Origin: Hyphochytrium catenoides
Lineage: Eukaryota; Sar; Hyphochytriomycetes; Hyphochytriales; Hyphochytriaceae
Assembly: GCA_900088475.1 (NCBI GenBank)
Contig: FLMG01000368.1
Coordinates: 1 to 60,931, forward strand
DNA: 60,931 nt
Direction: 5' to 3'
Below are positions 1 through 60,931 of the stretch, in pieces. Below the pieces are notes generated by a model. It did no database searches. It was not told the DNA's origin and saw nothing but the letters and a program-made list of their open reading frames with translations. The translations under genes and the position numbers were made by a program. Each line of letters opens with the position of its first letter. Position 1 is the stretch's first letter.

Positions 1-7
1 CTATCTG

Positions 8-196
8 TCACTCCTTGTTGACGGTCGTTGCTGTCTTGAGGACATCTTCTGTGTCTCTACAACTCTCAGTCAGAGAGTTCCAGATTGACAGAGACTCTGG
101 ATTGATATTTAGAGCTTCAATAGTTTGAGATTTCTGACGAATAGAGACCTTGAACTCTGAATCTAGCGGGGCTTGCACGAAGGGAACTAAGCGCAA
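8..196 (-). CDS. Possible terminal exon of an unrecognised gene (low confidence)
   Basis: An open stretch on the minus strand encodes about 60 residues without low complexity and ends in a TGA near the window edge. Its middle reads like ordinary globular protein (for example VQAPLDSEFKVSIRQKSQ). It could be the last exon of a gene whose earlier exon is the open stretch at 328-585, because a GTAACC donor-like site lies between them. I recognise no family, and chance open reading is a real alternative. Confidence 0.2.
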   Translation of the reverse strand: MRLVPFVQAPLDSEFKVSIRQKSQTIEALNINPESLSIWNSLTESCRDTEDVLKTATTVNKE

Positions 197-327
197 GCTT
201 ACACATATCCTACTAAAACAAGGAAGCTGATTGGCTCAGGTTGCCTTTTTTGATGAAAAGTATGTCAGGAGTACTCCTCATTAGACAAACTTAGATGATC
301 GTGCAGCACTGGCAGACGCATGCAGCT

Positions 328-585
328 TCAGCTTGAGAAGGAGAGACTGTACCAGCTCCTCACCGTAGAGTCCGCGGTTACCTCCTGGATCCCAGATAGT
401 GGACCTGGCGCCCATGCCCTGGTGACTTTGGCAATAGCAAGGAAGTAGTATACTGGGTCGCACGCCAAGAGCAGGATAATAACAGATCGGCGGAGGAACC
501 AGAAGACACGCACGCTGAAAAGCCGGAACAGAGTGATGGAAAGAGAGAGACGAGAGCTGGGAACAGCTGATCTCGCTCGCGGCAA
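328..585 (-). CDS. Possible exon with hydrophobic segment (low confidence)
   Basis: This minus-strand stretch can encode about 85 residues with one strongly hydrophobic run (LFSVRVFWFLRRSVIILLLA followed by DPVYYFLAIA), as in a small membrane protein. A possible donor (GTAACC) follows the codons for GIQE near 380. It lies just downstream of the PRL1 stop on the same strand, so it could equally be PRL1 3' UTR. There is no family match that I can name. Confidence 0.18.
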   Translation of the reverse strand: MPRARSAVPSSRLSLSITLFRLFSVRVFWFLRRSVIILLLACDPVYYFLAIAKVTRAWAPGPLSGIQEVTADSTVRSWYSLSFSS

Positions 586-653
586 GACTTAGCTAGCAAT
601 ATGTTCACGGGTGTATCTATGTTACATTTAGCAAGCTAGCGAATCTACCAAGT

Positions 654-3524
654 CTAATAGCGTCTCTTCTGCAGACAGAGCTTGGTCCAGGCTTTCATAT
701 CAATCGGATGAGTTTCAGGTGTCGCGGTCTCATCTTCCTTCCATATCTTAATAGTCTTGTCCGCCTCACAAGTAATGAAGCGGCTGAGAATCACCGAGAG
801 AATCAGTATCCCTACATTAGAACTCAACGCCCCTTGATAGCAAAAGCCTTACCTGCCCGTCATGTCGAAGGTGGAGGCAAAAATACCGGCCTCGCTATCC
901 AAAGACCCTATAAAGATGCAGGGAAGGATGAGTTATATTGAGCGCTTAAGAGACAGTGGGGACTCGGACAAACGCACGAACATTATACGGAAGTAGGGAG
1001 AGGTGATCAGGGTAATAAGGGCCAACGACAGGTCCTTAAGCTGTGGAAGGAAGGATGCGTGACCGACTAGCAGACCGAGTCGAGTTGACAGGGAGACAAA
1101 AAGAAGGAGAACAGATGAGCTTCCACAGCTAGATGGGTCTTACCTGGTTGCACGATAGTCTCACTCTTAGCAAAGTTGTACCCTGACGAGTAGTCCCAGA
1201 AATAAAGCGAGCCATTATCAGCACCAGAGACGAGAACATTGTCCTGGTTGGCAGCCAAAGTGTTCACAATCGCATTGTGGCCCGACAAGTTCTTTAGAAA
1301 TTTGCCGTCTCGGGCACTCCACTTTTTCAGATTGTCCGCAGCTCCTGAGACAAAGGTGTGTTCCTGAATGTACAAGATAGATAGACAGACAAGGTCCAAT
1401 GGCCAGACCCCAAGTTTAGCGTGCTTGCCACTAAGAAAGGGCACAGCCATAGCCCCAGTAATTGAATGCCAGTAGCCGGAACAGTGGGTCATTGAAGACA
1501 GTGTGTGATGCAGACCCATGAAGCCGTCCTGCCAACGGAGGGAGGACCGACGACTCAAGGCGAAGGATATCTCATCTTACCACTGGGTTCATCACAAGCG
1601 CTCTGACAGCCTTCTTATGGTTCGTTAAAGTTGCCATTGATTTCCCTGCCGCTAAATCCCAGAGCTTGAAAACGTCTCATTAGTCAATTGGGCTTCTCAC
1701 GAAAGTTCCTTGAACATGCCATTCTGGACTTCGAAGTCCACACCCTACCTTAATCTGGTTATCGTGAGATCCGGTGATCACTTGTGGATCCGTGGTCTGC
1801 GTCAAAATGGAGGCGACAGCATCTGTATGGCCTCCCAAGACATGAATTTGCTGCTTTGACCTCATATCCCACACCTTAAAACAAACAAGAAGAAGAGGAA
1901 GAATGATGAAGGTGAGGGTCCACAAAGCACTCCGTGAGTCAAAAGACAATTCACTAAGTGATGGAGATGCAATGGAGCGGCGAGATAACCGTCTGCCTAC
2001 ATGAGCCCCCGCTTGCTGGAAAGCAAAAAGAAGATACACAGAACAGCTTCCGGACGAGAAAAAAGAAAGACAACACGTGGTCTTGGCTTACTCTTCCAAC
2101 AGAGTCTCGGCCTCCGGAAATCAGAATGTCTAGCGTCGGATGCAGTGCTAAGGAGAAGACTCCTGATAGATGGCCATGGTAATGCCGGATGACCTTGTTA
2201 TACTCTAAGTCCCAACCTAATAGAGGTCCCGAAGCACTATCAGAAAGCAGTGGTGAACGAGGAGGGCAGAGGCCATGTCGGGAAGGGGAGAACCATCGGG
2301 CAGGCAGACTGAGGAGACAAAGCTGCAGAGAGACCCACATTTAACGGTCTTGTCCTCTCCACACGAGAAGAGGTAAGGATGCCTTGCACTGACCGCAAGT
2401 CCTCTGACAGTGTTGATGTGACCTGTCAGGGTCAACTTCAAAGTACCCGAAGCCAGGTCCCAGATCTAACTCCAGGTAAAATAATGAGAAGGCAGACAAA
2501 AGCACTAGCATACTTCCCTCTCTTGGCCCTTACTTCGTTGTCCTCTCTAACACGCTAAATAACTCTCCTAGCCCTATTCTCTCTTGCCTCTCTTCATCTC
2601 TCTCTCGCTTTCCATCACCGGTTCTAGCCACCCCGACCGTTCAGTCTCCTTCGGACTTTTTTGCTAGCTTTCGCACCTTAATGGTCCTGTCAGCTGCACC
2701 AGTGGCAAACCATTCATTTGTAGGGTCCATTGCCACGGAACGCACCCAGCCCAAGTGCGCCGAAATGACGCGCATGAGTTTCCAAGGCGCATGCCATTCT
2801 GTAGGGCGTGACGGTGAGACTTACGGCTGAAACTGCGAAGATAGCATTTGGACTTGTTCTACCTGGTACGGGTACAGATGGGGGTGCTCTTCGAGCGACG
2901 AGTGCCCCTGACATGGCCTTTTGACCTGGTGCTGCCCCTGTCTGCCTGGGCTGGTAGGCAATAAGTCCTGTGCTTTCTGGTTGTGATCTAGAAAGAAAAT
3001 TGAAGGATGAGTGCTAAGATTCCGGAATAGAAGGAATGAAAACGGTGAAGAACGCGTACTTTTTAGCCTGCTTCTCGTCTTCCTTGATACTCTCAATAAC
3101 CTTATCCACGGTGGACACAGGAATCTTTGAGGGAGGAGCTGAAGACAATCGTCAGTCGACCGAGATGAGGGCAGCGGCGCAATGAATGTGATAATACCTT
3201 CTGCTAAGGCTTCACTGGGTTCCTCACCAGTCTCGCTAGGCTCTTCCCCTTGTCTTGCTGCTGGCACTGGAGGTGGTAGGTCCTTGACTGCTTCATATTC
3301 CGCTCTAATCTTTGATCGAACCTTGATCTTTTGACTGCACGTAGTAGCCATCAGTTCATAACTTTCCCCTCTAATCACTAAGCTCACTACCTGGGGAGGT
3401 GTTCAGCTACAGGAAGACCAAGATCGGACTGAAACATGGCTCTTGTCCGCTTGATGGACAGTAAAACCTTCTCTTGAAGCATTCCAAGGTCCTCTTGCCC
3501 CACGAGCTGCTCGGTGGCAGCCAT
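654..3524 (-). CDS. PRL1: Pleiotropic regulator 1 (PRL1/PLRG1/Prp46), WD40 spliceosome protein
   Basis: Nuclear WD40 protein of the Prp19/NineTeen complex, needed for spliceosome activation. The gene is split by many introns. Exon 1 is 3391-3524 (starts [14 protein letters not shown]) and is followed by a 56-nt intron. After a low-complexity N-terminal part comes the family-specific block [20 protein letters not shown] (2700-2810), then successive WD40 blades: [20 protein letters not shown] (2340-2430), the [19 protein letters not shown] blade (2090-2210), [19 protein letters not shown] (1745-1870), and the [14 protein letters not shown]...SETIVQPG blade (1150-1350). The last exon ends with the family tail [16 protein letters not shown] and a TAG at 654-656. 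Order and wording match PRL1 rather than other WD40 proteins. I did not place every exon boundary. Confidence 0.95.
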
Positions 3525-4685
3525 TTTGCCTTTAGGACCTGTCCTGATCTCTAGATCTATATCACTTCCCTGATCTCAAAAAGTGGTACGTTCTAGGCTT
3601 ATATAGGGCTGACGAATCCTTGCTCCAGCTGCTTGCGTCGGCCCAAGCAAAGTCCACTTCACTTCAGAAAAGAACAGGATGGAGGTAGCTGTAGCTGTAG
3701 CACTTGGCAGACCTTTGCCACGTCTGGAAGCTTGATCTGAAGCTTTAGATGATCTTTGAACGGCCGAGTGATCTGAGGTTTGTGATGATGGGAAAGGAAC
3801 TCAGCCTGCAACTTTCTCTTCCACTCTCCACATCCTAATCGCCGCTTGTCTTCTTACGTCAAACTCTAAACAGTGAGATGTCGGCTTATTGGAAGCCATA
3901 GAATAAATAAAGTGAAGTGTAGATTATAAATCCCCATGAAGCCGTTAACGGCATTGACGGATGGATTCTGATTGACGGACGGTCTGGATCCAAAGAACCT
4001 GCCGGCCAAGGTCCGATGAGGGACTGCTGAAGCTTATTAACGCTGACTATCTGCGGGCCGAAGGTGGAAGAGCTATTGCCTCGACGGATTGCTCTCATGC
4101 TCGCATCATGGGCAGGTAACCCCGGGCGTGCAATAGGAAGAAGCGAAAGTAAACGATCACCCTTGCGATACGAGAAGATGCGGCGGGGAGATCATGTACG
4201 AAAGGGCATGGGACTGCCTTCACCAGGGATTCCAAAGACAATGCTTGCCACTGAATGCTGGGAACCTGCTTTGCAGGATGCAAGGGCAAGGTAGAGGTAT
4301 GGATTGATTATGTGGATTTCATTCGACAGATATATAGCGGAAGGTTCCTATACAGCGAGCCAGCCTTAACCTTCTATGTACAGACGGTTTATAGACATTA
4401 ACCTTCTATGTACAGACGGTTATAGACATTTACGAGAGCTCAGACAGGGGCGGGCTCCCACGACCCAGCTTAGCACACACAAATAATTGGACAATCAACT
4501 TTGCCATATGTTCGAGACCAAGAGGCACCAAGAAAGCGCCAGGATGGTCGGCCCTAAGTACCCAGGCCTTGATGTTCCTTTCCTGTGGGAGACAAGGGTG
4601 AAAGCCTATAAGTCCCACACATCTTTTCCTGAGCTCATGGTGTTAATGAAAAGGTCCAATGCTAGAGAGCGCTTGGGGAAAAGGC
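3525..4685. other. Intergenic region, 1.16 kb
   Basis: Lies between the PRL1 start and the end of the MYND gene, both on the minus strand, so it holds the PRL1 promoter and the MYND 3' UTR. I see no convincing coding exon. It contains a perfect 12-bp palindrome (3941-3952) and a 32-bp tandem duplication (4366-4428). Confidence 0.6.
4366..4428. repeat. 32-bp tandem duplication, two copies
   Basis: Two direct copies begin TTAACCTTCTATGTACAGAC at 4366 and at 4398. The second copy lacks one T in a TTT run, so the copies are 32 and 31 bp. The repeat lies in non-coding DNA about 260 bp downstream of the MYND gene stop. Confidence 0.9.
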
Positions 4686-5304
4686 CTATGCCTTGCAAAG
4701 GTGCTTGTGGTCATATCTCCAGTGTATTTTCTGGCAATCTCTTGAACAATATTTCGTCCCATGGCACTTTCCGCAGGACAACAGCTTCCCTTTGTTCACG
4801 CAGCCATAGTTGCTGCAGAATGTCTTTTGCAAAGAGCCCCAGTCTGCGGCCGGAAGTTGGGCCTTTGCGCGAGCCTTATGAAGATCTCGGAGGCACTCTA
4901 CGGCAGCTGGGAGATCAGGATCATTACATTCCTTGCGTAGTTTGAGTCCCTCCTGAGCCACTTTTTCAGCCTAAGTGTGTGAGAGAAAGATGGTGAGAAG
5001 AACTCCTTCTCCGCAGCTGTGATCGCGTGATTCCTACCTCGTCAAACATCTTGAGCATAGTGTAAGCGTCTGCAGCGTTGACGAGAGGAATAGAGACATA
5101 TACTTTGGAGAGGTTAAGCTTCATTCTTAGTCGCAAGCACTCGTTGTATAGGTCTACAGACTTCTTGTAGTCGCCGCTCTTGAGGGCCATGCAAGCGGCA
5201 TTTGACAGCTCCACAGCCTGCATCCGTCGCATGGCGTCCTCTGGAGACACACCAAGGTCAATAGACCCAGGGCTTCCTGCTCGCCCGCTACGGAAGCCAA
5301 ACAT
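4686..5304 (-). CDS. Small MYND zinc-finger protein with TPR-like N-terminus
   Basis: Two exons (5038-5304 and 4686-4970) are separated by a 67-nt GT-AG intron at phase 0, giving 182 residues. Residues about 30-115 form helical TPR-like repeats (AVELSNAACMALKSGDYKKS, then LVNAADAYTMLKMFDE). The C-terminus is a complete MYND finger with the C-C/C-C/C-C/H-C ligand pattern: C in FCSNYGC, LLSCGKC, TKYCSRDC, then HWRYDHKHLC. MYND fingers bind proline-rich peptides, so a scaffold or adaptor role is the usual inference. No SET or other catalytic domain is present. The last residue is three after the final Cys, so the finger ends the protein. Confidence 0.85.
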
Positions 5305-6151
5305 CTTTCGCCTTTATAGCAGGGGTAAGACTAATCACGATACGTCCCTAACTGATCTCCGGTCTGTGAAAAAATGATGTGAGGAGTAGATGTTGATGTT
5401 TGTTCAGCTGCTGGCCCTGGCTTCAGAAGCCAGAAAGCTAGGAATTGGACGGCGGCGAACAATGACTTCTGGAGAGTGCAGCAGCAGCATCCTCAGCAGC
5501 AGACAAAGCTCCGCAAAGCTCCTGAGTGGGCTGAACTGCCGCTCTGCAGCTGGCAGAACTGCCGCTCTGCAGCTGGCAGAACTGCCGCTCCACAGCTCGC
5601 AGAAGTGCTGCTCTGCAGCTGATGTGCTTGATGCTTCTTTCTTCCCTTTCAGAGATCAGCATTAGGAATGCAGCTGTTTATTTATTTGGAATGCTATGGG
5701 GTGGTAGCTGTTACTGTACAGTACATGTCTGGAATCCTTTGGCTCTATTCTGAATTATGGCATACATGTCCACTTTGGGCTTTTCCACTTTCCCACTTTC
5801 CCACTTGCGGGCGATTCCAAATCCGTAATACTCTTTTGGCTTTTGTCAAGAATACAGTACACAGAATTTTCCCTTGTTCCTCTCTTTCTGATCTCAGTGC
5901 TCGGGGCAGCTCCTCTTGCGGAAGCTTCAACCTCAGCGCTGACGGAGGACAGAGATTATCGGCTTTTGAGACAAAGATTATCGGCTTTGGAGTCAGAGAT
6001 CAACGGCCCTCTAGGAAGGAGAGTGTAAGCGTGAAGTGGCTTTGAGGGTCTATAATTTTTTAAGAGGAAAGGAAGGGGCAGGTGAATCGGGTGCGGTTGC
6101 GAATGGGAAGCTAGAGGCTTTTCACACAGAGAGTCCAGGCATCTTGTAAGG
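5305..6151. other. Divergent intergenic region with minisatellite and possible upstream exon
   Basis: Separates the divergent MYND (-) and cation exchanger (+) genes, so both promoters should be here. It contains a 23-bp minisatellite (5534-5625), a near-repeat of AGATTATCGGCTTT about 5950-5995, and an open stretch at 5843-6028 whose N-terminus is signal-peptide-like (VPLFLISVLGAAPLAEAS). That stretch could be an upstream exon of the exchanger. Confidence 0.5.
5534..5625. repeat. 23-bp minisatellite, about four copies
   Basis: Units of 23 bp start at 5534, 5557, 5580 and 5603 with consensus AACTGCCGCTCTGCAGCTGG plus CAG. The first two are identical, and the last two carry a few substitutions. 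Each unit contains the palindromes CTGCAG and CAGCTG. Confidence 0.9.
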
Positions 6152-9100
6152 ATGACCCTGCTAGTGACAGAAGCTTGCAGCTATGATGAGGGTGACCCAG
6201 GCCCGCTGGGTCTTAACTACCTCGCCTTTCACTATTGCACCATGAAGGATATGCCGATCATATCCTTTTGCCTTCTCGCAGCTTGGCTCTTGGTCCTTTT
6301 CTTCGTCTGTAAGAACAGTGCTATGCAACTCGCCTTAATACTGTTGTCTAACCGCTGTCTTCTTTCCGCAGTGGGCAGCACCGCTGAAGCCTACCTAACA
6401 CCCATTCTTTCTGATATTTGTGAGAAGGTGAGACTTTCCTCTGGGAGTCAATGTTGACTAGACTGCCTAGCTCAGATAATGTCTTTTCCTTTCATTGCCC
6501 GCTAACTGATGCTTGTCTTGCAGCTAAACCTCTCCTACGATGTGGCGGGCGTTACCTTCCTGGCCTTTGGCAATGGGGCGCCTGACGTCTTCTCTTCTCT
6601 AGCCGCTTTCAGAAGGGGTTCAGTGGAGGTGGGGATGAATGCTCTGCTAGGAGGAGGAGCCTGTATAGTGACGCTAGTAGTCGGGCTCGTGGCGATCTGC
6701 ACGGATGTACACATCCTCCCACGAGCCTTCATCCGAGATGTCTCTTTTTACTTTGTCGGTGAGTCATTAACTCGGCTTCCAGGCCATATCGCTTGCTAGT
6801 ACTGCTTCTGCTGCGTCCGCGTGGCAACCTACTAAAGCCAAGCCTTTGTTTACTCCTGGTCACTCTGCCGCCCCTTATGGACCTACTCCCTTAGTATTTC
6901 GTCCTGTCTGACACTGTCTTCGTCGATCCTTCATATGACATTTGGAAACCAGGCCTTCTCCTGCTACTCATCATGGGTCTTTTGGGGCAATTCACACTGC
7001 ATTGGGCTCTGGCAATGGTTGGACTCTACGTGACTCATGTGGTGGTTGTCGCCTGGATGGAGAGACAGCATCGGGAGAAGAAACAACTCGGCAAGGCTTT
7101 TTCGGAGCCTAGCTACCAAGAGGTAGGAAACCCCAGATGTGTGCTGTTTAGCGCTTGCTCGGTGACCTTATCCAGGGGACCCGTTCTCATCCATCCAGGG
7201 GACCCGTTCTCATCCTATACTTGATACATGTCAGGTCCCATTCCTTGACCCTGCGCCTCTCACTCTTGCATAAGTGTCAGCACTTCAGCTTACACTACTA
7301 TGTGTTCGGAAGAGTTTCTCTCCGCCGCCGTAAAGACGTGCGTCTGTTACCTCTCCAAGTCTGCTGTGGTCCCCGCCGATGTTCTTGCTGCCTAACGAGT
7401 CTCTGGTCTTTCTGCAGGCTGAAGTAGGTGGCGCTGACTGGGCTGGCTATTGGCATAGTCCTCTCGAAGCAGCTGAAGATGATGGTCCTTCCAAGCCCAA
7501 ATACACGGCTTATCATTTCTCAACCCGAAACCCACCGTCCCTTGCAATCCCTCCATCGTTGTCAGGAACAGACCGAAAAGAAAGCATGACATGTCTTCTA
7601 GGCGAAGAATCGGTCTCTAACCTCATTGTTGACTACTTTGCGGCTGTGCCGCAGGCAGTGAAGCTGGAAACTAGTAAGAGTCAAGACAATGAAGGTAAGA
7701 AATTGCACCACTCCCACATGGTGACTGTTCGAGCTGTTGCGCTTTCCCTTCACGTCTTGTACATGGTATCCCTTACATGCCGCCCTGTGTCGAATCTTGA
7801 GCAGAAGATAAGCCCGAAGTAGAAATATCTTTGCTAGACAACCAGGAGAAAACCCTCCACGATGCGTGGAAGAGCTCAGCTCTTCGATTCGCAAAGTCCA
7901 GCCAGTCCTTCATGGCTTCTCTGTACTGGTCTTTGCTCAAAGTCCGAGGCGAGTCTCGTCGCCGCCATGGCTCTCTCTTTGAGAAGAGAGATGTGCTGCA
8001 CTCTTTCTTCGCCATTGTAGAGATTCCTCTCCATTATGCGAGGAAGTGGACCATTCCTATGGTAGATCCCGAGGATTTCTCGCGGCAAATGGCCATCGCC
8101 TGGTCCCTGGCTTGTCCACTATTCACTCTCTTTGCCCTGGGCATGCTAGAAGCAACTATTAGAGGTACGTACTAGAGATTCCGTGGCCGGGTTTGGAATT
8201 CTCCCAACACTTAGACGACCTTCCTTGGGCGCATTTGTTTGCAGATGTCGCTGATGGGTTGACTGCTTTGTCCTAATACTAGCCTCTAATACATAATACT
8301 TCTCCTTCCTATGTTTAGGCTTGGAACGCGTACTTGTGGCACTATCCGTAGGAGCTGTGGCGGCAACGGTGTCTTATCTGCTTCTGCACCGTCAACGGGT
8401 TCCAGATAACTCCACAGCAGTGGTAAGGACCATCCTACCTCCGTCCTTATGTCTTCAATCACCTTAAGCATGAGAGCCTGTAAAGCCATATGGACCTTAT
8501 GCTCTGCTTTGATATTATGTGTGTCTTTAACGCTCTAACCTCCTCCTACCACTCTGTCTATGGCAGCTCTTCATACTCATGGCAGGATTCGCAATGAGCA
8601 TTGCATGGACGTACCTGGCAGCAGAGGAGGTAAGGGATCGGGAGACTATTTGTCCTCGTGATTGCGTGGGGGATGCTCAAGGGGACCCTAACCTTCCTGA
8701 TCTTCTCTCTGCCTTCTCTATCTGTCACAGTTGATGGCTCTGCTGACCGCCATGGGGGAAATTGCTGGCATTGACGACAGCGTGATGGCCCTCTCCATCT
8801 TAGCTATAGGCAACTCTTTAGAGGACTTAATCAACGACCTTGCAGTGGCACGAGCCGGTAAGCACAATCCTTTCCCTTTGCCCCAAAAAATTATTGCCCG
8901 GTCTTACGCTCTTCCCTTTGCTCGTACTTGTGTGTGATCTACAGGAATGGCGGACATGGCGCTAGCAGGTTGCTATGGCGGTCCCGGCTTTAATTTACTG
9001 ATAGGACTGGGCCTGTCCATGGCTCTTAGATCTCTTAACGGTAAGCAAAGCACTGAGTGTCGGCGAACAAGAGGGGACGCAGAAGAGGTATAGGTGGATA

Positions 9101-9467
9101 TAGCGTAGGACATTGAATATAAAGCAATAGCCTAGGAGAGTGATCAAAGGTTCGTTTGACAAGAGAGCCAAACAAGAGAGATAGAAGAATTGGGAAAGAA
9201 CAGCTCTAGGGAAGAGGTAACGGTGATGCAAAAGGAACATGCTCATCACTGGTTGCTAAGTCTTTCCCTTCGACAGCTGAAGGCCCTGTTACCTTCAAGA
9301 TGGACGCCTACTCCTACTTCTCTATCTTTTTCCTCTTCGGCGCGCTGGGGCTTACTTTTTTTGCTGTTAAGAGAAACAACTGGCATCTCTCCCGAGCCCA
9401 TGGCTTCACCCTCTGTCTGCTCTATTCTCTCTACCTCGGTGTCAATATTCTCATGTCCCAGCTGTAG
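6152..9467 (+). CDS. Cation/Ca2+ exchanger, NCLX/CCX (SLC8B1/SLC24A6-like) type
   Basis: Predicted antiporter of the CaCA superfamily that moves Ca2+ against Na+ or K+ across an organelle or plasma membrane. Eleven exons with closing phases: 6152-6308, 6372-6427, 6524-6758, 6953-7122, 7418-7694, 7805-8164, 8319-8422, 8567-8629, 8731-8857, 8945-9040, 9277-9467; 611 residues. The alpha-1 repeat reads AGVTFLAFGNGAPDVFSS (about residues 78-95), typical of the NCLX/CCX branch. The alpha-2 repeat reads LAIGNSLEDLINDLAVARAG, followed by the GCYGGPGFNLLIGLGLS block. A roughly 210-residue charged loop (exons 5-6) separates the two halves. The Cys-rich start (EACSY...FHYC) matches the lumenal loop before TM1. 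The ATG at 6152 is the first in frame here, but an upstream exon with a signal peptide is possible. Confidence 0.92.
7171..7216. repeat. 23-bp direct tandem repeat in an exchanger intron
   Basis: TCCAGGGGACCCGTTCTCAT is repeated at 7171 and 7194 in the intron after exon 4 of the cation exchanger. It is non-coding and is most simply a small local duplication. Confidence 0.85.
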
Positions 9468-9538
9468 AATAATAAGATAGTTTTTGTGGCACGATTTTTC
9501 TGACATCTCATTCGTCCTCAATCTCTACTCTCTCTACG

Positions 9539-9569
<31 letters not shown>

Positions 9570-9822
9570 CGCCTCCCTAACCTTTCTGAGAGTTCTACCT
9601 CCATCCCGTGTGTGGCTATGGATAGCACTTCCCTTCCCAGCACTGGGGCCTCTCAACCCCACGACGTCCCAGTTCGTTGTTTGCCGACGGAAACAGAACT
9701 AGTGAACCAGGGTCGAGGTGTAGAGCCAACTTGATAGACTAAGAGAGAGAGAGAGAGAGAGCCAACAGGTCTTAAGGGTAGGTCGCGTGGTTATCTTCTC
9801 GAAGTTCTCCCAAAGGGGTCTC
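9468..9822. other. Convergent 3' region with (CT)n and (GA)n tracts
   Basis: 355 bp between the stops of the exchanger (+) and the 466-aa gene (-). It holds a pure CT run near 9539-9566 and a GA run near 9741-9761, about 200 bp apart and complementary in sense, which could base-pair. No coding signal seen. Confidence 0.5.
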
Positions 9823-12029
9823 TTAGAGTTCCTGCTCTTCACTGTGAACCTTCTCGTTTTTCCGCCGCCGTCGCTGCCTTCTGCTAAAGGCCCAAGCTGA
9901 AAACTCTGCATCTCCCATCTGCGAGAGGTCAACGGCTTCGTCTCCGACTAGGGCAGCGCTTGATCGGTAGCTGTCTAGGAGGAAAGGTTTAGAGCTTTGT
10001 TTAAGAGGGAGCGGGATGCGCCTTCTCCTCCTTTGTTGTCTCCTTCTAAGCGACCACTGCGCATCCTCTTCTGACACTGAAACCTCTGAGACCGAGAGTG
10101 TTTCATCTGCTGGGTGTGCTACGTTGTGATGCTCAGAATTCGTCGCCTGAGCTGCCGTCAGGTTCTTTCCTTCATCTTCCGCCTTTAACTCCTGCGATGC
10201 CTTGGTAGCCGATTCAGCCTTGCGGTCTTTGTCGGCTTTCGATACTTTCTCCTCCTCTGTCTTTCTAAACTCTTCAAGCTCTTTCTCCAGCTTGGTGATC
10301 TCACTTCCTCTTCCCTCTCGAAAACCTGAGGTGAAGGCGGCGAGGGAGGCCCTAACGACCTCGAGTCTGTCCCTCGCCAGCTCCTGCAGAACTGGCCGTG
10401 CGTCCTTCATATCCGTTATTGTCTCTTCCAGGGACCTGTTCAAAGTCTTCTGCACGTCAGGGAGAGATTTCGCAGCTGGACCGAAACAGGATAAGGCGTT
10501 AGTATAAGCCTCCTCTGTCCCTCTGGTGTGACCCAGTCTTCTTCCTCTCACAAGCAGCAAGCCACCTTTACCACGCCATCATCACCTTCATAGTACTTCC
10601 ATCTCTCAGCTGTCTCTCAGCTTCTTACCGTTCACCATTGCCTTGGCTGCACGCTCTGCCCTCTCCTCTTCGACTGTCTTCTCTGGAATAGGCATGTCCC
10701 GAAGCTCGGCAATTGAGGTCTTTGAAAAGTCAACGAACTTCAGCTTTCGACGGTCCTTAGAGATGAAGGAGAGCTGCCAAACATAAAACGTAAGGCTATA
10801 ATATGCCACAATGAGAGAATGTTGCCCATTAGGATCCTGAACTTCTAGCACTAGACGCTCGGGAAGTACTTCCTAGATCGCAGAAAGAGGATAGGCTCTA
10901 ACCCAGGAGAGGAAGGCGAGTGATGCTGCTAACGGAAGCACGTTGAAGTCAGGAATAGCACGGACCAAGGAAGAGAGAGAGAAAGAGGTCTTCCTTTACC
11001 TTCAAGGAGTAGAGATAGTCGCTCCAGCCACGCTTCAATATTGCTAGATGCTCCTGGGAAGAGAGGAGAAGAGGATATTCTTGCGTCAGTGACGGATCCA
11101 TCAACAGAAGAAGGAGAAAGCGGTCAGTAGACAAGAGGGAGGTCAGAGAGAGCACACGGCGGGGATGGGGCGGGAGAAATAGGTGTCGACACTCTTCCGC
11201 CGGAATAGGACAGCAGCAATGAGGAGGCTACCTCTCGCGTGAGGCCAGAGTGGAACACCATCCGGTACAGAGACTGCTTACTACTGAAGCGTGGCTTCAT
11301 CCATTCTGGAAGAGAATCAATATCCTTCGGAGTAGGCAGCGGACGCACCTGCAAAGCAGTAGAAGCGAGCGCGGGAAGGACAAGGTTCAGCAGCTGAAAC
11401 GCAGAAGTTTTGGGAGACGTGGATAACAATGCAGAGTGCACGTGACGACGACTGGCCAGAGAAGGAGAGAGATAAGTGACAGATTCACGATTAAGGGAGG
11501 AGAGCATGGGTATCAAGAGAGATGCCATCGAGCCACTGAAGAGAGAGAACCCCAGTTGGCTAGACAGGCAACAAAGTGATACCATCGGCAAGGGACCCAG
11601 AGCGCAAGAGAGCCTTTCGTTGGAAAGATAGAAGCACAACGGCGACGGGCAACGAGCAAGAGAAGCCAGAGGCGAGGCTAAGCAAGCACGCAGGGTAGGG
11701 AGTGAGCCTCAGCTATAGTATAGAAGAGGCAGAGAGGTAGAGCCGGATCTGATAAAGCTTCTCACGTCATCTATCGCCTCCTTCACATAGTTCCTGCACC
11801 ACTCTACTGTCGCTTTCACGTCCGAAGGCATTGAGCGCAGAACTCTGAAGGTGAACTTCAGCGTCCCTTCCTCATCGGGCCAGTCGAGCCTCCGCCTCAC
11901 CCTCGCCCCCAGATGCCGGCGGTAGCCTCTATAGACTGCAGCCGTGGCCGCCGTGTGCTCCTTGGTGATCCGCCAAGTGATCTTCATGATCTCCCATTTG
12001 GAGATAGATCCTCCTCCTCTGCCTGCCAT
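9823..12029 (-). CDS. Unrecognised 466-aa protein with coiled coil and basic C-terminus
   Basis: I do not recognise the family. Five exons close in phase (11766-12029, 11232-11348, 11000-11053, 10629-10872, 9823-10544), which strongly supports a real gene. The N-terminal 90 residues (KWEIMKITWRITKEHTAA, then RRRLDWPDEEGTLKFTFRVL) look globular and soluble. The middle has a beta-rich stretch (LVLEVQDPNGQHSLIVAYYS). From about residue 290 the chain is charged and helical (ITKLEKELEEFRKTEEEK), probably a coiled coil. The C-terminus has two Arg clusters (LRRRQQRRRRR and SRRQRRRRK) that resemble nuclear or RNA-binding signals. The start at 12029 gives MAGRGGGS; an in-frame ATG at 12083 would add 18 residues. 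Function is unknown. Confidence 0.75.
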
Positions 12030-12629
12030 AGCTGATCTCAACAAAGCTCCGTGAAGAGGAGCGTATGGAGGTACAAGGAACAAGCACTAGCTCCTAGATA
12101 GATAATGGCGCTGAGATAGCCTCTACGGCCTGGGAAGACCAGAGCTTGACTTCAGGATTCGTCAACAAGAAGCCATGGATCTCGGCCCAGCGCGTGCCGT
12201 CCTTCGCTCCGCCCTCTGAACCTGGTGCTCAGCCATTTATCTCTGGCTAGGCCTGCATAGTCTCACTCCTCGACACCAGTTATGGCTCCCGTCTTGCTCC
12301 TTTTGTCTACCGACCAGTCTCCGATCTTCAGAAATCAGGCATCTGAAGCTCCTCTCCAGTCAAAACACCAAAGAGAGCCCTAAGATTGTCGCCTTAGTGC
12401 TAAAAGAATCGATGTAGCTCCAGCTACCTTCCAGCTCCTTTCTGCAAGATTACCCAGAATAATTCGCTTAAAGTGAACTTTGGTGCGGCCAATAAAAATC
12501 TGGGTCAAAAGCTTCAATCTAACCTCAGAAAGAGACGCGGAGATCGTAGAGATCCAGCAGCCTGATAGGTCAAAGGCGAGGCTCATACGAACGCTGCAAG
12601 GAGGAAAACGAGTGAGACTCAGACCAGCC
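12030..12629. other. Divergent promoter region, 600 bp
   Basis: Lies between the start of the 466-aa gene (-) and the start of the ribosome recycling factor (+), so it must carry both promoters. An open frame runs upstream of the recycling-factor ATG from 12480 and could extend its N-terminus, but the Met at 12630 already begins a good organelle presequence. I see no other feature. Confidence 0.5.
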
Positions 12630-13750
12630 ATGATTCGCAGAGCTTGCGCCCATTTCAGGCAAGTCCCTGCTCGGGTTCTGAGAGCCCGGCCAGCAGCTCC
12701 AAGAGTGACAGCGCCTGCCTTTCTCTCAGTCCCAGTGGAGCTAGGACGGCTATCCGTTCCCGTTCACGCTGAGCAGGTTAGAAGCTTTTCCAAAAAAGGT
12801 GAGCCTATACATTCCTTCTCGGCTTAGCTGTCGGCACCTAGCTCTCTCCCTCTTCGGCCATCGCCGTTTTATATGGCAATATCTTCCTCGTCTCACTCGC
12901 TAAGTCACACCTTCCGGCCTTTCTATTCTTGCTTGTCATTGCCCTTGGGATTGGGCCGTATAAACGCTTGGTCATGGCAGCTAAGGGTAAGAAGCAGACG
13001 CCTACGGAAGCCGAGGATGAAGGAGAAGGTCTTGGTACGGAGGAGCAGGCACGGTCAATCATCGACGACATCAACAAGAGGATGGACGGTGCTCTTAACC
13101 ATCTTAACAAGGAGTTTGCGGCCTTAAGAGCGGGACATGCGGACCCAAGTAATGCTTCTCTTTCTCTCTCTCTCCCTCTCTCTCTCCCTCTCTTACCCTG
13201 TCTCTCCATCTTTTGTTCTTTCTCTCGCTCTGTGTTGCTCTCTCTCGCTCTGTGTCGCTTTCTCTCCCTCTCTCTCTCTCTCTCTCTTTTTCCCCTGTGC
13301 TTCTCTTTAGACGTGTCCTACGAGAGCAATCTGCGGCACCTCGTTGATCTCTCTCCCCAACTGGTTCATTTAATATGTGATTGATCTCTCACTCTCGTCG
13401 TCACCTATGCTTCAAAATCCTTTAACTGCAGTCGTTCTCGTGGTCCTTTTTGAAAAAGCTCCAGCCGTGTCGAGCTAAGAGCTTTGCTCTCATCTCCTGC
13501 CTCACTCATGTCGTTTCCTCTCTCCTTTTGGGACGTCAGAGATGTTAGAGCACATTAGCGTGGAAGCTTATGACAACACTATGCCTCTGAGTGCCTTGGG
13601 CCAGGTTTCCGTTAAGTCTGCCCAACAGCTGATTGTTACGGTCTTCGATGTGGAGGTGAGGCAGTAGCTGGAGGATGCACTGTTGAGGGAAAGACAAGCA
13701 GAATTAAAGGATTGAGAAAGAACAAGGGACAGAGAGAAGGGTGGGGGCCA

Positions 13751-13783
<33 letters not shown>

Positions 13784-14772
13784 CAGAGAGACAGAGAGAC
13801 AGAGAGAGACAGAGAGAGACAGAGAGACAGAGGAGAGAGCGACATGAATTGAGAGAACTTGGAAGAATAGGGGAATAGAGGGAGACAGAGACAGATTTAT
13901 TTTGCTCTGGCAGTCTATCTTTCCTTGGGCTATTATCTCCTAGGGTTGGCAGAAAGGCATTAACAATGAATTCCTCATGGCTTTTCAGACGGCTTCGGCG
14001 GTCCAGAAGGCAATCTTTGAGGCGAATCTTGGGCTCAATCCCAAGCTAGAGGGGAACATCCTCACCGTCAATGTGCCAAAGTAAGCAGCTTATCCCATTT
14101 GCAGTAGAGACTCATCCATCTTGCTTGTGTTTGGTGTCCCATTAGACGCCGCCTCTCTCACTCTCCCGATGCTGGCCTTCTCCATCGGTGTCAGCTGCTG
14201 TGCTTATCAACTAACTCTGACGGAATACGACTTAGGGTCACTAAAGAAGGCCGGCAAGAGCTGGTGAAGGTGGCTGGCAAGTCGCTAGAGAAGGTACTAA
14301 GGTCACTAGGCTTTTTTTCTTGGCCTTATGTGTACCCTCTTGCCCCATTTATCAATAAGTTGCCTCGTTCATTCACTGACTTCCACGTCTACCTTAAGAC
14401 TAAGCAGACTCTCCGCCGACTGCGGAAGGATGGTATGGATTCTTTCAAAGGGAAGAAGGACCATTGGTCGAAGGATGACTTGCACCGCTATGAGAAGGAG
14501 GTAAGGTGGAGAGCAATAATTTTTAGCTGCTTACAGAGGAGGGGAACCAGAGCAAGTCACCAACCGAATTAGCGAGAGACGAGAGAGAGACCGAAAGAGA
14601 GAGAAGGCTAGATCCTCAGCTAAAGCCAGTCGAACCACCCTAAATGTGTACTGAGCTTAGCTTGCCTTAAAACGTGCTGCAACTTTGGCAGATTCAGCAC
14701 CTGATTGATACCAAGAGCAAGGAAGCGGATAAATTATTAGAGAAGAAGACTAAGGAGCTCCTATCGGGCTAG
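12630..14772 (+). CDS. Ribosome recycling factor, mitochondrial or plastid
   Basis: Splits post-termination ribosomes with EF-G in an organelle. Seven exons close in phase: 12630-12798, 12981-13148, 13540-13655, 13989-14080, 14236-14293, 14399-14500, 14692-14772, giving 261 residues. The first 57 residues are rich in Arg, Ala and Pro without acidic clusters (MIRRACAHFRQVPARVLRAR), a typical targeting presequence. Family blocks follow in order: RMDGALNHLNKEFAALRAGH (helix 1), MLEHISVEAY, LSALGQVSV, LNPKLEGNILTVNVPK, VTKEGRQELVKVAGK, LRRLRKDGMDSFKGKK and the C-terminal helix LIDTKSKEADKLLEKK. Introns 2 and 3 contain long CT and GA tracts. Mitochondrial versus plastid targeting cannot be decided by eye. 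Confidence 0.93.
13156..13300. repeat. Pyrimidine-rich (CT)n tract in an intron
   Basis: About 145 bp of CTCTCT with scattered G in intron 2 of the recycling-factor gene, on the coding strand. Such a tract could act as an extended polypyrimidine tract, but it is far from the acceptor used at 13539. Confidence 0.8.
13750..13835. repeat. Purine-rich (GA)n / AGAGACAG tract in an intron
   Basis: A GA run followed by repeated AGAGACAG units in intron 3 of the recycling-factor gene. Because intron 2 carries a CT tract, the pre-mRNA contains complementary CU and AG tracts flanking exon 3. Confidence 0.8.
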
Positions 14773-14916
14773 GCCTAGAAAATACGGGTGGGGAAGAAGC
14801 GAGAAATGGCATCTTGCTCTCACACTTTGTATCAGGGCATTTGCACCGTACAGACAATAAAGTGTGGCTTTTCTTGACAGAGACGCGGAGCAATCAAATA
14901 GACAGGAAGGTTGGCC

Positions 14917-15545
14917 CTAGATGACTCCCGCAGATGAGATGGAGGTGGACTGAGACTCCCCAACTGTTTGGGCATACAATTCCCTAAGATCAGCGATATT
15001 CTGCGGCCCTGTGCTGAGCAGCTCCGTCACTTTGAACTGCGTGGAGTTTACCACTGAACGGACTGGTTCCCCTACCGGGCCTGCCGTCTGCCAGAGTTGA
15101 TCGAACACCCTGAGGGAGCAGACAGGAGAACGGAGTGGTTAGTGATGAAGAACGGAAACCAGCGGTTAAAGGAGCCATAGAGATTAACCGTTGAAGAGGT
15201 TTGGAAGTCACCTAGTCCACGTATCATGCAGTGAGTATAGGTATGGAAGCTTTCAGGTCGAAGAGAGTTCCATGGGTCAAGAGAGAATAAGGGAAGCCAA
15301 AGGCTATATATCAACCTCAACGTAAGTACGTAGAGTTCATAAAAGGCCATCGGATCTTGGAAAAGCTCCCAGAAAACCTCTGGTGTGGCGTTGAAGTTCC
15401 CTCCCTCCAACCTCAGTACATCCCCAAGCATGTGACACAGCTGGGAACCTACAGACGCGAGAGGATAGTCCTGCATAGACCCCTTTAGTATCCTTCATGT
15501 TGCCCGTCACCAACATAGCGTCTTTCTCTTCCTCTCTCTCTCACC

Positions 15546-15590
<45 letters not shown>

Positions 15591-17167
15591 AGTATGTCTC
15601 GGTCGGTCGCTCTCGCTCTCTCTTCCCCTCTTTCTCTTCTTCCTGGTCTCTTTCCTTCCTTCTGCTGTCCCGATCTTATGATCACCAGGATGGGCACCTT
15701 GGCAAGTACTTTGGCCCTCATTGCTAGTCAAGAGCTCGTTCCAGTCTTGCCAGCTCCTATCTCCCTACCTGTCGAGAGAGCACGGCAGCTACCTCGTCCC
15801 TACAATTTTCGTAGAGGAAGACCAGAGAACGAAGAGATAGCATGGACGGAATGTCCCGCCAGGGATCCTCAGAAGAAAAGCCAACCTGCCGAGTAAAATA
15901 GAGAATATTAGGCAGTTCCTCGTCTCCTTCTCTAGCTTGAATTGCATATCTCTTCTCTGTCGTCCTTTCTGTCCTTGCTGCCAAATCCCCGCTTCTCTAA
16001 GTGTTCATCTTCTCTTCAGTCTATACCTTTATCCAGAGGGAGGACAGCCTCAAGAAAGGCCTTCCCCTACCCACCGTGAGCCAAAGCTTTTGAAGCAAAA
16101 TCTCATGTTCTGGCTCTTGAGGCCTTGGAGTGGTCTGCAAGAGAACACGGAGGGCACCAAGCTGGCTTCCCGCCTGCGGCGATGCAGGCGCAGCTCCTCC
16201 TGCGCCTCTTCCTAAGCGAGAGAATGTTGAGGATTTCGCTTTGTCTAAGTCTCAATCTTCCCTCTCTGTTCCTCTTGCCTCAACGGCCGTCAGCACTTCT
16301 TTACAGCTGTCAGAGAGATTGGTAACCGTGGCTCCTCACCTCGATTGCGAACCACAGTCTGATAGAAACCCTTCGCTGTCCTCCCAAGCTGCTCGCCTAC
16401 AAGGGCAGGAAATGTTGTGGGGTTCACATAAGGAGCAATAGATAGTAGAACGACGAAGAAAGCAGAGATTAGTACGAATAGCTGAGAAGAAGAATGCACT
16501 GACCGACACAGAGGGAGTTCTCAGACACATTGGTGACATGGGTAAACACACAGGGAGCAAGAGGACGGAGAGATCTAACCTACCACCTGTTCCGAGAGAT
16601 CGCCGGACGACTCCTGACACAGACTTTAAGGCTGTCAGACCACCATAAGGCCCCGTCTAGAGAGCGGACGACGAAGGCGTGGTAGTCGGTTAGAACGCCA
16701 TCCTAATAGGAACGAAGAGGGATAATAAGGATGGATAGTACGTGACTTCTCACCTTTTCTCGGCGAAATGGTGCCCCTGGATCTCGGATAACCTCAGGAC
16801 CATGCTTGTCTTAATGTGGAAGACGAGAAGCAAGGTGCATTAGCGAGAGATTGCGAGAGCTGTTGGGCAAAATGAGGGCAGCGGTGAAGAGAACATTGAT
16901 AGGACAGTGCTCTTTCAAGGGAGATATATGAAAACCAAAAGGAAGAGGAGACAAAGATCTCACCGGCTGTATGGAAGATCTGCATATCCGAGTCAAAGTC
17001 TAAGACAGACTCTTCCTCGTCCCGAGTAAGCTGAGCCTTTTCACTCCCGTCCTCCGTCTCTTCATCGTCCTCTTGTAAGGGAAGAACCTAGCCGATACGA
17101 CACAGACGGTCCAAGTTCTAAGAACACTCTCTCACGCCATCTTTTGCTCTCTTTCTCTATTCTCCCT

Positions 17168-17213
<46 letters not shown>

Positions 17214-17873
17214 GTCTCACTTTCCCTGCAAGCAGTGACAAAGGTTCTAATGACTGGAAAGAGCCTTACTCAAATATCTGCCCATAACTGGCCCATAATT
17301 GGCAAAAAGAAACTGAGGAATAGGCGAGGAAGGAGGACAAGATTGAAGAACAGCAAGGCATGGGCAGCTAGAAGACAGAGCGAGGGAGAAGGAGGAGGAG
17401 GGACAGGGGAGGGGAGAGGACGAGAGGCGATGAGAGCGCCAGAGAGAAAGACAGAGGATGACAAGAGCTAACAGAAAGAGAGTGATTGACCTTAACATAG
17501 GCCACATCATCTGTCACATTCAGCTGCTGCTCATCACGAAGGAGATCCCTCCATACATAGTCTGCTCCGTTTCGTTCCCGGCATCGGAAGTGGAACTTCC
17601 CTTCGAAAGGGAAGGCGCGCCTCAGAGTCTCCAGGTTGCACTGAGTTAAGAAAGGGAAGAGATAAATGAGAGAAGGCAATCGTGTCGTTGCTGAGTCTTG
17701 AGAATGACTGGGAGCTAAAGGCACCCGGCAGCCAGAAGGGAAGGTGATGGTAGTAAACATGGTCTTAGCTCTATTACCTCGGAGGCGGGTAAGAGGAAGG
17801 CGGACGATGTGTCCGCAGGCAAAGCTCCAGCCGCTTGTATGAAGTATTCCACTCGCACGCTGCGCTGCGCCAT
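14917..17873 (-). CDS. DIX-like domain, hydrophobic segment and ELMO domain fusion protein
   Basis: Eleven exons close in phase (17778-17873, 17491-17640, 16964-17087, 16754-16809, 16587-16702, 16504-16519, 16340-16481, 16075-16211, 15769-15885, 15316-15470, 14917-15109), giving 433 residues. Residues 1-86 look like a DIX domain: VRVEYFIQAAGALPA (strand 1), NLETLRRAFPFEGKFHFRCR, then the VWRDL block and DDVAYVKVLPL. Residues about 187-206 are hydrophobic (LFVLISAFFVVLLSIAPYV), perhaps a membrane anchor. Residues about 265-400 are an ELMO domain: PEHEILLQKLWLT, VGFSSEDPWRDIPSMLSLRS, DYPLASVGSQLCHMLGDVL, ELFQDPMAFYELYVLTLRVF. DIX domains polymerise head to tail in cell-polarity and Wnt proteins; ELMO domain proteins regulate Rac- or Arf-type GTPases. 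Joint function is inference. One donor is a weak GTTGAT, and exon 6 is only 16 nt. Confidence 0.8.
15546..15592. repeat. (CT)n(GT)n microsatellite in an intron
   Basis: A CT run followed by TGTGTGTG in the intron that separates the two halves of the ELMO domain (15471-15768). In the sense of the gene it reads as (AC)n(GA)n. Confidence 0.85.
17170..17208. repeat. (CT)n microsatellite in an intron
   Basis: A nearly pure CT run in the intron between the second and third exons of the DIX-ELMO gene; GA in the sense of that gene. Confidence 0.85.
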
Positions 17874-18453
17874 GGTGCTAGCCCTTGCGGTGTCGGTCCT
17901 TCCTGTCGATGCTCACCTTGCCGCGGACATACTCTGACCATGCACGGCACGACTCAGCCCCTCTCTCACCTTGAACCCGACTTTCGCCGTGAAGCTACTC
18001 AGTCAGAGACTACCTCGAAGGGATCAACCAGACTGAAGACAGACTTAGCGATGATGGAGAGACCAAGAAAGCGCCGATGTCTCGGTCTCTTGAGCGATAC
18101 CACCAGCGCACTTCCGAGCAGCTCTTCATTTTGACCTTCACATCAACCCAGGATACCCACAGGGTTGCATGCTTAGCCATATTACCCAGAGGTAGGGTGA
18201 AAAGGTAGAGAATGTCTCGTCCGAAAAGCCCAAACTGAGACCTGGGTTTATGGAGCCACCACAGTTTGCCTCCCCTGTCAGATCCAAAAGTGAGATCTGC
18301 TGACGGAGCTCATCGAAGCTTCAGAACCCCTCGGGTCAGCACATCGGCTCTTTCGGCGAGACACATAAGGCCAGACCGCAATAGAGCTATAGATGTGAGT
18401 TTGTTGCAAGGCTGAGTAACTGTGTGTCAGCAAAGCAGCAGCCGGGACGACCA
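17874..18453. other. Divergent promoter region, 580 bp
   Basis: Sits between the DIX-ELMO start (-) and the EMC4 start (+). A minus-strand open stretch begins near 18179 (MAKHATLWVSWVDVKVKMK) but runs into a stop without a good link to the DIX exon, so I treat it as non-coding or upstream leader. No other structure seen. Confidence 0.45.
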
Positions 18454-19669
18454 ATGGAGAGCAACAACAAAGGCACGAGCGCCGGGAAGAGATGGAAGTT
18501 TGACCTGGCCAATCCTGGAAAAGGCGATGACATTCCAGCCTCATTAGAACCTCCAGGATATAATCGCGTCATATCCGCAGATTCCGTATGTCTCTATGTG
18601 ATCCTCCTAGAAACAGCAGTTGGCTCTGACTCTCGTTTCGTTGCCTATTTGATGTGTAGAAGTCAAAGACATTGGTCTCTGCGGAGAAGGAAGAAAAACG
18701 ACAAAGAGAGCTCAAGGAGAAGGTGAGAGACGGTTAGAATTTTTTTTATCATTTTAATGAGGTGGACACTAGCAAGAAAGAGGAAGAGACTGAAGGTCAA
18801 GGGAAGAATCCTGGAAAGGGTCACTAATTAAGGCTAACTCTCTGACAGCGAGCACGGGACATCTCCTTGGGCCCCGGGAAGAATCTCTTTATGACTGCCT
18901 TCATGTTATGGATGAGTGGGACTGGACTAAATATCTTCACCATTATGATGACTGGCATGGCGATGATGACGCCCGTCAAAGCGATGTTTGCTGTCAACTC
19001 AGGTAGGGGATCACCACTTTACTCTCTCTCTCCTCGCCCGCCAACACCTCTTCTCCCTTTTAGCTCCCGCTTTCTCTCGCTGGACTATCAAAATTCACCC
19101 GTGCTCCACGACCACGTCTACTCCTTTTCATAGTTATCCTATGGCAACCCAGCTCTGTCTTGCAGCACTTCTTGTGTCATCCACGATAATGTATCTGACT
19201 CTGGAGTGGCCTTCCTCTTTATTTCTTTCTCTCCGTCTCTCACTTTGCTCCATCGCGGCCCACATGCCTTCTGACTCTCCTCATTATGCCGCCAGTTTTT
19301 GCGCCAGTAGATGATGGAAAGGTTGAACTGCTGATCCCCAAGCTCACATACCTCGCACTTAGCCTGGTTGGATTGGCAATGGGGCTGTACAAGCTAGGAA
19401 CTATGGGTCTGCTACCCATTAGCAGTGCCGACTGGAACTGGCTCCTTCCTATGAAAACGGTAAGCTTCAGATAATAGATAGAGAAGAAGACGGGACAATG
19501 GAAGGCGCGCGGCAATGGAATGGGAGAGGAACACCAGAGAAGACAGAAAAAGGAAGAAGGTTTAGTGCTTGAATGTCTTCTGGTTGTCTAATATTCTGCT
19601 CCTTCGTCCTGATATGCCCCGAAGGTCTTTGAGTACTCGGCACCGGCCGTGGAGGTGCCTAGGATCTGA
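18454..19669 (+). CDS. EMC4: ER membrane protein complex subunit 4
   Basis: Core membrane subunit of the EMC, the ER insertase for tail-anchored and multipass proteins. Five exons close in phase: 18454-18585, 18660-18722, 18849-19002, 19296-19459, 19625-19669; 185 residues, the usual EMC4 length. Residues 13-44 carry the cytosolic block RWKFDLANPG...PPGYNR. A short charged helix follows (exon 2, KTLVSAEKEEKRQRELKEK). Two membrane helices are visible: LFMTAFMLWMSGTGLNIFTI with the Met-rich MMTGMAMMTPVKAMFAVN after it, and YLALSLVGLAMGLYKLGTMG. Ends VPRI. It is convergent with the CoA-transferase gene, with 151 bp between the stops. Confidence 0.95.
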
Positions 19670-19820
19670 AGCTGAGAGGGCCCAACCTAAATAGTTTTCT
19701 CTTTGTTAATAATAATTGCTTGAACCTGACTCTGATGCTTTGAAGGTTTTCACTCAGCAACAGCTCAGCTTCCCATATATCTGTTTGCCTTCTTGCTCTA
19801 CCTATCCTCCGCCAATTTTC

Positions 19821-21789
19821 TTAGCGCTTGCCCCGGTGCATGCGAAGCCGCTCGTATGCGGCTTTCTCTAAGGCCTCTCTATGGTCTGGGTGAGCTATAT
19901 CAATAAGCGCACGTGCTCTCTCCTGCAAAGATTTTCCAAACAGACTGGCAATTCCATACTCAGTCACGACGTAGTGGACATGATTCTGCGTGGTGGTCAC
20001 AGTGGAGCCATGTTGGAGATATGGCACAATCTTGGACTCTCCTTTTCTCGTGACAGACCCCATGGCGATGATAGGTTTACCGCCCTTTGATAAAGAGGCA
20101 CCGTGAATATAATCAACCTGCGAGTTGTGATGCTTGTTAGTAGGGAGTATGAGAATAAAAAATGACATGGCCGACGGCATCACAGACCTGTCCTCCGACT
20201 CCTGAATACATTCTTACGCCCAAACTGGAGGCGTTGACCTGGCCGGTCAAGTCTATTTCAATGGCTGAGTTGATAGCTGTCATTTTGGAGTGCTGCGAGA
20301 TGGTATTCACGTTGTTCACGTAGGAAATGTCCATCAAGACCACGTCAGGGTTGTTGTCCACAAACTTATAGAGTCGCTTAGAGCCCATAACAAAGCCAGC
20401 CACTATCTTGCCCGTGTGTCGCTCCTTCCGTGAGTTGGTGATGACCCCGTTTTCATAGAGATCAATAACCCCATCTGAGAACAGCTCAGTGTGGATACCC
20501 TATGGCAACAGTCAGCTTTCTTCATTTTTAAAATCAGACAGGGCGGATATTACTGACCAGGTCCTTGTGACTACCTAAAGCAGCTAGAGCAGCGTCAGGA
20601 ATGGCTCCGATGCCCATTTGCAGACATGCTCCGTCCTCTACAAGCTCATTGGCTATGAGCTTGCCGATCTTAGCCTCGACTTCACTGGGAGGATGAGCTG
20701 GATGCTCAAAGATTGGAAAATCTACGGGTACTAGAGCATCAAAGTGGCTCATGTGAACAATGCCTGGTACAAGAGAAGAGTGACCGGGAGGGGAGCCTTT
20801 TAGTCTTTGAACTACATGGAGGGGACAGGCCTCTGTGGCAAAGGAGCCATACACGACGTGGTAGACAGAGATTAGCAGAAAGATCGTGAAGCAACAGCTA
20901 AATAACCTAACAGCGCAATAGAACAGTTAAGGGAGAAAGTGGTATGTAGTCCTACCGTCACCAAATGTTCTTGGCATATGTCGGTTCATCTGGCCCACAA
21001 TAATTCTGGCACTCTTGATGGCTTGCCTTGCACCTAGAAAAGAAGACGAGCCCTAAGCCTTAGCTAGGATTCATACATAAGATCAGGGAATTTACGTACA
21101 GTCCACAGATACGCCAAGCGAGCAATACCCATGTTCATCGGGTGGGCTGACGTGGACCAAAGCGACATCCAGGTCAACGACTCTTTCTTTGAAGAGCCGT
21201 GGCACTTGGCTCAGGAAGCACGGGATGAACTCTGCCCGGCCTTCAGCGATTGCATCTCTCATGTCCTTTCCCGCAATAAAGAGGGAAAGGGGGCGGAAGT
21301 GCCCCTCGTACTCCGACGTGGCGTAAGGCGTGTTCCCCTCTGTGTGTATATGTACTGTCTTGATGTCTGTGAGGTTCTCCCGCTTTGCATGTCTGACCAT
21401 TGCATCCACAAGGACTGATGGAGTGGCACAGCCGCCGTGTATGAAGACCGTCTGCCCGCTCTTCAAAAAGCCCATACAGTCATCCGGCGAGCACATCTTT
21501 GGGCTGTGACCTATCACGCGCGCCATTGGCTCTTGGAATTCTCTGCCAACCTGTAGGAAGTGGTTAAACAACCGTTAGGTGACAGAAGTTAAAAGACGAG
21601 TAATTGCCGAGGGGATTTATAGGAGAGAGCTGTGAGAAAAGCAAATGCAGCCCCTACCTGGGTAGTAGAGTAAGTTCTCCACAGCTTAGGAAAACCATTG
21701 CTATTAACGCCAGCAGATATCATGGCTGGTAATCGCCTCATGGAAGGCCTCATAATAGAGGCCATGCGTTTGCTGGCCCTAGATATCAT
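19821..21789 (-). CDS. Mitochondrial acetyl-CoA hydrolase / CoA-transferase family protein
   Basis: Moves CoA between acetate, succinate or 4-hydroxybutyrate, or hydrolyses acetyl-CoA. Six exons close in phase (21658-21789, 21100-21550, 20956-21033, 20558-20763, 20188-20499, 19821-20117), giving 491 residues. The first 44 residues are basic with several Met and Arg and no acidic residue, a mitochondrial presequence. Family blocks: FIHGGCATPSVLVDAMV, the SLFIAGKDMRDAI block, DVALVHVSPPDEHGYCSLGV, MGIGAIPDAALAAL, TAINSAIEIDLTGQVNASSL (its first Glu is the likely catalytic residue by family analogy), GVGGQVDYIHGASLSKGGKP, and VTEYGIASLFGKSLQERARA. The substrate cannot be told from sequence; succinate:acetate or acetate CoA-transfer is plausible in a protist mitochondrion. 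Introns rule out bacterial contamination. Confidence 0.92.
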
Positions 21790-22593
21790 TGTGTTGCTGA
21801 GGATAAATAAAACTCTAATGTCCTCTATAGAGATTTCTCTCTAAATCTTGGTTGCTGCTAACCAAACTCCACTTTTTCGCACTTTTCTCTATGATCTCTT
21901 TTCAATAAGTGAGCTCCGTTCCAGTCTCTGAAGCTCCGTTCCAGTCTCCTCGAAATCAATTACGCGCCTTCTTGATTTGCTTTCAATGGTTTTGCCGCTC
22001 TGGACGCGTTTCTACTTAGTTCTCAATGTCTCTCTGTCTGCCTGATGGTGACAGAGCACAAAGACAAGTGCGGGAGCGCATTGATTCTTCTCCTCCTCTC
22101 CTCCTTGGCCCTCCCTCCCTCCTCCCTTTTATTACAGAGTTTGAGTATTCTGATCAGCCATGAAATGACACGGAGAGATACAGACTAACTTTGAGACAGA
22201 GAGCGAAGGATCGCAAGACAGAGAGGTTATGAATTTACCAAATTCATAGGGATGCTGGTTAGTAATGGCGCGACAGATAAGAGTACTAGATGGGTAGAAG
22301 TACAAGAAGGAGATGGCTGGGTGGATGGAGACAGAGGCACGGGCCATAGGAGAGGCGGTAGTAATAACAAGTAGAAAAGATTCGTCTCGACTTTGTAACC
22401 ATCCTGCCAGCAGCTCATCAAGGGCAGCCCGTTACCGGTCCCAACCATGCGGATAGATATCATCCCACAAGGGTTATTATATAGATAATGACATGAGACA
22501 GAGCAATTGCGGTTTATCAACCGACACGTGGTACCGGTGACCTTTGGGATTCTTATAGTTCTATAGTTACAGTCCTCTTGATAGGGAACGCCG
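21790..22593. other. Intergenic region, 0.8 kb
   Basis: Holds the CoA-transferase promoter and the distal 3' UTR of the thioredoxin reductase gene, both minus strand. A 21-bp-spaced direct repeat of AGCTCCGTTCCAGTCTC lies near 21912-21950. No coding exon is supported. Confidence 0.5.
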
Positions 22594-22657
22594 TGGCTTG
22601 GTCAGTGCGACACCGGCTCGGGAAGGAGTCTTTGAGTGCCGAACATCATTGCAGCCA
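22594..22657 (-). promoter_or_regulatory. Candidate SECIS element in the thioredoxin reductase 3' UTR
   Basis: On the minus strand the 64-nt element reads: helix I TGGCT (22653-22657) pairing with AGCCA (22594-22598); a 3x3 internal loop; the quartet strand ATGA (22646-22649) facing TGA (22602-22604); an imperfect helix II; and an apical region with AAA (22631-22633), 12 nt after ATGA. Spacing and order match the eukaryotic SECIS consensus. It lies about 105 nt downstream of the in-frame TGA of the thioredoxin reductase, as expected for a selenocysteine insertion signal. Helix II has bulges, so folding should be tested. Confidence 0.72.
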
Positions 22658-22747
22658 TCGGAGCCCATCATGGACAATTGAACTGGATGGATGGACGCCA
22701 CGCTCATTCCCAGTAGCCCATCGGCGATGAGCAAGCTGGGAATGAGC

Positions 22748-27014
<4,267 letters not shown>

Positions 27015-29411
27015 ATGGCGACTGAGAGCTTTCCACGGCGCAGCGGTTGGAGACTTTTGCTTGCTCTTCTCCCAACCGTGGCCGTCGTCTGCTACACTGC
27101 TTCTATCGTCTCGCGGGATGCTGTTTCCCTTCAAACATCCCCGCAAAGATCTCTGCAAGCTCGTGATGCACTGACTGAAGAGAAGAGAGAAATTGCAGAT
27201 GATTTGGCTGTGTACGCACCCTTTCCCATCACAGAGACTCCCGACACGGTGCCGAAGGGCGTGCAATGCAAGAAGAAGAAATATTGCGATAGGCACAACA
27301 TATGCGCCATCGTCTGCGAAAGAGGGTTAGTCTCTGCCTCAGTTCTCCGCTGTTTATATTAGACAAGGGCTTTGAGAGCGATAAGCTGATTGCTGTGCAC
27401 TTTGTAGATCTGTGAAGATTGACCCATGGCTGGCACATGCGCTGAAGTTCCAGCGCAAGCTCGCTTACAAGGAGAATATCTGCCGAGCACAGCTGCCTGG
27501 CTCTCATAACACTGCCATTGACCTTGCTGATGTAGGAACAAGCTCCGCCACTATCCCTTTCGCGCTGACCTCAGCGCTGAGACTGACAAACCCACCCTGC
27601 CTTGCTTTTCCCCACCTGCGAGTAGGGCTACGGCGTAGAGGACCACGTGTATGATAAGCTTCTGAAGTTCATCTCTTGGGTTGACAAGAACTCCCACGTG
27701 AACACCAATGATCAGGTCAAGAGGCAGGCTCATCGTCTCTTCTTCTCTCTTAATATCTTCTCTATTTGCCTTGCTGCAGTTGCCATCTGACCTTTCCTTT
27801 CCCTCCTGTATCGTCNNNNNNNNNNNNNNNNNNNNNNNNNNNNNNNNNNNNNNCTCTCCCCTCTCTCTCTCTCTCTCTCCACCCCACCCCTCTCTCTCTC
27901 CTTTACGCTCTCTCACAGCTCTCTCGCTCCCGCTCTCTTCCTCTCTCTTTCTTCCTCTCTCTCTCTCCCCTTTGCTCCTTGCTAACTGTTCCCATATCTA
28001 CAGTTCTTCTCATTGACAGACTCGCTGAACATGGGCATTAGATTTGTTGAGCTAGACACGCACTGGGTCAAAGGAGACCTTAGAGTTGCGCACTGCGGCG
28101 GACTCCACTCCAAGGTCAGAGTCTGTGTTCCCAAGGTCTTTCTTCTGCTTCTTCCTCCTATCTTCCACCTTTCCTGTGCGTGTCCACGGGTGCAACCATT
28201 TATCTCTGACAATACTTTGGCCCTACTCTAGCCCTTGAATGCGCTGATTAAGGGGCTGAATGCCTTGGCCAAGCTCTTCCACTATGAGATCCAATGGGAT
28301 ACGGAGACTATCGGCTGTAGCCCCAGCGCTAGCTCTATACCTGCAGATGAGCAACGGACTACCCTCTCTGCCTTTCAAGAGATAATGGAATGGATGCAGA
28401 AGCCAGGTAGGACTTCTGTACAAACGTCACGAAGCAATCTCCTTGTTGTCTTCCCGTCACCGAGGCCCGTCCACATCTCAAGGTGATGCTCGCTCTCCAC
28501 AGAGAACCGTGATGAGTTTCTTATGATCTACTTTGATGATGAGGATGACCTTGTCAAGTGGCACAAGCTCGAGAGGCTCAAGGAACTGATATATCAAGTC
28601 TTTCCTCTGTCAATGATTTTCTCTCCCAGTGTCCACGTAAGTGCAACCCCTTACTGTCCTCGCACCATCGTCTTCATCACCTAAAGGCGTCGTGCTCTCA
28701 CTTTAGGCCAAGAGAGGATGGGCGCCGTTGGAAGATCTCTTGAAAGACGGCATCCGCGTCATGTTTTCCAGCGCTACGGACTATGGAAAGGAGATGGCGG
28801 ATCTTATATTCAGCCGACCGCAGGTCTGCCATTGGAAAGAGCCTAATCTTCCACTCTTCCCCTATCCCAACTGCACCTTCCGCGATGGAACGGTAGCCAA
28901 TAGCGACATTCTACTGCGTCCTACCTCAAGTGAAATACAGATGGGCCCGTTCAACGCTGGGGGCCATCTAGGTCCAAACAGGAACTTGGTGAATGAGAGC
29001 ACTCTGCCAGGGCTGATCAAGTGTAACGTGAATTATCCATCTCCAGACAACGTGACACCGAAACGAATGGAGGCAATGGTCTGGTCTTGGGCAAGAGGCG
29101 AGCCCATAAGCCTCTTCAATACCAACGGGACAGACATCAATGCTGTGTGCCCCTCTCTCTCTGTGAAGGACGGAAGATGGTATGAGATTGACTGCACCCA
29201 GAATGGTAGACCGGCCTGCAGAACAAAGACAGATCCAAATCAGTGGGTTCTTGGGCCAGCTGTGGGGGGAGCTGCGGCGGTCTCTTGTCCTCCCGGGACG
29301 GACTTCACGGCGCCAATCAACGCTTTTCAGAATGCGCAGCTGCAAGCAGCGGCCGGAGATGAGGAGGCTGCTATTGTGTGGTTAAACATAAAAGCTCTGG
29401 GTGTGGAGTGA
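27015..29411 (+). CDS. PLC-like phosphodiesterase (PI-PLC X-domain type) with N-terminal signal anchor
   Basis: Seven exons close in phase (27015-27325, 27408-27531, 27626-27715, 28004-28114, 28232-28406, 28503-28636, 28707-29411), giving 549 residues. Residues about 13-32 (LLLALLPTVAVVCYTASIV) form a signal peptide or type II anchor. A short Cys/Lys-rich block follows (CKKKKYCDRHNICAIVC). The TIM-barrel signature appears as ICRAQLPGSHNTAI with its catalytic-type His, then MGIRFVELDTHWVKGDLRVAHC with a second His. DEFLMIYFDDEDD and GIRVMFSS are further barrel strands. The last 230 residues (exon 7) include several N-glycosylation-like sites and Cys pairs, as in a secreted or lumenal protein. 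The substrate, phosphoinositide or other phosphodiester, is unknown. A 38-base gap lies in intron 3. Confidence 0.82.
27816..27853. other. Assembly gap (38 N) in an intron
   Basis: A run of N lies inside the intron between exons 3 and 4 of the PLC-like gene and is followed directly by a CT-rich tract to about 27970. Coding sequence is not affected. Confidence 0.98.
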
Positions 29412-29726
29412 AGGGATAGGTGCGCAGAAAGGCAAATAGCTAGCTTAGCTATCAAGAAGAAGCTTTCTCTGTTATTGTCCGACCCATATATGCCTGCTTA
29501 ACGATAGGGTCGACCACAAAGGGACTCTCAAGCACATGGCCCGTTTGACGTCGTAAGTAAGGCCGCATGATTGTCTCCATGCATATATTCAGTAAGGGAC
29601 AGCCAGCTTACGATGTTTAGCACGTTCCAGGTACCTTATTTAGCCCCCCAAGCTCAAAAGTATTGGCATATTGATGCGCTTTAGCTGTCAATCCTATTCG
29701 TTTATTCGAGACGGGATTATCTCTTC
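29412..29726. other. Convergent 3' region, 315 bp
   Basis: Lies between the stops of the PLC-like gene (+) and the phosphate transporter (-). Nothing recognisable beyond AT-richer sequence expected for the two 3' UTRs. Confidence 0.5.
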
Positions 29727-32700
29727 TTATGTCACATCATAGCCCAGAACAGTTATCACCAGCAGGTATCCGAAGGTGGCAATGAGTGCAAGGGTGATAA
29801 ACTGAAATGGGATGCCGACCTTGGCAAAGTCCTTGACCGAAAGATAGGGCTTGCCGTTGTCATCCTCCACCAGTAGAGAGTTGACGTTGGGAAAGGAGGA
29901 AAACGGAAGAGCCATGGCTGGAGAAAAAAGGGTCAAAGACAGCAGAGAAGGGTGAGCGTCGGTATGACTTCGCCAAATGGTAGTGCCAAGGGTGAGAGCT
30001 CAAGGAAGCGGAGCCCAACCGTCGTAGTAGGCAGAAGAGAGTACCATAAACGGGAAAGGACCTGATAATGTAAGATCAAGAGCTGTAAAGGCATTAGCCC
30101 CAGCAAAGGCTTAACTTGGGATACATCATCGATCCTGCCCAATGTGAACAGAAGACAGAGAGACTCGAACGGTGATAAAATATGGGGGAAAAGGAGAAAA
30201 GTACCGGCCAGCTCCATTTCCTACCGGCAGATATTGCAAAGGCGCTCAGAATGACGGGAATATGAGGAACTCCAAGGTCTACTGCCAGTCTTGCCACCAA
30301 TGGCGTAAGAATGATCGCGCCCACAGTGTGAGAGACAAAGGTAGTGAGCATGATGATAATGACGAGCAGGTACGCGGTCACAAGCCAGACATGCTCCACT
30401 GGAAGCGCAGAGACGACTTGGCGGCTCACTGTCTCCAGAAGACCCGAGGATTGAATGGCCTAAGAGTCAGATATGGGTGAGGTTATAGAATATGGTAGTC
30501 ACACCGCCACAGTGTCAGCAGCTTGTCAAACGCTAGAATTAGTGCCCAATGGGCGTTCTAACCTTGCCAAGGATGCTTCCTCCACCCAGAAGAAAGAGAA
30601 GATGCCATGAGAAGGAATTGAAATCAAATTGAGTCAGGATGCCGGTGCCAAACATGAAGCCCTAATGAAAAGAAGAAAGGTTAGCAGCTTCAGGGTCGTT
30701 AACTCGATTTCTTCTGCCTCCTCCAAGTTGAAGTCCGTCTTCAACAGATTCAGACTCACGCTATAGACTTAGCTGGCCACGGCGGTCTCGGCCACTTTGC
30801 ACATACGTCCCCTTGTCTAATCTTTGCTCCTCTTCTCTTAATATGCATCTGAACACCGCCGCCATGAATCCGTTTCCGGCCTTTCTATATCGTTTTCTCT
30901 CTATTATCTATACTTACCATGAAGAGCATCGCAACGATGCCCAAGTCTCCGAATACTGGCTTTATAAACTGAAAGAGAGCCCAGAAGCCGATGGTGGTAA
31001 GACTCGCAACGACTACCACCACGTGTACGCGGGAAATTGGTCGCTGATCGTAGACGATGGTGGGAATGGAAGTTGCGTCTTGGGGGTTCATCATGAACAA
31101 GAGGAATGCCCAGCACTGTTTTAGCAAGCAGTAATTAGGTGACTACGGACGAAAGACGGCTCGCCGCCAAGGGAATGCACGGAGTACACAAGAAAAGCAT
31201 GAGGAGCGAACTGCCAAAGGCCGTTTTGATGAAGTCTGCCAGATGTCATGGTTATGGAAGAAGGACCGAGGAAGAGAGCTACTTGAGAAGGGGACAGAAG
31301 GCCGACCAGCAGCTAAAGATAGGAGCCGGAGAGAAGCACATGTTGCTTGAAAGAGGAAGGAAAGCCTTACCATGAGAATTCCTACACAGCACATGGGGGT
31401 CGCGATAAGCATCCACTGGCCGAACGTTACGTCAAAGCCCGCCTTTTGCAGGTAAACAACAGCTAGGGCATTCTGAGGCAGAGTCCTGTTAGTTTACCAC
31501 TGCTTCCATGTTATGAAGGAAAGTCACATGATTTGAGCCAGGGAATAAATGTGAGGAAGCACATGTGCTCTATCTCTACAGATGCCATGAGCCTCCTCCA
31601 GAGAGGTCTGGGCACTGGTACCGAGATAGAGCAGAGGGAGAAAAGTAATAGTTACCTGCAAGGAGGAGATGGGCGTCATCATTCCTCCAAGGTTACAAGA
31701 GAAGGCTAATCCTAAGAGGACTGTTTTCACATATGGACTATCTCGAGGGAAGTCTCTGATAATAGGCAAGAGAACCTGGAGCAAGAAAGAAGAATCCTCG
31801 TCAAAATAGTTCTCCACCGTCTGTCCTTGACCACACTGCCTTGCTGTCCCTTGCCCTATACACAATCCTTCTATCCCCTCGATCTCTCTCGGTGCCCCTT
31901 CTGTCCTGATCATTCATTTATGAGGTGTAAGCCTACCGTGACGCAAAGGACTGGTGCTGTGTGGTTGCTGATCCACATAGAGAGGAAAAGCCCCATGTAC
32001 ATGAAGGCGAGGAGAAAGAGACGAGGTCGGCTTCCGAAGACCCTTTGCAGATAGGACGCGATGTAAAGCTCGATCTGACACTTAGCAAAGGCCGCTGATA
32101 TCGCGTAACTGTATGCAAAACCCATGTAAGGGATACTTCCAGTTAAGCAAGGGCTGGGTAAAACAAAAATTGTCTGGGAAAGCATAGGGAGACTACCTTA
32201 AGCAAGGGCTGGGTAAAACAAAAATTGTCTGGGAAAGCATAGGGAGACTACGAGAAAGCAACATCCTGCTTGATGCCGATGCAAGAGAGGGAGGAACAAA
32301 CAGGTGCTTGAGACGTTACCCGCCAAGAATGACAATAGAAGTGTGGTCCAGTAGCTCTCCTAACAGAGCCTTTCCAACTGAAGGAGCATCTAGCGCTCTC
32401 GACCGGTCGTTAGGGTCTGTCATTACCTGCATTACCACGGTAAGTTGATAACCAACACAAGAGGGAATCACATCAGGAACAGAAAAGAGCTGAAAGCATG
32501 CTAGTGATATGCTTGTAGAAGGGCTTTGAAAGCTTTGCGTCTGGACGCCACACAGATCAAGGAGAGTCTAAAGGATAGTGTATATCCTCTTCGATCGAGA
32601 AAGGTTCCTACTGATTAAGGGCTACTGGTGAAGAGTTGGCGGCCATTTATCGCACCTGTAGGAAGACTACTAGTCCAGGAATCAATAAGGCAGTTGCGAA

Positions 32701-33674
32701 ATAAGGTAACGCCTCGGTGATCCATAGAGAGATAACCAGTCCTAACAACGCTAAACAACGGTGCTCTATTTCACGGTCTAGGTCAAAAGCGAGTTTAGTC
32801 AAATAAGCCAACCAACCCAGATATGTCTCCCTCGCGTCAGTCCTCTCTCTATTGGAGCTACCATCCTTTGTCGTGAGTGCAAACACCTTCCTCCTCCACA
32901 ATTGTTAATGTCTGTCAAGTCACATTTGGTAGTACACCCCCCACACCGCAATCAACAAGGCCATAAACAATCCCCCAATCTTCTGCGTCGTTCAACCATA
33001 GGACCTCCTCTTCAACCCCTGATATACGTACCTGCTGGAAAAAGCGGAAGAAACAAGAGCACGAAGAAGATGACCCACGAAGCAATAAAGGGTTTGATCT
33101 TGACCTTGGGAGAGAGGAAGTGGAGTTAGTGTCATCTACTACCAGGGATGCTCTTAGAGGTATCTTTCGTGTCTTACTAGTCTAAAGATAGCTTCATTGT
33201 CTTGGGCACTCTTCCGCATCCGTCCCTCTACGTTGCCTTGTTCTAGCTTATCTCTGAATACCGGTAATCGTGGGAGACAGGTCAGGGTAAGAGAGACGAA
33301 GGGTCACCTCATCAAAGGGACATTATAGCTGAGTACAGACCCGACAGATAAAGACAAGGACAAGATAGCAACAAAAAAAAAAGATGATGCAAACACCACT
33401 CCAAGCTTGCAACCTGCTGACGACGTTGCACAGGATGTCCATCTGTGCGTCTAGGTCTACAGCCTTATAGAAGTGTGCCTCCTGTAGCTTCTCAACAAAT
33501 TGTGCGCTCTCGGACTCTCCTAGGGTTTTATCGTACTGGAGGATCGAAGTTATGAGCCCCATGACGGAATGCGTGGCTAAAAAAGCGGGAAAGGAGTAGC
33601 ACGACAAGCTATAGACCTCGAAGAGCTGCTTGGGCAAGGATAACGCCTGGTAAAGGAGTGGAACAGTGGAAGGA

Positions 33675-33705
<31 letters not shown>

Positions 33706-34769
33706 CGAACTTAGCATACTCGTCTACCTTCTTCACTATCTTCCGGAAGCCCTGGAAATTTAGCTTCACATAGTTCCGGAGGTCCACCAGGCTATCGTAG
33801 AGCTCTTGGATCCCAGCAAACCCTCTATCAAAGTCTGCCATAGGACCGCGCGCCGGAAAGAGTTCAAGAAAGGCAGGATTTCGGACATTAAGTCTTCACT
33901 AGGTTATCAAATGGCCAGCCCTTTTACCTGTTGACACTGTTTTGGGCCGGCCATGGACGTGGCCACGAGGAGTCGTAGACGAGAGAAAGGCAATTTCCAC
34001 CTTCATGATGCGCTGCGTCAACTCTTCCATCTACCAAGAGAATGTATGAGGACAAAGAGGAACAGTATAGTGTCAGAGGGCTGCTATGGAAAAATAGTCG
34101 GCCCAGGAAGTAGAACTAAGAGAACCATACGGGTCTGCACCAGATCCCATCCTCTCTGCGCCTTTTCACTCCGATCCAATCTTCAATATGGTCTCCCTTC
34201 TCCCTCTATTCCGTCTGCCAGGCTATGTCAGACTTCCCTAATCCTGCCTTCAGCTCTTTGTCCTCGCACTCTAAGGCTATGGGAGTTGATACCTTGCTAA
34301 AGTAGAACTGGTTGGCGACGGCCAGCTGCGAATCCAGGAAGGTCCAGAATTCCTGTTTTGCAGCTTCCTCCTCGCTTCGATCCACCACCTTCTTTACTAG
34401 CGGGGTCGTCTCTGAATCGTTTGCCTTGAACCACATAGAAAGAGTCAGAGGAAACACTCAGAGTTTATCGAAGATGGAGCTGAAGGTAGGGCGTAGTGGC
34501 AGGGCTAGACAGAAAAAGCGAAGCAGGTGAAGGAGGACAGAACAAACAACTAGCATTTGCACGGTTAGCCAGCTGAGAAGTTTCGGCTGGCAGCGGGCGA
34601 ACAGCTTGGACAGTGGACTCACCGCCTTCTTGACCGCTTCTTCTTCCTTATCCGCCGCTTCCTTAGCGAATTTGATCCGCTTGATGACCCTCTTAAGTTT
34701 CTTATAGGGTACGTAATAGTCCTGCCACTCCGGCACCATGTGCACCTCTATCTGCTTCCCAAACTTCAT
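29727..34769 (-). CDS. SPX-domain phosphate transporter, SLC13/DASS fold (Pho87/Pho90-like)
   Basis: Predicted low-affinity phosphate/cation symporter with a regulatory SPX domain that senses inositol pyrophosphates. The SPX domain fills the first exons: 34623-34769 (MKFGKQIEVHMVPEWQDYYV, then YKKLKRVIKRIK), 34293-34424 (EFWTFLDSQLAVANQFYFSK), 33928-34030, then NYVKLNFQGFRKIVKK and YDKTLGESES near 33500-33840. The basic KLKRVIKR and KLNFQGFRKIVKK patches fit the phosphate-ligand surface. The membrane part has SLC13 signatures: ISLWITEALPYFATALLIPG (about 32650-32740), SMWISNHTAPVLCVTVG (31930-31990), GLAFSCNLGGMMTPISSLQ (31655-31720), TTFVSHTVGAIILTPL (30290-30350) and AMALPFSSFPNVNSLLVED (29850-29915). 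The gene has many exons, which I did not all place. One intron carries a 55-bp tandem duplication. Confidence 0.92.
32143..32252. repeat. 55-bp tandem duplication in a transporter intron
   Basis: Two direct copies start at 32143 and 32198, each beginning TTAAGCAAGGGCTGGGTAAA, and differ only at the last base. They lie in the intron just upstream of the exon encoding YAISAAFAKCQIELY, so the duplication lengthens the intron and leaves coding sequence untouched. Near identity indicates a recent event or an assembly error. Confidence 0.93.
33674..33702. repeat. (GA)n microsatellite in a transporter intron
   Basis: A GA run on the plus strand, CT in the sense of the gene, within the intron that separates the last two SPX exons. 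Confidence 0.8.
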
Positions 34770-35596
34770 CTTGCAGCAGCAGCTTCAGTTGCTGATACTT
34801 TGGCGATAACGTCCACGAAGACCGCCCAAGCGCTGTACCAGAGGCCAAAGACTAAAACTGTGTTGCCGCTGTGCTAGCTACAGATTTACCAGTGATGCCA
34901 CCAACCTGCACCCTCCATCACCCGCAGCTACTTGCTGCTTCTCTCTCAGTGCCTCTCACACCTCAAGCTTTCTGGCACCAAAATATCGATACTGTCGCTA
35001 TCTCCTTGCTTGCTGCTCATGCAAAGAGCTTTCCTCTGCGTGGCACCTCAGCCTACTACGTCGCGGTGGCAACCTAGCTAGCTGGCTGGCCGTACAAAGT
35101 TCATAAACATCTCGCACTTTTGCACTCTGAAAGTCGTAGAGAAGCGATCTTGCGCCAAAACTTTTTGATGGGGGAAGACATGACTAATCATATTCATTCG
35201 GAATGAGCATGGGCGTTAATGTAATAAGTTCTGCCCTAAGAGCTCTTATTAAGTATATAGTTCATGCTCATGTGAAAGCTTGACTGGCGAGGAGATTTCT
35301 GCGTCCGACCATCGAGCTTCATGATGCTTTCGTCCTCCTCTGTCCCTGCACTACTGCTCTCCTCTCTCTTCCTCTCGTTCGTCCAAACAGATTGCTAGAA
35401 TGTCTACATTGTAGGGAAAGTTTGAAAGGAGGCAACAGCTCCATTGCCAGGGACCTACCTACGGCGGGGACAGCACCATGAGAGGACCTCTTGAGCCCTG
35501 GTCCGCAGCGACAAAAGGGCATTCGAGTATTTAGAGACTGCGGGGCAGAGAGTTCGTGGCGTCTAGGTAAGCGGCAGAGGGCTGCATAGAGACTAA
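34770..35596. other. Divergent promoter region, 0.83 kb
   Basis: Between the phosphate transporter start (-) and the CCCH/methyltransferase gene start (+). Contains AT-rich stretches around 35170-35270 but no feature that I can name. Confidence 0.5.
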
Positions 35597-37208
35597 ATGA
35601 CACACTCGCTGGCCGCGGATAACAATGAAGAAGAAGAAGCAGTGGGGACGATCGTTCGAAAGATTGTTGTCGGTAAAAAGCTTGCCTTCATCACTCTTCT
35701 CCGAGGGCAATGGTGGACCCGGGAAAGGCCAACGTCGGCTTCAGACGAAGGGTCAGAGGCTGTAGCTGTGGATGACGGCGTACTACAGTCCATCTCACCT
35801 CCCGAGACACAGGAGCTGATAGAAATTGTACTGTCGGCTGACTTTGGACCACGGGAGAGTCGGAATAGTCTAACCTACAGGATCAGAGAAGTGGCCAGGC
35901 CGGGTGACTTTCTGGCTGCAATTGTAGCCAAGGAAGTGGATAGCGATGGGAAACAACGCCGGAGTCGGCCTGGATTCCCGAGCTTTAAGTTGCTAGACGC
36001 TAAGCAGCACACTCCCCTCCCAAACCCTGGACAGGAGTGGGACAAGGTCTTCTCAGACAGCATCATTGCACGGCATAGCGCGTATCTTCGTCGACAAACC
36101 TCCGGAAGTGCTAGCCTCAATGACAAGCAGCAACTCGTTGCCCCTTCAACCTCAAAGCAGAATCCTTCATGCACTAAGACCGGGCCGACAGCGGGACTGC
36201 TACCTGTCTGCCGAAGCTGGGTGTATGGCTGCTGTGAGGAAGGTACACATTTTAGAAGACACTGTAAGTATCGGCACTACTTTCTCTCTCCGGAAGAAGA
36301 GGCTTATCATATGAAGCTAAAGGAAAGAGCCAAAGAGGAGAGTGAGAGACAAAGAGAAGAGAATGTGGACCCGGATGACCCCCATGCAGATAAGCATGGA
36401 AAAGCCTTTAGTGACAGAGCATTTGTTGATTGGCTGCTGTCAACGTATGGGCGTGACTTTTTAAGCCAGGGCAGCGGCGTTATCGATGTCGCCGGAGGTC
36501 GGGGTCGCATTTCCTTCCAGCTCCATTGTCAAGAACGAATCGCCTGCACTCTGGTGGATCCACGGGACGTGAAGCAGCATCGCTGGCAGCGAAAGATTGT
36601 GAAAAAGCTCCAGAAAGAGCAGGAGAGGAACGCTCCAAGTCTGACTGGGTCTTGTTTCAAAGGACTGCCAATAAATGAGATAAGCCAAGGCAGTGGGGCT
36701 GCCCTGAAGCCCATGTTCCTTCACATTCAGCGGCTCTTTGACGAGGAGTTATTTATTGATGCAGAATACCGCCCAGTCCTGGAGGCATCATCAATGGTCA
36801 TAGGAATGCACCCAGACCAAGGTAAGGAGGAATTGTCGACGTAGATTTTGTTGGCATGGACGCTGGCTAACGTTGCTTTCTTGCTATTTTCAACTCCACG
36901 CTTCTGACTCTGTCTATCTTCTTAACTGCTGCTGTTTACCACTACTATCTGCACTGTCTGTCATTCAAGCGACAGATGCCATTGTAGACTTTGCACTGGC
37001 ACAGAAGAAAGCATTTGCCATTGTTCCATGCTGTGTGTTTACGAAGCTGTTTCCTCACCGACGCACTCCAGAAGGCCTTGAAGTCCAGACCTATCAAGAC
37101 CTTATCGCGTATCTTACAAACAAGCATCCTTCTATAAGGAAGGCCCATCTCTCCTCCGAAGGCAGGAATGCTATTCTATACCTTCTTCCATCTGATTACG
37201 ACGAGTGA
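35597..37208 (+). CDS. CCCH zinc-finger protein with SAM-methyltransferase-like domain
   Basis: Two exons (35597-36821 and 36970-37208) close in phase, giving 487 residues. Residues 16-120 resemble an OB-type beta barrel (GTIVRKIVVGKKLAFITLL, then IEIVLSADFG), as in tRNA- or ssDNA-binding modules. Residues about 207-233 form a CCCH finger (CRSWVYGCC...HFRRHCKYRH), usually RNA-binding. Residues about 277-487 look like a Rossmann methyltransferase: FVDWLLSTYG, motif I VIDVAGGRGRISFQL, the acidic end of strand 2 in ACTLVDPR, then GMHPDQATDAIVDFAL and KAFAIVPCCVF as the strand 4-5 region. I infer an RNA-directed methyltransferase, perhaps acting on tRNA, but the substrate is unknown and I cannot name an orthologue. 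Confidence 0.8.
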
Positions 37209-40200
37209 CCTCCCGTATCAGCTCTCTTTGTTGTTCTGTGGCTTAGATACTACTGTTATTTATTGGCAACAACCTTGCCCAGGAAGCCAATGACATCGTG
37301 TTTATCTTTGAGTGTTTTTGAGGCTTACGTGGTACAATAGTATATAGATCAATATATGACCTCTTTGTTCTACGGGAGCATGGTCTGGTTGGAGGACCAA
37401 TCTTGGAGAGTCAGGCCCAAACGTTGTGATAGAGATGCGCGCCTTACTGGCTGACTGCAAGTCCAAATCCTTCCGGCAGCAGCATAAGAGCGGCGGTGAG
37501 AGTCTGACAATTCACGATGCCGCCCACAGAGCATCTGCAGCGCTCTCCTCAGGTCTTCGCTGTACGAATTTTTGGCCTTTGGCCTAACGCAGCTGCCTGC
37601 AAGGACACTTTCCACTTACTTTGACTTCTGTATCCCGAATTTAGTGAGCTAGAAAGAGAGACAGAGAAGCCCAACAATCCTCTAGCACCAAAAATAAGTC
37701 TAGATTACACGGCCAAAACAAATCCACGTCTCATCCACAAAAACAGAACGAAGATAGCCGCTACCCGCTAGGATATGCCGGGTGGGGGTGTCAGATATTT
37801 TAGGATTGCTTATTACTGCAATCTTCCGGGGAAGGGTGGGCAGTTGAGGCGGCGCCCTTAGAAGGAGGAAGACACTGGGGTAGGAACGGACGGTAAAAAC
37901 AATACATATATTTCTTTCCTGCAGTAGAACTGGTCACCAGCAAAGTCTTCACCTACCAGGAGACTGATGAGTCACAGACTAGCCAGTTGCAAGCCAAAAG
38001 TAACGCCTCAAGGGTTCGATTATGTGCACAACGGAACGAGCTTTCACCTGTGCCAAAACCAACTAACCTGTAATAAGAGGCCAACACTAGGCAGGTGAAC
38101 AGACCCTACTACTCGTACCAGAACTAGAATCTTTATGAGCCTTATTATCTTCAGTGCTGGAGTCGGCTAATGGCTTTTCTGAAGTGGGGACAGGCGTCGT
38201 TCCTTTTGTGCGGAGGGGAGAAAGAGGATCTGACAAAAAAGAGCTCATTGTAAGAGAGCGGCCTCGAGAGGCTCGCAGCACACTTTCTTCATCTCGAGTT
38301 CTATACTTGCGCCACCTAATTGCTTCTAGAACTACTGTCGTTGTTAAGGATGGAATTTATTTATTACTCTGTCAATCTGTCAATCATGAGCTAGAAAGAC
38401 TCTGCGCCGCTAGTTCCTGGAAAATGAATAAGCACCCCGCATTTTGCTGTAGGAAGTACGTGTGGTCTATGACACTATGACTGGAATAGAGGTAAAATCC
38501 TCGTAGTACGACCCTGCTATCATCATAGCTGAGGAACTGCCGACGTCAAAGTAGAAAATAGAACTGGGACTATTATTACTATTACTCGTGCTTTGAGTAC
38601 CTCTCGACTTTCCAGTCCCTCTTTGAGAGTCGGTCTTGGGTGCTGATTGTTGATATTAACCTGCTCTTGAATCACTCGCCATAACAAGGATGATTCGTGG
38701 CATTTCTCTTACACCTCTTCACAAGTGCCTCTTCTAATAGTACGAACCAAGAGCCATCTGTAGAACTATTGACAGCAAGCTTCACAATCCTCGTTTCTCT
38801 ATGAAGGCTTTCTTTCATCGGTCTTATTACTACTTTGGGTACTTCGCCATAGTGAAGTGGTTCCAAGTGGCGCCAGTTCGGAGCTCGCCTCGGTTGTGGT
38901 GCTTATTACTCGCGCTATTATTACACAGCAGTAATTCTTGTATTGTTATTATGTAGGGAAAGGTAGGATTCTCCCCTGCAACTGTGTTCCCTACTCTTTA
39001 GGCAGCCTTGATTCTCCTAGGAAACCCATACAAAAACAGGCCCAAAACAGGCAGAATAGCCTTTTCATTTCATTCCTTTGAAGAGAATGGACGCTGGCGA
39101 AGAGGTCACCCCCGTACTTTAGGTGTCGGAGTTGTCTCCTTTCACCTTGCACAAATTTGATAAGGAAAAGAACTGGTAGAAGACGCCTCTCTGTCTACCA
39201 TCACGAAGGTGCTCACCATAATCGCTATGGACCGTTTCACCATAAAAAGGCAGGCGAAGCTCTTGCTGTAGAATCTGAAGGTTCAACCTCGCCTACCCGC
39301 CCACTCTCGATCTGTCAATACATCTTTAGTAGTCCCTGATATATAGCAGTTTGATTTCGAATCCCTATCAAACTCTCTACAGCCTAAAACGTGTAGGGTA
39401 TCTGATATCCGGAATATACGGTTCCAGTGGGTGCCAAAGGGAGGAAGCATAAAGAGAAGAGCTAATTATTGTCATGATAAGCTGGAAGGGTGGATGGGCC
39501 ACACTTGGACCCAACGAACTCCGCAGTAATAATAACTGGGAGCGTCGGGTCAGTAGGAGGAACAGCGAGAAGAAGGCACTATAGGCAGAACACAAGCGTC
39601 GAGAAAAGTAGTACGCCGCTTCTTATTCTTCCTTCTCCCCTCTCATTCTTGTTCTCTATCGTTTACTCAGTCCTTCTAGGCCCCCGAGACAGAGGAGACC
39701 AGGCGCCAGACAGAGTAAGACAAAGATGTCATCATCTGCATAGTGGATAGCCTGTTTCCGGAAAGACAGAGTATATATGAGGTGGCGTCACTAGTTGTGA
39801 GAGAAAGAGGAGAAGGAGGAGAAAGGAAACGCACAGTGAGAGAGACTTTGTCCGCAAGCTAGAATGTGATACAGAAGTGGCGGGGAGTGAGAGAGAAGAA
39901 GGGGGAAAGGAGCAGGAAGACAGAGACCAAGGAGCAGAGGAGGAAGGGAAGGANNNNNNNNNNNNNNNNNNNNNNNNNNNNNNNNNNNNNNNNNNNNNNN
40001 NNNNNNNNNNNNNNNNNNNNNNNNNNNNNNNNNNNNNNNNNNNNNNNNNNNNNNNNNNNNNNNNNNNNNNNNNNNNNNNNNNNNNNNNNNNNNNNNNNNN
40101 NNNNNNNNCACACGCGCGCAACAGAGAAGAAAGAGGCGGAAAGTGGACTGAGAGGGGCAGGAGTAGAGAGAGAGAGAGAGAGAGAGTGAGAGAGAAGAGA

Positions 40201-40751
40201 AAGGGTTAGAACGACTGATCTTAGATCGGACAAAGAAGAGCAGCTTGGCATGCTGCCTGCTGGACACCGCTTGACAACACCCGCTCACTGCCTAGGGGGA
40301 TCTAGGAGACAGACAGGAACAGACGATAGTGGAGAGGACACACACAACGATCAGAGAGAAGCGAAAGAAGAGAGAATACGAAGAGCGGAAGCAAGGAAGA
40401 GAAGAGGAGGACAAGAAGGAGAGAAGGGAGCTTGGGTTACGAAGCTTCCCTAGACGCGATTAGGGTGACGCCATACCGCCCAGCAGCAGAGGGAACAAAA
40501 GTACCCTGAGCGTTCTATTTTCTGCTCCTCTAGGGATGGCTGACTTTCCCCAGTTCCCACGCCGCTTCTTGGTCACTGTCTGAAAGTCTGGCCACTGTTC
40601 AAGTCGCCCCCTTGTAAGAAAGAAAGCAAGAAAAGCCTGTCTAACGGTGCCGCCGCCGGTGAGATTAGCGAGGCGGCGCCGCTGCTGATCCCTGGGCAAG
40701 CCTGTTAACCAGTTAGCGTTGCCCGCTGGAAGTGACATCAGATCCTGAAAA
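37209..40751. other. Gene-poor region, 3.5 kb, with gap and purine tract
   Basis: No exon that I can support. Scattered open frames, such as 38672-38866 on the minus strand (VIRPMKESLHRETRIVKLAV) and 39157-39339 on the plus strand, have no recognisable domain. Several ATTATTACT-type motifs recur between 38560 and 39540. From about 39800 to 40440 the plus strand is strongly purine-rich and is interrupted by a 155-base gap. The region could hold a decayed transposable element or a fast-evolving gene. Confidence 0.4.
39954..40108. other. Assembly gap (155 N)
   Basis: A run of N flanked on both sides by GA-rich sequence, so the missing bases are probably an unresolved purine microsatellite. Apparent open frames across it are meaningless. 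Confidence 0.98.
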
Positions 40752-41951
40752 ATGCAGCTTCTGTCAGACTCCGGCTCCAAGGAAAGCTTGCCAGCACCGG
40801 ACCTAGCAACAGAGGAAGTGTCGCAGATCAGCATGGAAGTAGAGGCATCAAGCAGAAAGAGGAGGGCCTCAGACCTAGAGAGTGAAGAAGGTGACACAGG
40901 AGAGAGTGACAGCCCTCCAACAAAGCTAAAGAGGGCGAGTGCCATGCAGCCGGTGCATAGGGGAGCACTTCAGCAGCTGCAGATCAAGACTAAAACAAAG
41001 GGCAAATCGAAGGAAAAGGGGTTTTCGACTGGCCGCTGGACAGAAGAAGAGCATGCTCTCTTCTTAGAGGGTCTGAAGAGATTCCCTTACAGAGCCTGGA
41101 AGAAGATTGCCACCCTCATCGAGACTCGGACGGTTGTCCAGATCCGCACTCACGCACAGAAGTACTATCAGAAGCTGGCAAAAGAGCAGGCACAGCGCCA
41201 AGCTCAGGGTGCTATAGATCAAAGGTCTTGTCCTTCTCCAGCTGAAAGCACCTTTCAGGGTTCCGAGACCGCCAAAGGGGCAGATGCTGTCTCCTCAAAT
41301 GAAGTTGATGTCGCAGGTCAGGCAATTCTACGAGGGAACGAGCAGTATTCAACGAGAAGACGGAATCTTCCGGCTCTCGCAGGTAAAGAGTCGAGTCAAG
41401 GTCCTGCCCTAAGATTCTCCACGCGCCTTCGCGCAGCAGCGGCAGCAGCTTCTGCGGAGCAGAAAGCAAATACCAGCCCTCCAACAGAAGCTTTCCCAAA
41501 GGTGCCATCGATAACTATCGACACCAGAATGGAAAAGGGCTTTGATGAAGGTAGCCCCACGGGCGTTCAGGACTTCTTCCTGAGTTTCTCCGACACCGCC
41601 AGGCCTGAGGAAGACTCTTCTCTACCAGAAGTGTTTGAAGATTTCCAAGATCCTCTGGATTGGCTTGATACAGTCAGTCGCGCAAGTTGCACGAGCACGA
41701 CTTTGTCTGCGTCTCCTGTTGAGGCAGAAGCCGAGACGGACGCAAACGACAGCGCATTTTGCGACTCTTCATCCTCGCCATCTTCGCCCATGTCCTCCCA
41801 GTTTGTTTGCTCCCCAGTCCCAGAGTCACCTCTCTGTTCTGACTTCTTTCCGGCCTTGCAGTTTGATGCTCTACCAGACATTGAGCCTCTAGTAGCCCAG
41901 GACTTCTCAGGCTTCGCTGATACTTTCCCAGCTGAGACACTTTTATACTGA
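40752..41951 (+). CDS. Single-repeat MYB transcription factor, SHAQKYF class
   Basis: Nuclear DNA-binding regulator; an intronless gene of 399 residues. The MYB repeat lies at about residues 95-145: GRWTEEEHALFLEGLKRFPY, RAWKKIATLIETRTVVQIRT, then THAQKYYQKLAKE. The third-helix signature is THAQKYY, a variant of the SHAQKYF signature of plant circadian/REVEILLE and many algal MYBs. Upstream are basic clusters (SSRKRRAS, KLKRAS, KTKTKGKSKEK) suited to nuclear import. The C-terminal third is rich in Ser, Asp, Glu and Phe (DFQDPLDWLDTVS, DALPDIEPLVAQDFSGFADT), typical of an acidic activation region. The target genes are unknown. Confidence 0.9.
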   Translation: MQLLSDSGSKESLPAPDLATEEVSQISMEVEASSRKRRASDLESEEGDTGESDSPPTKLKRASAMQPVHRGALQQLQIKTKTKGKSKEKGFSTGRWTEEEHALFLEGLKRFPYRAWKKIATLIETRTVVQIRTHAQKYYQKLAKEQAQRQAQGAIDQRSCPSPAESTFQGSETAKGADAVSSNEVDVAGQAILRGNEQYSTRRRNLPALAGKESSQGPALRFSTRLRAAAAAASAEQKANTSPPTEAFPKVPSITIDTRMEKGFDEGSPTGVQDFFLSFSDTARPEEDSSLPEVFEDFQDPLDWLDTVSRASCTSTTLSASPVEAEAETDANDSAFCDSSSSPSSPMSSQFVCSPVPESPLCSDFFPALQFDALPDIEPLVAQDFSGFADTFPAETLLY

Positions 41952-42467
41952 ATCAGCCCAGGTGTCAGGTCTCACAGGAAGAGAAGCAATCTTGCGCACC
42001 TTTTTACCTGTTAGCGTCAGAAGCAGATGAGCCACCAAGGCCTAGGGCTCATCATGTCAGCTGGTCCTTCGCTACTCCTTTTGCCTATCAAGTTCATCTC
42101 TTATCCACTTTTTGCGCTTGGGTGAGGGATCACGCTCTACGAACTCCTTGTGGCAACAGCACTTTTTGCTTGCTTGTTACGCGTTATATATGACAGTGTT
42201 ATACTAAGTATTTAATACTACTGCTCAGTTTTTGAGAGTAGCTCGATGTTGGCTCCCATCCACCGGTAATTACATAGGGCTTTATAAGAACATCTTTCAG
42301 ATGAAATGTGAGGGCTTCCTGCCCCTCAACCGCTCATATCACCCACGGTTCCCAGTGGAGGACACTCCAGGGATATGCTTGGCTGGTGGAAGGAGAACTT
42401 GGTCTCTTCAGTTGAATGGCCTACATCGTCCCAATGGCTCTTCTGATGATAGACTAGGAATGGTCTT
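41952..42467. other. Convergent 3' region, 516 bp
   Basis: Between the MYB stop (+) and the stop of the thioredoxin-like/fRMsr gene (-). Contains an AT-rich segment near 42180-42225 but no coding exon. An open plus-strand frame from 42232 onward is antisense to the fRMsr exons. Confidence 0.5.
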
Positions 42468-43731
42468 TTACTTGTGCAAGAACCAATCACAGCCCTTTCC
42501 AAGGAACTCGGCTACTCGCTCTAAACCAACCTGGTCCTTCACGTTGAAGCCATTGAACTGCGTCGACGAACGACTGGCGTCAGTATGGCAGACAGTTCGC
42601 GGAACGGGAAGATCGACCCATGACCCCAGGTGGTTCTTACCTCCGGACAGTCAATATCTAGGACGGCTACAACGTTCCCTTCAGCATCTTTGATAGGGAC
42701 AACCACTTCTGACTTGGAAGCCGAATCGCAGGCGATGTGACCGGGGAACTTGTTCACGTCATAGACAAGCTACGCAGCGAAGAGCCAGGCGTGCGGCAAG
42801 TAAGCAGAGACGTGGGAGAGGACCTAGTGGGGACAAGGAAAGGAAGACATCTTCTCGAAGACTCCATACCTGCGAGGCCTTTGACTTTGCTGCTGTGCCA
42901 CAAACTCCACTTCCGAACTTTATCCGTTTACATGCTGGCTTGCCTTGGAATGGTCCAAGAACCAACAGTTTTTCAGTAACATTGGGGAGCTTCCTTACGT
43001 AGTAAAAGCCAGTCCAGTTCGTGGCTTTCTCGCCTCGCGCAGCCCTCAGGGCGTGCCAGACAGCAGCAGCTACATTGGCTGTGTTGGCAATCATGTCACG
43101 CTCCCCCTTCATGACTCTTTGAACCTCCGTCATAAGCGCTTCGTAATCTACCGGAGCTCGACTTTCTACTTGGAGCAAGAGACATGTAAGCTATCCGGAG
43201 GACCACTAGGGAAAGCATCCTCTGTATGCACCTGCTTCCTCGTTGGCTACTGGCTCCTTAGCTATGGCTGCGAATTTCCTAATCTTCTCCTCTAGCTAAA
43301 GAAAAGGAACAGTCAAGTGTCGTCCGTCACGAGCGCTTCATTTACACTATTAGCAGGTAGAATTGTTCCTACCGCTTTCCAGTCTGAGCCACTCGTCTCG
43401 TCCATTGTCTGGCCATTGCGAAGGATTTTGATGTGGGGAAAGCTCTCAACTCCTAACTCCATCACTTCGTCCTCACCGATGACATCCATATCCATCCATG
43501 CGAATCTCTACGCGTTGGGCCACTGTCAGCTTAAGGGACGCTCCATCTTCCTGGTTCGTGTCTATGTCGCCTTACCGTCTGCTTCAACTCCGCAGCAAGA
43601 GCTTTGAAGGTGCTTAGAAATGGAAAGCTAGCCTTCTCGCATGAGTATACGACACATACGATGACGTAAGACCTCGTTTTAACGCTAGACCGCACCAGGT
43701 CATGATACTCCTCAATCGACTTGAGCTCCAT
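42468..43731 (-). CDS. Thioredoxin-like domain fused to free methionine-(R)-sulfoxide reductase (GAF)
   Basis: Six exons close in phase (43576-43731, 43373-43507, 43232-43295, 42870-43165, 42641-42769, 42468-42557), giving 289 residues. Residues 1-118 have a thioredoxin fold: YVIVCVVYSCEKASFPFLST at the active-site position, RFAWMDMDV, FPHIKILRNGQ. The usual WCxxC appears as YSCEKA, so only the first Cys remains. Residues about 119-289 match fRMsr of the GAF family, which reduces free methionine-R-sulfoxide: NWTGFYYVRK, VLGPFQGKPACKRIKFGSGV, CGTAA, FPGHIACDSASKSEVVVPI, VAVLDIDCPE, and the tail VAEFLGKGCDWFLHK. The Cys in GKPAC, GVCGTAA and GHIACD are those used for catalysis and resolution in the family. 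Thioredoxin is the normal reductant of fRMsr, so the fusion is functionally logical. Confidence 0.88.
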
Positions 43732-44428
43732 AACTGTCTGGTTTTAAATCTCTGGCCTACAGAGCTCTAACCCACGAACTAGCGATGTGTTGGGCCCAGC
43801 TGCCTCTCTCCAACCCGCTCTATGGAGACAACGGACTGCCTCTCCTGGCCGGGAGTCATCGGCTGCGAAATGTTCTCAAACGATCGATGACTGACGGTCA
43901 AGGTGATGATCGCTTCTGATCTGAGGATAAAGAGTGTGAGTTCTGATGCCGCCACAAAGCCGCTAACGGAGACGAAGCCAATAGTGGTAAGCGGTTATCA
44001 AACACTGTCTACTGTAGTCATCACAGGATTTATTCCTTTAGTTATCATTGCTTTGCTTTTTATTCAGAATGTACGATACTCCTTCCTCCTCAATGGGCTA
44101 CAGATCAAGAATAGTGTCCGTTTCTCTTCGCGTTGCCACCACCCAAACAGCAGATGGTGGTTCGCTTGTCCTTTCACATCAGAACAGCGGTCCCGGCCTC
44201 CGCCTCTGATTCTTAAGATGTTGACAGCGGCACACTGAAGGCTTCGTGAAGTCTCTGCTCGAAGGCTCCTCTCAGGGACAGACAGCTTCGTCAGCTCATT
44301 GCTCCGAGGCCGCCTGCAGTTAGCTCTTAAGGTCGTCTTCAGTGGAGGTCACAGGTAGTGCGGCTCTCAGGAGTCGTCAGCGGTGAAGGTAGCCAACTCG
44401 ACACAGCGCGGTCACGAAGTGATTTACA
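43732..44428. other. Bidirectional promoter region, 0.7 kb
   Basis: Between the divergent starts of the thioredoxin-like/fRMsr gene (-) and the Dbp3 helicase (+). I see no exon or RNA gene in it. Confidence 0.5.
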
Positions 44429-47400
44429 ATGGGAAAGAAGAAGCATACTGTTGATACCCCCGCGGAGCCTGTAGAGGAGGAGGTGGATCTGAAGGACCAG
44501 AAGAAGAAGAAGAAGAAGGACAAGAAGAAAAAGAAGGACAAGATAAACGATAATGGTGAGGAGTCCGTAGCTGTTGCTAATAAGGATGATTCGGAACAAG
44601 ATGCAGCAGCAGAGAACGGAATGGCAAGCAAAACGAAGAGCAGAAAGGACAGAGAGGAAGATGCCGATGATGATGTCAATGCCACACCCGAGGTTGCTGA
44701 AGATAACAATATGAATGGGACGAACAAGAAGAAGAAGAAGAAGAAGACAAAGAAGGCCACCGAGGGAGATTCCTCTAATAATCCTCCATCCCAATCTCAA
44801 GTGACTGAGGACATGCCTTCCGAAAGGGCTACACACGAATCCCCAGAGGAGGAAATGATGGATGAGTCAGAGACCAAGGCAGAAAAGAAGAAAAAGAAGA
44901 AGGAAAAGAAGAGAAAGGCAGAGACTGCTGATGGTGAAGCAGACGACGACAACCGTAAGGAGCGAAAAAAGGCAAAGAATGGGAACGCCGGGACATCGGA
45001 GGATGGGCCCTACCAGCAGCCTCCGCCGTCCGATAAGTCCTTTAAGAAGGTCAGTTCATGGGTAACGGATCCCTGTTTCCTTTTTGTTCGCTTTCTGTGG
45101 CCTGCAACTTGTCCGTAATTATAGCATAGCATAGTCTCGCCCTAAGGTCCTCTGTCTCTTGCAAAAAGAGGTCTGAAGTAGTCCTCGTCACCTGTATGAG
45201 TGCGCCCAGCGCTAACCCCTCTACGAAATTAGGCCTTCTATGACGAGTCTCCAGCGGTCAAAAAGATGTCAAAGGAGGAGGTCCAGCGTTTTCATAATGA
45301 GAACTGCATCACAGTGGCCGGCAAGAATGCCTACTACCGCCCCATCAAAGAGTTCAAGGATAGCTCTCTGCCTCCTTCCATCGTCTCCTGCTGCGCCAAG
45401 TTTGACAAACCCACCCCGATTCAGGTAGTCCGCAGGACTCTTGGCTCTTCCTCAGCTCATCGACATCCACTTTCTGTATGATCTCTTTTCGTACAATTCT
45501 CTAAATCAAAGCTCTGCTCGTCAGCGACGTCGGTACATACGTTCAAACAACCGATCCTCACATGACTAACAACTCCTTTGCTTCATTAGAGTCAGTGTTG
45601 GCCTATTCTCCTTTCGGGGCGGGATATTATCGGAATTGCAGAGACCGGGTCTGGAAAGACTCTGGCGTTCACACTACCTGCGATTGTCCACATCCTTGAC
45701 CAGCGGCCAGTGACAAAGAAGGCGTCTGGACCTATAATGCTTGTCGTCACACCAACTAGGGAGCTAGCAATGCAAGTCAACGAGGTAAGGGCTGACGATA
45801 CCTCGTCGATTGTGCTCTGTCTTCCTTGCGCTTCAAGGCTCTGCATGCCATCTAGGTACCGGTATCACCTCTGGTACAATTTTGTCCCGCTGTGATCTCC
45901 GTCATCTTACCGTCCTGGTACCGTGTTACAAACGTGGACCATCATGGAGCTCGATAACGGGGAGCTTGCACTTACGAGTACTTTCCAGGTGGTCAGTGAA
46001 GTTGGAGCTGCCAACAAACTGAGAACTGTATGTTTATACGGAGGGGTTCCGAAACACACCCAAAAGCAGGCTTTGAGGGACGGAGTCCACGTCGTGGTGG
46101 CGACTCCTGGAAGGCTGAAGGATCTTGTCGAGGACTCTTCCTGCTCTCTTGCACGAACCACCTATCTCGTATTAGACGAGGCTGATCGGATGCTGGACGG
46201 TATGTTTGCGATCACACGCTGTTCGGGGTTCCTCTATCTTCGTCCTGTACTTTCAGTCCTTCTGCTGGCTTGCACCTTTGACAGACACATCAAGCTCACT
46301 TACTTCCTACCATCTACCTTCACTGCCGTTGTACAACAAATTGTACTTGCGTACGACAGAGGGGTTCGAGAAAGATATCCGTCTAATTATTGGGAAGACC
46401 CACAAAGAGCGACAGATGGTCATGTTTAGTGCGACATGGCCAGAATCTATTCAAGCGTTGGCCAATGAGTTCCTCACTGATGCCGTGAAGGTGACAATCG
46501 GGTCGGATGATCTCTCTGCGAACAAGAGAGTAACACAGATTGTTGAGGTATGTGTGAACAACAAGTACCCTAGATCCTGGGTCCGACCTCCCCAAATTGG
46601 GTTGTCCTTGTTTGCATCTTGCTATTGGGTCAATCCGTTGCTCTAGAAGGACGTAAGGGCTTTCTTCCACTTATTTTTACTACTAGCCCTGACTACCCTA
46701 TCTGCTTTTCTTCCTTGCATTCTTAAGCTACCCCACTTCGTTCATGCTTCGACTCTTCCGAATTCTTCCTACACTTCCTCTCACATCCATCATTCTTGAC
46801 CTTTCTTTTCAACACTAGCTGACCATACGCAAATTGCTCCCATGAAGGTTATTGAGGACCGGCAACGCGACCGAAGGTTGCAAGAGCTCCTGCAAAAGTA
46901 TCATGTCTCCAGAAAAAACCGGGTGCTCATCTTTGTGCTGTACAAGAAAGAGGCTGTAAGGGTGGAGAGGATGCTGCAAGGCAGGGGCTGGAACTGTGTG
47001 GCGATCCACGGAGACAAGAGCCAGCAAGAGAGGACCAGGGCAGTCGAAAAGTTCAAGTCGGGCGAGATTCCTCTCCTCCTGGCTACGGATGTTGCAGCTC
47101 GGGGCTTAGATATCCCAGACGTGGAGCATGTGATCAATTACTCCTTTCCGTTGACAATCGAGGACTATGTGCATAGAATAGGCAGGACAGGGCGAGGAGG
47201 GAAAACGGGCCATTCACATACATTCTTCCATCAAGGAGACAAAGCTCGGGCCGGTGAGAATCTTTTACTTTTGTTATTGTTGTGGGGTATCTTTGTCCAT
47301 CTGGATGTAGTTTCTTCCATTCCCTACAGCTTCCCGCTTTCAATTCTCTAAGCTGTCTCTCGCTTGTTTACTCTTCAGGAGAGCTAGTAAATGTCCTTAG

Positions 47401-47551
47401 AGATGCAGAGCAGGCTGTGCCGCCTGAGCTCCTGAAGTTTGGCACGCATGTGAAGAAGAAGGAGCATAAGCTCTACGGTGCCTTTGCCAAGGATGTGGAC
47501 ATGACCAAGAAGGCAACAAAAGTGACTTTCAACGATAGTGATGATGAATAA
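44429..47551 (+). CDS. DBP3: DEAD-box RNA helicase, Dbp3 type
   Basis: Nucleolar ATP-dependent RNA helicase of 60S pre-rRNA processing. Seven exons close in phase (44429-45049, 45233-45424, 45590-45784, 45989-46199, 46360-46547, 46848-47253, 47379-47551), giving 661 residues. The first 207 residues are a Lys/Glu-rich tail with poly-Lys runs, typical of nucleolar Dbp3. Motifs in order: Q motif [17 protein letters not shown]; Ia PTRELA; Ib [51 protein letters not shown]. The C-terminus has [17 protein letters not shown], which points to Dbp3 rather than to Dbp2/DDX5. It is convergent with Midasin, another 60S factor, with 399 bp between stops. Confidence 0.93.
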
Positions 47552-47950
47552 TCAACCTATATATATGCGCCTCATTGGCGCTGCCTCCATCTCCGCTTCA
47601 GATGTAGTCCTGCCATAGAACATTCGTCAGATAATCCGTCTGAGTCAGTGCCTTGTAGCTTCAAACGCCTAAACCAATATGCTAGCAGCAGCACTTAAGA
47701 TCACGGCTCTTCCCGTTTCTCGCCATTTGTAGCTTTGGATTTGGTCTATCATCCGACCGATGCTAAGTTCCTGATATGTTAATGGCTGTCTGCACCGGCG
47801 GCTTGCGCTTCCTAGACGCGAGAAAACGACTACTAGACTCTGTACTCTTTCTACTTAGTTTGCGACGTAATGACCTCATTGCTTGAAATTGCATTACCTG
47901 CTAATATAGTAAGCCACTTTATGATTATGCCTATGCCTAGCACATCCAAA
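47552..47950. other. Convergent 3' region, 399 bp
   Basis: Between the stops of Dbp3 (+) and Midasin (-). Nothing recognisable seen. Confidence 0.5.
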
Positions 47951-50900
47951 TTAACGAACAGATTGTTGCCTCTGTACCAGCTCGAACCACTGCCTTAGAG
48001 CGTCTGATAGTGCTTCCGGTAGCAAGTTTATGTCCCTGACAATCAGATAGTAGGGGAAAGGAAAGCTTTCCATGTAGGAAGAGACCTGCACCTTTCCGTT
48101 CACAAAGGCGACGGACTTGGTGTTCAAAATGGAGCTCTTCTCTTCAGGATGGTCAATGATTATCAGCACGACCAGCTGATTCCTCTCTTCCGCCTCGCGA
48201 ACTCTTCTAGCTATGCTGTCTCTTCCATCTTTGTCGTATCGGCCGTCAGAGATCAAGAAGACCAGCTGCATGCTTTCTCCTCCCGATGAGGAACGTTCTT
48301 CTCTCGCTCGGTGGAGTGCTTCGCTAATCATGTCAAGGGTTGCCGCCATGTGGGTTCTCTGCTGGGCAAAATGGAAGTTGCTAATGATCCTGGCACCGCT
48401 CTCGTCAGTGAAAGGCTGGTTGAAGTCTTGAAGGAGCGCTAAGCTCTCTCCAAAGCTTGTTACCGCGATATCTCCGACCTGCATCACGTGACGCCAGTAA
48501 GCCCTCCGTCCCTGAAAGGTTAAAGGAAGTTGTATTGCTAGTTGATTGGTTCCTACCTCAAGTTGTGACAGAGCCTTGCACACGGTAGTCATGGCCTCAA
48601 GAGCCAGACGTCCGGCATGGTTGTCCACCATAGATTGCGAGTCATCGATAGCTACCATAACCTGAACCAATTCCAAGGAGGCGGCGTAAACTATCGTGAG
48701 AAAGGTTGACCCACGATACGGGCAACACCGGTACGAGGGAGTGCACTAAAGACCCAAGGTCCATCTTTTTGAGGTGGTACCTGGTATGTTCTCTTCGACG
48801 GCTTAGTTCTTCTCATCCAAATCTTGTCTTTCCTATATTGGGAAGCAATGTAGGGGATTACGCGCCGCATGTTGAGACGCTTGCCGGTACGATAGTCCCC
48901 TTGGAGCTTGGTTGCCAGAAGCGGTTCCAGGATCAGCCGCAGCTGTGCAGAATTGGGTGAAATGGAGAGAAGAGGACGCAGAAAGGAATGAGTGAATGGA
49001 CAGTTAGCATCGACACGGACAGATCAGGACAGAAAGCTCGCAACAAAGACCAAGCGAGATGAGCCGCTAGTAAGTAACCGAGCGAAGAGTGGGTAATGGA
49101 GTAAAGGGAAAAGAGAACCCACAACAGAAGCCGCCCAAGCCACTCACTTGTTCGCAGAGTCTTTGAGAGAGATGTCCAGTGACAGCACAATACATTGACC
49201 ACAGGGCGGCACTCTCGTCAGAGGTGTAAGAGGGTTTTGAAGAGAACATGAGTTTGTCCAGCTCTTCCCTCAGCTGATCTACGTTCTTCCTTTCCCCAAC
49301 CGTACGCTCTGCTTGCGTATCCTGCAGTAGGAGGAGGTTAAGAGCCCGTCATGGTAATGGCGCAACAGGAACATAAAGCGAACGGAGTTATCTCATCACT
49401 AGATAGACAGAGAAGAGGAAAGATGAGCGCCAAGTGAGGAAGCATGCTTACCGTCGATGGCGCTGTAACTCCACTGTTTGTAACGATAGTCAGTTTATCT
49501 CTTCCGTCCTGCATGTCCTCCTCCTCTAGACCTGACGGTTCAGGGATGTTTTCTTCTGCAATCTGGGGCTCAGCATCCTTCTTTTCTTCCTCTCTCGAGT
49601 CTGTTGCTTCCCGCTCCTTCTTCGTCCGAGAGTTCATCTTGTCCTCCATTTCATCCTTTATTTCGGGCTTCTCCTTATCCATCTTTGGCTCATACTTCTT
49701 TTGAGCTTCCTCGGCCTTGTCATCCTCTTCCTCCTCCTCCTCCCGATCTTGGTGCTCTACAGAGTCAGTCATGTCCTTGGTTGGTGCCAGGGTTGTCTTG
49801 GTATCTTCATCCATTCTTTCAGTGAGTTCTACCGATTGGTCTTCCTCTCCCTCTCCCTTCTCTGCATCGTCGGCAGACTCTTGGTCTTCTTGGTTTGCTT
49901 GTCCTAGCTCCTCCCGGATTATCTTCAGTCTCCTCCTCCACTCCTTGATAGCACTCTCGGGGTCCTTGTAGGGGTTCATATCAATCTTTTCAGTGTCCAT
50001 CTCTTCTTCGCCGCTTTCCCCTGCTCTTCGTGACGCACGTGGATCCTTATCACCGTCATCCTCCGCCTTCTTTTCTCTCTTTTCATCCTCTATGTCTTCC
50101 TGATCATCTCTCTGGTCCTCCTCCGTGTCACGTGGCATCTCTATCTCTTCTGATTGCTGAATCCCCTCGTCTCCATTTGCCTGGTCTTCTACCCCGAAGG
50201 CTTGATCATTACTTCGCTGTCTCTCAGGTTGCGTCTTCTCTTCCTTCTGTTGTGGAGGCTGCTCCTCTTCGTCTGTCCTTTTTCCTTCTTCTTCCTCTTG
50301 TTGTTTCTCTTCAGGAACCTCTCCAGTCCCGCGATTTTCCAAGTCCATCTCTTCCAACCTATCCTCCTCTTCGAGTCCAGGATCCTCTTCCTCTGCGGCG
50401 GTAGGGTTCTCCACCTCCTCCTGCTCTTTTTCGCCTTCATCTTCTCCATTTTCATCATCGTTTCCATTTTCTTCCTGTTCCTGGCCTTCTTCGTCAAGGT
50501 TCATGTCCTCTGGAAGATCCTCAACGTGCTCCTCCTGATCGTCTTCAGGTCCCAGTGGATTATGATGGTTCTCTTCGTACGCACCTTCCTGGTCCTCGTT
50601 CACTTTCTCCTCTTCTTCCTCCAAATTTTCTTCTAGGTTGGCCTGCTTATCAGCGCTTTCTTCAGGTGGACTTTCCCCTTCAGGCTTGTCTTTCTCGTTG
50701 TCTTTAGAATCCTCTTGATCTTCCTTGCCTCGGACTTCATCTGGTTCGGGAGGTGCAGAAATAGGCGCGTCTTTCTCATATTTTTCCTGCTCCGCTATAT
50801 CATCTTCATCGTCGGACTCATCGCCCCACAGGCGTTCGTCTACCACCTATTTGTATACCAGAGTTAGACAGAAGACATTCACTGAGGTCCAACACGAAAC

Positions 50901-53900
50901 ATACAGAAAGCGCAAAGGAATGAAGTGGATGATGAAAGTTAGCGGTGGAGCTGAGAGGAGATCTAGTTGCCATCCAGTTTTGAGGAGCACAATCACCCTG
51001 ACCACCCGCAGGCTAGAAGGAGGATTTGACTGACCTCTTCCTCTTCGTCATCCAGCTCTCCCATCTCTCGGTCAAGCTCCTCCTTCTCCTCATCATCTCC
51101 ATCCTTCTCTTCATCCTGCTCATCCTCCTCAACATCTTCCAGAGTTCCTTCAAAGTCATTTTCCATCTCTAGTCCTTTCTTTTTGTCCTCGTTGGAAGGT
51201 TCCTGGTTCTCCTGTTTCTCCTCCCCCTTGAGTCCCAGTAGCTGTTCTTCATCCTCAATCTGGTCACTGACATCCTTTTTGCCCTCCCCTTCGCCCATTC
51301 CTGGCACACCAGTACGCAGCACGATTTAGGACGGTGATGCCGGAAAGGAAGAACGAGGGTGACCCGAAACTCATGTTAACATGGGAGAAAGAGAGAAACA
51401 AAAAGGATAGATTGATCAACAACGAGAGAGAGAGACAGACAGAGAGAGATACTGAGAGAGAAAACGAGGCAGAAGAGAGAGATGTTAAGTGAGCAAGAGA
51501 GAGAAAGAGAGACAGAGACAGAAAGAGTCGAGAGAGAATTCAATATAGTGAAAGCATATCTCATCGGCCCGCCATGTAGTACCTGTTCCTTCCACGTCAT
51601 CGGTAAATTTGCTCCCTTGTTGCCCTTCTCCGTCCTCTTCTTCGCCCTCCGGACTTTGACAAAAGCCGTGCCTGGTGAGGTTCCTGGAAACTCTGATGGC
51701 TATAAGAGTCAGCTTTGCTACTGCCTTATGGCCGGAGAGCAGGTCTAAGAGCAGTCCCTTGAGCGCTGAAGAGAGTAGAGACAGGAAGTACGATGAAGAG
51801 GCAATCGAACGAAGATAGAGCACGCTCTGGTCATCGTTTCGTCCAGCGGAAGACGTAGTAGGTGGCGAGTATTGAAAGGCCTCCTGCATAGCGGCTTCAG
51901 TTTTCCGAACTAGATTTCCAAGATCGAGCCGATAAAGGAAGCGGCAAAGGTCAGAATGCAGGTTAAGAATTCCAGCATGTTCAGGTTCTTCGGCTTCATT
52001 ATCCCCTCTCGACTCGCTTGTGCGCTTCCACTTATACAGCTTTTGAGCAACCAGCAGTAGCTCCTCAACGTACTCCCCGTACATGGCAGTTGATCTTGGC
52101 AGGGTAGCCTGGCGTTGTTGATGTTCGTGCTCCATCTCCTCAGCCGTTAGAAGACAGCTCATTTTCTTAACCTCAGTGGACTCACAGACTCTATCTAAGA
52201 ATTGGGCTACAGAAGCGAGAGAGCGCTCTATGACGGCCGCTTGCGTACCATTTTTTCTTTGTTGTTCGTCCTCTCGATCGCCCAAAGATGCCATCTGCTT
52301 CTGCGTTGCCCTAAGTACCTTTAAGTTGTCCTCCAGAACATTGAAGTCCTGCCTGCCGAACACTTCGGGACGCTTGCTTGTACGGGTCTCAAGGTCCCTC
52401 GTAATTTCCAAACGGGCTTGGATTCTACTTCGAATAGCAAGTAGAGTGTTTCGGATGGCTTGGCTCGGGTTCTTCTGGCTTTGCAGGAGGAGTAGAAGAC
52501 GCGAGAGAGAGTAGTAGAGCGTTTGCATCGTTTGCAGCTGATAAGTGAGCCAATCCTTTGCTCGGGCAGAAGAGAAGTATGGGCCACTTCCTCTATGGCG
52601 GTCCGCCACAGCTTCCTCGCCGTCGTGGGGTCTCTCCTCAAGAGATTGTAAGAGGTGAGAGAGTTGATCCAACTCATCTACTGCCTTCACAACATACAGA
52701 ACCAGCTGCCTCTGCTGGATCACAAGATAAAATAAATGTTCAGAGAAGCCCACCATCTTCTCTACCTCTACAGAAGACAGGTCTCCACTAAAAGAAGAAG
52801 AAGAGTCCGTTCTCAAAGCTTGGATTTGGGCAAAAGAACGGTAGAAGTAGTCGTCTGCCCTTTTCCAGAGCCAGTATTCTCCTGAATAGTCCCGTTGAGA
52901 GCGCTCTTCTCCACTCTTTCCGGCGTCACTAGTGTCTGTAAGCGCGGTGCAAGCAGAGATCAGTCCAGCACGAAGTTTCTCTTCAACCGTGGCAAGAGCC
53001 GGCAGAGAGAAGACTTTCTTGGGGTCTTTCTGCTCTAAGGGGACAGATGCAGAACGGAATGAGAGACCTTCCTCCTGAAATGCCTTAAGAAAGTCCACCA
53101 GCGCCCTCTTCTTCTGTGCCTTAGGGGCATCTTTAGCCCTCAGATTATGCATTCGGGACAGGATGGAGGAGGAGTACTCCTCACAGATCTCTCCCAAGGC
53201 TCTTCGTTTTTCACTCACTCTCTCGTCAGAGAGGAAGGATGACAAAAGCTCACGCATTCTCGACGCATAGCTGTGGGTCTTCCCCAGGCTTTGATGTGCC
53301 AACGTAATAGGAGCGGTGGTCCTAAGAAATAGGGAAGAAGTTAGAATACAGTAGGCATCGGAGCTTAAAGAGACATACCAACAGCTGTCAAGCTCCTTCA
53401 TCCTCTCAAGGCACCGCAGCTCGTCAATGGTCAAGCGGTTGGTGAGGCACAATGGTCCAGGTGTTTTCTTTTGTCCGTTCTGAGCGACCCGTTTGTTACT
53501 TTTTTTCCTCTTTTTTCGTGTTTTCTCCATCGCCTTATGATCTGTCTCCTGCTCTTCTTCAGGATTCTCTTGCTTTCCAAGCTCCACCTGGTCCCCCAGA
53601 GATTGAAAGAGCTTCAAGTCACTATCTAGAGCTGTGAAGGCATCTACCGCAAGCCCACCCTCAATAAAAGGGGAGAAAACGCCTTCCATAGGCTTGCTCA
53701 ACACTTCTTCTTCATATTCACGCACTAGCTTGTGCAGTCGTCGGTGGGATTTCTCGGCGGATTCTGTAGGCACGAGCAGTTAGTAACGAAGCTTGTCTGA
53801 GATTCGGGGATGAACCTTGTGAGAGACAGATAGATCTAACTTAGCGAAGTCTAGGATCTACCGATTGCGAGAGAGGGCTCTAGCTTGAAGAACCGTTACA

Positions 53901-56900
53901 GTCAAAGGGTCGCCCTCGGATAGAGTGGGACAACGAAGTAGCAGAAACGAAAACTAGAGCAGAGTGATAAAGACAGAGTCGAGCAAGCGTACCTGCTAGT
54001 GAGTAGTAAGACTGCTCATCCCACTTGCTGATTTTGGCATGCTCTTTTAGTTTCCTCTCAATGGGTCCTCGGGATAGACCGACTGACTCCTTCAGAGCGG
54101 AGAGGAACTGCTCGTAGAATCGAGAGAGATGGAAAATGAAGAAGGCGATACGCTCTCGCCCTTCTGTTAGCCTCTTAAGGTCCGGTGAGCTGGGGTTGCA
54201 TGTCATTTGGGACATCTACGGGGCAGATAGAGAGTGGTAGGGAAGGGTGAGATTGAGTGCCATAGGACAGAGGGATGCACAGCGCAAAATTGTTAAGAGA
54301 CATCAACACATCGTCGACCGGACTTAGCGACAAGGTTCTTCAAGAGTAGACTTACCTCAAACTGGAACTGTCCCCAGAAACTCTGTAGCATTTCCAGACG
54401 GCTTAGGAATTGTCCCACGGTGGACGATCGTAGGAACTGGTCTAAGGCTTCTGCAAGCCCTAAGAGGTACTCTTCATCTCCCTCTTCCACTTCCTCTGCC
54501 TCGTTCCCCTCTGGATCTCCTACATGTGGTCGCTTGCGGGGTCTATCCAAACTCCATAGTGCTGAGGAATGTAGATTAAGCCAAGTACGGAGAGAGTTCC
54601 AATGGTCTCTTCCTGTGCAGTCTGAACGAGAGGACTGAGAGTCACTTCCGCCCGCCAAAATCTCGTGGTAATTCTTAGGAGAATAGCGTTCGTTGAGGAG
54701 CCGAAAGAGGTCAAACCAAAGACGTTGGCTTGACTTGACGGCACGCTGATCGCAAACCTGCAGAAGCTGAGGCCAGGAGCGAAGCTCCAGCCTTCGCCAC
54801 CGCGAGACGAGGGCAGAAAGAGGAGATAGTACGGTGGAAAGGGAAAAAGACGATGCAGCTACCTCCTCCCACTCCTGAGACTTCCTTAATAGGAGCTCCA
54901 AGCCAGATAACACCTACGAAGCTGGCGTTAGGAATAGGCAACGAGATCGTGATAAAGAAGTCTAATTCTAGTTAGAGAGGAGCCGAAGGAAATAGAACTA
55001 GTGCTTGTCTTTGGGTTCAGAAGACAGAGGCTCCTGAACCCGCACATAGGCTAGGCATTACCTTTCCAAGTGGAGACGTGATTGGAAATCTTCTTATCCT
55101 GTCGGCAATCTTGGCAAGCTGATGCAACACCGCGTGTCCGGGCCATTGTCGCAGAAGATCGCCGACTGCCCTTAGATAGTTCTTGAGGGGAAGAGATAGA
55201 AGTTGGACTTCTGATGGACAAGGAGAAGAGTTGAAATCCAGGGCACTTGCTTCTCTGTCAGTCATAAATCTCTCTCCACTGCCCTCAGGAGTGTCATCAC
55301 CTTTCTCATGAGAAACAGGGAGAGGAAGTGCAAGGGCAGCTTTACCCTCAACCAAGGCTTCAAACGGCGATGAGATTGCGGAGAGAAGGACGACAAAGGA
55401 GCCGCTAGCCACCCAGTCAATGGACTGAGGCATAGTGCTGGCCACCTCGGCAAGCTGAGAGGCCATTGCTATTCCGTCCAGAACGTCAACCAGTGTTTGT
55501 CTCTCTTCTCGTTCTGCTCCTTTGCATTTCGCATCTGAATCAACTTTAGCGCGCAAGAAGAGTCGCTGGTATTGTGCATAGATGACTTGGATATCCTCCT
55601 GCGTAAAGGTTATTGTATCTGATTGATCTGTGTCACAGGGAGAAGTGGCAGAAGTAAGCATGGGCCTATACACCTAGGGAAGTGAGAATGGACAGTAGCC
55701 AGAGAGGAGGATACAAGAGGAGGATACTAACGCTGAACTGCCTCCCACCTTTTTGATTGTCGGAGTTGCTCTCCCCAGGGTTCTGACCGAGAATATCCGC
55801 GAAGTCAACGTTCTGGAAGTCAGGAAACCTCTCTCGGAATTCCCTCTCCTCTCTCGTCAGTTCGTCCTCGACTGGTTCTTCCTTTACCCTATATTTTATC
55901 AGTTCCCTTTCCTTCTCCTTTTTCTGTCTTTCCTCCTCTTGCTGCTCGGCCCAAAGAGAGCACAGCAAAGTGAAGAGTTCATCAGCCATCTCCTTACTCC
56001 TAGCATCCATTTTAGAGGTTGTGCAGTGTCTCACCAATCGTTGTAGGGCGACGAGGATGAGGGTCAGCTTCAGTCTGGTACTCTCTCCCTTCGAGATATC
56101 CTTCAGATGCCCAACTGATCTAACTTTTCCGTTAGGAAAATCCCCTACCAGCATCTGGGCAGTTGACGGGCTATAGAGCACCTTGGTCGGGGCCAGAGGG
56201 TGAGAATCTGAGAGAAAATCAGAGAATGTCGGGAGAGTAAAGCCCAACAAGGAGCTTAGTACTTGATACTGATCGTTTTGCATTTGCTTATCTCTTTGTT
56301 GAGTCAGGTGTTGCGCGGAGAGGCGTAGCGCCTCTCGGACGTCGTAGACGGACAGGGAGAGAGGAACCCAGATATCACGGTAGCCCGAGAACTCAGAGCT
56401 GAGGCGAGACAAGAAAGCGTCTACGCTAGCTTGCCATACATTCTCCTTAGCCAGAACTCTCTCTTCTTTGGTCCTAGTGTCTTGTGTCTTCTCATTTCCG
56501 GTGTGGGATGCGGCCAACAGCTCATCAAGCAGTTCCAATACTCGTTTTGCTTGCATTAGACTGCTGCTGAGCTTCTGCAGCTGCTGGAAGAGGAGAAGGA
56601 ACGATGGGGATGCGCTGCGGAGACCATGCAGAAGTATTTGCTGAGGTCTCTCTACTATCTCTTCTCTCAATCTCTCTAGTTCTCTTAGGGAGACGTCTCC
56701 TTCCTGGTGGATAACAGTACTGGTAAGCCTTGGAGCCTTTGGTCCTTCATGTACTCTCATGTAACGATTAGGAGAAGACGGATAGCCCTTGTCGGACAGA
56801 GAGGCCGGATAGCAGTTGGTCACTTCTTCGTGACACTTCGCCGCGAACCACTTTGTGAAAAGTCGGGTAAGTCGTTGCTCCTGGAGCTCTGCTCTCACTC

Positions 56901-59900
56901 TTGGCTCTGAAGTTGGGTCTAAAGGAGATGCAGGAAGTAGAAGGGTAAACTTCAAGAGTCCTACCAAGCATAGTAACCTAAGGGCATCCTCCCTCGGTAA
57001 CCCTTCCTGCTTCCCGTCTTCTCTCTCAAGAATTTGGACCATCGGCACCAAGAAGAGATTTGCCACATCTGGAAGTCTTTCTGCCACTTTCTGGACTGCA
57101 TCTTTAAGAGTAGAAATAGGTAAGGAGATGGACTCTGCCTCTGCTGAATGGATGAAAGAAATGCTTGAGCCAGCTCCTTCCACTGCCTCAGTCAAAAACG
57201 AAAGTACTTCCCAGCTGTCAAGCAGGGCTCTCCTGCACAGAATCGTGTGGTCTTTGGCACTGTCGCTCTCATTACTATCGGGAACCCTCATCTCCCAATG
57301 TTCCTGCAAAATTTTCAGTTGCTGCATTCTTGGAAGTAAATCTTGAATACTCAGCCCTGAGATCAGCAGAGAAGCTTGTCCGGAAACTTCAGTGCTTGTG
57401 GGGGCAGAAGAACACACTCGGATGCCGAGCTCCTTTAGAAGAGAGAGGGTGTATGCCGTCGAGAAGCCCTCGTTAAATCTGACTGGGCCATCTAGATGAG
57501 CGGGGGAAGAGTGAGGGGAATACATATTGTTGGTCTCTGATTGAAGGAGAGGAGGACTCAGCTCATGGCTGAGAGATGCCAAAGCAGGTAATCGCCACAC
57601 TCTCTTTTCCACTGAGAGGAGAAACATTTGCGTGGCCGAGAAGAAAGAACGGAGCCAAACTCTGCGTCTTCGGGCCTGCTCCTCAGTCATTCTCTCCGTA
57701 GCCCCTGAACATTGTCCAATCTCAGCACTCGTCATCCAGTCCGCAACAAGCCACCGCAACGTTAAAAGATTTCCCATGTGCTCCGGTGTGGCAAAAGAGC
57801 GTTGCTCTAGCACCGGCTGAAGCAGCTCGATAGTTTCCTGAATATTTTGCATAAGGGCCTCCAAGCTGCGCCCGAGTGCTACCTGATGAGGTGGCATGTC
57901 TCTCTTCTCGTACTCAGTCATCAGTAGAAGACTGACTAACTGCAGGAGTGACGCTATCTCTTTTTCTTTCCTGATGGCCCAGTGGTCATGCACAGCCCAA
58001 GTCTGGATGTCAGCCCAGCGGGCCAGTACACTGTCTGCATGAGATAGATGTACCAGGTTGTTCTCTATCAATTGCTCACTCTCGCTGACTCCCATGACAG
58101 CATCACCATCGTCCTCCTCCTCTTGGCGCTCAAGAGCAACACTCTGCTGCTTCCTGTCTTCAAGAAACTGCTGTCTCAATCTGCCTCCCCTTTCCTTGAC
58201 GATCGTTAGCAGGGCCTTTAATTCCGAGTTATTCCGCTTCCCCTTGTCTTGATGCATCCACCAGTAAAGTGTTGCCACAGCCTGATAAGAACGACGAGAC
58301 GATAAGTGTAACATTCCTCTAGGAAAGGGTAGGAGAGAACGAAACAGAGATTTGAGACCTGAGCCATTTCCGCCTTCATCGGTCCATCAATGTACAGAGT
58401 TGGATGGGTCTGACGCAAGAGCTCGGCAAGAGAGAGTCTCTGGCCACTATTGGTGCCATACTTATACTCGAATGATGAAGATGTTGCCAGCAACTCATCG
58501 TACACTTCCCAACTTGACCTAGCCATTTAGCAGAAGCAACAGGACAAGAGGAGCAGAAAATTAGATGAGAGTTATACATCAATGGCTAGACGGGTAGTCG
58601 AACAGCTCTGCGTGTGAGGAAGGCAGGAGGCGGCGTAACCCGCCAAAAAGTACAAGTCCATACTTTTTAAAAGGGGAGCCTCTAATGACGAGGATAAAAT
58701 CGGACATACAGACCTGTTAGTGGGTATCGCAGGATGCTTGCGCTTCCAGAAGGACACAGCCAAACGACGGTGGCGGCCCTCGCCATGCTGTTCTGAAGAA
58801 GCCGATAAGATGCTAACGAGGTTATGAGCTCTGTGTCTCAGTTCGTCTGACACTTTTCTCCTCTCCTCTTCCTGGCTCTTAGATAACTGATCGTACAGGA
58901 CAAGGCTTGCAATCAGGTTCTCTGTCCTCTTTATGCAAATCTCCACCGCGCTCGAAATCTGTCTCCAAAGCAGCAATTGCTTTTCCCATAAGCGCTCACC
59001 TGTACCCATCTCACACTGTTGACGTTCTACTATCATGGCCTCGCATTCTTCTCCAGAGTGAAATGCACCCCATAGCGAGTCGCGCAGATCTACCAGCTTC
59101 TCCCTTTCCTCTAGTATATCACTGGAAAGCTCAAGTGGTTCACTCATAGATAGTTGTATGAGAGAGACAACTGCGAGGAGTGACAGCTGTGCTGCCAAGA
59201 ATTCATCAATCGCAGTAAGAAGAGGGAAGAGGTATAGTACCGAACCCTCCAGTGCAGCTTGCACTTCTTGATATTGTGACAACCGAGGAATAAGGTCCTT
59301 ACGCTTGCCGACAAGCCCCTTGCTGGCGGCATAAGAGCGTTGCATGAGTGAAAGAGTGCCAAAGGCACTGGAGGAGACGGAAAGCGTCTCCTCTGCCTCG
59401 GAGTAGGCTAGCTTTTCTCGATAAACTTGGGGCACCCTGTCAACTTCCAGGTCAATGAGCGAACGCCAGCACTCGAGTTCCTTGAGTGTCGCTACAGTTT
59501 CTTCCCCTCCACAATACGATAGCCCGACGAGAAGGGAGAACAGTCCCTGGTTGTAACGGACGTCCCATGGACTAGCCTGTACAACCGCTGTAAGAGCCTC
59601 CTGAGTCAAGCTTCCAATGCTATGGCCAGCTGGTTGGCTTTCTTTGCTTAGTTGCAAGGGAGGGAGTCGGGCAAGAAGCACATCTCTTAGTCGTTGGAAG
59701 ACTTCCATGGTGGCAGAATTGAGGTGTCTAGCAGCAAAATACTCCAGCGCCTCACGGGTCTGTCTTGCCATACGTGCTCGCTTCTGAGAGTCTTCGCTCA
59801 AATTGTCTCCTTCGCACCTTACTAATAGGGTCTTCTCCAAACGTGCCAAGTTATGAACGACATGACGGAGTACAGAAGATGAAGAGTAGGCGAGAATTAG

Positions 59901-60931
59901 AGAAACTGCTTCCGGCATGAGCTCTCGCTTAAGGCGCGAGCGAGAATTAAGTGAGAGCGTAAGAAAAGGATTAGTTGACGAAAGGGACGAACCATCAAAC
60001 AGGGACGACTGGCACGCTAGGACATCTAGCATTGCCAAACCACAGCCTTGGTCCATTTTCTCACTCTCTTTTTGTCTCACTTCCTGATGGACGCTCTCAT
60101 GCGGCTGCGCGGAAGAAGAGGCGATAGTTCTCTGGACCAGGTTTACCAAGAGATTTGACTCCGCTTGCGAAGAACGTTGAAGCCACGCAGTCGTGTCGCT
60201 GAGGTCTTGTCCCACCAATGACAGTGGTTGTAAAGCTAGTGAGCAGACGAGAGGAGAAGTAACAGGGGACATCGAGTGGTGTCTGCTAGTAAAGAGGTTA
60301 GAGATAGCTCTCTTCAGCTCCGGTAGTAGACCTTTGTCCGACTCCGGCACTTTGTAAACCAAGCCGAAAGCTTGCAGAAGTGCTGCGGACATAGAGAAAC
60401 CGTAATGCAGCATAGTGCGAGTGAGAGACGCCCACCGTGACAAATGTCGAAGGTTGGGAGACGAAGAGAGAGGGGTCGACTGGGCTCTTTGGTCCGCCTT
60501 TTGGTGGTAGAGAACCATTAATAGGGCCACTTCTGGTTGGATCACGCCCCCGCTTTGCAATAACGTCATGCAGTCAATAACTCCGACATCTCTGCTCGTG
60601 CCTTTCCGGTTGAGGGGAACATCTACCCCTTGCTCTCCTCCCTTGAGGGAAGCCGGCGATACCAAGGGCAATGATCTCGCAATTGACGGGGAACACACTA
60701 CGGGCTGAAGGAGATAGATCTCAACGCAACGATTTCTCATCGCTCTGGAGATCTCTCCTTTCTCGGGATTCATCGTCAGAAAAATTCTGAAGTTACGGTG
60801 AGGGCGAACCACTTTAGGTTCACCGTCAACTGTCCCTCTCTCAGCAATAAGAAGCTCCCCTTGAGTTTCCAAGAGAGGGTTAAGCCTGTCCAAGACCGAT
60901 GAAGAGCAGTAGTTTACATTTTCAAGAAGAA
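47951..60931 (-). CDS. MDN1: Midasin (MDN1/Rea1), C-terminal part, cut by the window edge
   Basis: Giant dynein-like AAA+ ATPase that strips assembly factors from pre-60S ribosomes. The 5' part lies beyond 60931. At the edge is the last AAA module: ENVNYCSSSVLDRLNPLLET, then FLTMNPEKGEISRAMRNRC. From about 60.6 to 51.5 kb runs the long helical linker in large exons (for example within 58.3-55.7 and 53.8-51.6 kb). Then come GVPGMGEGEGKKDVSDQIED (about 51.3 kb) and a very long Asp/Glu-rich segment (about 50.85-49.46 kb). The C-terminal MIDAS/VWA domain follows: LRLILEPLLATKLQGDYRTG, IPYIASQYRKDKIWMRRTKP, VMVAIDDSQSM (the DxSxS metal site), VGDIAVTSFGE and LVFLISDGRYDKDGR. It stops at 47951. Exon joints at the MIDAS start and at 58.5-58.7 kb were checked in phase; others were not all placed. 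Confidence 0.96.
51376..51545. repeat. (GA)n-rich tract in a Midasin intron
   Basis: About 170 bp of GAGA/GACA repeats on the plus strand, i.e. CT-rich in the sense of Midasin, in the intron between the acidic-region exon ending near 51322 and the linker exon that begins near 51550. It lies in the part of the intron upstream of the acceptor, where pyrimidines are expected. Confidence 0.75.

Follow-up and report, generated by a model that had tools for sequence, protein, structure and literature searches.

The window analysed here, the whole 60,931-nucleotide stretch of Hyphochytrium catenoides contig FLMG01000368.1, carries on its minus strand, at positions 17873–14917, a gene predicted to encode both a DIX-like and an ELMO domain. 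The frame used by the ATG at 17873 begins after a stop at 17913–17915, and the stop codon of the gene ends at 14917. The downstream, convergent neighbour encodes a ribosome recycling factor (Pfam RRF, 32.7 bits), and the upstream, divergent neighbour encodes EMC4 (104.3 bits); neither hints at a functional cluster. Other features lie further away. On the minus strand, a gene of the acetyl-CoA hydrolase/transferase family, possibly an acetate:succinate CoA-transferase, spans about 19800–21750 (outer limits guessed), with a Pfam match of 60.4 bits on 21101–21571. An open reading frame on the plus strand at 40749–41951 contains a Myb domain (Pfam, 46.8 bits) with an HAQKYY motif and resembles the plant-type SHAQKYF Myb proteins. 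Very long minus-strand frames at 47951–58386, which close with a VWA-like (sub-threshold) end after an acidic stretch, may encode midasin (MDN1); a 906-aa frame among them had no Pfam match. A tRNA-Ala with anticodon agc is predicted at 5517–5606 on the minus strand, and Rfam at the gathering threshold gave no match within the window.

The best model of the DIX-ELMO gene comprises ten exons, across all of which the splice phases close, and encodes 407 aa; we regard this predicted gene as plausibly real. The first-pass annotation had described 11 exons with closing phases and 433 residues: its gene ends, strand and phases were retained, whereas the exon number and the length were revised. Exon 1 (17778–17873) encodes Met1–Glu32, the first part of the DIX-like domain, and exon 2 (17491–17640) encodes the core of this domain, including FHFR and VWRD, with the codons of W62 and D64 at 17553–17551 and 17547–17545. 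The final DIX residues (VLPL) are encoded by exon 3 (16964–17087) together with the acidic beginning of the linker, which continues through exon 4 (16754–16809), exon 5 (16612–16702, with an uncertain 3′ end) and exon 6 (16340–16396, the least certain exon) into exon 7 (16027–16211), where the first part of the ELMO domain, to SSLWIK, begins. Exon 8 (15769–15885) covers the ELMO region that matches the GAP motif of ELMOD proteins, exon 9 (15316–15470) continues the ELMO domain with the proline segment DYPLASVG, and exon 10 (14917–15109) contains the ELMO end, the C-terminal tail and the stop.

Two of these boundaries are supported by the ELMO profile. With exon 7 extended from 16075 to 16027, LSSLWIKVGF is continuous and Pfam scores ELMO at 52.1 bits, compared with 38.5 bits for a model that also began exon 9 with two additional residues; a start of exon 9 at 15470 adds DYPLASVG and lifts the score to 71.7 bits. 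The junction of exons 5 and 6 is less clear. The donors at 16621, 16612 and 16609 are in frame but weak-looking, and the better-looking donor at 16587 is in frame only with an extra exon at 16498–16428, giving 11 exons (429 aa before the exon-9 extension). This 11-exon model is a possible alternative; the extra exon requires a 31-base intron and has the lowest coding score, −0.37 per codon. The main exons score 0.06 to 0.35 per codon, exon 5 scores 0.08, and exon 6 scores 0.16 against 0.22 in another frame. The power of these scores is limited, the homology-supported extension of exon 7 itself scoring −0.22 per codon and the windows for coding and intron sequence overlapping (10th percentile of coding windows, −0.05; 90th percentile of intron windows, 0.21). 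Earlier models of 379–398 residues (stop counted) were set aside for the 407-aa model, as were models of 428–432 aa that include a hydrophobic stretch (before the exon-9 extension).

The predicted ELMO domain is secure. Pfam matches it at 71.7 bits (E 1.1e-19) on residues 212–353 of the 407-aa model, which bears out the ELMO C-terminus of the original description, and the genome holds three more ELMO genes that the ELMO part matches, with E values of 6.4e-5 to 6.4e-4. At E values up to 1, the only Pfam matches of the 407-aa model were to ELMO and, both below threshold, to DIX and HrpJ. The GAP consensus of the ELMOD family, WX3G(F/W)QX3PXTD(F/L)RGXG, contains an invariant catalytic arginine, replacement of which by lysine is reported to abolish GAP activity (PMC8483735). 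The window protein retains W-x3-G-F, D-P and D from this motif, and the region reads DPWRDIP--SML; the catalytic arginine is absent from its place, which is taken by a proline codon at 15849–15847.

This arginine is present in five of the eight aligned ELMO stretches of the genome and absent from three, including that of the window; the alignment leaves out C293, C904, C380 and one C786 place among 13 matches in total, and one of the five arginine-bearing stretches (L008) was chosen by eye outside the Pfam match. Another stretch (L007) does not reach the GAP motif. The other two ELMO exons that likewise lack the arginine are L004 (contig C637, DLQPFG) and L006 (contig C421, DFSQGG). The aligned region of human ELMO1, DFTQTPPGML, is also without it, and human ELMOs have been described as lacking a GAP arginine, possibly with another region in mind (PMC11290852). 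Because the catalytic arginine is missing, partner binding appears likelier for the window ELMO domain than ELMOD-type GAP activity, which we disfavour as its mechanism. A genome search for DHR-2, the DOCK domain, gave no match; since no control genome gave one either, this negative is uninformative about a DOCK partner.

Proteins that combine DIX and ELMO domains have been described as ARAMIS, one of four DIX families, the ‘Musketeers’, that occur in alveolates and stramenopiles (Kostareli et al., mBio 2025; PMC12077222). That study lists 1,452 DIX candidates and characterises ARAMIS further by a disordered linker carrying short linear motifs and by a DIX domain with a large L1 loop that forms its own subclade in a DIX tree. 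Two further DIX genes were found in the genome analysed here. The ATHOS-like gene (L009/L025) lies at about 120.5–121.8 kb on the minus strand of contig C291; its spliced DIX domain scores 54 bits in Pfam, and 12 of its 13 PDB matches are to Dixin, Dishevelled or Axin. Frames rich in Pro, Met and Gly come after the domain, and one of them has a DPF motif; the longest tail frame terminates in a stop and, in the unspliced reading, has no Pfam match. The DARTAGNAN-like gene (L010/L024), at about 5.5–7.2 kb on the plus strand of contig C522, encodes a protein in which a polar linker joins a DIX domain (34.9 bits) to an auxilin-type J domain (auxilin match, E 9e-24). Exon-by-exon genome searches did not find a fourth DIX gene (PORTHOS), which does not imply its absence, and gave no match for alveolin or LHC, for which only one bacterium matched among the control genomes. 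These last two negatives carry little weight; a SAR host, perhaps a stramenopile without photosynthesis, is suggested with low certainty.

Comparison with these relatives helps to identify the N-terminus of the window protein. By itself, the segment of residues 1–86 matches Pfam DIX at 18.4 bits (E 0.002), below the curated cut-off of 22.2, and the match within the whole 407-aa protein, at 14.4 bits, is likewise below the cut-off. When the 42.5-Mb genome was searched in six frames, the ATHOS-like DIX domain matched window exon 2 with an E value of 4.4e-8 and 35% identity. The pairwise score between the two DIX domains is 113, compared with 22.6 ± 4.2 for shuffled sequences, none of 2000 shuffles reaching 113. 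A profile built from the three DIX domains of the genome, the window's included, retrieved nine PDB sequences at E values up to 1, all nine of them DIX. Searched alone against PDB, the window domain retrieved no DIX chain, its three matches all being weak and all to one unrelated dioxygenase; an earlier full-length model found neither DIX nor ELMO in PDB, its single match being weak and unrelated. Judged by this homology, the predicted N-terminus is a divergent DIX domain, related to a clear DIX domain of the same genome. The initial assignment of the N-terminal 86 residues to DIX thus finds support in the ATHOS-like relative, although the Pfam score falls short of the cut-off.

The motifs associated with DIX polymerisation are only partly conserved. 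W62-R63-D64 retains the W-x-D motif and aligns with VWLD and LWLD in the two paralogous domains. The second motif reads D-T-S-S in the window domain, with the aspartate kept, against D-H-P-N in the ATHOS-like domain and S-H-P-N in that of the DARTAGNAN-like protein. For the plant SOSEKI protein SOK4, W83 and D85 of the tail-surface W-x-D are described as key contacts, the D85A substitution as blocking polymerisation, and D33, H34 and H36 as forming a head surface with a D-H-x-H/N type motif; the same source reports that DIX domains of the SAR group form polymers in vitro (PMC7042713). By motif spacing rather than alignment with SOK4, the window domain has the tail-type W-x-D and lacks the head-type D-H-x-H/N. 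Because W-x-D is kept and H-P-N is replaced by D-T-S-S, we infer that the window DIX domain would attach by a single face to polymers that its relatives form more easily than it would lengthen them.

In the 407-aa model, the N-terminal DIX-like domain and the C-terminal ELMO domain lie in the same predicted protein, separated by a linker that is about 125 residues long and in part acidic. With closing phases and both domains found, the placement of DIX and ELMO in a single collinear gene, as first proposed, is supported. The gene very probably encodes an ARAMIS-type Musketeer protein, an assignment made by setting its predicted architecture against the published description, which has the same N-terminal DIX-like domain, linker and C-terminal ELMO domain (PMC12077222); as there, other Musketeer-type genes share the genome. 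The suggestion that the locus represents an undescribed system does not survive the 2025 publication of the DIX-ELMO architecture: because ARAMIS has already been described, the window gene is a further example and not a new system. Among the matches listed for open-licence papers, no further title on a DIX-ELMO protein was found besides PMC12077222. In a collection of 5.8 billion proteins, no homologue was found for a 384-aa model among the best 8000 word-sharing candidates scored (E up to 0.001). Queries with the two domains of a 397-aa model found none either, the DIX search covering 40 candidates at E values up to 10 and the ELMO search 1164 candidates at E values up to 1.

The predicted protein differs from each of the better-known families with which it shares a domain. 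ELMOD1–3 and the plant ELMODs, which are ARF/ARL GAPs, have in common with it the ELMO domain and, within the GAP motif, the W-x3-G-F, D-P and D elements, but in the window protein the catalytic arginine is absent and a DIX domain is added. ELMO1/2 and CED-12, the DOCK partners, share the ELMO domain and, in ELMO1, the absence of the arginine; their chains are longer (727–733 aa for ELMO1 against 407 aa in the window model), and neither their armadillo-type N-terminus nor their PH domain was found in the window protein by Pfam at E values up to 1, its N-terminus being DIX instead. Dishevelled, Axin, Dixin and plant SOSEKI share the DIX-type domain, whereas their further domains are absent by Pfam and an ELMO domain takes their place.

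How such a protein might act is suggested by the combination of retained and lost motifs. The DIX-like domain would dock on DIX polymers of the ATHOS-like or DARTAGNAN-like protein through its retained W-x-D surface; docking would concentrate the ELMO domain at one site, where it would probably bind a GTPase or another partner and not act as an ELMOD-type GAP. We consider this reading, of an ARAMIS-type protein that docks on other DIX proteins and whose ELMO domain binds without ELMOD-type GAP activity, reasonably likely on the basis of the predicted sequence. In Phytophthora palmivora, spectra of ARAMIS were reported in pulldowns of tagged ATHOS; in that account the ARAMIS–ATHOS contact comes from mass spectrometry only, co-expressing strains being described only for ATHOS and DARTAGNAN (PMC12077222). 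The first-pass annotation had envisaged a polymerising polarity module physically coupled to GTPase control, perhaps at a membrane. The combination of DIX with ELMO stands, while the membrane segment has become doubtful, and the lack of the residue on which ELMOD GAP activity depends weakens the case for direct control of a GTPase.

A protein that instead forms homopolymers through its DIX domain, like Dishevelled, and whose ELMO domain is an active ARF/ARL GAP by means of another arginine appears unlikely. Its W-x-D motif is kept, polymerisation is documented for SAR DIX domains (PMC7042713), and an arginine is available three residues upstream, in the DPWRD of the WRDIP motif; however, the H-P-N of the paralogues is replaced by T-S-S, and the arginine described as essential in ELMODs (PMC8483735) is not at its place.

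The docking model requires no membrane segment, and the hydrophobic segment originally placed between the two domains appears only in models that treat 16498–16397 as coding and enter it from one of three weak phase-1 donors; these models yield proteins of 428–432 aa. This stretch, non-coding in our model, is pyrimidine-rich and ends in TTGTAG (ACATTTCCTGCCCTTGTAG), resembling the 3′ end of an intron; it scores −0.11 per codon, compared with 0.06 to 0.35 for the main exons, in what is a weak test. We therefore take it to be most likely the 3′ portion of an intron rather than coding sequence, and the membrane part of the first reading is doubtful for this reason. A membrane-anchored DIX-ELMO protein has in its favour that the stretch is open in a fitting frame and hydrophobic, its peak hydropathy over 19 residues being 2.55 against 0.94 in the protein without it; given the intron-like end and the codon score, as well as the main text of PMC12077222, where ‘hydrophobic’ and ‘transmembrane’ have 0 occurrences, such a protein is very unlikely. 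Less credible still are two neighbouring genes, one for a short DIX protein (exons 1–3) and one for an ELMO protein (exons 7–10), a division that the weak donors at the exon 5/6 junction and the low scores of exons 5 and 6, the latter not in its best frame, would allow, but against which stand the phases closing through all exons, the clearly coding linker exons 3 and 4 (0.35 and 0.29 bits per codon) and the fused DIX-ELMO architecture known in relatives (PMC12077222).

Within the docking model, a more specific arrangement can be imagined, which we rate as distinctly doubtful. ARAMIS would be a one-faced DIX adaptor whose ELMO domain is GAP-dead; it would cap or decorate ATHOS and DARTAGNAN polymers without lengthening them, and the DIX proteins together would form a split regulator of clathrin coats. 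If so, DARTAGNAN would contribute the auxilin-type J domain, the ATHOS-like tail its DPF motif and ARAMIS an ELMO domain that binds the ARF family, and DIX polymerisation, in place of a single GAK-like chain, would bring these parts together. For DARTAGNAN and PORTHOS, the comparison with GAK was put forward as speculation by the authors of PMC12077222; the addition of ARAMIS and the DPF motif is our own proposal.

With this locus, one more genome is added in which three Musketeer-type genes occur, along with two testable details, the loss of the ELMOD catalytic arginine and the loss of the DIX H-P-N motif. Neither detail was found in the text consulted from PMC12077222, where ‘arginine’ has 0 occurrences. 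As predicted from the gene model, both losses point to ARAMIS being an adaptor rather than a classical GAP.
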